NCBI GenBank assembly: GCA_021774795.1
Contig: JAJFIR010000006.1
Span: forward strand, 124,001-188,000
From: Emcibacteraceae bacterium
GTDB taxonomy: Bacteria; Pseudomonadota; Alphaproteobacteria; Sphingomonadales; Emcibacteraceae
Direction of reading: 5' to 3'
Length of the DNA stretch: 64,000 nt
In this document: in pieces, positions 1 through 64,000 of the stretch
Numbering within the stretch: the stretch's first letter is position 1
Layout of the letters: every line of letters starts with the position of its first letter
Made by a program: the position numbers and the translations under genes
The notes under the pieces: generated by a model
Seen by the model: the letters and a program-made list of their open reading frames with translations, nothing else
Database searches by the model: none
What the model was told of the DNA's origin: nothing

Positions 1-610
1 ATTTATGACATTCTTTGGCGAAAGCCGCGCCAGCAAGGAAGTTCAAGGCCATGTACATGAAAGCCCGCAAGTTATGCTTATCCCGTTATATGGATTGGCG
101 GCCGGTGCTATCGCCTCCGGATTTATATTTAAAGAATATTTTGTTGGTGCCAATTACGAAGATTTCTGGGCAGGGGCGTTATTCCTTGCAGGTGAAAATG
201 TTATGGAAGCGGCGCATCATGTACCTACATGGGTTATCGTTTCCCCGTTCGTTGCCATGGTGGTCGGATTTGCGTCCGCATACTATTTCTATATAAGGCG
301 TCCTGAAATGCCCGGCAAATTCACCGAAACCTTCCGTTTTCTGTACGCCTTATCATTTAACAAATGGTACTTCGATGAAATCTACGACTTTTTGTTTGTC
401 CGCCCGGCAATGAAAATCGGGCAAATATGCTGGAAATCTGGTGATGAAAATTTTATTGACCGATATGGACCAGATGGCGTTTCGGCGTTAGTCGTTAGAC
501 TGTCTGAAAAATGTAAAAAAGTACAAACGGGCTATTTATATCATTACGCTTTTGCCATGTTGATCGGGCTATCCGCGTTTGTTTCCTGGTTCGTATTGGG
601 AGGGCAGTAA
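1..610 (+). CDS. nuoL: NADH-quinone oxidoreductase subunit L, C-terminal part
   Basis: C-terminal end of the NuoL antiporter-like membrane subunit of respiratory complex I, cut by the left window edge; the reading frame is open from base 2, so the Met at base 5 is internal. About 202 residues remain. Visible are membrane segments near residues 24-44 and 77-98, the NuoL-typical stretch [17 protein letters not shown], and a last hydrophobic helix up to the stop at 608-610. NuoL helps translocate protons during NADH oxidation by quinone. The following nuoM starts one base after the stop, and nuoN follows, the usual end of the nuo operon. Identification rests on sequence and context together and is firm. 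Confidence 0.95.
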
Positions 611-611
611 A

Positions 612-2129
612 ATGGAACATTTCCCAATTCTTTCGGCTATCACCTTTTTACCGCTGCTCGGTGTGCTTATTATATTAAGTATTACAGGTGAAAAAGAAAT
701 TGTTGACCGTAATTCAAGAAATGCAGCGCTTCTGACAACTGTTGCGACATTCCTTTTTTCATTGGTGCTCTGGTTTGGTTTTGATAAAACAACCGCAAAT
801 TTCCAATTCGAAGAAAATGCCCAGTGGCTTGGCGGCGGTATAAGCTATCATATGGGTATTGATGGAATTTCGATCCTCTTTGTTTTGCTTACAACATTTA
901 TTATGCCGATTTGTATTCTATGTGGCTGGGACACGATCAAAGACCGCGTCAAGGAATATATGATTGCCTTCCTGCTTCTTGAATGTTTTATGATTGGCGT
1001 TTTCTGTACATTGGATCTGGTATTATTTTACGTATTTTTTGAAGCGGGTCTTATCCCAATGTTCCTGATCATTGGTGTATGGGGCGGTGCAAACTGCATA
1101 TATGCTGCTTATAAACTGTTTCTTTATACATTGCTTGGTTCCGTGCTTATGCTTGTTGCGATGCTCTATATGTACGGGCAGGCGGGCACCACCGATATTC
1201 CTACATTGATGCAGTTTGATTTTGATCCCCATGCTCAAACATGGCTGTGGCTCGCGTTTTTTGCTTCATTTGCCGTTAAGATGCCGATGTGGCCGGTACA
1301 TACCTGGCTTCCTGATGCTCACGTGCAGGCGCCGACGGCTGGCTCGGTGATACTGGCGGGTATCTTGCTTAAAATGGGTGGTTATGGTTTTCTTCGTTTC
1401 TCGCTTCCCATGTTCCCGGTTGCTTCATATGAATTTACTTGGCTCATTTTTAGTCTGTCATGTATCGCGATTATATATACGTCACTGGTTGCACTGGTTC
1501 AGACAGACATGAAAAAGCTGATTGCCTATTCATCTGTCGCACATATGGGCTTTGTGACAATTGGAATTTTCACATTCAATATTCAAGGCCTTGAAGGTGC
1601 CATAATGGTTATGTTGGCGCATGGATTTGTCGCTGCCGCGCTTTTCCTCTGTGTTGGTGTGGTTTATGATAGACTGCACACTCGTGATATAAACCGTTAC
1701 GGCGGTCTGGTGAATATCATGCCACGCTATGCGCTTGTATTCATGTTCTTCACAATGGCTTCCGTTGGATTGCCCGGAACCGCAAACTTTGTAGGTGAAG
1801 TCCTGGTGCTTGTTGGAATATTTAAAGTCAGTAGCTGGGTAACATTCTTTGCTTTATTTGGTGTGATTCTCGGGGCAGCTTATATGCTTTATCTATACAG
1901 ACGGGTTGTATTTGGCGAACTAACGAAAGACGATTTAAAAAATATGCTTGATCTGGAGAAACGCGAAATAATTATTTTCGCGCCGCTGGTGATATTTACG
2001 CTTTGGATGGGGGTCTATCCATCGACATTTATGGATTTTATTCATGTGTCCGTTGAAAATCTTAGTATGCAACATGAGGCCGCTATGACTGTTTATCATG
2101 CAACCCTTGAAACAGTAGCTGGAAATTAG
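612..2129 (+). CDS. nuoM: NADH-quinone oxidoreductase subunit M
   Basis: Antiporter-like, proton-translocating membrane subunit of complex I, 505 residues with about 14 hydrophobic segments. The conserved membrane Glu is in [16 protein letters not shown] at residue 144, the same number as in E. coli NuoM, and the conserved Lys lies in [18 protein letters not shown] at about residue 223. I start at 612 because the ATG is preceded by GGGAGGG and directly follows the nuoL stop; an in-frame ATG at 579 would overlap nuoL by 32 bases and has no family support. It is part of the nuoL-nuoM-nuoN operon end. Confidence 0.97.
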
Positions 2130-2140
2130 GAGAAAAAAAG

Positions 2141-3601
2141 ATGGCTGAACTATTCCCTAATCTTTCAATTGCATATGGCGAGATATTCCTCGCTCTTGGT
2201 GCGATGGTTCTACTTATGGTCGGTGTATTTAAAAAAGATAGTGTTAATCTGGTTAGTTGGTTATCAGTTGCCTTTATGGCTATTGCGCTCTTTTTGACCA
2301 TTGGTGCCGGTGCGGAACAGCAATATACGTTCTCCAACCTATTTGTTGCTGACGGATTTACGCGTTTCATGAAAATTTTGGTTCTTGTTGCAGCGGCGCT
2401 CGCGGTAATAATGTCGCGCGAATTTTTCCGACTGGAAGGCGATAACCGTTTCGAATTTCCGGTTCTACTTGTTCTGGCGACCGTAGGCATGATGATCATG
2501 GTAAGTGCCAATGATTTAATGTCACTTTATATGGGTATCGAACTGCAAAGCCTTAGCTTGTATGTGCTTGCTGCATTTAAACGGGATAGTGAGCGCTCAA
2601 CCGAAGCTGGACTTAAATATTTCGTCCTCGGAGCGTTATCTTCCGGCATTCTGCTTTATGGTTGCTCGCTTGTTTATGGTTTTATTGGGAGTACAAATTT
2701 TTCTTCTATTGCGACGGCCTTATCTAATATGGGTGACGGCAATGCGCCGATTGGTGCCGTTGTCGGGCTGGTTTTTGTTCTTGCTGGGCTTGCCTTTAAA
2801 GTTTCAGCCGTACCGTTTCACATGTGGACGCCAGATGTTTACGAAGGGTCACAAACACCCGTCACCGCATTTTTTGCGGTAGCCCCAAAGGTCGCGGCGT
2901 TGGCCTTGCTCGCGCGTACATTATATGTGCCTTTTGGTGATATGAGCGGTTCCTGGACACAGGTGATAATGTTTATGTCAATAGCGTCTATGTTGCTTGG
3001 TTCTTTCGCGGCGATTATGCAAACCAATATCAAACGATTGATGGCTTATAGTTCCATCGGACATGTCGGGTTTGCCCTTCTGGGACTTATTGCAGGCACT
3101 TCCGGCGGTTTGCGCGGGCTTATCATCTATATGACCATTTATCTGGTGATGAATGTCGGTACGTTTGTATGCATCATGTCTATGCGCAGAAAAGAAGATG
3201 GCATGGTCGAAGATATAAAGGAGCTCTCTGGATTAAGTCAAAATCATCCGGCACTTGCTCTTGCAATAAGCATTTTTATGTTTTCGCTGGCTGGCGTTCC
3301 GCCACTTGCCGGTTTCTTCGCCAAATGGTATGTGATTATTCCAATCGTTACCCAAGGTCATTTTGTCCTTGCGACCATTGCTGTTCTGGCAAGTGTGGTA
3401 GGTGCATACTACTATATCCGGATTGTTAAAGTGATGTATTTCGACGATCAGGTAGAAGGGTTCCTACCGCAAAAATCATTTCCCATGAAAATCATCGTGA
3501 CATTAGCCGCCGTTCTGATTATTGCATTTATTGTCCCGCAAATATCCACTCCGATTCTGGAAAGCGCAACGGCAGCAGCCCAAGGCATGGATCCCAATTA
3601 A
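2141..3601 (+). CDS. nuoN: NADH-quinone oxidoreductase subunit N
   Basis: Third antiporter-like membrane subunit of complex I, 486 residues and strongly hydrophobic throughout. Diagnostic stretches are [17 protein letters not shown] (conserved Glu in a membrane helix) and [18 protein letters not shown] with the conserved Lys, followed by a second Lys in [11 protein letters not shown]. Start ATG at 2141 has a clear AGGAG eight bases upstream. It is the last nuo gene; birA begins five bases after its stop and is probably cotranscribed, an arrangement known from alphaproteobacteria. Confidence 0.97.
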
Positions 3602-3605
3602 TCAT

Positions 3606-4382
3606 ATGATTGATCAAGAAAAATTTAATTTGCCTGATGGTCATCGCCTTCAGGCATTTTTGTCTGTTGATAGCACGAACAAAGAAGCCATCCGCCAAAT
3701 GGAAGCAGGGGGTGGTTCCGATGGTCTTTGGATATTATCTGATGCCCAGACCGGCGGCCGTGGGCGTCGCGGTCGCGAATGGGTGTCAAAACCGGGAAAC
3801 ATATATTGCTCACTCATTCATGAAGCCTCCAAAGATACCTATACTTCGTCTCAACTTTCTTTTGTAACTTCGCTTGCGGTCCGTGATACAGTGGCACAAT
3901 TTACCGATGACGAATGTGCCGTAAAATGTAAATGGCCAAATGATGTCTTGGTCAATGGTCAAAAAATTTCAGGCATATTGCTTGAAACTTATTCAAAAAC
4001 AGTGCCAGAACAGAATTTTGTGATCATTGGAATAGGCATCAATATCGAGCATCACCCCGATATCGCCAGTTATCCGGCAACGCACCTAAACGCTCATAGC
4101 GGAGAACATGTTGGCTCGATTAATGCATTTACAATATTAGTTGAAAAGACGGCATACTGGATCGATGTTTGGCAAAAAGAAGGATTTGAAGCCATTAGAA
4201 AAAAGTGGCTCGAAAACTGTAAGGGCTTTGGCAAAGAGATCAGAGTAAAACTACCTGATAAAGAAATTGTGGGACGTTTCATTGACCTTAACGGCGATGG
4301 CGGGCTAAAGTTGGACATGGGCGGTGAAACAAAGCTTATTCATTCAGGTGAAGTTTTTTTTGCAGATACCGCAAAAGATTAA
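3606..4382 (+). CDS. birA: biotin--[acetyl-CoA-carboxylase] ligase (no repressor domain)
   Basis: Activates biotin with ATP and attaches it to the biotin carboxyl carrier protein. The 258-residue protein has the biotin/adenylate loop GGRGRRGREWVS (about residues 51-62), the family motif CKWPNDVLVNGQKISGILLE, and a small C-terminal SH3-like region ending in GGETKLIHSGEVFF. There is no N-terminal winged helix, so it is a group I ligase and not a transcriptional repressor. Start 3606 was chosen because the longer reading frame from 3522 runs inside nuoN. coaX follows after 15 bases. Confidence 0.93.
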   Translation: MIDQEKFNLPDGHRLQAFLSVDSTNKEAIRQMEAGGGSDGLWILSDAQTGGRGRRGREWVSKPGNIYCSLIHEASKDTYTSSQLSFVTSLAVRDTVAQFTDDECAVKCKWPNDVLVNGQKISGILLETYSKTVPEQNFVIIGIGINIEHHPDIASYPATHLNAHSGEHVGSINAFTILVEKTAYWIDVWQKEGFEAIRKKWLENCKGFGKEIRVKLPDKEIVGRFIDLNGDGGLKLDMGGETKLIHSGEVFFADTAKD

Positions 4383-4397
4383 ACGAAAGAAAACATT

Positions 4398-5174
4398 ATG
4401 CTACTTGCCATTGATGCCGGAAACACGAATATTGTTTTTGCCTTGCGGGAGAATAATCAAACTATTCATAAATGGCGTATTTCTAGTGCCGAAGGTCGAA
4501 CCGCAGATGAATATATGGTTTGGCTAACTCAACTTCTTAATTTTGAAAATCTGGATGTTACGGAGATTACCGGTGCTATTATTGCGACCGTTGTTCCGCA
4601 AACCTTGTTTCCGCTACAGCTGTTGTGTCGGCGTTATTTTAACTGTGATGCACTGGTCGTTGGTGAAGATAATGTGAAACTTAATGTGCAAGTTAAATTA
4701 CCAAACCCGGCGGAAGTAGGTGCAGACAGACTTGTAAATGCGATTGCGGCGCACAAACGCTACGGCGGGCCGATGATCATAATTGATTTTGGTACAGCTA
4801 CCACGTTTGACGTTATCGATGATAATGGTGATTACCTTGGCGGTGTTATTTCTCCGGGTGTTAACTTATCGGTTGAAGCATTAAGCATGGCAGCGGCTAA
4901 ACTTCCGCGGGTTGCGGTTGAAAAACCAGACAGGGTAATTGGCAACAGCACTGTTTCTGCTATCCAATCCGGCATTTTTTATGGCTATGTTTCAATGATA
5001 GAAGGCATGGTCGAAAGAATTACAAAAGAATATGGTGGCCCTATGAAAGTATTGGCGACGGGGGGGCTTGCTACACTCTTCAACGAAGCAACAACGATCA
5101 TTGAATATGTTGATCAAGAACTCACCACATACGGATTGTTCGAAATTTATTCCGCGAACACAGATAGTAAGTAA
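4398..5174 (+). CDS. coaX: type III pantothenate kinase
   Basis: Phosphorylates pantothenate, the first committed step of coenzyme A synthesis. The 258-residue protein shows the phosphate motif AIDAGNTNIVFA at the N-terminus, PAEVGADRLVNAIAAHKRY (conserved catalytic Asp), IDFGTATTFDVID, and GGVISPGVNLSVEAL, all hallmarks of CoaX rather than of type I or II kinases. It overlaps the next gene, rnj, by one base (stop TAA 5172-5174, start ATG at 5174), indicating tight coupling. BirA-CoaX-RNase J is a familiar alphaproteobacterial order. Confidence 0.95.
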   Translation: MLLAIDAGNTNIVFALRENNQTIHKWRISSAEGRTADEYMVWLTQLLNFENLDVTEITGAIIATVVPQTLFPLQLLCRRYFNCDALVVGEDNVKLNVQVKLPNPAEVGADRLVNAIAAHKRYGGPMIIIDFGTATTFDVIDDNGDYLGGVISPGVNLSVEALSMAAAKLPRVAVEKPDRVIGNSTVSAIQSGIFYGYVSMIEGMVERITKEYGGPMKVLATGGLATLFNEATTIIEYVDQELTTYGLFEIYSANTDSK

Positions 5175-6841
5175 TGGATAACGATTTTAAACAGTTATTG
5201 TTTTTACCTCTCGGTGGTTCAGGTGAAATAGGTATGAACCTCAATCTATATTCCTATGATAATAATTGGATCATGGTCGATTGTGGAATTTCGTTTGCTG
5301 ACGAATATTTGCCGGGCATCGATCTTATTATGCCAAAAATTGATTTCGTAGAGGGGATCCGTGATGATTTGATGGGATTAGTGCTTACCCATGCCCATGA
5401 AGATCACATTGGTGCCGTTGTTCATTTATGGCCACAGTTTCGCTGTCCTATTTATGCAACCCCGTTTACCGCCAGAATTTTACGAGCAAAATTAGCCGAT
5501 TTCGGATATCTGGACCAGGCACAAGTTCATGAAGTACCTCTGGGAGGATCATTTTCATTAGGGAATTTTGACATTGAATATGTCACGTTGACCCACTCAA
5601 TACCTGAGCCAAACGCGTTAAACATTAAAACGCCTCTTGGCACTATATTTCATACGGGTGACTGGAAAATTGATCCTGACCCCGTAGTAGGGATGCCGAC
5701 CGACGCAAAAAGATTGATTGAAATTGGTGACGAAGGTGTACTCGCAATTGTCTGCGATTCCACAAATGTTTTTAATAAAAAGCCCTCTGGTTCTGAATTG
5801 GGTGTCAGACACAGCCTTAAAAAACTTTTAAAAAACAAGGACGGCGCAGTTTTTTGCACTACTTTTTCATCAAATGTCGCGCGGGTTGAAACGTTGGGAT
5901 ATGTTGCTAAAGAAACGGATCGTCACCTGTGTTTGGTTGGTCGTTCACTTAAACGAAATGTTGCTGCTGCCCGTGAATGCGGTTATTTGAAAAACTTCCC
6001 GGCAATATTAGACGAACAAGACGCTGCCCATTTACCTCGACACAAAATATTATATGTTTGCACCGGATGTCAGGGGGAAGCACGTGCTGCGCTTATGCGT
6101 ATTGTTCAGGATAATAGTCGTCATGTTCATATCGCCAATGGTGACACGGTTTTATTCTCTTCAAAAATTATCCCGGGAAACGAACTGTCAATTTCGCGTA
6201 TGCATAATTTGTTAATTGAAAAATCCGTTGAAATAATTACAGAAAAAGATGCTTTTGTTCACGTCTCTGGACATCCCGGACAAGAAGAATTAAAGCAAAT
6301 GTATGAATGGATTAGACCGCGAATCGTTGTGCCAACTCACGGTGAGCGAAAACATTTGTTAAAACAGTCGGATTTTGCAAAGGAACTCGGTTTAAAAAAA
6401 ACAATAGTCCCTAAAAACGGGGCTGTCGTGAAATTGGCACCGGAACCGACCGGGATCATTAACGAAGTACCATCGGGAAGAGTGGCACTTGATGGAGGTA
6501 TGTTGATAGCCGATGATGATATGGCCATTATCGAAAGAAGACGCGCTATGTTTAATGGCGTCTTAGTGATAAATGCAATTATGGGCTCCGGTACTATCTT
6601 AAAAGCACCGCTCGTGATTACATGCTTTGGCCTACCAAATGAGGGAAACAAGAGGTTAGAAAAATTTATTGAAGAAAAACTGCATGAAGCTCTTGATCTT
6701 GCCTCTAAAAAACGAACAACAGACGATCATGTCTTGGAAGAATTGATAAGGGCAACTGGCCGAAAGGCCGCGAAGCAGTTCACGGGCAAAGAAACAGGGC
6801 CTGTTACCAGCGTGACATTAACAAGGATAAACCAAAAATGA
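5174..6841 (+). CDS. rnj: ribonuclease J
   Basis: Metallo-beta-lactamase/beta-CASP nuclease with 5'-to-3' exonuclease and endonuclease activity in RNA maturation and decay. The 555-residue protein has the zinc motif LTHAHEDHIGAV (HxHxDH), a metal-ligand His/Asp pair in FHTGDWKIDPDP, the beta-CASP region with VHVSGHPGQEELKQM, and VPTHGERKHLL near residue 390. It overlaps coaX by one base and the epimerase gene by four (ATGA). RNase E is also encoded in this window (54299-56875), so the cell has both decay systems, as known for several alphaproteobacteria. Confidence 0.95.
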   Translation: MDNDFKQLLFLPLGGSGEIGMNLNLYSYDNNWIMVDCGISFADEYLPGIDLIMPKIDFVEGIRDDLMGLVLTHAHEDHIGAVVHLWPQFRCPIYATPFTARILRAKLADFGYLDQAQVHEVPLGGSFSLGNFDIEYVTLTHSIPEPNALNIKTPLGTIFHTGDWKIDPDPVVGMPTDAKRLIEIGDEGVLAIVCDSTNVFNKKPSGSELGVRHSLKKLLKNKDGAVFCTTFSSNVARVETLGYVAKETDRHLCLVGRSLKRNVAAARECGYLKNFPAILDEQDAAHLPRHKILYVCTGCQGEARAALMRIVQDNSRHVHIANGDTVLFSSKIIPGNELSISRMHNLLIEKSVEIITEKDAFVHVSGHPGQEELKQMYEWIRPRIVVPTHGERKHLLKQSDFAKELGLKKTIVPKNGAVVKLAPEPTGIINEVPSGRVALDGGMLIADDDMAIIERRRAMFNGVLVINAIMGSGTILKAPLVITCFGLPNEGNKRLEKFIEEKLHEALDLASKKRTTDDHVLEELIRATGRKAAKQFTGKETGPVTSVTLTRINQK

Positions 6842-7242
6842 TCGAAAAATTAAATCATGTTGCAATAGCGGTGCCTGATATTGAAAAAGCGAGTGATCTT
6901 TACCGAGATGTTTTAGGGGCTGAGGTTACAGAAGCGGTTGATTTACCTGATCACGGGGTGACGGTAGTGTTTGTCAATTTACAAAATACGAAAATTGAAC
7001 TCTTGCAACCTTTTGGGGATAGCTCACCTATAATATCGTTCCTAAACAAAAACTCTGCTGGCGGCGTCCACCATTTGTGTTATGAAGTGAAGGATATAAT
7101 CGCCGCGCGTGATAAGCTTACCGTTAAAGGTATGAGAGTTTTGGGATCAGGCAACCCAGCAACCGGGGCGCACGGTAAACCGGTATTATTTCTTCACCCA
7201 AGGGATTTCTGTGGTACATTAATCGAATTAGAACAGGTTTAA
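6838..7242 (+). CDS. mce: methylmalonyl-CoA epimerase
   Basis: Vicinal-oxygen-chelate protein of 134 residues that interconverts (R)- and (S)-methylmalonyl-CoA on the propionyl-CoA to succinyl-CoA route. Metal-ligand positions are visible in LNHVAIAVPDIEKA (His), GGVHHLCYEV (His) and CGTLIELEQV (Glu). The start overlaps the rnj stop in an ATGA arrangement, and a small membrane gene of the DUF1467 family follows, the standard alphaproteobacterial order. A generic glyoxalase is the alternative, but length and context favour the epimerase. Confidence 0.9.
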   Translation: MIEKLNHVAIAVPDIEKASDLYRDVLGAEVTEAVDLPDHGVTVVFVNLQNTKIELLQPFGDSSPIISFLNKNSAGGVHHLCYEVKDIIAARDKLTVKGMRVLGSGNPATGAHGKPVLFLHPRDFCGTLIELEQV

Positions 7243-7253
7243 AGGTTAGGATT

Positions 7254-7496
7254 ATGAACTATATTGGATATAGCGTTACGTTTTTTGTTTCCTGGTGGTT
7301 ATTTTTGTTTATGGTTTTGCCGATCGGCGTGACAACCCATAGTGAAACCGACGAAGAAATAACCGATGGAATTGAGGTCGGGTCACCGGTTCATGCTAAT
7401 ATCAAACAAAAAATGCTCATTACGTCAGGTATCACAATTGTCTTTATGGTTCTTGTGACGCTTATTGATTATTTTGACCTGATTTCGATCAAGTGA
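7254..7496 (+). CDS. DUF1467 family small membrane protein
   Basis: An 80-residue protein with two predicted membrane helices (about residues 7-27 and 53-73) joined by a polar loop rich in acidic residues that contains HSETDEEITDGIEVGSPVHA. This matches the DUF1467 family, which in alphaproteobacteria typically sits between the methylmalonyl-CoA epimerase and proS. The function is unknown. The gene is 11 bases downstream of mce and is followed by a strong terminator at 7522-7553, so it probably ends the operon that begins with nuo or birA. Confidence 0.85.
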   Translation: MNYIGYSVTFFVSWWLFLFMVLPIGVTTHSETDEEITDGIEVGSPVHANIKQKMLITSGITIVFMVLVTLIDYFDLISIK

Positions 7497-7521
7497 TTAA
7501 TAACAAAAATAAATGAAACAT

Positions 7522-7553
7522 AAAAAAAGCAAGGTAAAAACCTTGCTTTTTTT
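7522..7553. terminator. bidirectional intrinsic terminator
   Basis: A perfect 13-base-pair inverted repeat: A7-GCAAGG (7522-7534), six-base loop, CCTTGC-T7 (7541-7553). The stem carries a T run on both strands, so it can terminate the upstream operon on the plus strand and any leftward transcript on the minus strand. Confidence 0.9.
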
Positions 7554-7683
7554 GGTGTAGTGATCAATGACCTTATTTTTTTATATATTGTCTTAAGAGT
7601 TTCCTCGCTCCCAAACTTGGGTCTCACTAATGAGTGTAAATCTAGTCGAGAGAATTGCCGCTGTCACGTTAATAATTAACCAT

Positions 7684-7710
7684 TTGTAATAATTTTGTAA
7701 CATGTTGTAA
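7684..7710. promoter_or_regulatory. three phased TTGTAA direct repeats upstream of the secreted-protein gene
   Basis: TTGTAA occurs at 7684-7689, 7695-7700 and 7705-7710, spaced 11 and 10 bases apart, that is, one helical turn each. They lie 63-89 bases upstream of the ATG at 7773. Such phasing is typical of cooperative activator or repressor binding, but no regulator is identified, and AT-rich sequence can produce such runs by chance. Confidence 0.35.
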
Positions 7711-7772
7711 TTTTGCCACATATTGATCTTATAAGGCTACTTAATTTAAGATGATATTCAGGAGATTCTAAT

Positions 7773-8237
7773 ATGCGTTCTATTCTAATATTTTTGATTG
7801 TTGCCGGGTTTATAAGAACAACTACATTTGTGTTTGGCCAGGAAGACAATAGGGAGAGAATAATTTTAGTAACGCCCGGTGACTGTTTGATTTTGAATAA
7901 ACATGTCCCGGATGCGGATGTTAAATTTAAGCCAGATGTTGATGTTAGAGGGAATAAAACTGTCCCGGCTGAAATTGGTAATAAAGATGTTCTTGGTCTT
8001 GATGGCAAAGGCTATACGTTCTACATGACGCACGATGCCTTAAAGGATAATGAAATTGCCGCCGCAAGGGGTCTTAGTGGTTCAGAAGAGGGGAAAATCA
8101 TTCTTGGCAGCGTCACTGTAAAGAACGGTGATATACTTTGGAATGGATCATCTTTAAAGGCGGCGGATAGAGACCGGATATTTATGTTATGTGAAGAAGA
8201 TAGACGTCAAAAAAGAAGACCTATATACAAAAGATAA
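7773..8237 (+). CDS. hypothetical secreted protein
   Basis: A 154-residue protein I do not recognise. It begins with a hydrophobic signal-peptide-like segment (residues 2-22, possible cleavage after VFG), followed by a polar domain with an isolated Cys near residue 39 (TPGDCLILN) and a second Cys near the C-terminus (FMLCEEDRR), which could form a disulfide in the periplasm. The C-terminus is very basic ([11 protein letters not shown]). An AGGAG sits seven bases before the ATG. It is a single gene behind a terminator and ahead of proS. The phased repeats upstream hint at regulated expression. Confidence 0.7.
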
Positions 8238-8308
8238 TTGCAGTAAATCAAACCTTTGCTATAAAACAACTATGTCAATTTTTAATTTATTATTTTTCAA
8301 GGTTTAAC

Positions 8309-9610
8309 ATGCGTCTTTCACAATATTTTATCCCAACAATAAAAGAAAACCCGTCAGAGGCGCAGATTGTTTCTCACCGTTTGATGTTACGCGCCGGAAT
8401 GATCCGACAATCAAGTGCGGGTATCTATATTTGGTTGCCGACGGGCCTTCGTGTTTTAAATAAAATCGCCGATATAGTGCGCGAAGAACAGGACCGTGCA
8501 GGGGCTAATGAACTTTTGATGCCAACCATTCAACCTGCGGAACTTTGGCAGGAAAGTGGACGGTATGATGCATACGGTAAAGAAATGTTGCGCATAACAG
8601 ATCGTCACGACCGTGAAATGCTTTACGGGCCTACGAACGAAGAAATGATTACTGATTTATTTAGGAACAGCATAAAAACGTATAAAAACTTGCCTCTCAG
8701 TCTTTACCACATTCAGTGGAAGTTCCGCGATGAAGTCCGTCCGCGATTTGGTATAATGCGTGGGCGAGAATTTTTAATGAAAGATAATTATTCTTTTGAC
8801 CTTGATTTTGAAGGTGCTAAAGCGTCCTACAATAAAATGTATGTTGCTTATCTTCGCACATTTGCGCGCCTTGGTCTTGTTGCGATACCGGTTCGGGCTG
8901 ATGCGGGGGCCATTGGCGGGGATTTAAGCCACGAATTTCAAATCCTTGCTGATACAGGTGAAAGCACACTTTATTATGACAAGGGTATAGAAAGTTTTGA
9001 TTTGGCGAGCTTAACCGGTGATATTGACGATGAGACGGTGGCTAAGCTTCAAAGTTATTATGCTATGGAGGAAGAAAAACATGACGCAGATAATTGCCCA
9101 GTCCCCGTAGAAGGTTTGAAAACAGCAAAAGGTATAGAGGTCGGGCATATTTTCTACTTTGGCACCAAGTATTCTGAAAGTATGGGTGCTAAAGTGGCAG
9201 GTCCGGACGGCAAAGAAGTTCCGGTGGAAATGGGATCATACGGGATCGGTGTGTCGCGGCTGGTCGGAGCTCTTATTGAAGCAAACCACGATGACAATGG
9301 CATTATCTGGCCGGAAGTTGTAGCGCCTTATAAAGTGGGCCTTATAAACTTAAGGGCGAAAGACGAAAACTGTACCGCTGCTTGTGATGCACTATATAAC
9401 AAACTACTCTCTGCCGATATTGAAGTGCTGTATGATGACCGTGATGCCGGTGCGGGTGCAAAGTTCGCTGATATGGATCTAATCGGCCTCCCGTGGCAAA
9501 TTATTGTAGGTCCAAAAGGAATAGAAAAAGGTATTCTCGAATTTAAGAATCGCCGATCTGGGGAAAGAGTAGAACTTACCGAAAATGAGCTTCTCGTTAA
9601 ATTAGGATAG
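8309..9610 (+). CDS. proS: prolyl-tRNA synthetase, short form
   Basis: Charges tRNA-Pro. The 433-residue class II synthetase contains motif 2 ([19 protein letters not shown]), motif 3 ([20 protein letters not shown]) and a C-terminal anticodon-binding domain (about residues 340-430). It lacks the roughly 180-residue editing insertion of the E. coli type; that short architecture is characteristic of alphaproteobacterial and mitochondrial ProS. lolC follows three bases after the stop, so proS-lolC-lolD form an operon. Confidence 0.96.
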
Positions 9611-9613
9611 TAT

Positions 9614-10870
9614 ATGTTCAGAAGTTATGAGTGGAAGGTTGCCCTTAAATATTTAAGTGTAAAAGGACATGACGGTTTTGTTACCGTGATTGCTCTTTTT
9701 TCTCTGTTCGGTATATTTTTAGGTGTCGGGGCACTTGTCGTTACCATGTCTGTAATGGGCGGATTTCGTGAAGAGCTCCTTGGCAAGGTTATCGGATTTA
9801 ATGGTCATGTACTCTATCAACCCTTTGGTGGTAAAATGCCAGACTATGATCAAGCCGCTTTGGAAATTAGCACCGTCCGTAACGTCGTAAAAGTCAGGCC
9901 GATACTTGAAGGTCAGGCGATGGCTATGATGGGGGATAACGGAACTTTTGCATTGGTTCGTGGTATCAAAGCAGAAGACCTCAAGTCGCAGGACCTGGTT
10001 GCTTCAAATATTGTGTTGGGAAGTTTAGATGAGTTTGGCACGGGCGATAACGATATCGTAATTGGACAGCGCCTTGCCGAAAAATACGGCTTGGAAATAG
10101 GTAGCGATATAACTCTAATGTCACCAAAGGGCCGGATTACGGCGTTTGGAATGGTACCTCGAATTCAGCAATTTACAGTGGTCGCTATCTTCGAAGTAGG
10201 GGAATTTAACTATGATAGCAGTTATTTCTTTGTGCCGCTTGCCGCGGCCCAAACATATTTTCAATATGGCGATCAAGTAGCTGCGCTTGAAGTAACACTT
10301 GAACATGCTGACTTGGTTAACGAAACTTATCCCGAACTTTCAGCGCGGATTGCGGACGCCGGTCTTGCGGGGCGTGTAGTGGACTGGCAACAATTGAATA
10401 GGTCGTTTTTTAACGCATTGGAGATTGAGAAAAATGCTATGTTCATCATTTTATCCCTTATTATATTGGTGGCGGTATTTAACGTAATATCCACAATGAT
10501 CATGTTGGTTAAAAGTAAAACCCGTGACATTGCCGTGCTAAGAACTATGGGTGCATCACGGACGTCTATTACCCGCATCTTCTTTATTATTGGCTCTAGC
10601 ATCGGCTTTTTAGGAACATTCCTCGGTGTTGCAGGGGGGATATATCTCGCCAACAATCTCCAATGGGTTTCTGATATAATTGAAGCAATGACGGGTGCTA
10701 CAATCTGGGACGCGGAAACGCGGTTTATAACTGAAATACCGTCCACTGTTGATAATATGGAAGTACTGGCTGTTGCGGTAGTTTCATTAACACTTTCATT
10801 GCTCGCAACTATTTTTCCCGCCCTTCGGGCCGCAAACACTGATCCGGTAAAGGCCCTGAAATATGAGTAA
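9614..10870 (+). CDS. lolC: lipoprotein-releasing system permease LolC/LolE
   Basis: Inner-membrane permease that hands mature lipoproteins to the periplasmic carrier for outer-membrane delivery. The 418-residue protein has the MacB/FtsX plan: an N-terminal helix (about 24-50), a large periplasmic domain (51-270), and three C-terminal helices (about 273-300, 320-346, 383-408) ending at ALRAANTDPVKALKYE. Only one permease gene is present here, so it probably acts as a homodimer (the LolF-type arrangement) rather than as a LolC-LolE pair. It overlaps lolD by eight bases. Confidence 0.92.
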   Translation: MFRSYEWKVALKYLSVKGHDGFVTVIALFSLFGIFLGVGALVVTMSVMGGFREELLGKVIGFNGHVLYQPFGGKMPDYDQAALEISTVRNVVKVRPILEGQAMAMMGDNGTFALVRGIKAEDLKSQDLVASNIVLGSLDEFGTGDNDIVIGQRLAEKYGLEIGSDITLMSPKGRITAFGMVPRIQQFTVVAIFEVGEFNYDSSYFFVPLAAAQTYFQYGDQVAALEVTLEHADLVNETYPELSARIADAGLAGRVVDWQQLNRSFFNALEIEKNAMFIILSLIILVAVFNVISTMIMLVKSKTRDIAVLRTMGASRTSITRIFFIIGSSIGFLGTFLGVAGGIYLANNLQWVSDIIEAMTGATIWDAETRFITEIPSTVDNMEVLAVAVVSLTLSLLATIFPALRAANTDPVKALKYE

Positions 10871-11543
10871 AATTGTTGAATTAAGCGACATTCATAAAAG
10901 TTTTACCCAAGGGGAACATCGTTTAGATATTCTAAAAGGTATCACCTTGGATATAAAAAATGGTGAAGTTGTTGCCCTTGTCGGGGCTTCGGGCGCAGGA
11001 AAATCAACATTACTTCATATTATGGGGTTATTGGAACGTGCTGATCGCGGTGATGTTCTCATGTCGGGAATTCCAACAAAAGATTTATCAGACATTAAAA
11101 GAACACGAATAAGAAGGTTTGAAATCGGGTTTGTTTATCAGTTTCATAATTTGTTGCCGGAATTTACAGCGGTCGAGAATGTTATAATGCCTCAACTGAT
11201 CGCTGGAGTGTCAAAAGGTAAAGCCAGAGAACGGGGCGAGGAATTGCTTGAAAAAATGGGACTTAAAGATAGAATTTCCCATCGTCCGTCAGAACTTTCT
11301 GGTGGTGAACAGCAAAGGGTGGCGATCGCCAGAAGCCTTGCTAATCGCCCCAGGCTTATATTGGCTGACGAACCAACGGGTAATCTTGATGAGAAAACGG
11401 GGAATGGTGTTATGGATTTATTATTGGAATTGTCCCGCGAAGAGGGCATATCAGCACTTATTGCGACACATAACATCAATATAGCTAACAGGATGGACCG
11501 TACCATTACTTTAAAAGATGGGGTAGTATTAAATAGTATCTAA
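10863..11543 (+). CDS. lolD: lipoprotein-releasing system ATP-binding protein LolD
   Basis: ATPase subunit of the Lol exporter, 226 residues. Walker A is GASGAGKST, the Q-loop lies in FVYQFHNLLPEFTAVENV, the ABC signature is LSGGEQQRVAIARSL, Walker B is LILADEPTGNLD, and the switch His is in ATHN. The start lies eight bases inside lolC, which implies translational coupling and a 1:1 complex with the permease. Confidence 0.96.
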   Translation: MSKIVELSDIHKSFTQGEHRLDILKGITLDIKNGEVVALVGASGAGKSTLLHIMGLLERADRGDVLMSGIPTKDLSDIKRTRIRRFEIGFVYQFHNLLPEFTAVENVIMPQLIAGVSKGKARERGEELLEKMGLKDRISHRPSELSGGEQQRVAIARSLANRPRLILADEPTGNLDEKTGNGVMDLLLELSREEGISALIATHNINIANRMDRTITLKDGVVLNSI

Positions 11544-11569
11544 ATAATCATGTAAAATAGGGGAGTGTG

Positions 11570-11780
11570 ATGATCATAAGTAAATTAGGCCCTTCGACGA
11601 CATTTTTAATGATGTTTATGGTATTGCTCATGCGCTAGCAACGAAGCTATTGAGACATCGATGATTGAACCGGCGGCTCAAAATATGGACGCTCGTTCTA
11701 ATATAATCGTCGTGCCGGTTTTGACAGGGAAGGAAATTGAATGTTTAATTTCGAAGATATTAATTATGTCGCAGTTTTAA
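11570..11780 (+). pseudogene. possible frameshifted small lipoprotein gene
   Basis: From the ATG at 11570, with a GGGAG-type ribosome site, a 22-codon frame encodes a signal-like peptide (KLGPSTTFLMMFMVLLM) and stops at 11636-11638. A shift at 11627-11631 opens another frame that continues CASNEAIETSMIEPAAQN and runs to 11778-11780. Together they look like a lipoprotein signal and lipobox Cys followed by a short mature part, broken exactly at the lipobox. The reconstruction is an inference; the second frame overlaps the next gene's start. It could instead be a meaningless short frame. Confidence 0.35.
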
Positions 11781-12142
11781 TTGCGGCAGTAGCAAAATTT
11801 ATTGTTTCGGGGCTATGGTTTTCTAAATTTCTTTTCGCGAAAGATTGGCTCATTGAAACAAAATTAAAAATTGAAGATTTAGGCAGTCCAAGAAATGCTA
11901 TGATAATTGCTTTCCTCTCTAATTTATTGTTTGCATTTACGCTTGCTATGATACTATCGGTTATCAACGTGGATTTACGAACAAGTCTTGGCTTTGCTGT
12001 TATAATGGCAATTGGGGTCACTGCCGCACAAACGGCTCCTTCCTTTGCGTTTGAAGGCCGGTCATTAAGACTTTATTTGATTTATGCGTCACAATATGTC
12101 GTTGAATTTATCACCGTAACACTGATTTTAATACTAATGTAA
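11741..12142 (+). CDS. DUF1761-like membrane protein
   Basis: A 133-residue protein with four hydrophobic helices (about 8-28, 53-75, 82-102, 112-133). The N-terminal pattern NYVAVLIAAVAKFIVSGLWFS followed by a cytoplasmic loop and helices of small residues resembles the DUF1761 family of four-helix membrane proteins; its function is unknown. It has a good ribosome site (GGAAGGAA) and stands alone between lolD and dnaE. Confidence 0.75.
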   Translation: MFNFEDINYVAVLIAAVAKFIVSGLWFSKFLFAKDWLIETKLKIEDLGSPRNAMIIAFLSNLLFAFTLAMILSVINVDLRTSLGFAVIMAIGVTAAQTAPSFAFEGRSLRLYLIYASQYVVEFITVTLILILM

Positions 12143-12166
12143 AAAATTAAATAATTAACATAACCT

Positions 12167-15100
12167 ATGAAAAATAAACAATTTATTCATCTCAGATTGC
12201 ATTCAGCTTATTCTCTCGCGGAAGGTGCGGTGCAGATCAAGGATCTCGCGAAATTATGTGTTGGCAACAACATGCCGGCTGTCGCGGTGACAGATACTAA
12301 TAATATGTTTGGTGCTTTGGATGCGTCGCTAAATCTACCTGCCGAAGGTATCCAGCCGATTATCGGATGTACACTCGCCATAAGCCATAATTCTGGCGAA
12401 GATAGTATCAGTCAAAAATTACCTGAACCGGGATGGTTGGTGCTGCTCGCGCAGTCGCAAGAAGGCTATAATAATTTGATGGTTCTGGTGAGCAAGGCGC
12501 ATCTGGAGTCTGACAGAACAGAAACACCGCAAATATTGATAAAGGATTTGGAAGGCCACACAAGCGATCTCATTTGTTTAACCGGTGGCGTTAATGGTCC
12601 GATCGGTAAATTTTTACAGGATGATAACCCACAGGAAGCGGAGAAGTGTCTCAATTACCTAAGCAGCATTTTCCCGGGTCGCCTTTACATGGAAATTGGC
12701 CGCCACAAACTCAATATCGAAAACTTATATGAAGGCATATTTATCGACTTTGCCTATAAGCATAATATACCATTAGTTGCGACGAACCAGGTGTTCTTTT
12801 CGAACCGTAAAATGTACGAGGCACATGACGCTTTACTTTGTATTGCGGGAGGAAATTATGTGGAACAAAAGGATCGCCGTAAAGAAACGCCGGAGCATTA
12901 TTTTAAATCTTCTTTGGAAATGGCCAAGCTTTTTAAAGATATTCCCGAAGCTATTGATAATACGGTTGTTATTGCACAGAGATGTGCATTCAAAGTGCCG
13001 ACAATTGACCCGATTTTGCCCAATTTCACCATTGATGAAAATATGGACGAGGCGGAAAGCCTAAAAAAAGTCGCCAAAGAAGGACTGGATGAAAGATTAA
13101 ATCGTCACGTCTATGCTGAAGGCGATGATAAAGAGAAAAGAGCTGAGTTAGCGAAACCTTATTACGATCGGCTTGATTATGAGCTTAATATCATTATCAA
13201 TATGGAGTTTCCGGGCTACTTCCTGATCGTTGCGGATTTTATACAGTGGTCAAAGGATAATGACATTCCTGTTGGGCCGGGTCGTGGGTCTGGTGCCGGT
13301 TCTGTTGTAGCTTGGGCCTTAAAAATAACAGATCTTGATCCATTACAATTTGGCCTTCTCTTCGAACGGTTTTTAAACCCTGAGCGTGTTTCTATGCCTG
13401 ACTTCGATATCGACTTTTGCCAAGATAAACGTGAGCTGGTCATCAAATATGTGCAGGACAAATATGGCCACGACCAAGTTGCGCAAATTATCACTTTCGG
13501 TAAATTGCAGGCACGGGCCGTGGTGCGGGATGTTGGTCGTGTGTTACAGCTGCCATATGGTCAGGTGGATAGACTTTCTAAACTTATACCAAGTAATCCG
13601 GCAAATCCAATGAGCTTGGGTGAGGCCATTGAAAGTGAAAAGAGAATAAGAGAGGAAATCAAGACCGATCCAAACACTTCCCGCTTGATTGATATCGCCC
13701 TTCAGCTTGAAGGATTATTTCGTCATGCCTCTACCCATGCGGCAGGTGTGGTAATAGGTGATAGACCGCTTGACCAACTGGTTCCTTTATACCGTGACCC
13801 GAGGTCAGACATGCCGGTTACCCAATATAATATGAAATATGTCGAACAGGCCGGCCTTGTTAAGTTTGATTTTCTAGGTCTTAAAACGCTAACTGTTCTT
13901 AAGAAAGCTGTGGAATATATACTCGAGCGTGATATCGAAATCGATATTGAAAATGTTCAGCTTGATGATCAATCTTCCTATGATTTGATGTGCAGCGGCA
14001 ACACGGTCGGCATTTTTCAACTGGAAAGTTCCGGAATGCAAAGCGTTCTGATGAATTTGAAGCCGGACATGTTTGAAGACATTATCGCGGTGGTCGCACT
14101 TTACCGACCCGGACCAATGGATAATATACCGCGCTATATTTCATGTAAACATGGTGAAGAAGAGCCGGACTATCTTCATCCACTTTTGGAAGAAATTCTG
14201 ACAGAAACTTACGGAGTGATTATCTATCAGGAACAAGTGATGCAAATAGCGCAAATTCTTGCTGACTATACCTTGGGGGATGCGGATCTGCTTCGCCGCG
14301 CAATGGGTAAAAAGATCGCCTCTGAAATGGATAGTCAACGGGTGCGGTTCCAGGATGGCGCGAACAAAAAAGGTGTCGATGCTAAACAAGCAGCGGGTAT
14401 ATTCGACCAAGTTGCGAAATTTGCGGGATACGGATTTAATAAAAGTCATGCGGCGGCCTACGCATTGGTTTCCTATCATACAGCATATTTAAAAGCGAAT
14501 TACACCGTGGAATTTATGGCGGCGATCATGACGCTTGATTTAACAAATACCGACAAACTTCACATATTTAAGCAGGAACTCGTAAACTTAAATGTTCCAA
14601 TCCTTCCACCAGATATCAACAAATCACAAGTAGAGTTTTCGGCAGAAATTATCGAAGGTGAAAAAGATGACGACAAAATAGGTGGCGCGATGAGTGATGG
14701 TCAATTGCGCGGAGTTAGATACGGTCTGGCAGGATTGAAAAATGTTGGTGTTGCCGCTATGGAAGGATTAGTAGCGGAAAGGCAACAAAATGGTCCGTTC
14801 AAAGACCTTTCTGATTTTAGTAACCGCGTAGACACAAGGCAGATTAATAAGCGCGCTCTCGAGAATTTAATCAAGGCTGGTGCATTTGACAGCATTAATC
14901 TCAACCGCGCACAGCTTTATAGCGGTGTCGAAATGTTATTAAGGCAAATGGGTTTGGCCACGCAGGAGCGAAATTCAAACCAAGTAAGTCTTTTTAACGA
15001 TCAGGTTGACAATCAGGCCATTATACTTGCTGATGTAAATGACTGGGATCTCATTGAAAGATTGAAATGTGAGCAGGAAGCTGTCGGGTTTTATCTGTCT

Positions 15101-15697
15101 GCTCATCCGCTCGATGCCTATAAGAGCATTCTTGCGCGCCAAAAAGTCGTGCCTAGCACCGAAATAGCAGACAGGGCAGCGGGTAGGGGCGGTCATATTC
15201 GCCTTGCAGGCACTATTCAGGGCATAAGGCGGATGAAATCCAAGCGCGGAAATGCTTATGCATTTCTGAGTTTGTCTGATGTATTTGGTAGTTTTGAAGT
15301 GACTTTGTTCTCGGAAATTCTAGAAGCCGCTGACGATTATTTGGATAATGGCAATTCGGTCATAATTGGTGCTGAAGTGAAGCATAGTGACGATGGGGCA
15401 CTTCGGATCACCGCTCAAAGCCTTGAAACGATAGATAATGTCGCGCTGCGAACAGGAACCGGTTTGGATGTGTATCTTAGGGATACAGAAAATCTGGACA
15501 CGATCAAAGAGATCCTGAACAATCACAAAAATGGTCGCGGACGGGTTACATTTAAAATTAATTTGAAACAAATATCTGGCAGCAATTTACCAGAATGTGA
15601 TGTTGATGTTGAGTTAAAGGATAAATATAAAATTTCTCCGGCCATTCGAAACGCAGTGGCGTCCTTAAAAGGGGTAATTGAGGCTAAAGAAATTTAA
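12167..15697 (+). CDS. dnaE: DNA polymerase III subunit alpha
   Basis: Replicative polymerase catalytic subunit, 1176 residues, the usual DnaE length. It starts with a PHP domain (LRLHSAYSLAEGAVQ), has GPGRGSGAGSVVAW near residue 370, the catalytic Asp motif PDFDIDFCQDKR near residues 410-421, VKFDFLGLKTL near 565, helix-hairpin-helix and beta-binding regions, and an OB-fold near residues 1000-1080 (IRLAGTIQGIRRMKSKRGN). A Nudix gene begins at the base immediately after its stop. It is a DnaE1-type main polymerase, not an error-prone DnaE2. Confidence 0.97.
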   Translation: MKNKQFIHLRLHSAYSLAEGAVQIKDLAKLCVGNNMPAVAVTDTNNMFGALDASLNLPAEGIQPIIGCTLAISHNSGEDSISQKLPEPGWLVLLAQSQEGYNNLMVLVSKAHLESDRTETPQILIKDLEGHTSDLICLTGGVNGPIGKFLQDDNPQEAEKCLNYLSSIFPGRLYMEIGRHKLNIENLYEGIFIDFAYKHNIPLVATNQVFFSNRKMYEAHDALLCIAGGNYVEQKDRRKETPEHYFKSSLEMAKLFKDIPEAIDNTVVIAQRCAFKVPTIDPILPNFTIDENMDEAESLKKVAKEGLDERLNRHVYAEGDDKEKRAELAKPYYDRLDYELNIIINMEFPGYFLIVADFIQWSKDNDIPVGPGRGSGAGSVVAWALKITDLDPLQFGLLFERFLNPERVSMPDFDIDFCQDKRELVIKYVQDKYGHDQVAQIITFGKLQARAVVRDVGRVLQLPYGQVDRLSKLIPSNPANPMSLGEAIESEKRIREEIKTDPNTSRLIDIALQLEGLFRHASTHAAGVVIGDRPLDQLVPLYRDPRSDMPVTQYNMKYVEQAGLVKFDFLGLKTLTVLKKAVEYILERDIEIDIENVQLDDQSSYDLMCSGNTVGIFQLESSGMQSVLMNLKPDMFEDIIAVVALYRPGPMDNIPRYISCKHGEEEPDYLHPLLEEILTETYGVIIYQEQVMQIAQILADYTLGDADLLRRAMGKKIASEMDSQRVRFQDGANKKGVDAKQAAGIFDQVAKFAGYGFNKSHAAAYALVSYHTAYLKANYTVEFMAAIMTLDLTNTDKLHIFKQELVNLNVPILPPDINKSQVEFSAEIIEGEKDDDKIGGAMSDGQLRGVRYGLAGLKNVGVAAMEGLVAERQQNGPFKDLSDFSNRVDTRQINKRALENLIKAGAFDSINLNRAQLYSGVEMLLRQMGLATQERNSNQVSLFNDQVDNQAIILADVNDWDLIERLKCEQEAVGFYLSAHPLDAYKSILARQKVVPSTEIADRAAGRGGHIRLAGTIQGIRRMKSKRGNAYAFLSLSDVFGSFEVTLFSEILEAADDYLDNGNSVIIGAEVKHSDDGALRITAQSLETIDNVALRTGTGLDVYLRDTENLDTIKEILNNHKNGRGRVTFKINLKQISGSNLPECDVDVELKDKYKISPAIRNAVASLKGVIEAKEI

Positions 15698-16435
15698 ATG
15701 GGTGATAAAGCGGTTCTCATCGATTCAGCGACCATTCTGGTGATCAGAGATTCCGAAACGTCGGGTACATTAGAAGTATTGATGGTCAAACGCCATCCCG
15801 ATATTGATTTTGCCGGCGGTGCTTATGTTTTTCCCGGTGGGAAAGTTGATGAAGCTGATTTAAAATTAAATAAGGGCGTAAATTTTGACCAAAGTGGGTT
15901 TGAAGGACTGGTTTATACTGCCTTTCGGGAAGTATTTGAAGAATCGGGTCTTATACTTGGTTCCGCAAACGCAGCAGAAAAATATAGAGACAGTTTGTTA
16001 TCAGATCAGATCTCACTGCGCGACGTCATCAAGAATGCTAATGTAGATTTTGATCTGGAACATATAATCCCGTTCGCAAGGTGGATAACGCCAGAATTTT
16101 ATCCGAAAAGATTTGATACCAGATTTTTTCTGGCGAAAGCCCCACAAGGACAGGAAGCAAGTCCGGATTATCAGGAAATTGTAGAAACGAGCTGGGTTAA
16201 GCCATTAGAATTTATAGAAAATTTCAAAGAAAAAATAATGTTTCCTACGCTGATGAACTTAAAATTATTAGGGCAAGCGTCATCTGTCGAACAGGCTTTC
16301 GAGCAGGCAAGAAAAAGAAAAATTATAACTATTGAGCCAAAAATAGTAAATGGCGTCCGTATGATTAATACTGACGCTGGCTACGGTGACCTAGACCAAA
16401 CCAAAATGCATTCTGGCTTTAAATCAGATATGTAA
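15698..16435 (+). CDS. Nudix hydrolase (NUDT19-like)
   Basis: A 245-residue Nudix-fold protein. The Nudix box is split: GGAYVFPGGKVDEADL is followed, after about 20 residues, by AFREVFEESGLIL, giving the REVFEE metal-binding helix. This insertion and the overall length resemble the NUDT19/acyl-CoA diphosphatase-like branch rather than MutT; the substrate cannot be told. It starts directly after the dnaE stop with no spacer, so it probably depends on translation of dnaE. Confidence 0.8.
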   Translation: MGDKAVLIDSATILVIRDSETSGTLEVLMVKRHPDIDFAGGAYVFPGGKVDEADLKLNKGVNFDQSGFEGLVYTAFREVFEESGLILGSANAAEKYRDSLLSDQISLRDVIKNANVDFDLEHIIPFARWITPEFYPKRFDTRFFLAKAPQGQEASPDYQEIVETSWVKPLEFIENFKEKIMFPTLMNLKLLGQASSVEQAFEQARKRKIITIEPKIVNGVRMINTDAGYGDLDQTKMHSGFKSDM

Positions 16436-16465
16436 AATTATTTTCACGATTTTTTTAAAAAGTCC

Positions 16466-16494
16466 TTGATATCCCTATTGTCGCAGTGTATTAC
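16466..16494 (+). promoter_or_regulatory. sigma70-type promoter of rpsB-tsf
   Basis: TTGATA (16466-16471), a 17-base spacer and TATTAC (16489-16494) make a good -35/-10 pair. The predicted start near 16501 gives a leader of about 108 bases before the rpsB ATG at 16609. Confidence 0.6.
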
Positions 16495-16500
16495 CCGCTT

Positions 16501-16608
16501 ACTTTCACATGCGGGTGTTTGTTAGTCCCCTACATATTGGGATCGACACACCGGTGTTCTTAATGAACTCAGAACCCGCAGAGGATTAACCGGAAAAGGA
16601 ATATTATT
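16501..16608 (+). promoter_or_regulatory. structured 5' leader of rpsB
   Basis: The leader can fold with a closing helix GCGGGT (16511-16516) to ACCCGC (16574-16579), an inner TCCC/GGGA hairpin (16526-16529 with 16539-16542) and a 10-base palindrome ACACCGGTGT (16548-16557), followed by AAAAGGA before the ATG. In E. coli S2 represses its own rpsB-tsf message through a structured leader; the same role here is an inference. Confidence 0.4.
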
Positions 16609-17601
16609 ATGGCTATGCCTACATTTACTATGCGCGAGCTTTTGGAAGCTGGCGTTCACTTTGGACATCAAAAACATCGCTGGAATCCACGCATGGATGA
16701 CTATATCTTTGGTGTTAAAAACAAAGTTCACATTATTAATCTATCAATTACTGTGCCGCTATTACATCGGGCATTAGAGCAAATTAGAGACGTAACCGCT
16801 GCTGGTGGTCGTGTTCTTTTTGTTGGCACCAAGCGGCAGGCGTCTGGTCCAATTGCCGAAGCTGCTAAAAGATGTGGTCAATATTACGTAAATCATCGTT
16901 GGCTTGGTGGAATGCTCACAAACTGGGAAACAATTTCAAACTCAATTAAGCGTTTGAATGTTCTTGATGAAAAACTTTCCGGCGATCTAACAGGTACTAC
17001 CAAAAAAGAAACACTGCAGATGACGCGCGAACGTGACAAACTTGAGCGGTCGTTGGGTGGTATTAAGGAAATGGGTGGAATTCCAAGCGCCATATTTGTT
17101 ATTGATACAAACAAAGAGGAGTTAGCAATTGCAGAAGCAAAGAAGCTAGGCATCCCTGTTGTTGCAATTTTGGATACAAACTGTAATCCGGAAAATATTG
17201 ATTTTCCTGTACCCGGTAATGATGATGCGACACGCGCCATTGGTCTTTACTGTAACTTGGTGGCAGACGCCGTTCTCGATGGCATTCAACAAGAATTATC
17301 AGCCCAAGGTGTCGACATTGGATCCGGTGATGCACCGGTTGAAGCATTACCAGAAGAAGTGGTAGCAGATACTCCAGTTGTTGAAGAAGCCGTGGTTGAG
17401 GAAGTAGCAGTTGAAGAAGCTCCGGTTGTAGAGAAAAGACCGGCGGCGAAGAAAGCTCCTGCGACTAAGAAAGCTCCCGCAGCCAAGAAAGCCCCTGCGA
17501 CTAAGAAAGCTCCCGCAGCCAAGAAGGCTCCTGCGGCTAAAAAAACTACGCCTGCAAAGAAAGCGGCTGCTAAAGAAACAACTGAAGAGAAATCTTCTTA
17601 A
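16609..17601 (+). CDS. rpsB: 30S ribosomal protein S2 with a lysine/alanine-rich tail
   Basis: Small-subunit protein S2, 330 residues. The core ([43 protein letters not shown]) is normal up to about residue 235. It is followed by an acidic Glu/Val stretch (about 240-278) and then by a histone H1-like basic tail made of KKAPAT and KKAPAA repeats (about 281-325). The tail is encoded by five 18-base units at 17449-17538. Ordinary S2 proteins are about 240-260 residues, so about 80 residues are additional. tsf follows after 26 bases. Confidence 0.97.
17449..17538 (+). repeat. five 18-bp tandem repeats within rpsB
   Basis: Units start at 17449, 17467, 17485, 17503 and 17521. Each encodes KKAPAT or KKAPAA, alternating, which gives a 36-base higher-order period. 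Units 2 and 4 are identical, and units 1 and 3 differ by one base, which points to recent unit-pair duplication. Confidence 0.9.
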
Positions 17602-17627
17602 TTATTACTTAGGACAAGGAAAAAATA

Positions 17628-18554
17628 ATGGCGAAAATAACTGCCGCTCTTGTTAAAGAACTGCGCGATAAAAGTGGCGCAGGGATGATGGATTGCAAAA
17701 ATGCGCTAACAGAGAATGATGGTGACATTGAAGCTTCTATGGATTGGCTTCGTCAAAAAGGAATTTCGAAGGCCGAGAAAAAATCTGGCCGTGTTGCTGC
17801 TGAGGGTTTGGTGGCTGTTGCTGCTAAAGGTGATGCCGCCGTCGCTGTAGAGGTGAACTCCGAAACAGATTTTGTTGCGCGTAATGATCAATTTCAAGCA
17901 CTGGTAAACGGCGTAGCTGACGTTGCATTAGAAAACGATGGCGATTACGAAGCCACTAAATTATCGACATACGGCGGCGCATCGCATGATGTTGAAGCTG
18001 AAATTCGTGAAGCTGTCGGCACAATTGGCGAAAACATGAATTTCCGTCGTTCTGTGGGCCTTCGCGTTGGTAATGGTGTTGTTTCAACCTATATCCATAA
18101 TGCCGTTGCACCAGGCCTTGGGAAATTAGCAGTGTTGGTTGCCCTGGAATCAGAAGCACCAACCGACCAGCTCGAAATTCTCGGTAAACAATTGGCAATG
18201 CATGTAGCCGCGATTAATCCACAAGCCATGACTGTAGAAGATATGTCTGAAGATGCCGTAGAACGTGAAAAAACTATTCTGATTGAACAGGCACGCGAAT
18301 CTGGCAAACCGGATAATATCATTGAAAAAATGATCGTTGGTCGTATGAATAAATTTTATCAAGAAGTTGTTTTCGTCGAACAAACTTTTGTTATTGATGG
18401 AGAAACAAAGGTTTCGAAAGTAATTGAAAATGCAGCGAAAGAAGCTGGAACCGAAATCAAGCTTGCTGGTTATGCAAGACTTGAACTAGGTGAAGGTATC
18501 GAAAAAGAAGAAGATGATTTCGCTGCGGAGGTTGCCGCAGCAGTTAGCAGTTAA
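17628..18554 (+). CDS. tsf: translation elongation factor Ts
   Basis: Guanine-nucleotide exchange factor for EF-Tu, 308 residues. The N-terminal UBA-like domain has [21 protein letters not shown], and the exchange motif [11 protein letters not shown] is at about residues 81-91. The rest carries the two core subdomains. The start has an AGGA ribosome site. It is in the rpsB-tsf operon; pyrH follows after a 157-base gap that could hold its own promoter. Confidence 0.97.
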
Positions 18555-18628
18555 ATTAAGCTTAATTACGGGCTCAATTACGGTTTTATGAATGGTGTAA
18601 GCGTATTTGGGCCCGAATTGTATGTAAC

Positions 18629-18657
18629 GTCCAAATTTTTATAAAAACGTATTGGAC
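18629..18657. promoter_or_regulatory. inverted repeat in the pyrH upstream region
   Basis: GTCCAA (18629-18634) and TTGGAC (18652-18657) are exact inverted half-sites 17 bases apart, flanking TATAAA (18640-18645) that could be a -10 element with a weak TTGTAT upstream. It may be an operator or part of a leader hairpin for pyrH. The evidence is only the symmetry. Confidence 0.25.
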
Positions 18658-18711
18658 ATATGGCTCAAGCTAGAGCAAAGTACACATAATAAAATCGGGA
18701 GATAATTTTAC

Positions 18712-19431
18712 ATGACCAATGATCATCAATACAAACGTGTTTTACTGAAGTTGTCAGGTGAAGCTTTGATGGGTGATCAAGATTATGGTATTTCTCCGGA
18801 TGTGGTTAAGCGGGTCGCTGAGGAAATAAAAAATGTTGTTCAAATGGGGATCGAAGTATGCCTTGTTGTGGGAGCAGGTAATATATTTCGGGGTATGACC
18901 GGGGTTGCAAGTGGGTTCGACAGGACATCAGCAGATCATATGGGTATGTTGGCGACGGTGATGAATTCTCTAGCGATGCAAAACGCACTTGAGCAAATTG
19001 GAATTGACACTCGGGTACAGTCTGCATTTCCAATTGCATCCGTATGTGAGCCTTATATTCGCCGAAAAGCGATAAGACATATGGAAAAAGGACGTGTTGT
19101 CGTATTTGCGGCTGGCACAGGGAACCCGTTTTTTACGACCGATAGCGCGGCGGCGCTTCGTGCTGCGGAAATGGGATGCGACGCAATATTGAAGGGTACA
19201 CAGGTAGATGGTGTCTATAATGCAGACCCAAAAGTTGACCCAAACGCTATAAAATATGATACATTAACATATATGGATGTATTGAAAAACGATCTTAAGG
19301 TTATGGATGCGTCTGCAATATCTTTGGCACGCGAAAATGATATACCTATTTTAGTATTTTCTATACATGAACACGGTAACTTTGCAAACGTGCTAAAAGG
19401 CTCAGGCTCGCATACAAAGATTTGCAAATAA
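18712..19431 (+). CDS. pyrH: UMP kinase
   Basis: Phosphorylates UMP to UDP with ATP; a hexameric amino-acid-kinase-fold enzyme of pyrimidine synthesis. The 239-residue protein has the phosphate loop [21 protein letters not shown], the UMP-binding region [15 protein letters not shown], and [26 protein letters not shown] precedes the ATG. It sits between tsf and frr, the conserved bacterial order. Confidence 0.97.
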
Positions 19432-19462
19432 TATATAAAAAACGAAAAGTAGGAGTGGTAAA

Positions 19463-20023
19463 ATGTCATCTGATTTGGACTTAGCAGACATTAAACGCAG
19501 GATGAACGGGGCACTTGAAAATTTAAAAAGCGAATTTACGGGGCTGAGAACGGGTCGTGCATCCGTGAATTTATTGGATCCTGTAATGGTAGATGCTTAC
19601 GGCGCACAAATGCCGGTAAATCAGGTGGGAACGGTTTCCACTCCGGAACCAAGACTAATCAGTGTTCATATTTGGGATAAGGGGCTTGTTGCTTCAGTGG
19701 AAAAAGCAATACGTAATTCAGGTATAGGGCTTAATCCTATAGTTGATGGTGACACCCTACGTATTCCTATCCCGGAGCTCAACGAAGAACGTCGGATAGA
19801 GCTTACGAAGCTTGCTAAAAATTATTCTGAACAATCTAAAATAGCCGTGAGAAACGTTAGACGTGACGGTATGGAAACCATTAAAAATATGGAAAAAGAC
19901 GGTAACATTAGTCAAGATGAGCAAAAAATGTTTGGCGAAGATATTCAAGAACTAACAGATGAAGCAGTTAAAAATATCGATGAAGTCACGGCGTCAAAAG
20001 AAGCAGAAATCATGCAGGTGTAA
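19463..20023 (+). CDS. frr: ribosome recycling factor
   Basis: Splits post-termination ribosomes together with EF-G. The 186-residue protein has the full RRF length, with [21 protein letters not shown] in the first helix/turn and [20 protein letters not shown] in the second domain. Start ATG at 19463 is preceded by TAGGAG. It lies directly between pyrH and uppS, as in most bacteria. Confidence 0.97.
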
Positions 20024-20030
20024 GCTGAAC

Positions 20031-20777
20031 ATGTTGTTGGTAGACAATAAAATTGAAAATAATGCTGAGCAATCAAAAAACCCTCTTCGTCATATTGCTA
20101 TCATCATGGATGGCAATGGCCGCTGGGCAAAATCCCGCCGTCTTCCCAAATTTGCGGGACACAAAAAAGGTGCTGATGCTGTAAGGGGGGTTGTTGAAAC
20201 CTGTGCCAACATGGATGTTAAGTATTTAACGCTATATGCATTTTCCTCTGAAAATTGGAAAAGGCCGGTTGAAGAAGTAAATGACCTGATGGGTCTTCTT
20301 AAAATATATCTTACTAAAGAAATCGAGGAACTCCATCAAAAAAACATTAAAATCAGCTTTATCGGAAGTAGAGAGCGCCTCAGCAAAAATATAATTAGAT
20401 TACTCGAAGACGCCGAAGAAAAGACCCGCAAAAACAAAAAACTCGAATTGATCTTGGCCCTTAACTATGGCGGGCAGGAAGAGATCGTTCATGCGGCTCG
20501 CTGTCTAGCGAAAAAAGTTGAGATGGGTGAATTGGATATTGAAAATATTGACGAAAAACAATTTTCACGAAGTCTGTACACTGGGGATATCCCTGAACCG
20601 GACTTGATCATTCGTACCAGTGGTGAGCAACGCCTCAGTAATTTTATGCTCTGGCAAGCTGCATATGCGGAATTTGTATTTCAGGACGTTCTATGGCCTG
20701 ACTATACGGAACAGTCACTATGTAGTGCCATAGATGAGTATCACAAAAGAGATAGGCGCTATGGTGCAAGACCATAA
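20031..20777 (+). CDS. uppS: undecaprenyl diphosphate synthase
   Basis: cis-Prenyltransferase making the C55 lipid carrier for cell-wall glycans, 248 residues. Catalytic Asp27 is in AIIMDGNGRWAKSRRLP; TLYAFSSENWKRP and DLIIRTSGEQRLSNFMLWQ are the other signature motifs. I start at the ATG at 20031, which follows the frr stop; an in-frame ATG at 19959 lies inside frr. The 3' end overlaps the cdsA start by 17 bases (start 20761). Confidence 0.95.
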   Translation: MLLVDNKIENNAEQSKNPLRHIAIIMDGNGRWAKSRRLPKFAGHKKGADAVRGVVETCANMDVKYLTLYAFSSENWKRPVEEVNDLMGLLKIYLTKEIEELHQKNIKISFIGSRERLSKNIIRLLEDAEEKTRKNKKLELILALNYGGQEEIVHAARCLAKKVEMGELDIENIDEKQFSRSLYTGDIPEPDLIIRTSGEQRLSNFMLWQAAYAEFVFQDVLWPDYTEQSLCSAIDEYHKRDRRYGARP

Positions 20778-21570
20778 AAAAAGTAATTTACTAATGCGGA
20801 TAATTTCTGCGTTAGTAATGCTTCCAATTGCAATTTACATAATATTAAACGGTGGTCTTATCTATTTTGTCCTCATTAGCCTTCTGACGGTTCTGATTTT
20901 ATTTGAATGGAACGGTATTTGTGAAAATAAATCATTGTCGGTCGTTTTTTGGATGCAGGCAATCTGTAGTATACTTTTGATGTTGCAGGTAATTTGGGGC
21001 AGCCCTTATATATTTCTTTCCTCTATAAGCAGTCTGGTGACCATTATAGCCGCAGCCTACCTTGTGAATGCGAAGATAGGATGGGCTGTTCTTGGTTTTA
21101 CTTACGCTGTAGTTCCTTCAATTTCATTTTTGCTACTCTATGAAGATGCGGGTGGTGAAGTTGTTTTGTGGATGATGATTGTTATTTGGTCTATGGATAC
21201 TGGGGCTTATTTTGCTGGAAAAAACATCGGTGGCCCCAAGATGTCACCAAAAATAAGTCCAAACAAAACATGGTCAGGGCTAATCGGTGGAACTATTACA
21301 GCGATGGTAACGGGTTATCTTTATGCTTATTTTGTGAGAGACTATAACATCCTGTTATTTGAAAGTGCCTCAATTCTGCTCATTTTAAGTGGTTTGTTTG
21401 CAATATTGAGCCAATTAGGCGATCTGGCCGAGTCTGCGTTGAAACGTAAGTTCGATGTTAAAGATTCAGGTGCGCTTATTCCGGGTCATGGCGGCATTAT
21501 GGACCGTGTTGACGGAGTGTTATTTGTTGCACCAGCGGTTGTGCTAGCAGTGTATTTGCTATATGTGTGA
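20761..21570 (+). CDS. cdsA: phosphatidate cytidylyltransferase
   Basis: Makes CDP-diacylglycerol, the precursor of all phospholipids. A 269-residue multi-pass membrane protein, with the CdsA signature near the C-terminus: KDSGALIPGHGGIMDRVDGV. Membrane segments cover most of the protein. The start at 20761 (ATGGTGCAAGACC) fits the uppS overlap and has a GATAGG upstream; an ATG at 20734 is possible and would add nine residues. Confidence 0.92.
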   Translation: MVQDHKKSNLLMRIISALVMLPIAIYIILNGGLIYFVLISLLTVLILFEWNGICENKSLSVVFWMQAICSILLMLQVIWGSPYIFLSSISSLVTIIAAAYLVNAKIGWAVLGFTYAVVPSISFLLLYEDAGGEVVLWMMIVIWSMDTGAYFAGKNIGGPKMSPKISPNKTWSGLIGGTITAMVTGYLYAYFVRDYNILLFESASILLILSGLFAILSQLGDLAESALKRKFDVKDSGALIPGHGGIMDRVDGVLFVAPAVVLAVYLLYV

Positions 21571-21593
21571 TGTTTGAAAAATAAGTAGTTGAT

Positions 21594-22805
21594 ATGAATA
21601 TAGGTTTACCTGAAATTAAATGCGTTGATTTAGCTGGTAGCTCAAATCTTAAGGAAGTCACAATCCTTGGTTCAACAGGGTCAATTGGGTGTAATACGCT
21701 TGATTTAATCGAACGAGACAAGGAACGCTATAATATATTGGCGTTGACTGCATATCGGAATGTTGAAAAACTGGCCACTCAAGCCATTGAGTTTAATGCA
21801 AAAATGGCCGTTATCGCTGATGAGACATTGTTTGGGGATCTGTGCACGGCTCTGCAAGGTACCGGGATTAAAGCCGCTGCGGGTGAAAGTGCTTTGACAG
21901 AAGCAGCAAGCATGCCCGCAGATTGGGTAATGTCTTCGATTGTAGGTGCCGCAGGATTAAAACCTACCTTAACAGCTATCCGAAGAGGGGCAACTGTTGC
22001 ACTAGCAAACAAAGAATGTCTTGTTTGTGCTGGTGAATTTATGATGGACCAGGTGAAGGAATTTGGCGCAACAATTTTACCGATAGATTCAGAACATAAT
22101 GCTATTTTTCAGATATTTGATTTTGATAACCCCACGACCGTTGAAAAAATAAGTCTCACTGCTTCAGGCGGGCCGTTTCTGAAGACCAATATTGATGAAA
22201 TGGAGTTAATTAAACCTGAGCAAGCAGTTAAACATCCAAATTGGTCGATGGGTGCCAAGATATCTGTCGATAGTGCGACAATGATGAATAAAGGCCTGGA
22301 ATTAATCGAGGCTTACTATTTGTTTCCTGTTGAGAAAGAACAGTTGGAAATAATTGTTCACCCAGAATCCATCATCCATAGTATGGTAACGTATATGGAT
22401 GGCTCGGTCCTTGCGCAGCTTGGCAGCCCGGATATGAGAATACCAATTTCGCACGGCTTGGCGTGGCCCAAAAGGATGGAGACGCCGGCAAAAAAACTTG
22501 ACCTTACGGATGTTGGCAAACTGCATTTCTTTAAGCCGGATGAGGAACGTTTTCCGGCTCTAAATATTACACGAGAAGTATTGCAAAAAGGAGGAAGTGC
22601 GCCTACTATCCTCAACGCTTCAAATGAAGTCGCCGTTTATGCTTTCCTTGAAGGGAAAATTGGGTTCCTGGATATTGCTAAGATAGTAGAGGAAACTTTA
22701 AATAAGATCGACTTTCATAACATGACTTGTCTGAATGACGTTCACGATGTGGATGAGAACGCCAGAAGAGTTTCGAATGAGTCGGTAACAGGAAAAATAA
22801 AATAA
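21594..22805 (+). CDS. dxr: 1-deoxy-D-xylulose 5-phosphate reductoisomerase
   Basis: First committed enzyme of the MEP isoprenoid pathway, NADPH dependent, 403 residues. NADPH site: EVTILGSTGSIGCNTLDLI. Metal and substrate site: ILPIDSEHNAIFQ, LTASGGPFL and the motif MMNKGLELIEAYYLF. It feeds the same isoprenoid pool as UppS upstream. The N-terminus has about 20 extra residues before the Rossmann motif, so a slightly later start is possible, though 21594 is the first ATG. Confidence 0.95.
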   Translation: MNIGLPEIKCVDLAGSSNLKEVTILGSTGSIGCNTLDLIERDKERYNILALTAYRNVEKLATQAIEFNAKMAVIADETLFGDLCTALQGTGIKAAAGESALTEAASMPADWVMSSIVGAAGLKPTLTAIRRGATVALANKECLVCAGEFMMDQVKEFGATILPIDSEHNAIFQIFDFDNPTTVEKISLTASGGPFLKTNIDEMELIKPEQAVKHPNWSMGAKISVDSATMMNKGLELIEAYYLFPVEKEQLEIIVHPESIIHSMVTYMDGSVLAQLGSPDMRIPISHGLAWPKRMETPAKKLDLTDVGKLHFFKPDEERFPALNITREVLQKGGSAPTILNASNEVAVYAFLEGKIGFLDIAKIVEETLNKIDFHNMTCLNDVHDVDENARRVSNESVTGKIK

Positions 22806-22806
22806 T

Positions 22807-23916
22807 ATGGAAACTATATTTTCAATCGTCCAAACAGTGGCGGCTTTTCTTACTGTTCTTACGGTACTCGTTTTTGTACATGAATGGGGTCACTATATTG
22901 TAGCGCGTATTAACGGTGTACGCGTGGACGTATTTTCTATTGGGTTTGGCCCTGAAATATGGGGTTTTAATGATAAAAACGGTACGCGCTGGAAATTTAG
23001 TTGGATACCGCTTGGCGGCTACGTTAAATTTTTTGGCGATCAGGACGCTGCCAGCACACCGGGTGCAAATTTACCGAAAATGAGTGAAGAAGAAAAATCT
23101 GTCGCGTTTCATTATAAAAAGCTTCATCAGAGAGCAGCCATCGTATTTGCCGGGCCAGCAGTGAATTTCTTATTTGCTATTTTAATTATAGCGGGAATGT
23201 TTTTTACCTATGGCAGAATGGTTTTTTCCCCTGTTGTTGGTGATGTAATTGAAGACGGGGCTGCGGCTGAAGCCGGGATACAAATTGGTGATAGGATTAT
23301 TTCAATTGATGGTGAAGACGTATCAAACTTCAGAGAAATAAGAGAACATCTACTGTTTAAAGTAGAGGATAATGTTAATATCGTAATCCTGAGAAACTCT
23401 GAAACACTAAATTTAAACTTTACCCTGGCCGTTGTTGATGATGAAGACATATTGGGCCAACCTACTAAAGTAAGACAAATTGGGATAAGAAACGATCCTG
23501 AGCAAAGAGAATTAATTAAATACGGATTTTTTAATGCGTTTTGGCAAGCAACCATTGAAACTAAGAATTTGACACTACGTAATCTACAAGGTCTTGGGCA
23601 AATAATTGCTGGTGATCGATCTGCTAAGGAGCTTGGTGGCCCCATTACTATTGCGCGTGTGGCTGGTAAAACAGCCGAATATGGAATTGTCTCTCTTATT
23701 AATTTTGCCGCCCTAATTTCTATTGGATTAGGTTTGATAAATCTATTCCCCATCCCGATGCTGGATGGTGGACATTTGCTTTATTATGCTATAGAGGCTG
23801 TCATGCGACGAAAAATGAGTGATAGCGCACAAGAATTTGGTTTTAAGATAGGTCTGGCTGTAGTATTAAGTCTGATGGTTTTTGTGACATTTAACGATAT
23901 TGTAAAATTTGGTTAA
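22807..23916 (+). CDS. rseP: site-2 membrane metalloprotease RseP
   Basis: Intramembrane zinc protease (regulated proteolysis of anti-sigma factors and clearance of signal peptides). 369 residues with HExxH in LVFVHEWGHYIVARINGV in the first membrane helix, a PDZ domain (about residues 120-210, GDVIEDGAAAEAGIQIGDRI), and the second active-site motif NLFPIPMLDGGHLLYY near residue 312. One PDZ domain is apparent, whereas E. coli RseP has two. It begins one base after the dxr stop. Confidence 0.95.
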   Translation: METIFSIVQTVAAFLTVLTVLVFVHEWGHYIVARINGVRVDVFSIGFGPEIWGFNDKNGTRWKFSWIPLGGYVKFFGDQDAASTPGANLPKMSEEEKSVAFHYKKLHQRAAIVFAGPAVNFLFAILIIAGMFFTYGRMVFSPVVGDVIEDGAAAEAGIQIGDRIISIDGEDVSNFREIREHLLFKVEDNVNIVILRNSETLNLNFTLAVVDDEDILGQPTKVRQIGIRNDPEQRELIKYGFFNAFWQATIETKNLTLRNLQGLGQIIAGDRSAKELGGPITIARVAGKTAEYGIVSLINFAALISIGLGLINLFPIPMLDGGHLLYYAIEAVMRRKMSDSAQEFGFKIGLAVVLSLMVFVTFNDIVKFG

Positions 23917-23954
23917 TTAATCGAATATTTGATGGATAAGTAAGGTAAAGCTTA

Positions 23955-26315
23955 GTGATATTGAATAAAAATAAGTTTATGACATTTTGTATATTTATAT
24001 CCGTTATGGTTATGCAAATCTTTATGATTGGGTTTGGTCAGGCACAGGAAACAGTTGATGAAACGATTGAAGGTATTGTAATTACCGGCATAGAAATATC
24101 GGGAAATATAAGAATTGAAGAAAGCACGATACAGTCTTATTTGAATCTAAATATCGGCGATACTTATACTGATCTATCAGGCGATACTTCACTCAAAAGA
24201 TTGTATGGGACAGGGTTATTCTCCGACGTAGATGTCGGGCGAAGGGGCACCATACTGGTGGTGGAAGTTGCAGAAAACCCTATTATCAACAGAATTGTTT
24301 TTGAAGGAAATAAATTTAAGGACGATGATGATTTATATGAGGAAATTCAATTGCGTCCGCGTGTTGTTTTTTCTCGCGCTAAAGTGCGGGCAGATGTTGC
24401 TCGCCTGCTCGAAGTTTATCGCCGTGGTGGACGGTTTGCTGCCGCTATTGAGCCGAAGGTTATTCAACTGGATCAAAATCGTGTCAACCTGGTTTTTGAA
24501 ATATCCGAGGGTGCCAAAAGTACCATCGGTAAAATTAATTTTATCGGTAATAGGGTCTTCAATAATGATATCTTAAGGTCGAAAATGGTTTCTGTGGAAA
24601 GCCGTTGGTGGAAATTTCTGGCTTCTGAAGACACGTATGATCCAGACCGTTTAAATTTTGATAAACAATTGCTAAGGGATTTTTACCGTGAGGCAGGTTA
24701 CGCAGACTTTAGAATTACGTCTGCGGTGGCTGAATTGGCGCCGGATAAAGAATATTTTTATATAAATATCTCGATGGAAGAGGGGGAATTATATAATTTC
24801 GGCGAGATTATAGTCGATAGCAGAATTGAGGAATTGAAGGCTGAGGACCTTGAGAAAGAAGTTTTTACCGTTGAAGGTGAGCAATTTGATTCCTCCGCGA
24901 TAGATGATACGGTAGAATATTTAACCGATATAGCTGGTTTGCGTGGTTATGCGTTTGTTGATATTCGTCCAAGCGTAAGAAGAAATAGGCAGGACCGCAC
25001 AGTTTCGATCACTTACGTTATCAATGAGGCACCACGGGTATATGTGGAAGAAATCAAAATCATCGATAATGTCAGAACTCATGATAAGGTAATTCGCCGT
25101 GAAATGCGCCTTGTTGAAGGGGACGCATATAATTCATCAAAGTTAAACCGCTCAGAAATAAGAGTTCAGTCGCTTCAGTTTTTTAAAGAAGTTAATATTG
25201 AACAAATAGAGGGAACTTCAGAGGATAAAACTATTCTGGAGTTAACTGTTGAAGAGCAGCCGACGGGTGAGCTAACGGTAGGCGCTGGGTTCTCGAGCTT
25301 CGAAGGGTTCATAGCAAATTTCAGTGTAGCGGAAAGAAATTTACTCGGTAAAGGGCACCAGGCACGATTAGCGGTCACGTTGTCCAAACGCCGTAAGCAA
25401 GTGGATTTTAGTTTCACTGAACCATATTTTGGAGACCGTCAAATTGCAGCTGGATTTGATATATTTTTAAGAGATACAAATTTTATCGAAAGTGGTTTTA
25501 GAAATAAATCCATTGGTGGTCAGATCCGCACAGGTTTCCCTATCGCTGAATATATTATCATGACACTTACATATGGAATAAAGAAAGATGACGTTCTTAT
25601 TAGCTTCTTTTCCGATAGTCCGTATCTGGAAAATAGTTCGGGTGATTTTGTTACATCGTCGATTACTTATGCACTTTCCTATGACAGCCTGGATAATCCA
25701 CAGAAACCAAATACCGGGCAGCGCGCAATATTCTCACAAGAATTTGCTGGGCTCGGTGGTAATGTAAAATATATCAAAAATACGGCCAATTATGATTTTT
25801 ATTATCCGATTTTTAATCATTGGGTTCTTAATTTTAGTGCGGAAGCAGGTCATATCCAGGGGGTTGGAGAAAAAATCAGAATTAATGACCGTTTTTTCAT
25901 GGGAAATCCAAGAATTCGTGGGTTTAAAACATCTGGTGTTGGACCAAGGGAGTTTACGACAAGGCTTAGTGAGCCATTTGACGGATTATCGCTTGGTGGT
26001 AATACTTTCTATAAAGCTACTGCGGAGCTGTTTATCCCTCTTGGTGGTGGTGCACGTGACTTGGGAATTGAGGCAAGCGCTTATGTTGATGTTGGAGCAT
26101 TATTTAACATTGACGAAGAAGATAGCTTGATCTCAAGAACAAACGTGTTATATACATTGCTCGGAAATAATGCTACTCCGAGAGTTACTGTGGGAGTAGG
26201 TTTCTCATGGGCTTCGCCATTCGGACCCTTTAGGATTGATCTAGCTAAAGCGATCAAAAGGCAACCAAGTGATGAAGCAGAGTTTTTCCAATTTAACGTC
26301 GGAACGAGATTTTAA
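23955..26315 (+). CDS. bamA: outer membrane protein assembly factor BamA
   Basis: Central insertase for beta-barrel proteins, 786 residues. A signal sequence (about 1-30) is followed by five POTRA repeats (about 40-440) and an Omp85 barrel (445-786). The barrel contains FFMGNPRIRGFKTSGVGPRE, which carries the lid-loop RGF motif, and ends with aromatic FNVGTRF. The start I use is GTG at 23955, with AAGG upstream; an ATG at 23979 would give a shorter signal peptide. The next gene encodes its periplasmic chaperone partner. Confidence 0.96.
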   Translation: MILNKNKFMTFCIFISVMVMQIFMIGFGQAQETVDETIEGIVITGIEISGNIRIEESTIQSYLNLNIGDTYTDLSGDTSLKRLYGTGLFSDVDVGRRGTILVVEVAENPIINRIVFEGNKFKDDDDLYEEIQLRPRVVFSRAKVRADVARLLEVYRRGGRFAAAIEPKVIQLDQNRVNLVFEISEGAKSTIGKINFIGNRVFNNDILRSKMVSVESRWWKFLASEDTYDPDRLNFDKQLLRDFYREAGYADFRITSAVAELAPDKEYFYINISMEEGELYNFGEIIVDSRIEELKAEDLEKEVFTVEGEQFDSSAIDDTVEYLTDIAGLRGYAFVDIRPSVRRNRQDRTVSITYVINEAPRVYVEEIKIIDNVRTHDKVIRREMRLVEGDAYNSSKLNRSEIRVQSLQFFKEVNIEQIEGTSEDKTILELTVEEQPTGELTVGAGFSSFEGFIANFSVAERNLLGKGHQARLAVTLSKRRKQVDFSFTEPYFGDRQIAAGFDIFLRDTNFIESGFRNKSIGGQIRTGFPIAEYIIMTLTYGIKKDDVLISFFSDSPYLENSSGDFVTSSITYALSYDSLDNPQKPNTGQRAIFSQEFAGLGGNVKYIKNTANYDFYYPIFNHWVLNFSAEAGHIQGVGEKIRINDRFFMGNPRIRGFKTSGVGPREFTTRLSEPFDGLSLGGNTFYKATAELFIPLGGGARDLGIEASAYVDVGALFNIDEEDSLISRTNVLYTLLGNNATPRVTVGVGFSWASPFGPFRIDLAKAIKRQPSDEAEFFQFNVGTRF

Positions 26316-26316
26316 T

Positions 26317-26925
26317 ATGATTAAGAATTCAAAGTTTACTTCAATATGTGCGGCGGTGATAGCGACATTATTAGTATCATTTTTTAGCACACTAGCTACT
26401 GCACAAAATATCCCTGCTACAAAAATAGCAGTTGTCGATAACCGCTTGGTTGGTTCAAATTCCGCTGTGGCAATTGACATAAACAGGCAAGTGAATGCCA
26501 TGCGCGCGCAGATGCAGACCGAACTAGCAACTAAAGAGAATGCGCTCGCAACAGAAGAAGAAAGTTTAAAAGGACAAAGTTCTATTATGCCACAAGAGGC
26601 TTACAATCAGAGAGTCGAGGCTTTTCAAGCAAAGGTTGTTGAATATAGGCGTGATGTGCAGACGAAAAGTCGCCAGTTGGAAATCGCTATTCAGACCGCG
26701 AATGACGCGGTTACGCGTGAATTGAAACCAATATACCAGAGCGTATTGCAGACTACGGGAGCTACTGTCTTGATGGATAAAACAACGATCCTCGAGCAAG
26801 TCCCCGGATTGGATGTAACGACAATGGTTATAGAACAATTAGACCTTAAATTGCCTTCAGTTGTAGTGGTATTGCCACCTGTTCCTGAAGCAACACCAGC
26901 GGCGGCTGTTCCTGTTACCAATTAA
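26317..26925 (+). CDS. OmpH/Skp family periplasmic chaperone
   Basis: Holdase for unfolded outer-membrane proteins on their way to BamA. The 202-residue protein has a signal peptide (cleavage near ATA-QN, about residue 28), a long charged coiled-coil (about 60-140) and a C-terminal Pro/Val/Ala-rich tail. Start 26317 is two bases after the bamA stop; the longer frame from 26269 overlaps the bamA end. It is followed by a terminator, not by lpxD. Confidence 0.88.
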   Translation: MIKNSKFTSICAAVIATLLVSFFSTLATAQNIPATKIAVVDNRLVGSNSAVAIDINRQVNAMRAQMQTELATKENALATEEESLKGQSSIMPQEAYNQRVEAFQAKVVEYRRDVQTKSRQLEIAIQTANDAVTRELKPIYQSVLQTTGATVLMDKTTILEQVPGLDVTTMVIEQLDLKLPSVVVVLPPVPEATPAAAVPVTN

Positions 26926-26953
26926 TATTTGAGCTAAATTGAAGCCCATAGAG

Positions 26954-26980
26954 CCCGCTACAATCGTAGCGGGTTTTTTT
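26954..26980 (+). terminator. intrinsic terminator after ompH
   Basis: CCCGCTAC (26954-26961), four-base loop AATC, GTAGCGGG (26966-26973), then seven T. A strong rho-independent terminator that ends the envelope operon and separates fabZ from it. Confidence 0.93.
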
Positions 26981-27059
26981 ATTTAAATATGAGGCTTTAA
27001 AAATCCACTGAGTGTTATTATAGTATAGCTAAATGGACTAAAATAATGATGGAAATTTC

Positions 27060-27521
27060 ATGACGGATTCAGATATACAAAACGTGGACGACATTGATAT
27101 TAATCGCATTAAAGAACTTATTCCACATCGATACCCAATGTTATTTGTCGACAAACTTTGCGATATTCATTTGGGAGAAAAAGCTGTTGGTATTAAGGCA
27201 GTCACTGTGAATGAACCTTTTTTTCAAGGACATTTCCCAGAAAGACCTGTAATGCCGGGCGTTTTAATTGTTGAATCTATGGCACAGACTGCCGCAGCAC
27301 TTGTAATGCTTACACTTGGCAAAGAAGCAGAAGGAAAACTTGTGTACTTTATGTCCATAGATGGTGCGAAGTTCAGAAAGCCGGTTGAGCCAGGCGATTT
27401 GCTGGAACTTCATGTACAAAAAGTCCAAAACAGGCGCAGCATATGGCGCTTTTCTGCAGAAGGAAAAGTTGACGGAAAAGTTGTTGCGGAAGCTACCTAT
27501 ACGGCGATGATTGCAGGATAA
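27060..27521 (+). CDS. fabZ: 3-hydroxyacyl-[acyl-carrier-protein] dehydratase FabZ
   Basis: Dehydrates 3-hydroxyacyl-ACP in fatty-acid elongation. The 153-residue hot-dog protein has PHRYPMLFVDK and the catalytic His/Glu segment FFQGHFPERPVMPGVLIVES. In most proteobacteria fabZ sits between lpxD and lpxA; here it stands alone, preceded by a terminator and followed by a glyoxalase gene nine bases downstream. See the finding on missing lpx genes. Confidence 0.95.
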   Translation: MTDSDIQNVDDIDINRIKELIPHRYPMLFVDKLCDIHLGEKAVGIKAVTVNEPFFQGHFPERPVMPGVLIVESMAQTAAALVMLTLGKEAEGKLVYFMSIDGAKFRKPVEPGDLLELHVQKVQNRRSIWRFSAEGKVDGKVVAEATYTAMIAG

Positions 27522-27530
27522 ATTTCTATT

Positions 27531-27929
27531 ATGCCAGATCAGTTTAGAATGCTCCACACAATGATCCGGGTGAGAAACTTAGAGAAATCTATAGGGTTTT
27601 ACTGCGATCATCTAAATATGCAACTTATTAGACGCAAAGATTACCCGGGTGGTAAATTTACTTTGGCTTTTGTTGGATATGGTGATGAAGATAAGAATAC
27701 TGTTGTTGAACTCACCTACAACTGGGAACAGGATCAAGATTATGATCTTGGTAATGGTTTTGGCCATATAGCGTTGGGAGTTGAGGAAATCTATAAAACT
27801 TGTGAAGAAATGGCAAATGCCGGTGTGGAAATTTCGCGACCACCTGGGCCTATGAAACACGGAACCACTTTGATAGCTTTTGTTCGAGATCCAGATGGCT
27901 ATATGATTGAGCTCATCGAAAAAAAATAA
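27531..27929 (+). CDS. gloA: lactoylglutathione lyase (glyoxalase I)
   Basis: Converts the methylglyoxal-glutathione hemithioacetal to S-lactoylglutathione. The 132-residue protein has the full GloA pattern: LHTMIRVRNLEKSIGFY (metal His), FTLAFVGYGDE, VVELTYNWEQ (metal Glu), GFGHIALGVE (metal His) and FVRDPDGYMIELIEK (metal Glu). These residues match the E. coli-type nickel enzyme. It probably shares transcription with fabZ. Confidence 0.93.
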   Translation: MPDQFRMLHTMIRVRNLEKSIGFYCDHLNMQLIRRKDYPGGKFTLAFVGYGDEDKNTVVELTYNWEQDQDYDLGNGFGHIALGVEEIYKTCEEMANAGVEISRPPGPMKHGTTLIAFVRDPDGYMIELIEKK

Positions 27930-27962
27930 ATTGTCTATAGAACTCTTCCAAGATCACATAAC

Positions 27963-28123
27963 ATGAAGCTAGGTAATATTAAAATTAAAGTAGCAAATTA
28001 GAATGATGCGCAAGGGCTTCATCTTTGTATGGAGCGGGCATACTCAACTTATATAAACATTTAGGATGGGTAGAAATTTCACGTGATGAAACGTGAATAT
28101 ACATGAAAAAAAACGTAATTTAG
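27963..28123 (+). pseudogene. GNAT acetyltransferase relic
   Basis: Two pieces of a GNAT-like protein are visible. From the ATG at 27963 one frame reads MKLGNIKIKVAN, then TAG (27999-28001), then NDAQGLHLCMERAYSTYI, which resembles a GNAT N-terminus. A second frame from 28046 reads NLYKHLGWVEISRDET, then TGA, then IYMKKNVI, resembling the end of a GNAT domain. The middle (about 100 residues) is missing and both pieces carry a nonsense codon, so this is a decayed gene. Family assignment is by pattern only. Confidence 0.5.
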
Positions 28124-28126
28124 TAT

Positions 28127-28154
28127 TTCAACGGCACTAATAAGCACCGTTGAA
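28127..28154. terminator. possible terminator hairpin between convergent gloA and gltA
   Basis: TTCAACGG (28127-28134) and CCGTTGAA (28147-28154) form an eight-base-pair stem with a 12-base loop, 13 bases after the gltA stop on the minus strand. The following T run on that strand is some ten bases away, so termination strength is doubtful. Confidence 0.4.
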
Positions 28155-28167
28155 TATAATATTCTAT

Positions 28168-29481
28168 TTATCTTTTATCAAGATCGACATAATTGCGCTC
28201 TGTTTCACCAATAAATAATTGACGAGGACGTCCAATTTTTTGTGTCGGGTCCTGGATCATCTCGCCCCACTGCGAAATCCAACCTACTGTGCGTGCGAGC
28301 GCAAATAATACAGTGAACATTTCGGTCGGAAAACCCATCGCTTTTAGAATAATACCAGAATAAAAATCGACATTCGGATATAATTTCTTTTCAATGAAAT
28401 ATGGGTCTTCCAGGGCGATACGTTCAAGTTCTTTAGCAACGTCAAGCAAAGGATCTTGAACACCTAGTTCATTAAGTACTTCATGAGCGGCTTGCTGTAA
28501 TACTTTAGCGCGTGGGTCGAAGTTTTTATAGACGCGGTGTCCAAATCCCATAAGACGGAATGGGTCATTCTTATCTTTTGCTTTCGCTATATATTCAGGA
28601 ATGTTGTCCACAGAACCAATTTCATTCAACATGTTGAGGCACGCTTCATTGGCACCGCCATGCGCTGGCCCCCAAAGTGATGCGATACCCGCCGCAATAC
28701 ATGCAAAAGGATTGGCACCGGATGAGCCAGCGAGACGTACCGTTGAAGTAGATGCATTTTGTTCATGATCAGCGTGAAGAATGAATATTTTATCCATTGC
28801 ACTGGCAAGAGTAGGACTGACAATATATTCTTCACAGTTTGGTACGCCAAATGTCATATAAAGAAAATTCTCTGCATAACTTAAGTCATTGCGCGGATAT
28901 ACAAACGGTTGTCCGATTGAATATTTAAATGTCATGGCGGCAATCGTCGGGATTTTAGCAATTAACCGATATGAAGCAACCCTGCGTTGTTCACTATCAT
29001 TAATATCTGTGCTGTCGTGATAGAAAGCAGACATTGCGCCGACGACGCCACACATGATCGCCATTGGGTGAGCATCGCGGCGAAACCCGCCAAAGAAACG
29101 AACCAATTGCTCATGCACCATTGTATGATATGTGATGTCGCGTTTAAATTTTTCATTCTGTGCTTTATTTGGCAATTCACCATTTAAAAGCAAATAGGAA
29201 ACTTCGAGAAAATCACTTTTTTCTGCGAGTTGATCAATAGGGTAACCGCGATATAATAATTCTCCCTTGTCCCCATCAATGTAAGTTATAGCACTTTCAC
29301 AGCTTGCCGTAGAAGTAAATCCGGGATCAAATGTGAACATATCTGTGTCGCGATATAAAGCACGGATGTCAATGACGTTAGGACCAGTTGAGCCACCGAA
29401 TATTGGCAATTCAATTGTTTTGCCCCCTACAGTTAAGGTGGCTGTTTCGTTCGATACTGTTTTATTATATTTTTCTTCCAT
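28168..29481 (-). CDS. gltA: citrate synthase, type II
   Basis: Condenses acetyl-CoA and oxaloacetate in the citric acid cycle. The 437-residue protein is of the hexameric proteobacterial type, with [19 protein letters not shown] and [16 protein letters not shown] (active-site His) and [15 protein letters not shown] (catalytic Asp). The start ATG at 29481 has GGAAGAGG upstream. A consensus -10 and an operator-like repeat lie just upstream. In related genomes lpxB normally lies on the far side of gltA; here it is gone. Confidence 0.97.
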
Positions 29482-29503
29482 GTGTCCTCTTCCTTCTTCA
29501 TTG

Positions 29504-29537
29504 ATTATAGCGTGAAATTAATCACTTCAATTCACGC
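29504..29537 (-). promoter_or_regulatory. gltA promoter with overlapping inverted repeat
   Basis: On the minus strand TTGAAG (29530-29525), a 15-base spacer and a perfect TATAAT (29509-29504) form a promoter that would start near 29497. Exact half-sites GCGTGAA (29510-29516) and TTCACGC (29531-29537) bracket the spacer and the -35, so a bound regulator would block polymerase. Confidence 0.5.
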
Positions 29538-29538
29538 G

Positions 29539-29569
29539 CCTATTTTAATTTCTTATATCCTATTTTAAT
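29539..29569. repeat. two CCTATTTTAAT direct repeats, 20-bp period
   Basis: The 11-mer CCTATTTTAAT occurs at 29539-29549 and 29559-29569, two helical turns apart, directly upstream of the gltA promoter. A possible activator site. Confidence 0.4.
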
Positions 29570-29605
29570 AAACAAATTATTTATTCTCTGCGAATATTTT
29601 GGTTT

Positions 29606-31021
29606 TCAGATCTGATCTCTGATCCTTTCTAAGCTTTCTTCTTTTCCAAGCCATTCTAATACTTCTGATATTCCAGGAGATACGTTGCTACCAGTAAGTG
29701 ATGCCCTTAAAGGTTGCGCCACTTTTCCAAATCCAATTTCTTCGTTTTGCACGAAGTTTTCGACCGTTTTTTGCAGAATGTCTTTATTCCAGTCAGATAC
29801 GTTATCCAATTTCGCAATGATTTTTTTCAGCACGACTTTCGCGTCGCCATTTAATGCTTTCATTGCCTTTGGCGCGAGGTTCAGCGGTCTTTGTGCAAAT
29901 AAGAATATTGCACTATCCGCCAAATCAATAAGGTTTTTTGCCCTACTCTTAAGCTCACCGAGTGCTGACAAAAGAATTGTCTTCTCACTGTCTGATATTT
30001 TCCGTTCTAATTTATCTTGCAAAAATGGCAGGCAACCGTCACATAATGTTTGATCATCTGCCGTTTCGCGCATATAGATACCGTTTAAATGTTCAAGTTT
30101 AGTGAAATCAAATCGTGACGGTGATTTTCCGACGCCATCAAGATCAAACCATTCAATGGCTTGGCTCAGAGAAATAACCTCTTCATCACCATGGGACCAA
30201 CCAAGACGTAGTAAATAATTTTTTAGTGCATCCGGCAGGTATCCCATATCACGATATGCATCAACGCCTAATGCGCCGTGGCGTTTGGATAATTTGGCAC
30301 CATCAGCACCATGAATTAAAGGTATATGTGCATAAATGGGTAGTTCCCATCCAACGGCAAGGATAAGCTGTGCCTGACGCGCGGCGTTGGTTAGGTGATC
30401 GTCTCCACGAATGATATGAGTTACGCCCATATCATTATCATCGACAACGACCGAAAGCATATAAGTTGGTGTACCGTCTGCCCGCAGCAAGATCATGTCG
30501 TCAAGATGCTCATTTTGCACAATAACATCGCCCTGAACAAGATCTTTAATAACCGTTTCACCATCGTTCGGGGCTTTAAAGCGGATAACTGGTTCTATTC
30601 CTTTCGGCGCGTCGGCCGGGTCACGGTCACGCCAACGGCCATCATATCCGATTGGGCGGCCTTCTGCCTTTGCTTTTTCGCGCATCTGGACCAGTTCTTC
30701 TTTGGAACAGTAACAGTGGTAAGCTTTATCTTCTTCAAGAAGTTTATGTGCTATTTCACTGTGGCGAGCGCGATTTGCATATTGGTATATAATTTCTCCA
30801 TCTGCCTTTAGGCCAAGCCAATTAAGCCCGTCAAATATGGCGTCGACCGCTTCGTCCGTGGATCTTTTTCGGTCAGTATCTTCCACGCGCAAGCGAAAAT
30901 CACCGCCATGGTGTCTTGAGAAAAGCCAATTAAATAAGGCTGTCCTTGCGCCACCAATGTGCAAAAATCCCGTGGGGGAAGGGGCAAATCGAGTTACTAC
31001 TTTCTTCATTTCAGTTACCAT
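29606..31021 (-). CDS. gltX: glutamyl-tRNA synthetase
   Basis: Class I synthetase charging tRNA-Glu, 471 residues. The HIGH motif is in [20 protein letters not shown] and the KMSKS equivalent is AKLSKRHGA near residue 250. A zinc-like CYC segment ([14 protein letters not shown]) lies near residue 100. The start at 31021 has GGAG four bases before the ATG; a second in-frame ATG at 31009 is also possible. Transcribed toward gltA and probably independent of it, since gltA has its own promoter. Confidence 0.95.
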
Positions 31022-31137
31022 GAAGCTCCGGAAGGTCTAAATTTAGAATTTACGCAGTGATTTATTTGAAATGCGCTTGAAACGCATAAATGATATAAAC
31101 ACTAACACTGCTTGATTTTGTTGAACTTTTACTAGCA

Positions 31138-31143
31138 TATAAT
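31138..31143 (+). promoter_or_regulatory. possible -10 element of comEC
   Basis: A perfect TATAAT at 31138-31143 lies in the gltX-comEC divergent gap. No -35 at the standard distance is convincing (TTGATT at 31112 would leave a 20-base spacer), so this is tentative. Confidence 0.3.
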
Positions 31144-31203
31144 AGGCAGGAAATGGAAGCTTTTTTGTAAAAAAAGTTAACTATATGTTTTGGGGATATA
31201 ACC

Positions 31204-33288
31204 ATTCTGCCATTTATCGATCATATCAAAGAAAATTTTTATAGAGAACATGAGCAATATATCCTCATGGTTCCCATATTGCTCGCAATTGGGATTGGTA
31301 TATATTTTACCGGTAAAACCGATTTTCAGTTTGAAATGACAATTACTAGCTCCGCAATCTTGTTCATGTTTGCATTTTTGATTGGCAGAATCTTTCCATT
31401 CCTAAAATATTTTATTTTGTGTATCTTTTTCGTCATTGCCGGATATGGGTTGGCGCAATATAGAGTTGTTACCGTTGGTACGGTTACGCTCGAAAAGGCA
31501 TTGAATCCGACAAATATCACGGGTGTTGTTGAAAATGTTCATCTGTACGATGATAGTAAACTCCGGCTGACTTTGCGAAATTCGGAAATAACGGGAACCG
31601 GGCCTCTAAATCTCGTAAATGTTCGTGTTAATAAGTTTGAAGAGATGCCATATGTCGGTGATAAAATCAAAATCCGCGCCGGGTTGATGCCGCCGCCGGG
31701 GCCGTCAATGCCGGGGGATTATGACTATGCCAGACAGGTCTGGTTCCAAGGTTTAAGTGCGGTTGGGTATTCGGTTTCACAGCTTATTATAGTCGAGCGA
31801 AATAGCGGAATATCTGCCACCTTTTCACAGTTGCGTCAACGTATGGCTGAGAATATCCGGTTGCAAATTCCCGGCGAGGCGGGCGCTCTCGCAGCAGCTT
31901 TAATAACGGGCATACGGGGAGGGATGCCAGAACAGCTTGCCGAAGCGATGCGTAATGCGGGCCTCGCACATTTGTTAGCAATTTCCGGACTTCATATGGG
32001 GCTTTTATGCGGCGTTGTATTTTATATCTCTCGATTCCTGTTATCTTTCTCGAGCAAAGTAACATTAAATTATCCGATCAAAAAATGGGCCGCTATAATA
32101 GCGTCATTGGCGGGTGTTGGATATCTCTTCATCAGCGGCGCGTCAATTCCCACCATACGGGCATTCATCATGGTGATTATCGTTTTTGGCGGCATTATGA
32201 CCGATAGAAAAGCAATTTCTTTGCGTCTGGTTGCCATTGCTGCAACGATTATATTGGTAACAACCCCGGAAGCACTAATTGGTGTTAGTTTCCAGATGTC
32301 ATTCGCCGCCGTGGTGGCGCTGGTTATCGTTTTTGAACGTTTCGGCAATGATTTCATGAATAAATTCAGGGGCAACGCCGGCTTACGTCAGAAAATTTTA
32401 TATTTCGTGATCGGAAGTTTGTTTACGTCTCTTATCGCGGAAGTAGCGATTGCGCCATTTGCACTTTATCATTTTAACAAGGTCGTGTTATTTGGTTTGC
32501 TTGCGAACTTAATTGCGATGCCGGTGATGGGATCATGGGTAATGCCCTGGATTGTTGCCACATTAGTTTTAATGCCATTCGGTCTCGAGAAAATAGCCCT
32601 TATTCCAATGTCATGGGGGTTAGAGATTATCATGGCGACAGCATATTGGGTGTCTGACATGCCCGGTGCGACGCTCGAAATTCCGGCCATTGACGCAAAT
32701 GCCTTAACATTACTTGTCGTTGGTGCCTTGTGGTTCGGGATATGGCATTTAAAATGGCGATATATAGGCATCCCCGTTATATTAGCAGGTGTTATTTTGG
32801 CAGCCACATATAAACAACCAGATATATTGATTGATAACGCAGGTCGCATGATTGGCCTGCGCGGCGACGATAATTCCATCAGTCTGTCGCGGCTTAATAC
32901 CAGTCGCATTGTAAAAGACAGGTGGCGGCAGCGATTGGGGCAAAAGCAGGTTCAACGTTGGAAATATGAAACATTTGCGCCGGAAAATTCAGAAGGTAGG
33001 GAATTAAGTTGTGATGGTTTGAGTTGTCTTTACCGGCCTTCACGTGCAGATCATTTATTAATATCTCTGGTACAAAATGAGCTTGCACTGACAGAAGACT
33101 GTATAAATGCAGATATAATCATCAGTTTGGTACCGGTTGAAATAAAATGTTCGGCAAACCTGATCCTGGACCGTTGGGATTTTTATAATAATGGCGGCTA
33201 TGCGATCTGGCTTCCGAAAGAAGAAAGTGGAGACCTTAGGTTAAAGAATGTAAAGGAAAGTCGCGGCAATTTCCCATGGGTGAACTAG
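31204..33288 (+). CDS. comEC: ComEC/Rec2 family DNA uptake channel protein
   Basis: Inner-membrane channel for transforming single-stranded DNA. It has an N-terminal DUF4131-like region with OB-fold, then the competence domain with LAHLLAISGLHMGLLCGV and many membrane helices to about residue 520 of the ATG form, and a short soluble C-terminus without a metallo-beta-lactamase domain, common in alphaproteobacteria. The first ATG (31267, 673 residues) has no ribosome site and would cut the cytoplasmic N-terminus. The open frame continues upstream with LPFIDHIKENFYREHEQYIL, family-like, and GGGGAT precedes ATT 31204. The exact start is unresolved. Confidence 0.88.
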   Translation: MLPFIDHIKENFYREHEQYILMVPILLAIGIGIYFTGKTDFQFEMTITSSAILFMFAFLIGRIFPFLKYFILCIFFVIAGYGLAQYRVVTVGTVTLEKALNPTNITGVVENVHLYDDSKLRLTLRNSEITGTGPLNLVNVRVNKFEEMPYVGDKIKIRAGLMPPPGPSMPGDYDYARQVWFQGLSAVGYSVSQLIIVERNSGISATFSQLRQRMAENIRLQIPGEAGALAAALITGIRGGMPEQLAEAMRNAGLAHLLAISGLHMGLLCGVVFYISRFLLSFSSKVTLNYPIKKWAAIIASLAGVGYLFISGASIPTIRAFIMVIIVFGGIMTDRKAISLRLVAIAATIILVTTPEALIGVSFQMSFAAVVALVIVFERFGNDFMNKFRGNAGLRQKILYFVIGSLFTSLIAEVAIAPFALYHFNKVVLFGLLANLIAMPVMGSWVMPWIVATLVLMPFGLEKIALIPMSWGLEIIMATAYWVSDMPGATLEIPAIDANALTLLVVGALWFGIWHLKWRYIGIPVILAGVILAATYKQPDILIDNAGRMIGLRGDDNSISLSRLNTSRIVKDRWRQRLGQKQVQRWKYETFAPENSEGRELSCDGLSCLYRPSRADHLLISLVQNELALTEDCINADIIISLVPVEIKCSANLILDRWDFYNNGGYAIWLPKEESGDLRLKNVKESRGNFPWVN

Positions 33289-33313
33289 ATGTTTAATTTT
33301 TCGCGTTTCAGGT

Positions 33314-34048
33314 TTATTGGCTGTAATCACGAATCTCATCAAATAATTCTTGGGCGCGGCGTTGTGCGCCGGTATCAAATCTGATGCCGTTTGATTTGGT
33401 TCTGATGACAACCGGTATCCATTCTATCAACGCCTTATTTTCCTTGAATTTTATATAGGCTTCACTGGCCTCGTCGGCTGTGAAAATTTCTTCATCATTT
33501 CGATTAGATGTACCCATTTGTTCAGGTTTTAAAATGCCAACATTTCGGGATGCATAATTTGTTTCCATTAGAATTCGAATATGGCTCCAATTTTGTTCCA
33601 TTTCTATAAAATCATAATAATCAGCAATTTTATTACGTAGGGCCTCGTTTTTAATAAGTTCAAAATTGCCGCTAAATTTTATTTCCTCAAAAGTGTTGTC
33701 GGATACATTTATTTTGAAAGTGCCGCCAAGTCTATCAATGGTTTGAATGAACCGCGTTGGGTTTTCGCGCACAAGATTTTCATCGTTTAGTGTTTCGAGA
33801 AGGAAATTGCCATCTTCCACGCCCTCTTTGTTAACGCGCAAAGTGCGATCAAAGAAGCGAATATCCTGCTCCAGCTCATCAGCTATTCGATTTAGATAGC
33901 TTTGTCCTTTATCATCATTTTGGCGTTCTTCATTCCAATTGGATACCTGAAGACCAAGGAAAATACTGATAATTACCACGAACATCTCCAGCCCGACAGC
34001 GAACCAGTTTTGTTCATCCATGTTTTTTGTTAATCGTCCTAAAATCAT
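33314..34048 (-). CDS. DUF6090 family membrane protein
   Basis: A 244-residue protein with one N-terminal membrane helix (about residues 15-34, GLEMFVVIISIFLGLQVSNW) followed directly by WNEER and a long, charged, mostly helical soluble domain. This N-terminal pattern is typical of the DUF6090 family, common in marine bacteria and without a known function. It is convergent with comEC and divergent from the acyl-CoA synthetase gene. At the comEC side related alphaproteobacteria usually carry lexA, which is not here. Confidence 0.75.
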   Translation of the reverse strand: MILGRLTKNMDEQNWFAVGLEMFVVIISIFLGLQVSNWNEERQNDDKGQSYLNRIADELEQDIRFFDRTLRVNKEGVEDGNFLLETLNDENLVRENPTRFIQTIDRLGGTFKINVSDNTFEEIKFSGNFELIKNEALRNKIADYYDFIEMEQNWSHIRILMETNYASRNVGILKPEQMGTSNRNDEEIFTADEASEAYIKFKENKALIEWIPVVIRTKSNGIRFDTGAQRRAQELFDEIRDYSQ

Positions 34049-34206
34049 ATACCCTCACCAGAGTTAGTTTCAGCTTACATGTTAAATACCTCCGCGTCCA
34101 GAATGGTTTACATGATACAAATTACGGCCTTCATTTACATTCACATCAATTTTGTCTAACCTGTTTTCTCAATAAGCAATGCAAACTGGGGAGGGTGTAT
34201 TCGTAA

Positions 34207-35826
34207 ATGTATGACGTAAAGCTGCAACAATCATATTTTCCGGCTCAGTGCAATTTGGACGTTGAAGAAAAGACCGTCGGCGAAATATTGGCTGATGCGG
34301 CCCTTGATGTTCCTGAACAGATCGCAATTGTTGAAGTATTGGATGATGGTTCGACGGGCAGGAAGTGGACTTATCGTAAATTAATGTCCGATGCGATTTT
34401 GCTGGGCCGATTTCTTGCAGCCCGTTTTGGGCAAAATGAACGGATCGCCATTTGGTCACCTAATTCCCCGGAATGGGTTATATTTGAATTTGCGTGTGCG
34501 TTCGCTGGAGTTACTTTAGTTACAGTAAATCCGTCTTTTCAGACTAAAGAGCTAAAATATGTTTTGGATCAATCCGGATCCGTCGCTCTTTTTCTTATTA
34601 ACGACCATCGCGGAAACCCAATGGGGCAGATCGCTGAAACTGTAATCAACGACCTAACTCAATTGCGAGAGATCATCAGACTTGATGAAATGATGGAAAT
34701 GGCGCGGGTCGATTATGAAAAAGGGGTGCTTGATCAGGCTTTACCGGAAGTAAAGCCCGAAGATATAGCACAAATACAATTTACATCCGGCACAACAGGG
34801 TTTCCAAAAGGTGCGCTTCTTTATCATCGAGGGTTAATTAATAATAGCAGACATGCTTTCATTGGTAGCGGTTTTCTGGAAAAAAGCAGGTATTTAACTT
34901 TGTGGCCGCTTTTTCATACAGCGGGCTGTGCAGCGTCAGTATTAGGCGGTGTACAACTGCGTTTTACCAATTATATAATGCCAATGTTTATTCCGGACGC
35001 GGTAAATACGGTTATTGAAACGGAACAAATAAATATCACTGGTGGTGTACCGACAATGGTAATTGCCATGCTTGAAAATTACGAAAATAATGTGCGCAAT
35101 TTTTCTTCACTTAGAAATTTTTATTCGGCGGGATCAATGGTACCGCCGGAGTTAAGCCGCGCGGTGAAAAAAGCATGGAATTTTATCCCCACTGTAATTT
35201 ATGGGCAAACCGAAGCACACCCGGTAATTACCCTGACCCGCCCCAACGACGCCGAAAATGAACTATATTGCACTGTCGGACAACCGATTGAGCAAACAGA
35301 AGTAGCGATTAAAGATCTAAAAAGTCATGAAATTCTGCCTCTAAATACCCAGGGAGAAATTTGTTGTCGGGGTTATCTTGTGATGCCGGGATATAATGAT
35401 AATCCACATGCGACAGCGGAAACCATTGATGAAGAAGGGTGGCTGCATACCGGTGATCTCGGCAGTATGGATGAGCGCGGATACGTGAAAATCACGGGTC
35501 GGGTTAAGGAAATGATCATAAGAGGCGGTGAAAATCTATTTCCGGCGGAGATTGAAAATTGTTTACTTGAGCATGAAGCAGTCGCAGAGATTGCCATTGT
35601 CGGATTACCGGATGAAAAACTGGGTGAAATTGTCGGTGCCTTTATAAGATTAAAAAGTGGTATAAGTGTGGATGCGGAAAGCTTGAGAACACATTGCAGA
35701 GCAGAAATGTCGCCGCAAAAAACACCCTCAATTTGGGTGTATGTCGACGAATTTCCGCTTACCGGATCCGGTAAAATTAAACGTTTTGAAATGCGGGATC
35801 GTTGGACAGCCGGCGAGTATGGCTAA
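34207..35826 (+). CDS. acyl-CoA synthetase (AMP-dependent ligase)
   Basis: ANL-superfamily ligase of 539 residues that activates a carboxylic acid through an acyl-adenylate to its CoA thioester. AMP-binding motif IQFTSGTTGFPKGALLYH near residue 196, YGQTEAHPVITL near 335, TGRVKEMIIRGGENLFPAE near 430, and the catalytic Lys in LTGSGKIKRFEMRD near the C-terminus. The substrate (medium chain, aromatic or other) is not readable. GGGGAGGG lies 11 bases upstream. Its stop overlaps the stop of the opposing thiamine-enzyme gene by three bases. Confidence 0.88.
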   Translation: MYDVKLQQSYFPAQCNLDVEEKTVGEILADAALDVPEQIAIVEVLDDGSTGRKWTYRKLMSDAILLGRFLAARFGQNERIAIWSPNSPEWVIFEFACAFAGVTLVTVNPSFQTKELKYVLDQSGSVALFLINDHRGNPMGQIAETVINDLTQLREIIRLDEMMEMARVDYEKGVLDQALPEVKPEDIAQIQFTSGTTGFPKGALLYHRGLINNSRHAFIGSGFLEKSRYLTLWPLFHTAGCAASVLGGVQLRFTNYIMPMFIPDAVNTVIETEQINITGGVPTMVIAMLENYENNVRNFSSLRNFYSAGSMVPPELSRAVKKAWNFIPTVIYGQTEAHPVITLTRPNDAENELYCTVGQPIEQTEVAIKDLKSHEILPLNTQGEICCRGYLVMPGYNDNPHATAETIDEEGWLHTGDLGSMDERGYVKITGRVKEMIIRGGENLFPAEIENCLLEHEAVAEIAIVGLPDEKLGEIVGAFIRLKSGISVDAESLRTHCRAEMSPQKTPSIWVYVDEFPLTGSGKIKRFEMRDRWTAGEYG

Positions 35827-37727
35827 TGATTTTCAGCGACTGAGAAATAATCGTAATATTCACTCTCTGACCCTTGTCCAAACCTCTCTATGCGTACATC
35901 CAAAAGATAAGGACGACCGCGCGCCATTTCTTCGCGGCAACGTTTTATCGCGCCTTCTAATTCTTCGGGTTTTTCCACCCTTTCACCCCTAACATCATAA
36001 CTTTCCGCCATTTTCGCATACTGGATATCGGGATGTTTTAAATTAACACCAATATAATTACCGGTATCTACCGATCTTCCTTTGTAGAAATTTTGCGCTT
36101 TGCGATTTGCACTATATTCACCATTATTAAATATCACGATGCCAATGGGAACGTCATATCGTGAAGCACTCCATAAAGCCTGACTGCCGAAGTTAAAGGC
36201 ACCATCGCCGGTAAAACACCATGTCTCGCGGTTCGGATTACCCATTTTTACACCAATTGATGCGGCGAGCCCCCATCCAAGTACACCTGAATTAGTTGCG
36301 TAGTTATGGCGCCGTTTTCCGAATGGTTTTGTATGATCAATATTGAAATAATCCCAGAAATGATATTTCGAAAGTATCAGCTCGGTTGTGACCAAGGCTT
36401 CGTCACCAACTTGGGCGTCCAGTTCCTTCACCAAACGCGAGGTTGATATAACTTCGTTATCCCATTCCTGTTCGGCTATTTTATCGAGCGAGTCCCGTCT
36501 ATTTTTCGTATATTGATGGACCCAGCTGTCACCCAGCCCACTGATTGCGCGATCTTTAAGTTCTTTTAGGACGGCTTTTGTGGTCGCTTTTACGCTGGCC
36601 ACCGTGGCTATATCAACCGGGTAATTGCGACCAACTTCAGCACCGGCGAGGCTGGTGTGGATTATTTTAGCACTTCTTTTTACCCACGGAACTGCCGCCT
36701 TATTGACAACTTTAAACATGTGACCACCAAGTGCCCAAAAACAATCAATGGACTGGGCAAGGGTTTGATCAATGCCGTAATTACCACCAAAATGTGAATG
36801 GGTGTTTGGATAAACCATAGGCATTCGCGCACCAAGTGTTACCATTGCGCCGACTATTTTCGATATTTCCATCACCTCCGTGCTAATTTCATGGCGCACA
36901 CAATCGTCGTCGAGAAACAGCATCGGTCGTTCAGCAGCAACTAGATAATCGACAATAAGTTTCACATCATCTGCTTTTGGTGCGACTTCTATATCAACAA
37001 TAGATCTCGAGCGCGGGATGATTTCTACGCTGTCAATTTTCTTTTCCCAATGATCCTTAGAAAAAGTCAGAAAAGTTGGCCCGCCGGGCGGTGCTTCAGA
37101 TAACATAAAGGCACGGCGCAACGTTTCCGGAATATTTTCCGCGCTCGTGACATCCCAAGTCCACTGCGCATAATCGCTGGGAAGTTTATGAAGATTTGGG
37201 GCTTCCAGAAACCCGTTGCTACCGCGATATTCTGTTGTCTGCCGTCCTGCTGTCACCACAACTGGTGTGCGGTCACGATAACAGCTTACCATTTGGCCTA
37301 GGGCATATGATGCACCCGCTACAGAGTGCAGCTGAACGATAGAGGTTTTCCCGGTTGAGCGTGAATAACCATCGGCCATTGCCATTGCGGCATTTTCATG
37401 GATGCAAGTAGCGTATTTTAAATTGGGGCGGTCCACCAGTGCGTCCAAGAAACCTACTTCTTCCGACCCGGCGAGGCCAAAAACATACGGTACATCCCAC
37501 TCAATAAGAAATTCAGCCATTACTTCGCCACCAGAGAGCCCCTTTAGTGTCTTGCTTGGTTCGGGCATTTCATCGGCGGGCAGGGCTGCCGCGTTCACAG
37601 ATGATGTACTTAAACTATTGGCAATTGTGCTCGCGCCAGCTGCTGAAATGCCAACCTTCGATAATTTCGCCATGAAAGCACGGCGATCAATTTTTTTGTC
37701 TATAAATTGTTTGCTAATTTCAAACAT
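35823..37727 (-). CDS. Tat-signal thiamine-diphosphate-dependent enzyme
   Basis: A 634-residue enzyme of the acetolactate synthase/benzoylformate decarboxylase superfamily. The catalytic Glu is in CIHENAAMAMADGYSRSTGK and the ThDP-Mg motif is GDGAFNFGSQALWSASRYD followed by FNNGEYS. The N-terminus reads KKIDRRAFMAKLSKVGISAA, a twin-arginine-type signal ending near AAALPA, so the protein may be exported folded, unusual for a ThDP enzyme. Start at ATG 37727 with AGGGTGG upstream; a TTG at 37766 has no ribosome site. Whether it is a decarboxylase, lyase or ligase cannot be told. Divergent from the Rieske gene. Confidence 0.82.
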   Translation of the reverse strand: MFEISKQFIDKKIDRRAFMAKLSKVGISAAGASTIANSLSTSSVNAAALPADEMPEPSKTLKGLSGGEVMAEFLIEWDVPYVFGLAGSEEVGFLDALVDRPNLKYATCIHENAAMAMADGYSRSTGKTSIVQLHSVAGASYALGQMVSCYRDRTPVVVTAGRQTTEYRGSNGFLEAPNLHKLPSDYAQWTWDVTSAENIPETLRRAFMLSEAPPGGPTFLTFSKDHWEKKIDSVEIIPRSRSIVDIEVAPKADDVKLIVDYLVAAERPMLFLDDDCVRHEISTEVMEISKIVGAMVTLGARMPMVYPNTHSHFGGNYGIDQTLAQSIDCFWALGGHMFKVVNKAAVPWVKRSAKIIHTSLAGAEVGRNYPVDIATVASVKATTKAVLKELKDRAISGLGDSWVHQYTKNRRDSLDKIAEQEWDNEVISTSRLVKELDAQVGDEALVTTELILSKYHFWDYFNIDHTKPFGKRRHNYATNSGVLGWGLAASIGVKMGNPNRETWCFTGDGAFNFGSQALWSASRYDVPIGIVIFNNGEYSANRKAQNFYKGRSVDTGNYIGVNLKHPDIQYAKMAESYDVRGERVEKPEELEGAIKRCREEMARGRPYLLDVRIERFGQGSESEYYDYFSVAENH

Positions 37728-37820
37728 GATTCCACCCTTATATTTATTTAATAATATGGTAGTCAATTGTATCCGCCGGTCAAGTTTTAACCCTAAAGTT
37801 ACTTTTCAAGAGGGTTAGAT

Positions 37821-37871
37821 TTACAACATAAATTATTTTTGTTATTATCATAACAGAAAACATCATTGTAA
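37821..37871. promoter_or_regulatory. nested palindromes in divergent promoter region
   Basis: TGTTAT-TATC-ATAACA (37840-37855) is a perfect 6-4-6 inverted repeat; flanking TTT and AAA extend the symmetry. It sits inside a wider pair TTACAA (37821-37826) and TTGTAA (37866-37871) with nearly the same centre. The region separates the thiamine-enzyme and Rieske genes, a natural operator location. Confidence 0.45.
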
Positions 37872-37882
37872 AAGGCAGTAAG

Positions 37883-39205
37883 ATGCGCGCAGAAGATAAT
37901 AAACTTTTAACCCAAGTTGGCCCCGGCTCCCCAATGGGGAGTTTCATGCGTGAATATTGGCTTCCCGCTTATATGACTTCGGAGGTAGAAGCAGACGGCG
38001 CACCGCTTAGAGTTAAACTTCTTGGTGAGAAACTTATTGCCTTTAAAACAAAAGAAGGCCGCTACGCGTTAATGGATCACATCTGTCCGCATCGATGTGC
38101 GTCTCTTTTTTTTGGACGAAATGAAGAGGAGGGTATCCGCTGCGTTTATCATGGTTGGAAATTTGATATTGACGGTCAATGTATAGATATGCCGAGCGAA
38201 CCGCCGGAAACCGATTTTAAAAATAAAATCAGGGTCAAGGCATATCCGTGCGTTGAACGAGGAGGGATGGTGTGGGCCTATATGGGTACGCGAGAAACAC
38301 CGCCGCCACTACCACTGCTGAACGCGAATAGAATGCCGGAAAACAACCGCAATATATGGGCATCACTTCGCGAATGTAACTGGTTGCAGGGGCTTGAAGG
38401 GGATATTGATACATCGCATTTTGGTTTTCTTCACGCGGGTGGCGCTACCCTAAAGCAGGCTGACAGTCGAAATACCCAAATAATGCTAACCGATAAGGCA
38501 CCGAAATATGAAGTTTTGGACCGGGAATACGGCACCATGTACGGTGCCTATAGGCCGGCAGAAGGGGATAACGTTCTTTGGCGTGTCGCGCAATATTTAT
38601 TTCCTTTTTGGACGATGTCACCGGGATCACTAATGGAAGAACAATTAATCGCCAGGGCATGGGTGCCAATTGATGATGGAAATGTCATGTTTTATCATTT
38701 TGGTAAGAAGGGCGCGGGGCCATCCAATAATAAAATTAAGGGCAGCAAAATTCATGGCCTTGGCGGCGAGGTTAAATTAAAACCCCATGATCCGACTAGC
38801 TGGCTTGGTCGGTTTCGCCTTGAAAGCAATGCCGAAAATGAATATCTGATTGATCGGGATGTTCAACAATCTAAAAGCTATTCAGGCATTGATACGGGCC
38901 ATATTCAGGACACTATGGTAACAGAAACCATGGGGGTGATATCTGACCGTACCAAAGAACATCTTGGCACAAGCGATAAGATGGTATCACAAACCCGCCG
39001 CCGGATTATCAAAGCCGTTAAGCACTACACTGAGACCGGAGAAACGCCGAAAAGTGTTAATGATCCTCTCGTTTATCACAAGGTGACGTCCGGTATGATG
39101 AATTTACCAAAAGAGGCAGACTGGCTTGCAGAAGCTGAAATTAAGACCGATGCGATGATTAAACATTACGGCCTGGAGCTTAAGCGGGAAGAATTAAATA
39201 CTTAA
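37883..39205 (+). CDS. Rieske [2Fe-2S] aromatic ring-hydroxylating oxygenase, alpha subunit type
   Basis: A 440-residue oxygenase of the phthalate 4,5-dioxygenase branch. The Rieske cluster ligands are CPHRCASLFF (CxH) and CVYHGWKF (CxxH). The non-heme iron ligands are in EGDIDTSHFGFLHAGG (His-x4-His with upstream Asp). Such enzymes hydroxylate or O-demethylate aromatic or similar substrates using electrons from a separate reductase; no reductase or ferredoxin gene is in the window. The first gene of the plus-strand run to 44990. Confidence 0.9.
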   Translation: MRAEDNKLLTQVGPGSPMGSFMREYWLPAYMTSEVEADGAPLRVKLLGEKLIAFKTKEGRYALMDHICPHRCASLFFGRNEEEGIRCVYHGWKFDIDGQCIDMPSEPPETDFKNKIRVKAYPCVERGGMVWAYMGTRETPPPLPLLNANRMPENNRNIWASLRECNWLQGLEGDIDTSHFGFLHAGGATLKQADSRNTQIMLTDKAPKYEVLDREYGTMYGAYRPAEGDNVLWRVAQYLFPFWTMSPGSLMEEQLIARAWVPIDDGNVMFYHFGKKGAGPSNNKIKGSKIHGLGGEVKLKPHDPTSWLGRFRLESNAENEYLIDRDVQQSKSYSGIDTGHIQDTMVTETMGVISDRTKEHLGTSDKMVSQTRRRIIKAVKHYTETGETPKSVNDPLVYHKVTSGMMNLPKEADWLAEAEIKTDAMIKHYGLELKREELNT

Positions 39206-39363
39206 TGCGCATGATAACTTTATTTTGAATAAGCAGATTTTGAGCCGATCACGCTCTCGTACCTCTATATTTTAAGTATTGAAAAAGAAAAACCAGAGGC
39301 TTAGGATGTTTTATCTCAAGATTGATTATTGCACTATGTTGCCCACGTACTGAGGATAATTTT

Positions 39364-40029
39364 ATGAAACAGAAAATAAATAGAAGAAATATCCTTCAGA
39401 GTGCGGCAACAGCACTTGGAATACACGTCGCTTCACCAATATTTATGGCTATCGCAGCATATTCGGAGCAATCGGAAGCTCAAGAACAATCAATAGCCGG
39501 TGTCGCGAGCGCGTTAAACACATCAGAGCGGGCGATGGTAGACATCCTGGCGGAGCTAATCATTCCAGAAACAGACACGCCCGGCGCGCGTGCAGCAGGT
39601 GTGCCTGATTTTATCGATAGGATGGTCTCTGAGTGGTACACGTCGGAAGATAAGAAACAGTTTATTGATGGTCTGCGCAATTTGAACCACCACTGTATAG
39701 TTTCATTCGGATCAGGATTTTTGAATAGCAACGAACAGCAACAAATCATTGCTTTGGAAGATTTGGAGCAGAATGTATCTGGCACGATTAGTGACGGAAT
39801 GATTGGTGGAAAAAGTGATCGCGTCGCGGTGGCTCATGATGACTGGGCCCTTTGGGGTGAACATCCGCTCGAAGGCCGGGACTTCTTTGATCAAATAAAA
39901 AGCCTTACTATTTTGGGTTATTATACTTCTGAGATTGGGATCGAGAGCGAGTTGATCTACGACCCTGTGCCTGGCTCTTACGATGGAAGTTATGATTTTC
40001 ATTCAGTAGGTAAACATTACACAAGCTGA
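39364..40029 (+). CDS. gluconate 2-dehydrogenase subunit 3-like protein, Tat signal
   Basis: A 221-residue protein with a twin-arginine-type N-terminus (KQKINRRNILQSAATALGIH), followed by a helical domain with MVDILAELIIPETDTPGARA and AGVPDFIDRMVSEWY, the pattern of gluconate 2-dehydrogenase subunit 3 (PF13618). In known complexes this small subunit carries the Tat signal and brings the flavoprotein partner out with it. The GMC flavoprotein gene is 40 bases downstream. Start 39364 has TGAGGA upstream; the longer frame from 39322 would bury the twin arginines. Confidence 0.86.
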   Translation: MKQKINRRNILQSAATALGIHVASPIFMAIAAYSEQSEAQEQSIAGVASALNTSERAMVDILAELIIPETDTPGARAAGVPDFIDRMVSEWYTSEDKKQFIDGLRNLNHHCIVSFGSGFLNSNEQQQIIALEDLEQNVSGTISDGMIGGKSDRVAVAHDDWALWGEHPLEGRDFFDQIKSLTILGYYTSEIGIESELIYDPVPGSYDGSYDFHSVGKHYTS

Positions 40030-40069
40030 ACAGATTATTCAGAATTATAAATTTCGGAGACTATAAAAT

Positions 40070-41764
40070 ATGGCAAATGGTGAAGATTTCGACGTGATCG
40101 TAGTTGGCTCGGGTGCGAGCGGAGGTTGGGCTGCGAAAGAATTGTGCGAAGCCGGCCTTAAGGTATTGGTTCTCGAACGTGGTAATCCGACAAGCCACCC
40201 TGAAAGCTATACTCAAGAGTTTGTTGAACCTTGGGACCGGCCATACGGCGACCAAGCACTACCCGGGGAAAATGAAAAGATTTACGGCCCTACTTCACGT
40301 TTTGTATCAACCCGCAATTCACATTTATATGCCAGGTTTGAAGATGCACCCTATGATGTGAATACAAAAAACCCTTTTGTTTGGGCGCGTCCCGGTGCTG
40401 TCGGCGGCAAATCGCTCGTCTGGGGTCGGCAAGTCTATCGGTGGAGTGATCTTGATTTCGAAGCCAACAAAAGAGACGGTAATGGCATTGATTGGCCGAT
40501 CCGTTATAGCGATATAGCACCGTGGTATTCGCATGTTGAAAAATATATTGGTGTACAAGGGTCGTATGAAAAGCTACCGCAACTTCCGGACAGCGAATTT
40601 ATGCCGGCGATGGAGATGAACTACGCCGAGAAAATTGTTAAAAAAGGAATTGAAGACAATTTCGACGGTCGCAAGCTTATTATTGGCCGATCTGCGAATA
40701 TGACACAGGCTAAACCGGAGCAGGGACGCTCGGCATGCCAGTATAGGGATCAATGTGTCGGTGGCTGCTCATTCGGTGCATATTATTCTTCGGTCAGCGT
40801 CACGCTCCCTGCGGCAGATAGAACCGGGAACCTTACTGTCCAAGCCAATACCGTCGTTTCATCGCTTGAATATGATCCGGTTAAAAAGCGCGTGACGGGG
40901 GTGCGTGTTGTCAATACCGAAAGCAAAAAATCTGAAATAATTAGATCAAGAATTGTTTTTCTTTGTGCGTCGACTATTGGATCAACCCAGGTATTATTGA
41001 ACTCTGTTTCAGAGGCAACGCCAAAGGGTCTTGGGGGCGCGTCCGGTGCCCTTGGGCGTTATCTGATGGATCATACATGGGGAACACGAATTCAGGGAAT
41101 GGTTTCGGACACGCAAGGCAAAATCGAACGTGGCCGCAGGCCGACCGGTATTTATGTACCGCGATACAGAAATATTGGTGCTGAAAATGATGCCAACGTT
41201 GATTTTATACGTGGATATAATTTTCAAGGCGGGGCAAAACCGGAAGGATGGACACAGCGAGCCGCAAATACACCCGGTTTCGGCAAATCGTTAAAAGCGG
41301 GAATAAACACGCCGGGAGATTGGCTTTTCACTCTTTACGGCTTTGCGGAGTGCCTGCCATACAAAGACAATAAGATGGAGCTATCCACAAAAAAGGATCC
41401 ATATGGCATCCCGCAGGTAAAATTTGATGTAGAGTTTAAGGCAAACGAGTTCAAATTGGTTAAAGATATGATATCCGAGGGTGAGAAGATGCTGAACGCT
41501 GCCGGGTTATCCGGCGTCAAAAGCACCATGGGTGAAATGCGCCCCGGACTTGGTATTCACGAAATGGGTACAGCGCGTATGGGCAATGATCCATCAAATT
41601 CAGTGGTAAATAAATGGAACCAGGTTCACGATGCGCCAAATGTTTTTGTAACAGACGGTGCCTGTATGACATCTTCTTCCTGTGTGAATCCGACCTTGAC
41701 CTTTATGGCGATAACAGCGCGCGCTGCAAATTATGCAGTTGAGCAAATGAAAATGGGAGATTAA
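40070..41764 (+). CDS. GMC-family FAD-dependent oxidoreductase
   Basis: A 564-residue flavoprotein with the FAD motif IVVGSGASGGWAAKELCEAG at the N-terminus, GAVGGKSLVWGRQVYRW near 115, a Cys-rich patch (SACQYRDQCVGGCSFGAY) near 225, GIHEMGTARMG near 490 and SSCVNPTLTFMAITARAANY at the C-terminus. It has no signal of its own, so it probably leaves the cytoplasm together with the Tat-tagged subunit 3. No cytochrome subunit is nearby. It likely oxidises an alcohol or sugar-like group; the substrate is unknown. Confidence 0.9.
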   Translation: MANGEDFDVIVVGSGASGGWAAKELCEAGLKVLVLERGNPTSHPESYTQEFVEPWDRPYGDQALPGENEKIYGPTSRFVSTRNSHLYARFEDAPYDVNTKNPFVWARPGAVGGKSLVWGRQVYRWSDLDFEANKRDGNGIDWPIRYSDIAPWYSHVEKYIGVQGSYEKLPQLPDSEFMPAMEMNYAEKIVKKGIEDNFDGRKLIIGRSANMTQAKPEQGRSACQYRDQCVGGCSFGAYYSSVSVTLPAADRTGNLTVQANTVVSSLEYDPVKKRVTGVRVVNTESKKSEIIRSRIVFLCASTIGSTQVLLNSVSEATPKGLGGASGALGRYLMDHTWGTRIQGMVSDTQGKIERGRRPTGIYVPRYRNIGAENDANVDFIRGYNFQGGAKPEGWTQRAANTPGFGKSLKAGINTPGDWLFTLYGFAECLPYKDNKMELSTKKDPYGIPQVKFDVEFKANEFKLVKDMISEGEKMLNAAGLSGVKSTMGEMRPGLGIHEMGTARMGNDPSNSVVNKWNQVHDAPNVFVTDGACMTSSSCVNPTLTFMAITARAANYAVEQMKMGD

Positions 41765-41765
41765 A

Positions 41766-42299
41766 ATGGATGCTGTCAGCCTAAATATTTTTCCGACCGC
41801 CGTTCATATAATTAAGACCAAAACATGGCCAAAGTATAAGAGCTATCTCTTAGATACTATAAAGAATCAGCAAGATCCTGCTTATCGCCCAACGCCGGGA
41901 TTTTATACTGATTATGACTTGGATCAACCTTGGCTCGAGAAAATTTGGGGAGAGTTCATAGAGCCGGAGATGAAGATATTTCTTGATCAAACCCGAACGA
42001 AGCGAGTAGATATATGGGCGCAGGAATATATCGATGAGGCCGATCATTCTGCTCACCGGCATCAGATTATGGGTTACGGCTGCGTTTTATACGCTAAATT
42101 CGATCCAAAGCATCACACGGGAACGACATTATTTAGACCATTCCTTGATCCGAATGACTATACTAATTCTAATGACATTTTCACACCTGAGGTTGAAGAG
42201 GGCAATATTCTTATATTTCCGTCCTGGATGTTACATATGGTAAAACCGAGTAAAAGCAATGTGCCACGCGTAGTAGTTGCTTTTAATCTGGCACCTTAA
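41766..42299 (+). CDS. putative 2OG-Fe(II) oxygenase
   Basis: A 177-residue protein starting one base after the GMC stop. The C-terminal half has DHSAHRHQIMGYGCVLYAKF, then FPSWMLHMVKP and VPRVVVAFNL, which fits the double-stranded beta-helix of the TIGR02466-like 2OG-Fe(II) oxygenases: proximal His in the HRH segment, distal His in WMLH, and Arg for 2-oxoglutarate in PRVVVAFN. No signal peptide. The tight spacing suggests it modifies a product of the neighbouring oxidoreductases. Assignment is by motif pattern. Confidence 0.68.
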   Translation: MDAVSLNIFPTAVHIIKTKTWPKYKSYLLDTIKNQQDPAYRPTPGFYTDYDLDQPWLEKIWGEFIEPEMKIFLDQTRTKRVDIWAQEYIDEADHSAHRHQIMGYGCVLYAKFDPKHHTGTTLFRPFLDPNDYTNSNDIFTPEVEEGNILIFPSWMLHMVKPSKSNVPRVVVAFNLAP

Positions 42300-42311
42300 T
42301 ATTCGCGAATA
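42300..42311. repeat. 12-bp palindrome TATTCGCGAATA
   Basis: A perfect palindrome directly after the stop codon at 42299 and 99 bases upstream of ggt. It could be a protein-binding site for ggt; nothing else supports it. Confidence 0.25.
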
Positions 42312-42398
42312 ACCATTCACATTGAAAATTACTGTGATATGGTTTGATTAATTAAAATCTTGAAACGGAAATAGCATCAATAAACCGGAGGATTGAGC

Positions 42399-44135
42399 AT
42401 GCTCAAGAAGCTCACAATACTACTCGCCGTCGCAAGTATTGCTGCGTCTAATATTACACTTATTAACGCCCAGGAAAGATTATCAACACCATTATTTGAA
42501 TATAATGCGATCAATCATCCTGTAATAGGTAGAAAAGGCATGGTCGCAAGCCACAATGCCTTGTCCAGTGAAATTACAGCGGAAATCATGAGAAAAGGGG
42601 GCAATGCCATTGATGCCGGAGCGGCCCTTGGGTTTGCCCTTGCCGTGACGCTTCCGCGCGCAGGAAATATTGGCGGTGGCGGCTTTATGCTGGTTCATGT
42701 CGCCAAGCTTAACAAAACAATAGCCGTAGACTTTAGAGAGTTCGCGCCCGCTGCGGCCCATAAGGATATGTTTTTTGATGAAGAGGGTAATGTATCAAAC
42801 GCAGAATATCGATTTACCCATAAATCTTCGGCTGTTCCGGGCTCGGTCGCGGGGCTCGCGCATATCGTAGAAAAATATGGAACAATGACGCTTGCGGAAG
42901 TGTTGGAACCGGCAATCCGCCTCGCTCGTGATGGCATTATTGTAACCTATGATCTTGCCGCTGACCTTGATAGAAGCGAGCGGCTCAGGAATAATCCCGC
43001 TGCCCTCAAGAAATTCTATAAGCCTGACGGATCAAACTATGAGGTTGGCGAGCTTTTTAAACAACCGGACCTTGCCTGGACGTTATCTGAAATCGCCGAA
43101 CACGGCGTTGATGCATTTTACAAAGGAAGCGTTGCAAAAAAAATAGTTGCCGATATGGAAGCACATAATGGGTTAATTACGATGGCGGACCTTGCGGCCT
43201 ATAAAGTAATCGAACGTGAGCCCGTTCGCGGGACTTATCGGGGTTATGAAATTGCCGCATCGCCCGCGCCAAGTTCCGGCGGCACCCATGTGATACAGAT
43301 GCTTAATATACTTGAAAATTTCCCACTAGCGGAAATGGGCCCGGGTAGTTCTTCCGCGCTTCATATCACTGCGGAGGCGATGAAACTGGCATATGCTGAT
43401 CGCAGTAAATATTTGGGAGATCCGGATTTTATTGATATTCCCACGGATGCACTTGTTGACAAAGGTTATGCAAAATCACTTGCAGCGAGTATTTCCATGG
43501 ATAAAGCCACGCCTTCGGAAGAAATAGCACCGGGTAATCTGGCAATTTATGAAAGCGATGAAACAACTCATTATTCGGTCATGGATAGTGAAGGCAACAT
43601 GGTTGGTAATACTTACACTTTAATGTTTTCATTTGGATCAGGTGTTGTGATCGAAGGCACCGGTATTTTAATGAATAATAATATTGGTAATTTCACATTA
43701 AGGCCGGACATTCCAGATGCCTTTGGATTGATGGGTAGTGAAGATAATATGATCCATCCTTACAGACGTCCCGTGAGTTCCATGTCACCGATCATAGTAT
43801 CAAAAGATGGAAAGCCATTTTTTATGACAGGAACCCCTGGAGGATCAAAGATAATCAGTGCCAATATGCAGATGGTGCTCAACGTGCTTGAGTATGGAAT
43901 GAATATCGCTGATGCATCGGTTACACCGCGCATTCACCACCAATGGTATCCTGCTGAGCTTCAGGTTGAAAGCGGCATAAGCCCTGATACAGTATCTTTG
44001 TTGCGACAGAAAGGTCATACCGTTGTGTTTAGTCCCGGTATGGGTAGCCTTCAAAGTATTATGTGGCAGGATGGTTTATTTTATGGTTACTCCGACCCAA
44101 GGCGACCGGGCGCAAAGGCCGTGGGCGTTGAGTGA
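42399..44135 (+). CDS. ggt: gamma-glutamyltransferase
   Basis: Periplasmic N-terminal-nucleophile enzyme that cleaves or transfers gamma-glutamyl groups from glutathione and its conjugates. 578 residues: signal peptide (about 1-23, cleavage near NAQE), the large-subunit region with GNIGGGGFMLVH, and the processing site with nucleophile Thr in ESDETTHYSVMDSEGNMVG near residue 388. Autocleavage there gives the small subunit with GTPGGSKIISANMQMVLN. The start ATG at 42399 has a perfect GGAGG seven bases upstream; the TTG at 42393 is ruled out by that spacing. Confidence 0.92.
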   Translation: MLKKLTILLAVASIAASNITLINAQERLSTPLFEYNAINHPVIGRKGMVASHNALSSEITAEIMRKGGNAIDAGAALGFALAVTLPRAGNIGGGGFMLVHVAKLNKTIAVDFREFAPAAAHKDMFFDEEGNVSNAEYRFTHKSSAVPGSVAGLAHIVEKYGTMTLAEVLEPAIRLARDGIIVTYDLAADLDRSERLRNNPAALKKFYKPDGSNYEVGELFKQPDLAWTLSEIAEHGVDAFYKGSVAKKIVADMEAHNGLITMADLAAYKVIEREPVRGTYRGYEIAASPAPSSGGTHVIQMLNILENFPLAEMGPGSSSALHITAEAMKLAYADRSKYLGDPDFIDIPTDALVDKGYAKSLAASISMDKATPSEEIAPGNLAIYESDETTHYSVMDSEGNMVGNTYTLMFSFGSGVVIEGTGILMNNNIGNFTLRPDIPDAFGLMGSEDNMIHPYRRPVSSMSPIIVSKDGKPFFMTGTPGGSKIISANMQMVLNVLEYGMNIADASVTPRIHHQWYPAELQVESGISPDTVSLLRQKGHTVVFSPGMGSLQSIMWQDGLFYGYSDPRRPGAKAVGVE

Positions 44136-44213
44136 GACAGCGCTAAACCGCCATGTTGGATTATGGCTAAAGTTATAGTATGACAAGTCTTACAATTACT
44201 TTTGGAGAGTGTC

Positions 44214-44990
44214 ATGGAGCTGAATGAAATAATTGACTTTAATCGTCATCAAATTACTGCAAAAGAATTTAAGAAAAACAGCCGTGAAAAATTTGATAGG
44301 GATGGATTGCTCATTCTGACAAACTTTCTAACCGATAATGCCATCGATGTAATCTATCAAGAAGGTGTCGAAAATCAGGACAAAGCATATTTTTGTGAAA
44401 ATTGGCATAACGTATACTTGATGCCCTCTGATCCTGAATATAATGAAGAACACCCCCGCAATAAAAATATACTATCATCTAAAGGTTGCATTACAGACGA
44501 CCAGATTTCGAAAAATTCTATATTGAGAACAATTTATAATTCACAGGAGTTTAAAGAATTTCTGATTGATATTTTGGATGAGGAGGCATTATTCCCCTAT
44601 GCTGATCATATGTCCTCAATCAATTTACATTATGCAAAGACAGGTCAGGAACTAGGTTGGCATTTTGATAATTCTTCTTTTGCGATTACGTTAATGATCC
44701 AACCTGCGATTGAAGGCGGTGAATTCGAATATGTTCGCCGCGTCAGGGATGCTGAAAATGGCGAAATGAATTTTAGCGTCACTGACGACATAATATCGGG
44801 AAAGACTATACCGAATAAACTTGCTCAATCTGCGGGGGCACTGGTGTTGTTTCGTGGCAGAAACGCGATCCACCGGGTAACTGCGAACTTGGGTGAGGAA
44901 ACCAGAATGCTTGTGGTGTTGGCGTATAATAATGAACCCGGCATTGCGCTTTCTGAAACTGCGGCGAAAACATTTTACGGCCGAAGTTAA
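44214..44990 (+). CDS. 2OG-Fe(II) oxygenase, HalD/ArpA-like
   Basis: A 258-residue non-heme iron oxygenase. The facial triad is visible: ELGWHFDNSSFAITLM gives His-x-Asp, NAIHRVTANLG the distal His, and ETRMLVVLAYN the 2-oxoglutarate-binding Arg. GGEFEYVRRVRD is typical of the HalD/ArpA-like family. The Asp in HxD indicates a hydroxylase, since amino-acid halogenases of related folds have Gly there. Start ATG 44214 has GGAGAG five bases upstream; TTG at 44202 lies within that ribosome site. Substrate unknown; amino-acid-like substrates are common in this family. Confidence 0.8.
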   Translation: MELNEIIDFNRHQITAKEFKKNSREKFDRDGLLILTNFLTDNAIDVIYQEGVENQDKAYFCENWHNVYLMPSDPEYNEEHPRNKNILSSKGCITDDQISKNSILRTIYNSQEFKEFLIDILDEEALFPYADHMSSINLHYAKTGQELGWHFDNSSFAITLMIQPAIEGGEFEYVRRVRDAENGEMNFSVTDDIISGKTIPNKLAQSAGALVLFRGRNAIHRVTANLGEETRMLVVLAYNNEPGIALSETAAKTFYGRS

Positions 44991-45050
44991 GATCGTTTAT
45001 TACCCTGAGAAAAAACTGGAATACCTTATAGCAAGGCGACCTATTTTAAA

Positions 45051-45423
45051 TTATTCCGCCGTAACAGGTATAGAAAGTTCGGCTGCTGCTTTCTTTTCTT
45101 GCTGAAGTTTTAGCCAATATGTTGGTTTTAAAAAATAAAGAACTCCCGCACAAATAATCAACAAGAAATCCGGCAAAAAAAGCAGCAATCGCGGCCGTAC
45201 CGAACTTAAAAGTCGCAGCAGTAAGAATATCCCCACGCGAAAACCCCAGTTCCGTTTCGATATCCACGTAAATGAATTGCAGCATTAATAGTGGTGCAGA
45301 GAAACAAAACATGATGACCGGATAACAGGCCAGTATGTTCCACCAACCATAATATACTCTACCGCCCGGCCCGTTCATATCCGCTTCGATTTCTTTATAC
45401 AGTCCGGTAAAAATATTTGCCAT
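45051..45423 (-). pseudogene. MFS transporter remnant with internal deletion
   Basis: From ATG 45423 the first frame encodes a normal-looking major-facilitator N-terminus with RVYYGWWNILACYPVIMF and LTAATFKFGTAAIAAFFAGF, about two helices, up to residue 90. The other frame over the same bases then gives DFLLIICAGVLYFLKPTYWL and a charged tail ending at TAA 45051-45053, which reads like the last helix and C-terminus of an MFS protein. Roughly 300 residues between are missing. The shared stretch at 45154-45171 encodes both GFLVDY and DFLLII, suggesting a deletion between short repeats. Non-functional. Confidence 0.7.
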
Positions 45424-45556
45424 TGTATATTTCCCGTCGATTTTCCTTCATTTTATCGATATTATAATAACGAATTTATTGGAAAATACAATGTTCCGTT
45501 TCAACTCAGCTTAATATGATAAGCTCTAAGCGCGAGTTTTTCCTTTAAGACTATTT

Positions 45557-47737
45557 CTAAAATTTTCGCGGTGTCGGCTTTCCGCGTTTTTTTCTATATT
45601 GTCTTGTGCCGGGCTTGCCGAGGGTAGAGCGCCCTTCGGGTTTGATATATCGAGCCACCGGATCATAATCAATGCCGAGTTCTTTGTCCTCAAGATGTTT
45701 AATTTCGTCGCGAAGTTTCGCAGCTTCTTCAAATTCAAGATTACCTGCTGCTTCGATCATTGTTTTCTCTAACCCTGAGATATAGCTGCGCAGGTTATGA
45801 CCGACCAGATTATTAGTGCTGTCGGTATCCAGCGATACGGTAACATGATCGCCTTCTGCGGTATCACCAATCACGTCACCGATTGATTTTTTGATGCTCT
45901 CGGGCGTAATGCCGTGCTCCTTATTAAAGGCTTCCTGAATGCTTCGACGGCGATCAGTTTCACTTATGGCTGCTTTGATGCTGCGTGTTTCCTTGTCTGC
46001 ATAAAGCATCACTTTACTATCCACGTTACGGGCGGCGCGGCCAATGGTTTGAATAAGTGAGGTTTCAGAACGCAAAAAGCCTTCTTTATCAGCGTCAAGA
46101 ATGGCGACAAGGCCGGTTTCCGGAATATCAAGGCCTTCGCGAAGCAGATTGATACCAATAAGGATATCAAAAATACCAAGGCGTAAATCACGGATGATAT
46201 CAATACGTTCTAAAGTATCGATATCGGAATGCATATACCGCACTTTTAACCCGCTATCATGCATATATTCCGATAAATCTTCGGCCATTCGTTTGGTCAA
46301 TGTTGTCACCAGTACCCGGTGGCCATTTTTGATCACATCCTGAACTTCATGGAGCAGGTCATCGACCTGTGTTTCCACGGGCCTGATTTCCACGGGTGGG
46401 TCAGTAAGTCCCGTCGGCCTGATCACTTGTTCAACGTATTCACCGCCTGTCTGCTCGAGCTCCCAATTGCCGGGTGTGGCAGAAACATAGATGGTTTGCG
46501 GGCGAAAATATTCCCATTCGCTAAATTTAAGCGGGCGGTTATCTATGCAAGATGGCAGGCGGAAACCAAATTCTGATAATGTTGATTTTCGCGAAAAATC
46601 CCCTTTGGACATGCCACCGATTTGCGGCACGCTGACATGGCTTTCGTCCATGAAGAGCAGCATATTTTCCGGTAAATATTCAAAAAGCGTTGGCGGAGCT
46701 TCACCGGGATTTCGGCCCGTTAAATGGCGTGAGTAATTTTCAATACCTGCGCATACACCTGTTGCGGTTAGCATTTCCAGATCAAATTTGGTCCTTTGCT
46801 CCAGCCGCGCCGCTTCAAGAAGCATACCTTTTTCGGCATAATCCTTTAACGTGCGTTCAAGTTCTGCTTTTATGGTTTTAATTGCCTGATCCATGCTTGG
46901 GCCCGGCGTTACGTAATGGCTATTGGCATATACTTTAACCGAGGTTAACTCCTCTACCTTTTCTCCGGTTAAGGGGTCAAACAGGGTCATACGTTCAAGC
47001 TCATCCCCGAAAAAATCAAGCCGCCAGGCGCGGTCTTCAAAGTGGCTTGGGAATATTTCAATAACATCACCGCGCACCCGGAATGAACCACGGGTAAAGG
47101 CCATGTCGTTTCGCCGATATTGCAGCGCGACCAGGTCACGAAGCAGCTTGCGCTGATCATAAAGCATGCCTATTTCAAACTGTATCGCCATTTGCAAGTA
47201 TGTTTCTGCGGCGCCCATACCATAGATGCAGGAAACACTGGCGACAATGATCACATCATCCCGTTCAAAGATCGAACGGGTTGCCGCGTGGCGCATACGG
47301 TCGATGCTTTCATTGATGCTCGCATCTTTTTCGATAAAGGTATCAGAGCGCGGCACATATGCCTCCGGCTGGTAATAATCATAGTAGGACACGAAATATT
47401 CAACCGCGTTATTAGGAAAGAAGCTTTTCATTTCGCCGTAAAGCTGTGCGGCCAGGGTTTTATTGTGGGCCATAATCAGGGCAGGACGCTGGGTTCCTTC
47501 GATTATCTTGGCCATGGTATAGGTTTTGCCAGAACCCGTGACCCCAAGCAGCACTTGGTCAGTTAATCCGTCATTTAACCCTTCGGTAAGGGACTTAATC
47601 GCATTGGGTTGATCGCCAGCAGGCTCGAACTCGGATTCGATTTTAAACTTTATGCCGCCTTCGGTTTTAGTCGGGCGGTCATAATACTCACGCGTTTGCA
47701 AAATTGTTGGTGAATTTAGGCTATATTCCTGTTTCAT
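45557..47737 (-). CDS. uvrB: excinuclease ABC subunit B
   Basis: Damage-verifying helicase-like subunit of nucleotide excision repair, 726 residues. Walker [15 protein letters not shown], the beta-hairpin [24 protein letters not shown]-type [13 protein letters not shown], helicase motif [11 protein letters not shown], and a C-terminal UVR motif (about residues 645-680, [17 protein letters not shown]) that contacts UvrC. The N-terminus has about 30 residues before the usual [14 protein letters not shown] start, so a later start is possible. No alphaproteobacterial SOS box is evident upstream. Confidence 0.96.
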
Positions 47738-47843
47738 GAAGATAATATGGTGCTATTTTGTTCTTTTTGCAATCTCTCTCTTGCACTATTTTTCTACATC
47801 ACTTAATTTCCACAATATAGCTTAAATCAATTTATTATTTTAG

Positions 47844-49064
<1,221 letters not shown>

Positions 49065-49067
49065 TCA

Positions 49068-49721
49068 ATGGGATTTGACCTTATCATCTTTGATTGTGAC
49101 GGGGTGTTGGTGGATAGCGAACCGCTTTCAAATCAATTGCTTTGTAATTCGCTGGCCCGTTACGGCCTATACATGACCGTTGAAGATGTTATTGAAACAT
49201 TCGTCGGTCGTTCAATGACTTCGGTGGTATCCATCGCTGAGGAACTTGCAGGGCGGAAACTGCCGGATGATTTCCTTGACGTGCTTCAGGAAGAAACGTT
49301 TGAACTTTTTAAAACCGACTTAAAGCCCGTTGAAGGCATTCATGACGTGTTAAGTCATTTAAAGGATAAAGAAAAACCGTTTTGTCTGGCGTCCAGCGGT
49401 AGTTTCGAAAAAATGGATTTAACCCTTGGCATTACCGACCTTCGTAAATATTTCAGTGACAATATTTATAATTCATCACAAGTGAAGCGCGGAAAACCAT
49501 ACCCCGACTTATTCCTTCATGCGGCGGAGCAGATGCAGGTGGAGCCGGCAAAATGCCTGGTGGTTGAAGACAGCCACCCCGGCGTACAAGCCGCCGTCGC
49601 CGCCGGTATGGAGGTTATGGCCTACAGCGTACGCGGGTTTGACGACAAACTTAAAAAAGCAGGTGGACTTGTATTCAAGGATATGCGGAAGGTTTTGGAG
49701 CATATCAAATTGTTACCCTAG
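49068..49721 (+). CDS. HAD-superfamily phosphatase (beta-phosphoglucomutase/phosphoglycolate type)
   Basis: A 217-residue haloacid dehalogenase-like hydrolase. Motif I IIFDCDGVLVDSEPL (nucleophile Asp and acid/base Asp), motif II FCLASSGS, motif III Lys in VKRGKPYPDLFLHAAEQM, motif IV VVEDSHPGVQAAVAAGM. A helical cap lies between motifs I and II, which classes it as C1-cap, with phosphosugar phosphatase or mutase activity. It is three bases downstream of the aminotransferase and probably cotranscribed. Confidence 0.86.
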   Translation: MGFDLIIFDCDGVLVDSEPLSNQLLCNSLARYGLYMTVEDVIETFVGRSMTSVVSIAEELAGRKLPDDFLDVLQEETFELFKTDLKPVEGIHDVLSHLKDKEKPFCLASSGSFEKMDLTLGITDLRKYFSDNIYNSSQVKRGKPYPDLFLHAAEQMQVEPAKCLVVEDSHPGVQAAVAAGMEVMAYSVRGFDDKLKKAGGLVFKDMRKVLEHIKLLP

Positions 49722-49730
49722 TATCTGAGC

Positions 49731-49761
49731 AAAAAAAATGCCGGGTAACAAGTACCCGGCA
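49731..49761 (-). terminator. intrinsic terminator of the minus-strand sRNA (and lysR)
   Basis: TGCCGGGTA (49739-49747) and TACCCGGCA (49753-49761) pair over nine bases; on the minus strand the stem is followed by eight T (the A run at 49731-49738). On the plus strand no T run follows, so it works leftward. Confidence 0.92.
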
Positions 49762-49894
49762 AGTTCACAAAATATAGGGAGGTTTCATATCTTGGGGAGA
49801 GTATGAAACATGTGGTGGACCGTAAAGGGGGAGGATGCGGCGCCACCACGAACTGAGACAACTTAAGAGTTTCTCAGCGATGTTTCTCAACATC
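49731..49894 (-). ncRNA. putative C-rich-loop small regulatory RNA
   Basis: On the minus strand four stem-loops follow one another: GATGTT-GAGA-AACATC (49894-49879); CTGAGA-AACT-loop-AGTT-TCTCAG with one bulge (49877-49853); GTGGTGG...CCACCAC (49849-49812) whose loop carries CCTCCCCC; and GTTTCATA-loop-TATGAAAC (49809-49782) with CTCTCCCC in the loop. A single-stranded CCTCCCT (49782-49776) and a strong terminator with eight T complete it. TATTAT at 49905-49900 places a start near 49894, just at the first stem. Three exposed anti-Shine-Dalgarno segments suggest an mRNA-binding sRNA; it could also be the processed lysR 3' end. No protein frame explains this structure. Confidence 0.75.
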
Positions 49895-49996
49895 TGAATA
49901 TAATATAGATGATCACTATAGGAATGAGTACTAGGCAAAATAGCATTGCTGCCATGCAAAAAACGCATAGCTTAAGATATGCATAAAAAATACATG

Positions 49997-50881
49997 TTAA
50001 AAACTCGACTTATTAAATTCTTCAACAATGAAATCACGAAAGGCGGCGATACGTTTTGAATTTCTAAGTTCTTGAGTATAAACGAAATATGCGGGAAATT
50101 CCGGCCCCTGGAAATCTGAAAGGACGCGGTTGATATTGGTTGATCCCTGAACAAGATAATCGGGCAGGGCGGCGATGCCCAAACCGGATTTTACCGCCGA
50201 AAGCACGCCGTGAATGCTGTTTATTTGTAAAACGGGGATCCTTTTTACCTTTGCACCAATGTCTAAAACCCAGTTTATGTCGCGTATGGGGCTTGTGGTT
50301 GAATCGCCGTAAGTAATTAAATGGTGGTCGTCCAATTCTTCCGGTGATTTCGGCCTTCCGTTTTTATTAAGGTAGCCCGGTGACGCATATAAATGATGGT
50401 GAAAGGTGCCGACTTGCTTTTGGATAAGGTCCAGATGTTCGGCCGGATGGAAGCGAATAGCGACATCGGCCTGCCGTGTAAGAAGGTCATAATTTTTGTC
50501 CGCGACCACCATTTGTACTTTGATATCCGGATAACGGAAAATGAACTTTTTAATGCGGTGCATCATCCAGGTCGAACCAAAGCTTGTGGTCGTGGTGATT
50601 TTTAAATTACCGCGCGGTCTTTCTGTGCCTTCCAGTATTTTTTGTTCTGTCACATGAATTTTTGAAACGACATCTTTTGTGGTTTCATATAATGTTTCGC
50701 CTTCGTCGGTTAAAATAAGCCCTCGCGCATGGCGGTTGAATAGGGAGGTTTGCAGGCTTTCTTCTAATGTACGGATTTGGCGGCTAACGGCGGATTGGCT
50801 AAGCCCCAGTCTTTCACCCGCATGGGTAAAGCTGCCTGCCGTGGCAACAGTATGAAATATACGTAGTTTATCCCAATCCAT
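49997..50881 (-). CDS. LysR-family transcriptional regulator
   Basis: A 294-residue regulator: an N-terminal winged helix (about 1-60) with TAGSFTHAGERLGLSQSAVS as recognition helix, then a periplasmic-binding-protein-like effector domain (about 90-290). The effector and targets are unknown. The gene is read away from trxB with 15 bases between them, both minus, so trxB-lysR may be one transcript. The following terminator is 236 bases downstream, with the putative sRNA in between. Confidence 0.9.
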   Translation of the reverse strand: MDWDKLRIFHTVATAGSFTHAGERLGLSQSAVSRQIRTLEESLQTSLFNRHARGLILTDEGETLYETTKDVVSKIHVTEQKILEGTERPRGNLKITTTTSFGSTWMMHRIKKFIFRYPDIKVQMVVADKNYDLLTRQADVAIRFHPAEHLDLIQKQVGTFHHHLYASPGYLNKNGRPKSPEELDDHHLITYGDSTTSPIRDINWVLDIGAKVKRIPVLQINSIHGVLSAVKSGLGIAALPDYLVQGSTNINRVLSDFQGPEFPAYFVYTQELRNSKRIAAFRDFIVEEFNKSSF

Positions 50882-50896
50882 TCAGATGCTTTCTAT

Positions 50897-51844
50897 TCAT
50901 TCACTTTCCGCAATAAACTTTTCTGCTTCAAGTGCCGCCATGCAGCCCATACCGGCCGCCGTAACGGCTTGTCTGTATTTTTCGTCTGTAACATCGCCTG
51001 CGGCGTAAACACCTGGTACATCTGTTAAAGTGCTATCCGGGGCCGTGTTAATATAACCGCGATCATTTATATCAACTTTCCCGTTAAAGAGCGAGGTTGA
51101 TGGTGCATGACCGATGGCAATGAAAACACCGTGCACGGGAATTTCGGAAAGCTCCCCGGTTTTAACGTTTTTAATTCGGGCCGCCGTAACGCCGCCCATC
51201 GGACCTTCATCACCGAGGATTTCATCAATTTCACTGTCCCAAACGCATTCGATTTTTTCATTGGCAAACAAGCGGTCCTGTAATATTTTTTCAGAGCGTA
51301 GCTCATCACGCCTGTGGATTAATGTTACTTTGGAGGCGAAGTTGGTTATGAAAATTGCTTCTTCAACGGCAGTGTTACCGCCGCCTACGACTATCACGTC
51401 TTTACCGCGGTAAAAGAAACCGTCACATGTGGCACAGGCGGACACGCCGGTTCCCTGAAATTTTTCTTCCGACGGAATGCCAAGCCATTTTGCCTGCGCA
51501 CCAGTTGCTATGATCACCGTGTCACCAATATATGTATCGCCGCTATCACCCTTGCAGACAAAAGGCCGTTTTGAAAAATCAACATCAGTTATGAAATCGG
51601 TAATGATTGTCGTATCGACATTTTCGGCCTGTGCTTTCATTTGTTCCATAAGCCACGGCCCCTGGATCGCTTCGCCAAAACCGGGGTAATTTTCCACATC
51701 GGTAGTAATGGTAAGTTGGCCACCAGGTTCCATGCCTTGTACAATAATTGGTTTTAAATTTGCACGTGCCGCGTAGATCGCCGCCGTATAACCGGCAGGA
51801 CCGGAACCGATAATAAGGACTTTAGTGTGATGTTCAGTAGCCAT
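50897..51844 (-). CDS. trxB: thioredoxin-disulfide reductase
   Basis: NADPH-dependent flavoenzyme reducing thioredoxin, 315 residues. FAD site IIGSGPAGYTAAIYAARANL, redox pair CATCDGFFYRG (CxxC) near residue 140, NADPH site VVGGGNTAVEEAIFI, and C-terminal YAAGDVTDEKYRQAVTAAG. ATG 51844 has GGAG eight bases upstream and gives the family N-terminus; TTG at 51859 is not needed. Confidence 0.96.
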   Translation of the reverse strand: MATEHHTKVLIIGSGPAGYTAAIYAARANLKPIIVQGMEPGGQLTITTDVENYPGFGEAIQGPWLMEQMKAQAENVDTTIITDFITDVDFSKRPFVCKGDSGDTYIGDTVIIATGAQAKWLGIPSEEKFQGTGVSACATCDGFFYRGKDVIVVGGGNTAVEEAIFITNFASKVTLIHRRDELRSEKILQDRLFANEKIECVWDSEIDEILGDEGPMGGVTAARIKNVKTGELSEIPVHGVFIAIGHAPSTSLFNGKVDINDRGYINTAPDSTLTDVPGVYAAGDVTDEKYRQAVTAAGMGCMAALEAEKFIAESE

Positions 51845-51901
51845 TAAAGGAAGCTCCAAGTGGAAATATTACCAAAAAATATGGATGATCTTATGACAGA
51901 T

Positions 51902-51928
51902 AAAAACCGGACTGTGAAGCCCGGTTTT
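51902..51928 (-). terminator. intrinsic terminator after the DsbA-like gene
   Basis: AAAACCGG (51903-51910) pairs with CCGGTTTT (51921-51928); on the minus strand the stem runs into five T. It closes the dsbA-like gene and insulates trxB. Confidence 0.8.
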
Positions 51929-51961
51929 GACATTAATTTATGAAGTGGAGATTTATCGCCA

Positions 51962-52699
51962 TTACAGTGTGGCTCGTTGGGTATCCACTATATCTTTGAG
52001 CTTATCATAAGAAATATACCCGGGGATAATCTGATCGCCAATGACAAATCCCGGCGTTCCGGAAATGCCAATATTTTGAACAAGATATTTCGTTTTCATA
52101 ATATTTGTTTCAATTTCCGGATCGGTCATATCTTCAACCAATTGATCGTTATCAAGGCCAATATCACCGGCAATTTTTAATACGAGGTCTTCGGTTAATT
52201 GGCGTTTGTTTTTCATAAGAGCATTATGAAATTCCAAAAATTTCCCTTGTTTCATGGCAGCCATTGCCGCAACTGTGGCATATTGCGAAGATTCGGCTAA
52301 AATCGGAAGTTCCTTATATATGATTTTCACGTCATTATCTTCTTCCAAAAGTCGGGCAAAAACATCCGGAACCTGTTTGCAATATCCGCAGTTATAATCG
52401 TAAAATTCAACGATGGTGACTTTTGCATCTTTATTACCTGCTACGAAGCTATAGCCATCATTGTAAAGAAGGTCTTCAGAGCTTGAAAGCGCGCTAGCAT
52501 TTTGCCGCGAACGAAGCACTTCAACTGCTTGGGGGATAATCTCGGGATTAGCTAAAATATATTCACGAATAAGGGTATTAATTTCGTCTTTTTGTGATTT
52601 GTTGAATGTTTCACTTTGCTGTGCGTTTCCAGACATGGAAAATAAGCCCGCTGCGACAAGCATTGAACATACTGCAATGGCCAATTTTGAAGACTTCAT
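51962..52699 (-). CDS. DsbA/ScsC-like periplasmic thiol-disulfide oxidoreductase
   Basis: A 245-residue exported thioredoxin-fold protein. Signal peptide with cleavage near GNA-QQ (about residue 27), a helical N-terminal extension (about 30-75, EINTLIREYILANPEIIPQA) as in trimerising ScsC/Com1-type proteins, the active site FYDYNCGYCKQV (CxxC) near residue 107, and the cis-Pro loop GISGTPGFVIGD. The motif CGYC and extension suggest isomerase or oxidase work on secreted proteins. It starts three bases after the M48 protease gene, so the two form an operon. Confidence 0.9.
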   Translation of the reverse strand: MKSSKLAIAVCSMLVAAGLFSMSGNAQQSETFNKSQKDEINTLIREYILANPEIIPQAVEVLRSRQNASALSSSEDLLYNDGYSFVAGNKDAKVTIVEFYDYNCGYCKQVPDVFARLLEEDNDVKIIYKELPILAESSQYATVAAMAAMKQGKFLEFHNALMKNKRQLTEDLVLKIAGDIGLDNDQLVEDMTDPEIETNIMKTKYLVQNIGISGTPGFVIGDQIIPGYISYDKLKDIVDTQRATL

Positions 52700-52702
52700 T
52701 TA

Positions 52703-54139
52703 CTAACTCCTGTTTCTTTCTTTATGTCTTTGCTGCGTATTTTCTTTACGCTGTTTTTCAAGACGCTCTCTTGCCTTATCTGACATATTTGCTTCCATGG
52801 TAATCATAATGTCCTGGGCTTTGACCCATCTCGGCGAATCTTTTGGCAGTAAATCTACCGCCTTTTTCGCGTTTATCATGGCACCCCTGGAATCACCAGA
52901 CAGCAAAAAATGTTGTGCTGTTGAATAATGGGTGAGGGCCTCGTTATTATTGCGGTGATAAGCGATTGAAGCCTGTTTCCAGCCAAAACTGTTAAGCGGG
53001 TCTTGCTCAAGGGATATTTCCAAATTTTCTATGGCCTCTTCAAGATAATGGTCTTCTTCTGTGCTGATCAAGGATTGTGCATAAGACATTCTAAGCAAGG
53101 CGGAATCCGGTAGATATTTAACAGCATTCTTATATGGCTCAAGCGAATCAACTACTCTGCCGTCTTCAAATAGGATTTGACCTTTGGTTTCGTAAAAAAA
53201 TGGATTTTCCGGATTTTCCGCGATTAGTCCTGAAATTTCTACAAGTGCCTTATCAACTTTATGTTCCTTATGATACGCATATGTCCTGGCGTATCTTGCA
53301 TTAATTGAATTATCGCCAAGCGGATATCTCACCATTGTTGCATGGTATGGCCGCAAATAGCCGTATAATTTGGCCTGTAAAAGTTTAAATTTCTTTTCAA
53401 GTTCCGGGTCGGTTTCAGTTTCATAATATTGCGATTCCATCACTTGATCTTGCATCCTGTTAATTCTCACTGAATTCATGGGATGTGTACTTGCATAAGG
53501 GTCCTGATACTTTTCGGGAACCAGTTCCTGATCACCAAGAATTTCAAAAAATTCAAGGAGGCCTTTTCCGGATTGCCCTGTTTTTTCCAGAAGTGTTAGC
53601 GCAGCTTGGTCCGCAGAAGATTCCTGTGTCCGACTAAATTTAAGAAGTGAGCGGTAACCGACGTGCTGTCCGCCCATCATTAATGCCAACCCGGCATCTG
53701 CGGAGCCAGCGGCCATTGCGCCTATACCAAGTAATACCCCCAGAAGGCTATATGTTGCCATTTGTGAGAAACCATTTTCAGATCTGGATAAGTGTCCACC
53801 CGTTATGTGACCCGTTTCGTGAGAAACAACCCCGATAACCTGATTTGCTTTTTCAGCTTTGAGTAATAATCCAGAATTAATAAATACATTTTGACCGCCC
53901 ATCACGAACGCATTAATGGTATTATCATTCAAAAGGTATGTTTTAACGGCATTGGTATCAAGTTCTGCGGCAATAAAAATGGGTTCGGTCAAATCTCTAA
54001 TGATTTGCTCGATTTCAGCATCTCTAATAATACTAAGACCACGGCTTTGCGCGTGTACGACAGGGGCCATGCTGAAGGAATAAATCAGGATGATACTGAA
54101 AAGTCGTGTTGCTAAATTTCTAATAAGTCTTGGTTTCAT
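52703..54139 (-). CDS. M48-family periplasmic metalloprotease with TPR domain (BepA-like)
   Basis: A 478-residue protease/chaperone for outer-membrane quality control. Signal peptide (about 1-30), zinc motif GVVSHETGHITGGHLSR (HExxH) near residue 110 with the third ligand Glu in RTQESSADQAALTLLEK, and a C-terminal tetratricopeptide region (about 270-450). In E. coli BepA helps BamA and degrades misassembled LptD; the role here is inferred. The next gene downstream is the DsbA-like oxidoreductase, which also fits envelope quality control. Confidence 0.9.
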   Translation of the reverse strand: MKPRLIRNLATRLFSIILIYSFSMAPVVHAQSRGLSIIRDAEIEQIIRDLTEPIFIAAELDTNAVKTYLLNDNTINAFVMGGQNVFINSGLLLKAEKANQVIGVVSHETGHITGGHLSRSENGFSQMATYSLLGVLLGIGAMAAGSADAGLALMMGGQHVGYRSLLKFSRTQESSADQAALTLLEKTGQSGKGLLEFFEILGDQELVPEKYQDPYASTHPMNSVRINRMQDQVMESQYYETETDPELEKKFKLLQAKLYGYLRPYHATMVRYPLGDNSINARYARTYAYHKEHKVDKALVEISGLIAENPENPFFYETKGQILFEDGRVVDSLEPYKNAVKYLPDSALLRMSYAQSLISTEEDHYLEEAIENLEISLEQDPLNSFGWKQASIAYHRNNNEALTHYSTAQHFLLSGDSRGAMINAKKAVDLLPKDSPRWVKAQDIMITMEANMSDKARERLEKQRKENTQQRHKERNRS

Positions 54140-54298
54140 AATATAATTGTATGCGTTTGGCTTGGCTTCGTCAAATAACGTTTCAATAAAGCTTTTGTTA
54201 CCTGAATGGAGAGTGAATGACTATATTTTGCAATTGTGACAAAAGTAAATCCCAAATATTAGATATTCAGGATTTATTTTCTAAGATTTATGTGAAGA

Positions 54299-56875
54299 TT
54301 AACTTATAGCCCTTGACCACCAGCCCTTTTTCTTGGGGAGCGCGTCTTTAGGTGGCTCATCAGATTTCCCGGCAGCTTTTGAAACCCTGGTTTCTTTAGT
54401 TTTTTTCTTATCTTCACCAGCGGATTTTCCGTTAGAGTTTACTTCAGGCGTTTTTTCCTCAGCGGCTTTCTTTGTTGTCTTCGGTTTTACTTTTGTATTT
54501 TCCGTTGCTTCTTTTGGAGCCGCTTCAGTTGTAGGCTCTTTCTCCGCGTTTTCCTTTGGCGCGGCTTTGGCTCTTGATTTTCGTGGTTCTTTTTTTGCTT
54601 TAATTTCACCATCTTTAACTTCTGATGAACCAACAGATTCTCTTACCGGTGTATTTTGATCCGTATTTTCTTTTGCCGCAGAATTTGTATCGGGCTGATC
54701 ATTATTGCGCCTTCTGTTGCGACGAGGACGGCGACGACGGTTTGATCTTTCTGACTTTTCATTATTCACATCAGTTTTCTCACTAACTTGAACGTCAGAA
54801 CCGGAATCAGAATTTTCATTCTTACTGGTTTCATTGTCGCCTTTATTATATTGATTTCTTTTTCTGCGGCGTCGGCGTTTTGGTTTTTCTTTGCCGCCTT
54901 CATCGGGTGAAACATCTTCTTCAGTTACATCAATAAGCTTATTGACGTCTTTACCCAGTTCTAATGAATTTTTTCTCTTTTGAGCTGTTTGAGAAGGCTT
55001 GCCCGATTTTTCCATGCGGTGTGCTGAAGCGGTTAGTTCATTGTCGATGGCAATTGACACGCTGAAATCATATCTTTTTTCAAGATCTATTAAATTCAAA
55101 CGTTTATTATTCAATATATAAACTGCGACACTTGAAGGCAGATAAACCGTAAATTTAGAATTTTTAGCGCGAATGCCTTCTTCTTCAATGATACGTAAAA
55201 TGTGTAAACTTTGCGATTCAACCGACCTTAATAATCCGCTACCTTCGCAATGTGGGCAGGGGGTTGTGCTGGATTCCAAAACGCCGACACGTAATCGTTG
55301 GCGCGACATTTCCATTAAGCCAAAAGAGCTAATGCGACCGACTTGTATTCGGGCACGGTCACTTTTAAGGCAGGATTTCATTTTTCTTTCGACCGCGCGG
55401 TTATTGCGCTGGTCTTCCATATCAATAAAGTCAATAACGACCAAACCTGCCATATCTCTTAGTTTTAATTGGCGTGCAACCTCTTCTGCTGCTTCAAGAT
55501 TGGTTTTAACGGCTGTTTCTTCGATATTGTGTTCTTTCGTAGCACGCCCAGAGTTAACATCAATTGAAACCAACGCTTCGGTAGGATTAATAACAATATA
55601 TCCCCCCGATTTTAGCTGTGCAGTCGGTGTAAACATTGAGTTGAGGTGAGTTTCAACCCTGTAACGTTGGAAAAGTGGTATTGGGTCCACGTAATGCTGA
55701 ATTTTCTTAGCATGAGAGGGCATTAACATGCTCATGAAGTCTAACGCAGTTTTATAGCCGCGTTCCCCTTCAACAAGTATTTCACTGACTTCCCGTGTAT
55801 AAAGATCTCTGATGGTTCTCTTTATTAAATCACCTTCTTCATAAATCAAACTTGGCGCGATAGATTTTAAAGTAAGTTCGCGAATAGCTTCCCACGTGCG
55901 TTTTAAATAGTCATAGTCGCGTTTTATTTCCGGCTTGGTGCGATTGTTGCCCGCTGTACGGATAATACAAGCATGGCCTTTGGGTAAATTAAGACTACTC
56001 AACATATCTTTAAGTTTTTTACGGTCCCGTACATTTGCTATTTTCCGGCTTACGCCGCCGCCGTGAAGGGTATTGGGCATTAAAACGCAGTAACGACCAG
56101 GTAAGGATAAATAAGTAGTAAGCGCGGCACCTTTGTTGCCACGTTCCTCCTTTACGACTTGAATAAGGATGATTTGATTTTTCTTTATGACTTCCTGAAT
56201 TTTATATTTATAGCGTAGTCTTTTAGCCATTTTGATGCGAAGTTTTTCTTCGTCTTCTTCTTCTGAAGTAACTCCGGTATCTTCTTCCCTTGACGCGTCA
56301 TCATTGAGTTCTTCTTTTGCATCAATTTGCTCTTCATCTTTTGAAGGCTGCTCACTGTCGTTATTTTTTTTATCTTCATTTGTGTCCGTAACTACTTCTT
56401 CGATAATTTTATCATCTTTTGTTTTATCGTTAGCAGCCTCAGATTCTGTTCCATCGTCTTCAATTTCCGTTATTTTCGTTTTAGCGGCTTTGGTTTTTTC
56501 TGCTTTTGTTTTTCTAGGGCTCTTTTCTTTAGCACTAGATTTCTTTTCTTCCTCTTCTTCCTCCTCATCATTAAACAGGTCGGCATTGGCCGCAGCCTCT
56601 TCAGCAATGAGGGCTTCGCGGTCAGCGACGGGTATTTGATAGTAATCAGGATGAATTTCACTAAAAGCCAGAAAGCCATGACGATTGCCACCATAGTCGA
56701 CAAATGCGGCTTGTAGTGACGGTTCGACACGGGTTACTTTTGCTAAATAGATGCTACCCTTGAGTTGCTTTTTGGCGGAACTCTCATAATCGAACTCCTC
56801 CACTTGGTTTCCATCGACGATCGCCACACGGGTCTCTTCCCGGTGGGAAGCGTCGATCAACATACGTATTGACAT
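54299..56875 (-). CDS. rne: ribonuclease E/G with acidic S1 insertion
   Basis: Endonuclease of mRNA decay and rRNA processing, 858 residues. The S1 domain is interrupted by an acidic/basic low-complexity insert (about residues 100-220), typical of alphaproteobacteria. Catalytic Asp motifs are ALVSIDVNSGR and GLVVIDFIDMEDQRNN; the zinc-link is TPCPHCEGSGLL. The C-terminal third (about 630-858) is disordered with basic clusters (KPKRRRRRKRNQ, RSNRRRRPRRNRRR) that bind RNA or degradosome partners. The start has GGAGAT upstream and is preceded by a large stem-loop. Confidence 0.95.
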   Translation of the reverse strand: MSIRMLIDASHREETRVAIVDGNQVEEFDYESSAKKQLKGSIYLAKVTRVEPSLQAAFVDYGGNRHGFLAFSEIHPDYYQIPVADREALIAEEAAANADLFNDEEEEEEEKKSSAKEKSPRKTKAEKTKAAKTKITEIEDDGTESEAANDKTKDDKIIEEVVTDTNEDKKNNDSEQPSKDEEQIDAKEELNDDASREEDTGVTSEEEDEEKLRIKMAKRLRYKYKIQEVIKKNQIILIQVVKEERGNKGAALTTYLSLPGRYCVLMPNTLHGGGVSRKIANVRDRKKLKDMLSSLNLPKGHACIIRTAGNNRTKPEIKRDYDYLKRTWEAIRELTLKSIAPSLIYEEGDLIKRTIRDLYTREVSEILVEGERGYKTALDFMSMLMPSHAKKIQHYVDPIPLFQRYRVETHLNSMFTPTAQLKSGGYIVINPTEALVSIDVNSGRATKEHNIEETAVKTNLEAAEEVARQLKLRDMAGLVVIDFIDMEDQRNNRAVERKMKSCLKSDRARIQVGRISSFGLMEMSRQRLRVGVLESSTTPCPHCEGSGLLRSVESQSLHILRIIEEEGIRAKNSKFTVYLPSSVAVYILNNKRLNLIDLEKRYDFSVSIAIDNELTASAHRMEKSGKPSQTAQKRKNSLELGKDVNKLIDVTEEDVSPDEGGKEKPKRRRRRKRNQYNKGDNETSKNENSDSGSDVQVSEKTDVNNEKSERSNRRRRPRRNRRRNNDQPDTNSAAKENTDQNTPVRESVGSSEVKDGEIKAKKEPRKSRAKAAPKENAEKEPTTEAAPKEATENTKVKPKTTKKAAEEKTPEVNSNGKSAGEDKKKTKETRVSKAAGKSDEPPKDALPKKKGWWSRAIS

Positions 56876-56892
56876 TTAAGTTATCTCCATTG

Positions 56893-56948
56893 CAAAAACC
56901 GCTCAAGCTTATTGGATCAAAATTGATCATTAAGCGTGCAGGTTTTTG
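56893..56948 (-). promoter_or_regulatory. long stem-loop in the rne 5' leader
   Basis: CAAAAACC (56893-56900) pairs with GGTTTTTG (56941-56948), GC with GC, GCTTA (56907-56911) with TAAGC (56931-56935), and GATCAA (56915-56920) with TTGATC (56923-56928): about 21 paired bases in 56. It ends 17 bases before the rne start, next to the GGAG. In E. coli, RNase E controls its own message through 5'-leader hairpins; a like role here is inferred. Confidence 0.5.
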
Positions 56949-57309
56949 ATTAATTATATTAAATTGATTGGTTATTGAGGCTTTAATAGACTTAATAAAG
57001 AGAACAAATACGCCAACTGCATTAAAGGAGATTTCCCTTAATGTTTTGTGGCTACTCTTATGGCTATTAATGCATAAATTCATTTTTTATTTCTGCCTTA
57101 GTAAGGCCAGAAATATATACTTAATATATTTCTTTATTATTTTTAATTTTTGCGCTGCGTAATAAAATTTAATTTCAGCATCATAATTATACTGATAAAG
57201 GTTCTAAATATGATTAACACTAACATAGTGATCATTAACCACCATAACAACCTAAAAGCATTAAAAACTAAAAAATACTTTTTGAAAACATCATTTTATA
57301 CTAAAAATG

Positions 57310-57337
57310 TTAACAAAATTTTATAGTTAATGATAAT
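57310..57337 (+). promoter_or_regulatory. probable amiC promoter
   Basis: TTAACA (57310-57315), 16 bases, GATAAT (57332-57337); predicted start near 57344, about 39 bases before the ATG. Very AT-rich surroundings lower the certainty. Confidence 0.4.
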
Positions 57338-57382
57338 AATATCATGAATAAAGAAGTTTAAAGGCCGCGAAACAGGAATTTT

Positions 57383-58585
57383 ATGAGATATAGAAACGTA
57401 TATAAGGCATTTGTATGTACTATTGTTGCTATAATTTTTATGGGAACTGTGGATACGACATTTGCAGCAGATACCGAAATTATATCTGTACGCATTGGCG
57501 GTGATGACAACAAGACCCGTTTTGTTCTTGACGTCAAGGGAAACGCGGCATTCAGAACTTTTAGTCTCGCTAATCCTAACCGGGTTGTGATTGATTTAGA
57601 CGAAGTTAACTGGAAAATTGGCCCCGGCGGAGCGCAAGGAAAAGGCCTGATAAATAACTATCGCTACGGTCTTTATATGCCGGGAACATCAAGGCTGGTT
57701 CTCGACCTAAAAAGTCCCGTAAAGATAGCCAATTCATTTATAATAAAAGGCGAAGGCGGCAAACCAAACCGCCTTGTTTTTGATTTTGCAAAAGTTACTC
57801 AGAGCGAATTTGCTAAAAACATTTCCCAGCCAGCAGCTCGTGCTAAAGCGGTGACAGCAACGAGAACACCGTCTAATCGGCCTGCCGGAAAAAAGGTTAT
57901 TGTGCTTGATCCCGGGCATGGAGGTCATGATCCGGGGAATCTGGGCGGTGTTAAAGTCAATGGAATATCGGAAAAAAATGTCACTATTTCCGCCTCGAAG
58001 AATATTAAAAAAATCCTTGAAGCATCGGGCCGTTATAAAGTCATAATGACCAGAGACCGTGATATTTTCTTAAAACTTCGGGAACGCAGCCTCGTTGCGC
58101 ACCGAAATAATGCCGATCTATTTATATCTATTCATGCGGACGCATTTACAAGCCCTAGCGTAAGGGGGGCCACAATATATACTTTAACCGAGAAAGCATC
58201 AGACCGAGAAGCGGCCTTGTTGGCAGCGCGCGAAAATAAGTCGGATATAATAGCGGGAGTGGACCTGCAAGATGAACCGGATCTTGTTCAAAATATTTTA
58301 ATTGATTTGGTCAAACAAGAAACTATGAATTTGTCCAATAGATTTGCGGGTGAACTTGCGCCGGAGCTTAGAAAAGCTATTACTGTGAGAAAACGCAGCC
58401 TCAGATCAGCAGGCTTTGTTGTTCTAAAAGGTATTGACGTGCCGTCAGTGCTTATTGAAATGGGATATCTTACGAATAGCACCGATGCTAAGCTATTGAT
58501 GCAAAAAGAAACCCATGACAAAATTGGGCGTGCTATATTAAAAGCAACGGACAATTACTTTCAGAAAAATTTCGCATATAACTAG
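57383..58585 (+). CDS. amiC: N-acetylmuramoyl-L-alanine amidase with AMIN domain
   Basis: Periplasmic zinc amidase that cuts peptide stems from septal murein during daughter-cell separation. The 400-residue protein has a signal peptide (cleavage near TFAA-DT, about residue 30), an AMIN septum-targeting domain (about 35-135), a linker, and the Amidase_3 domain: VLDPGHGGHDPGNLG (zinc His), ISIHADAF (zinc His) and VLIEMGYLTN (catalytic Glu). CAGGAA precedes the ATG. It is upstream of the murein synthase mrcA, with an exporter gene between. Confidence 0.94.
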   Translation: MRYRNVYKAFVCTIVAIIFMGTVDTTFAADTEIISVRIGGDDNKTRFVLDVKGNAAFRTFSLANPNRVVIDLDEVNWKIGPGGAQGKGLINNYRYGLYMPGTSRLVLDLKSPVKIANSFIIKGEGGKPNRLVFDFAKVTQSEFAKNISQPAARAKAVTATRTPSNRPAGKKVIVLDPGHGGHDPGNLGGVKVNGISEKNVTISASKNIKKILEASGRYKVIMTRDRDIFLKLRERSLVAHRNNADLFISIHADAFTSPSVRGATIYTLTEKASDREAALLAARENKSDIIAGVDLQDEPDLVQNILIDLVKQETMNLSNRFAGELAPELRKAITVRKRSLRSAGFVVLKGIDVPSVLIEMGYLTNSTDAKLLMQKETHDKIGRAILKATDNYFQKNFAYN

Positions 58586-58611
58586 TTTCTATCCATTACC
58601 GTAAGGATAAG

Positions 58612-59235
58612 ATTATAGAATATTGGTCAACCTTAATACTCGTATATATCACTACTTTTTTGATTATTATTAGTCCGGGCCCTTCAAGTTTTGCTATCAT
58701 CAGCACTTCAATGTCATGCGGAAGAAAAACTGGTTTTCTTGTTGTTTGCGGAGTTGTTTGTGGTGCGTTGACATGGGGAACTTTGGCAGCGGTAGGTGTT
58801 TCGGCCTTATTGGCTGCAAAACCCGAGGCTTTAGTATTAATTAAAATATTTGGAAGTATATATTTATTATACCTTTCCTTTAAATCACTTTTAAAAATGC
58901 GCGCTTCGCATGCATATAACAGACTGAATTCAAACTATTCAAAACATACGTCTTTTTTAAAAGGGTACGGAATTCATATGTCAAATCCTGAAGCTATGAT
59001 GGGGTGGATAGCGATCATTTCCCTAGGTGTAAATGAAACGTCGCCTGAACTTGCTCCATATTATATTGTTTGTGGATGTGTACTCATAGCAATAGCGATT
59101 TACAGTTCATATGCTTATCTATTTTCAAGTAATATGATTGCAAATATGTACTCTAGATTTGACAAAATTATCGAAGGAATTTTTGCATCAATATTTGGAT
59201 TTGCTTCTGTAACACTTCTGATGACAGTAGCATAA
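58612..59235 (+). CDS. LysE/RhtB-family exporter, unusual start
   Basis: Membrane protein of the LysE amino-acid exporter family with six helices; SPGPSSFAIISTSMSCGRK is the family signature. The first standard start codon (TTG 58660) lies in the middle of the first helix and has no ribosome site. Reading upstream in frame gives IEYWSTLILVYITTFLIIIS, exactly the expected N-terminus, and AAGGA (58603-58607) is placed for an ATT at 58612 or ATA at 58615. So translation seems to start at a rare non-AUG codon, or the start codon has been lost by mutation. The substrate is unknown. Confidence 0.72.
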   Translation: MIEYWSTLILVYITTFLIIISPGPSSFAIISTSMSCGRKTGFLVVCGVVCGALTWGTLAAVGVSALLAAKPEALVLIKIFGSIYLLYLSFKSLLKMRASHAYNRLNSNYSKHTSFLKGYGIHMSNPEAMMGWIAIISLGVNETSPELAPYYIVCGCVLIAIAIYSSYAYLFSSNMIANMYSRFDKIIEGIFASIFGFASVTLLMTVA

Positions 59236-59281
59236 ACGCTATAACGCTTGAAAAATAAGTAAAAATCTAAATAAAATTTAC

Positions 59282-59310
59282 TTGATTGTGCCTTATGTAT
59301 GTCATAATTT
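59282..59310 (+). promoter_or_regulatory. probable mrcA promoter
   Basis: TTGATT (59282-59287), 17-base spacer, TAATTT (59305-59310), about 43 bases upstream of the mrcA start. Confidence 0.4.
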
Positions 59311-59352
59311 CCCGATAAATATAGGTCGATTCTAATTTAAATAGAGCGGTGA

Positions 59353-61848
59353 GTGTTTAAATTGTCTAAGAAATGGAAAAATATACTTGGTGGCCTGGTT
59401 GCATTCAGCTTGATATCGTGCATTTTAGCGGTTCTGGGCGGTCTCTATATTTTATATTCATATGGCCGCGACCTTCCTGATTATAAACAGCTTGCCAATT
59501 ATGAACCACCGGTGGTTAGCCGTGTTTATGCTGGCGACGGTAGCTTGCTTAAAGAGTATGCTACTGAGAAAAGACTGTTTGTACCGATTTCAGCAGTTCC
59601 ACCCAAGGTGATCCAGGCATTTCTATCTGCTGAAGATCAGAACTTTTATACCCATATAGGGATTGATTTTAAAGGTTTACTGCGTGCTGTTTTGGTAAAT
59701 GTGAAAAATGTTCTTACGAACAGACGCCCGGTAGGGGCATCGACAATCACACAGCAGGTTGCAAAAAACTTTCTCCTTTCCGGGGAAGTCCGATTTGAGC
59801 GAAAAATCAAAGAGGCAATTCTTTCATATAGAATAGAGCAGGCGTACAGCAAAGATCAGATATTAGAACTTTATTTAAACGAAATTTATTTGGGACAGAA
59901 TTCATATGGCGTGGCTGCTGCGGCATTAAACTATTTTGGTAAATCACTGGAAGAACTGGCATTGGAAGAAATTGCTTATTTAGCGGCACTTCCCAAGGCT
60001 CCAGCCAATTACCATCCGGTTCGTAAATATGCAGCGGCGTTAGGAAGACGTAACTGGGTCCTGGGCCGCATGGAAGACGAAGGTTTCATTAGCCAGGACG
60101 AAAAGGACGCGGCGGTAGAAATTCCTCTCGTCGCACAAGAAGCAGGTCAGGCAAGAGTATTTCAGGCAAACTATTTCGCCGAAGATGTGCGGCGCGAACT
60201 TAAGAAAACATATGGTGATGATGAGTTATATGGTGGTGGTCTGGCGGTTAGAACATCTTTATCGCCACGCCTTCAAACAATAGCGGAACGTGAACTTAGA
60301 AACGGTTTAGTGATTTATGATCGCCGCCATGGATGGCGTGGCCCGATCGGTAACATCGATATGTTCAGTGTATCATTCAAAGAGTGGCGAGATCAGTTTC
60401 TAAAAATTGATACGCCCCTTGGCACAGAAAACTGGCAACATGCCGTGGTACTTGAAGTTCAGGATAATTTCGCGACGATTGCATCACGTGATGCACTTAG
60501 CACTAGCGAAACTTACAGCCAAATACCGTTTGAGACTATTTCTCTTGAGGAAGTGAAGTGGGCAAGAAGTTGGCTTCCAAATGAACGGTTGGGTGCGAAA
60601 GTGGAGACTGTAGCAGCGGTGTTAACGCAAGGTGATATTATAGCTGTAGAGAAAATAGAACCGGATACGGAGCAATTACCGACCGAATTGGTAGGTAGTA
60701 TCCACTATGGGCTTCGACAAATTCCAAGTATTAATGGTGCATTGGTTGCGCTTGATCCGCACACGGGGCGGGTGTTGGCTATGGTTGGCGGATATGATTT
60801 TGCGCGCAGTGAATATAACCGCGCCTCACAAGCTAAACGTCAGCCCGGAAGCGCATTTAAGCCTTTTGTCTATAGTGTGGCATTGGACAACGGATTTACA
60901 CCATCTAGCTTAGTTTTAGATGCGCCGTTTGTCATTGATCAGGGATTTGGAATGGGCAAATGGAAACCAAGGAATTCATCTTCAAAATTTTATGGTCCGA
61001 GTACTCTGCGTTTGGGAATTGAAAAATCGAGAAACCTTATGACTGTGAGGTTGGCGCAAAATCTGAAAATGGAAGGCATCGTAGAAGTTGCAGAACGTTT
61101 TGGTATCACTGAAGACATGCCGGACTTACTTTCTATGTCGCTTGGGGCGGGTGAGACAACGCTTCTGGATTTGACTGCTGCGTACGGCATGATCGTCAAT
61201 GGCGGCAAGAGAATTGAACCGGCGTTGATAGACCGTATTCAAGATAGGCGTGGTAAAACTATTTTCCGCCATGACAACAGAAGTTGTGATGCCTGTGAAG
61301 TGACGAGTTGGAATTATCAGTTAAAACCTGAACTTCCTGACGATAGGGATCAAGTGCTTGATAAAGTTACAGCTTATCAACTTGTTTCGATGATGGAAGG
61401 TGTCGTTCAACGAGGAACCGGCGTTAGAATAAGGGCTTTACGCAGACCACTGGCTGGTAAAACGGGTACCACAGATGAAAGTTTCGACACATGGTTTGTT
61501 GGCTTTTCACCTGATCTTGTTGTTGGGGTATTCGTTGGCTTTGACACGCCGCGTTCACTGGGTAGAGGCGAAGAGGGTTCGTCAGTTGCGGTTCCCATAT
61601 TCCGTGACTTTATGGCCGACGCGCTCAAAGATGAAAATACAACGCCGTTTCGTATTCCGGAAGGGGTAAGATTAGTGCGAGTGGACCCGGTAACCGGATT
61701 GCTCGCCACGGCCGGTGCGAAGAATACCATACTGGAAGCTTTTAGACAGGGAACATTCCCAAATAAAGAAGATCAGGTACTTGACGGATTTAATTCACTA
61801 GTGCAAACAAAGACCAAGCTGCGAACAGGAACTGGCGGCATTTATTAA
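59353..61848 (+). CDS. mrcA: penicillin-binding protein 1A
   Basis: Bifunctional murein synthase, 831 residues. One N-terminal membrane helix (about 14-36), the glycosyltransferase domain (GT51: FLSAEDQNFYTHIGID with catalytic Glu, STITQQVAKNFLLSGE), an intermediate OB-like domain, and the transpeptidase with SxxK in QPGSAFKPFVYS, SxN in EKSRNLMTVRLA and KTGTTDESFDTWF. I use GTG 59353; the alternative TTG 59362 is three codons later and also fits. prfB follows after 22 bases, the conserved alphaproteobacterial pair. Confidence 0.95.
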   Translation: MFKLSKKWKNILGGLVAFSLISCILAVLGGLYILYSYGRDLPDYKQLANYEPPVVSRVYAGDGSLLKEYATEKRLFVPISAVPPKVIQAFLSAEDQNFYTHIGIDFKGLLRAVLVNVKNVLTNRRPVGASTITQQVAKNFLLSGEVRFERKIKEAILSYRIEQAYSKDQILELYLNEIYLGQNSYGVAAAALNYFGKSLEELALEEIAYLAALPKAPANYHPVRKYAAALGRRNWVLGRMEDEGFISQDEKDAAVEIPLVAQEAGQARVFQANYFAEDVRRELKKTYGDDELYGGGLAVRTSLSPRLQTIAERELRNGLVIYDRRHGWRGPIGNIDMFSVSFKEWRDQFLKIDTPLGTENWQHAVVLEVQDNFATIASRDALSTSETYSQIPFETISLEEVKWARSWLPNERLGAKVETVAAVLTQGDIIAVEKIEPDTEQLPTELVGSIHYGLRQIPSINGALVALDPHTGRVLAMVGGYDFARSEYNRASQAKRQPGSAFKPFVYSVALDNGFTPSSLVLDAPFVIDQGFGMGKWKPRNSSSKFYGPSTLRLGIEKSRNLMTVRLAQNLKMEGIVEVAERFGITEDMPDLLSMSLGAGETTLLDLTAAYGMIVNGGKRIEPALIDRIQDRRGKTIFRHDNRSCDACEVTSWNYQLKPELPDDRDQVLDKVTAYQLVSMMEGVVQRGTGVRIRALRRPLAGKTGTTDESFDTWFVGFSPDLVVGVFVGFDTPRSLGRGEEGSSVAVPIFRDFMADALKDENTTPFRIPEGVRLVRVDPVTGLLATAGAKNTILEAFRQGTFPNKEDQVLDGFNSLVQTKTKLRTGTGGIY

Positions 61849-61870
61849 TATTTAAAATTGGTCATCAAGT

Positions 61871-62999
61871 ATGAAAGCTGAAATCCAGAATTCTGTTGAT
61901 AAAATCAAACAGTCGCTTGCACTGTTGAGGAGGCACCTTTGACTGGGATATTGCCCTGGAGCGCTACGAAGAACTGACTGCGCTATCTGAAGACCCTGGC
62001 CTTTGGGACAATCCGACAAACGCTCAAGCCTTAATGAAAGAGCGCACTAAGTTAGAACAAGCCATAAATCTTTGTAAAGAAGTGGAAGCTGAGCTCAATG
62101 ATAATATTGAACTTATAGAGCTTGGCGAGCTTGATGACGATGAAACAATTGTGTCTGAGGCAGAACAATCCATCGACAAGTTGACAAAAAAGTCAGGTGA
62201 ACTAGAGCTTCAAACCTTATTAAGCGGTGAGGCGGACGCAAATCACACTTACCTGGAAATAAATTCTGGTGCGGGAGGAACAGAAAGCCAGGACTGGGCC
62301 AACATGTTGCTTCGCATGTACACGCGGTGGGCCAATGCGCATAAATGCAAAGTAAATCTGATGGAAATGCATAACGGCGAAGAAGCGGGGATAAAATCCG
62401 CCACGATTGAAATTAAAGGTGAAAATGCCTATGGTTGGCTCAAAACTGAATCAGGCGTTCACAGGTTGGTACGAATATCACCATTTGATAGCAACGCTAA
62501 ACGCCATACCAGCTTCGCAAGTGTTTGGGTATATCCGGTCATAGACGATAATTTTGAAGTCGAGATCAATGAAAGCGATCTTCGCATTGATACGTACCGC
62601 GCATCTGGTGCTGGCGGACAACATGTCAATACGACGGACAGCGCTGTTCGGATCACACATATTCCAACAAAAATAGTTGTTCAATGCCAGAATGATCGTT
62701 CGCAACATAAAAACCGTGCTACGGCGATGAACATGCTTAAAGCACGTTTATATGAAGCGGAACTGCAACGGCGAGAGTCGGAAGCAAACCTGGAACACGA
62801 GGGAAAAACAGACATTGGGTGGGGGCACCAAATCCGGTCTTACGTATTGCAACCCTATCAAATGGTAAAGGATTTGCGTACGGGTGTTGAAAGTGGCCAG
62901 CCAAACAAAGTTCTAGATGGTGAAATTGATATTTTTCTTAACGCTGCTTTGGCAGCGAGGGTGCATGGTACGTCGACCGACGTAGAAGATATCGAATAA
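61871..62999 (+). CDS. prfB: peptide chain release factor 2, programmed +1 frameshift
   Basis: Class I release factor for UGA and UAA, 375 residues if shifted. The first 23 codons run from ATG 61871 to an in-frame TGA at 61940-61942 in the context AGGAGG-CAC-CTT-TGA-C (AGGAGG at 61928-61933). That is the classic RF2 autoregulatory site: an internal Shine-Dalgarno, a CTT slippery codon, and a poor-context UGA. Skipping base 61940 continues at GAC 61941. The body has the GGQ motif in [18 protein letters not shown] and the recognition segment of RF2. A start at 62034 inside the gene would lack the N-terminal domain. Confidence 0.95.
61928..61943 (+). promoter_or_regulatory. RF2 +1 recoding signal
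   Basis: AGGAGG (61928-61933), CAC, CTT (61937-61939), TGA (61940-61942), C. Spacing from the internal Shine-Dalgarno to the CTT matches the E. coli prfB site. When RF2 is scarce, the ribosome shifts and makes more RF2. Confidence 0.95.
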
Positions 63000-63022
63000 A
63001 AAAGCGGACATAAGGTCCGCTT
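62997..63022 (-). terminator. terminator between convergent prfB and bactofilin operon
   Basis: AAGCGGAC (63002-63009), five-base loop, GTCCGCTT (63015-63022). On the minus strand the stem runs into six T, a strong terminator for the bactofilin transcript; on the plus strand only two T follow. It overlaps the last two bases of the prfB stop. Confidence 0.85.
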
Positions 63023-63063
63023 CCCAAATTGTATTTAAGCCAAATATTTTATAATCTAATGAA

Positions 63064-63555
63064 TTAGAATATTTTTTTCTGTTCCACTGATTTTTCATCG
63101 GAGTTAGCAGAAACAACTTTAGTCGCATTGCCGGGCGTATTGTTTGGCAAGTTATTTTGATGAGTAAGGCTACCTTCGATATAGGCACCTGCTTCAATAC
63201 TAAGTGTTTGGTGGCAAATATCGCCTGTTAACTTTGCTGATTTTTCAATTCGGATGTTTCTGCCCGTTATACTGCCTTTTACCGTTCCCTTAACGATAAC
63301 ATCATCAGCATTAACTTTGCCTTTAACGGTCCCATTTTCGCCGATAGTGACTGAATTACTTTTTACATCGCCTTCTACAGTGCCATCAAGTTGGATTTCG
63401 CCGGAAGTAGAGACATTACCTTTAATGGTAACATCTGAACTGATAATTGATGGGACTGAGTTCGCAGGTGCTTTCATAGGGTTTACATCCTTGGGTGCAA
63501 TATTATTATTTTGTGAATTAACTGTCATATTCTTGTTGCTTGATTTTTTGAACAT
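63064..63555 (-). CDS. bactofilin
   Basis: Cytoskeletal polymer-forming protein (BacA family), 163 residues. A flexible N-terminal tail (about 1-38) is followed by the beta-helix domain (about 39-130) made of short repeats of the form GxVxGxVxSxxVxI, such as LDGTVEGDVKSNSVTIGENG, and a disordered C-terminal tail. It overlaps the M23 endopeptidase gene by 38 bases; bactofilin-M23 pairs are known in Caulobacter-like and other bacteria, where bactofilin localises the murein hydrolase to shape the cell. Confidence 0.92.
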   Translation of the reverse strand: MFKKSSNKNMTVNSQNNNIAPKDVNPMKAPANSVPSIISSDVTIKGNVSTSGEIQLDGTVEGDVKSNSVTIGENGTVKGKVNADDVIVKGTVKGSITGRNIRIEKSAKLTGDICHQTLSIEAGAYIEGSLTHQNNLPNNTPGNATKVVSANSDEKSVEQKKIF

Positions 63556-64000
63556 CCTTCGCTGCTTTCAATACTTTCAATGGATCGATGGGTTTTCCGT
63601 TAAACCAAATTTCGTAATGGAGATGGGTGCTTACACTTCTACCGGTACTTCCCATAAGCCCAATTAATTGATCTGCTTCAACCCTGTCGCCGCGTTCCAC
63701 TTTTACCTGTGAAAGATGGCCATATTTAGACCTAAACCCGTTTCCATGATCAATTTCAACAAATAAGCCAAATGAACCGTTTCGTCCAGCTTTTGTTACA
63801 ACACCTGCACCGCCGGCTTTTATCGGCGTTTTATGCCATCCGGCCATATCAAGCCCTTTATGACTTGCCCATTTTTTAGTAATAGGGTCACGCCTTACAC
63901 CAAATTTACTTGAAATATAGTATTTTTCCGGAGGGGTCGCTATCGGTAGGTAAGCAATCGCCATTTCCAAATCTTTTAAATTATTTCTTTTCATATACAA
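63518..64000 (-). CDS. M23 family murein endopeptidase, C-terminal part
   Basis: LytM-type zinc endopeptidase cut by the right window edge; 160 residues visible. The zinc ligands are in SHKGLDMAG (His, Asp) and STHLHYEIWFNG (HxH). The domain starts at YYISSKFGVRRDPITK and is followed by a short tail rich in Lys and Gln. The frame is open to base 64000, so the true start is outside. It is expected to cut peptide crosslinks in the periplasm and be positioned by the neighbouring bactofilin. Confidence 0.92.
   Translation of the reverse strand: MYMKRNNLKDLEMAIAYLPIATPPEKYYISSKFGVRRDPITKKWASHKGLDMAGWHKTPIKAGGAGVVTKAGRNGSFGLFVEIDHGNGFRSKYGHLSQVKVERGDRVEADQLIGLMGSTGRSVSTHLHYEIWFNGKPIDPLKVLKAAKDVQKIKQQEYDS

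Follow-up and report, generated by a model that had tools for sequence, protein, structure and literature searches.

The window, a stretch of 64,000 nt from the genome of a marine member of the Emcibacteraceae, carries on its minus strand trxB, lysR and, starting about 100 nt downstream of the lysR stop codon, a predicted small RNA (sRNA) gene at 49731-49896, in which four hairpins precede a 9-bp terminator stem and its eight T. A HAD phosphatase gene converges on the sRNA gene and ends 10 nt past the T run of the terminator. An earlier sequence-only reading of this DNA had placed the RNA between the HAD phosphatase gene and lysR, which the list of open reading frames (ORFs) confirms; the link to lysR had not been seen. 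In the order of transcription, the locus contains:

50897..51859, minus strand: trxB, thioredoxin reductase (ORF translation with CATCDG motif).
49997..50881, minus strand: lysR, VtlR/LsrB orthologue of 294 aa, no cysteine (orthologue search, trxB upstream).
49954..49968, minus strand: predicted LysR operator, ATGC-N7-GCAT, then GGCAGCAAT (conserved palindrome of T-N11-A form).
49945-49957, minus strand: VtlR/LsrB box GCATGGCAGCAAT, one mismatch to GCAT-N3-TG-N3-T.
49903..49908, minus strand: -10 box CTATAT (CTATAA/CTATAT conserved in genus and family).
49731..49896, minus strand: predicted sRNA gene, ~166 nt (fold z-score, compensatory changes); predicted 5' end 49896 +/- 2, 3' end within the T run.
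49879..49894, minus strand: SL1 with GAGA loop (folding); class-wide form GATGTTGC-NNN-GCAGCATC.
49852..49878, minus strand: SL2 (folding, genus/family comparison).
49812..49849, minus strand: SL3 with C-rich 15-nt loop; CCTCCCCC within the loop at 49827-49834.
49782..49809, minus strand: SL4; CTCTCCCC at 49794-49801; first element of the 3'-side module found class-wide.
49776..49782, minus strand: anti-Shine-Dalgarno (anti-SD) segment CCTCCCT after SL4, its first C paired in SL4.
49731..49761, minus strand: intrinsic terminator, 9-bp stem 49739-49761 and T8 49731-49738.

The sRNA folds at -58.5 kcal/mol, compared with -34.0 +/- 3.8 kcal/mol for 200 dinucleotide shuffles of its sequence, none of which folds as well (z = -6.4). 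The elements described in the sequence-only reading, namely four stem-loops with a GAGA loop in the first and CCTCCCCC and CTCTCCCC in the loops of two others, the CCTCCCT segment and the 9-bp terminator with eight T, were all located on the minus strand, and the fold together with the C-rich elements agrees with its description of an sRNA whose anti-SD segments are exposed. The first bases of CTCTCCCC close an inner 3-bp stem of SL4, and the CCTCCCCC octamer, seen once in the window against 0.9 expected, is not unusual by itself. The 5' end at ~49896, just before SL1, is derived from the -10 box and the operator spacing. It coincides with the first stem as previously proposed; the promoter element does not, the conserved -10 being CTATAT/CTATAA, three bases upstream of the TATTAT box that had been put forward.

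The sequence-only reading had staked the structure on compensatory changes in the stems of relatives, and such changes are present, with covariation above shuffles. In a DNA search of 60 relatives, the full-length sRNA was found in 11 of the 12 genus relatives (own genome excluded), the exception being a 53% complete genome, and its 3' part is present across most of the family. Across 28 sequences, 96% of cells in the three tested helices are paired, two-sided changes occur at 12 pairs, and the covariation score of 0.302 compares with 0.128 for shuffled sequences and no more than 0.065 with the partner slid. The SL3 stem has two-sided compensated changes at 8 of its 10 pairs across the family, and the CCTCCCCC in its loop is identical in all 13 genus copies; an invariant loop on a compensating stem is what a pairing seed would be expected to show, and SL3 is a candidate for one. 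SL1 shows two-sided changes at 5 of 8 pairs among 21 class and family sequences, a count that leans towards structure because the sequences were chosen for pairing. All cells of the terminator stem are paired in relatives, and CCUCCCU hardly varies among 46 sequences from across the class. The observed feature is thus most likely a genuine sRNA gene. The SL2 loop carries CUCCC in the sister genus (family g3 loci, e.g. L013, L016 and L019) and lacks it in the window's genus, which indicates gain or loss of seed loops from one genus to another.

The sequence-only reading could not match the sRNA to a known family, and no Rfam family was reached at gathering and E-value thresholds. The nearest model, SorX (RF02784), scores 23.4 bits (E 0.0018) against a gathering score of 46.6, and the next, suhB/mmgR (alpha-r8, RF00519), 18.7 bits against 41, both below the level of membership; the best copies in the class reach 44.1 and 35.1 bits, respectively. 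SorX likewise has a hairpin, a ACCUCCCU linker and a terminator, but its model of 73 positions has no counterpart of SL1-SL3. The suhB/MmgR/SisA-D RNAs, which carry anti-SD segments, are bound by Hfq and often occur in several copies in Alphaproteobacteria (PMC12559287, PMC7143759), likewise have a CCUCCCU linker before the terminator; MmgR differs in its length of ~77 nt and in answering to NtrC/AniA (PMC7143759). The likeness to CCUCCUCCC-motif (CcsR type) RNAs drawn in the sequence-only reading is not the best comparison, as the nonamer is absent from 49725-49900, and it comes down to the exposed C-rich loops of alphaproteobacterial sRNAs. Exposed C-rich loops are also what the RNA has in common with GsrN, whose relatives typically lie by ecfG-nepR-phyR with a sigma-EcfG promoter, C. 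crescentus being an exception on location (PMC5869019); the neighbours here are the HAD phosphatase gene, lysR and trxB. The sole gathering-level Rfam match in the window is an rpsB sRNA (RF01815) at 16506-16606 on the plus strand, with 45.5 bits.

The 3' part of the sRNA belongs to a more widespread module. Among 60 fetched class loci, ACGTCTCCCAGACGTGAAGCCTCCCTGTT followed by a terminator is often found downstream of lysR, and alignment of the class loci with the family copies gave one common module of a CUCCC hairpin, a CCUCCCU linker and a terminator, which recurs downstream of lysR across Alphaproteobacteria, often as ACGUCUCCCAGACGUGAAGCCUCCCUGUU. A covariance model of the module (R1), whose E-values are rough owing to short calibration, matches in 73 of 144 class genomes and in 42 of 60 relatives, and once in the window's own genome. 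When matches down to about E = 1e-4 are taken, 64 of the 69 matching genomes also have lysR, and 51 have the module less than 1 kb downstream of it on the same strand, an arrangement with a chance of about one in several thousand for a random position; 28 of these 51 genomes lie outside the R1 training set. In four genomes (G087, G196, G193 and G084) the distance from lysR to the module, again downstream and on the same strand, is 1.9-5.6 kb, which suggests insertions between the regulator and the RNA gene. None of 40 class loci scanned against Rfam reached an sRNA gathering score, and a literature text search with the class core sequence returned only unrelated human-cell subjects; the alpha-r8 survey cited in PMC12559287, which lies outside the literature covered, may describe the module.

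Orthologues of the LysR protein at E <= 1e-60 are present in 90 of 144 class genomes, usually adjoining trxB, in keeping with a trxB-vtlR order that is well conserved in Alphaproteobacteria and is followed in Agrobacterium by abcR1 and abcR2 (PMC7486931, PMC8844928). In Rhizobiaceae, VtlR/LsrB activates the AbcR (ar15) sRNAs encoded just downstream of its gene and binds PabcR1, where the published box, GCAT-N3-TG-N3-T, spans -61 to -49 and the -10 is CTATAT (PMC7486931, PMC8844928). The first base of GCATGGCAGCAAT lies 61 nt upstream of the predicted sRNA start, the same spacing as published for PabcR1 (PMC8844928), and the box is perfect at this distance in many family members. It forms the right half of the palindrome ATGC-N7-GCAT, which fits the generic T-N11-A form of LysR sites. 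In the interval from lysR to the module, an exact copy of the palindrome occurs in 19 of 26 class loci versus 0.095 expected, and a copy with at most one mismatch in 25 of 26 versus 1.8 expected; both expectations come from mononucleotide shuffling of these intervals. Two other perfect ATGCN7GCATRNCNGCA sites were found in the own genome, one inside a 588-aa ORF (contig C13) and one in apparently coding sequence as judged by eye (C47), so that no wider regulon was found in this genome. Cysteine-based sensing of oxidation is reported for Agrobacterium LsrB (PMC11975290); since the LysR of the window contains no cysteine, as is the case for 36 of the 60 orthologues in the class, thiol sensing of this kind cannot be assumed for it.

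A direct comparison with AbcR was afforded by G396, a genome that carries true ar15 RNAs and came to light among 389 genomes. The ar15 covariance model (RF02345) had found no match in the 144 class genomes, controls included, a result that was uninformative until the model was seen to work in G396, with 127 bits. There, the AbcR tandem lies ~210 nt downstream of the orthologous lysR on the same strand, the window LysR is 44% identical to the adjacent regulator, and the interval before AbcR1 (L138) holds ACTATGCGGACAGCGCATAACTGGCAT, in which the ATGC-N7-GCAT is exact and the box perfect. The sRNA of the window thus shares with AbcR1/AbcR2 (alpha-r15) the position and strand downstream of a VtlR/LsrB gene adjoining trxB, an operator at the same spacing (box at about -61/-49, with one mismatch), a -10 equal to the published PabcR1 hexamer (PMC8844928), and a terminator. 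UCCC motifs sit in a loop and in the linker of both, with partial agreement in sequence. Hfq binding and repression of ABC-transporter mRNAs are further traits of the AbcR family. AbcR represses many mRNAs via CUCCCA and GUUCCC segments (PMC5461406); in the class copies the hairpin contains CUCCCA and the linker CCUCCC, the RNA of the window carries CUCUCCCC and CCUCCCU, and GUUCCC is absent. In other respects the RNAs differ: the sRNA has ~166 nt and five hairpins including the terminator, versus 114-121 nt and three for AbcR (PMC8844928, PMC7143759), and three C-rich segments versus the two anti-SD motifs of AbcR (PMC8844928). Nor do the sequence models find each other, the ar15 model giving no match at E <= 5 in the sRNA region (membership requiring at least 40 bits) and none in the own genome, and R1 giving none on AbcR. 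Given this mutual blindness, descent from a common gene is no more than a possibility. In Rfam, ar15 and suhB belong to one clan. By position and, by analogy, mechanism, the sRNA is probably the counterpart of AbcR, with a sequence outside ar15.

In Rhodobacter, SorX originates by release from a 3' UTR, and the RNA could be imagined to arise in the same way, with trxB-lysR read-through ending at the terminator and processing releasing a C-rich product. The common strand, the distance of 100 nt from lysR without another terminator found between, and the rank of SorX as best sub-threshold Rfam match (class copies up to 44.1 of 46.6 bits) fit such an origin, but the operator and the -10, which are conserved, keep a constant distance before the sRNA and match the abcR1 promoter (PMC8844928), argue for a promoter of its own, making a 3'-UTR product unlikely; the own-promoter and read-through routes may coexist. 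It is very improbable that the feature amounts to the 3' end of the lysR mRNA with its terminator and lacks a role in trans: the terminator would indeed serve trxB-lysR, but the four additional hairpins, with their compensatory changes and their unvarying C-rich loops, would be superfluous for this, and the class-wide CCUCCCU and the tandem or distant extra copies in relatives point the same way. A 67-aa ORF (49765-49968) is open across part of the sRNA, but relatives carry many 1-2 base indels in loops and linkers with the stems kept, which a reading frame would not tolerate, leaving an encoded small protein scarcely credible.

Structure, covariation, synteny, the operator and the likeness to AbcR make a LysR-activated anti-SD sRNA the best explanation, and we consider it likely that the locus encodes a VtlR-controlled anti-SD sRNA at the AbcR position, outside ar15, with extra C-rich loops in Emcibacteraceae. 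From the computed structure and covariation, synteny, operator and spacing, and class-wide conservation, we infer transcription, LysR activation, a part for Hfq and anti-SD action. The sRNA would have its own promoter immediately beyond the lysR gene of VtlR/LsrB type, whose product is predicted to activate the sRNA gene via the ATGC-N7-GCAT operator near -61. The transcript would end at the terminator and act in trans, most likely with Hfq, and its C-rich segments (the SL3 loop, the SL4 loop and the CCUCCCU linker) may, as in AbcR, pair with the SD regions of several mRNAs and block translation. Target prediction with these segments had been suggested in the sequence-only reading. A crude search of the own genome for perfect seed complements next to ATG gave nothing beyond the control; it returned four places, about as many as the reversed pattern, with no transporter genes among them.

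Regulation of the VtlR/LsrB-AbcR kind by anti-SD pairing is already known in principle; new, as far as the literature covered shows, are the wide distribution and the enlarged form. As a broader reading, which we offer tentatively and hold to be somewhat short of an even chance, the ACGUCUCCCAGACGUGAAGCCUCCCUGUU RNA downstream of VtlR would be the ancestral alphaproteobacterial anti-SD regulator, one that dozens of families possess and Rfam does not cover. Rhizobial AbcR would be a rewritten descendant of it or a replacement, and Emcibacteraceae would have enlarged it with several seeds under one LysR switch, whose only intergenic target with a perfect operator this RNA seems to be. Whether AbcR arose from this sRNA is now a testable question. 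The circuit known from pathogens and symbionts among the Rhizobiaceae would thereby extend to free-living alphaproteobacteria, and it is set apart from thiol sensing by the lack of cysteines in most LysR proteins of the class. The strongly conserved 29-nt core and the operator allow the sRNA to be found in many genomes without a label.

Additional copies occur in several relatives. In one genus member the sRNA is tandemly duplicated, with its own operator (locus L005 of G012, 1239-1363 and 1500-1626, minus strand), an arrangement that resembles abcR1/abcR2, and several copies or related C-rich modules follow one another downstream of lysR or in its vicinity in three further loci (L026 of G013; L046 and L059 of G091 and G198). 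Most database records that share the core are MAGs under the labels Emcibacter, Emcibacteraceae, Kordiimonadaceae or Alphaproteobacteria. An Emcibacteraceae-type core also lies on a contig (L127, JANQLQ010000164.1) of a MAG named Fulvivirga (Bacteroidota), which is probably mis-binned or mislabelled.
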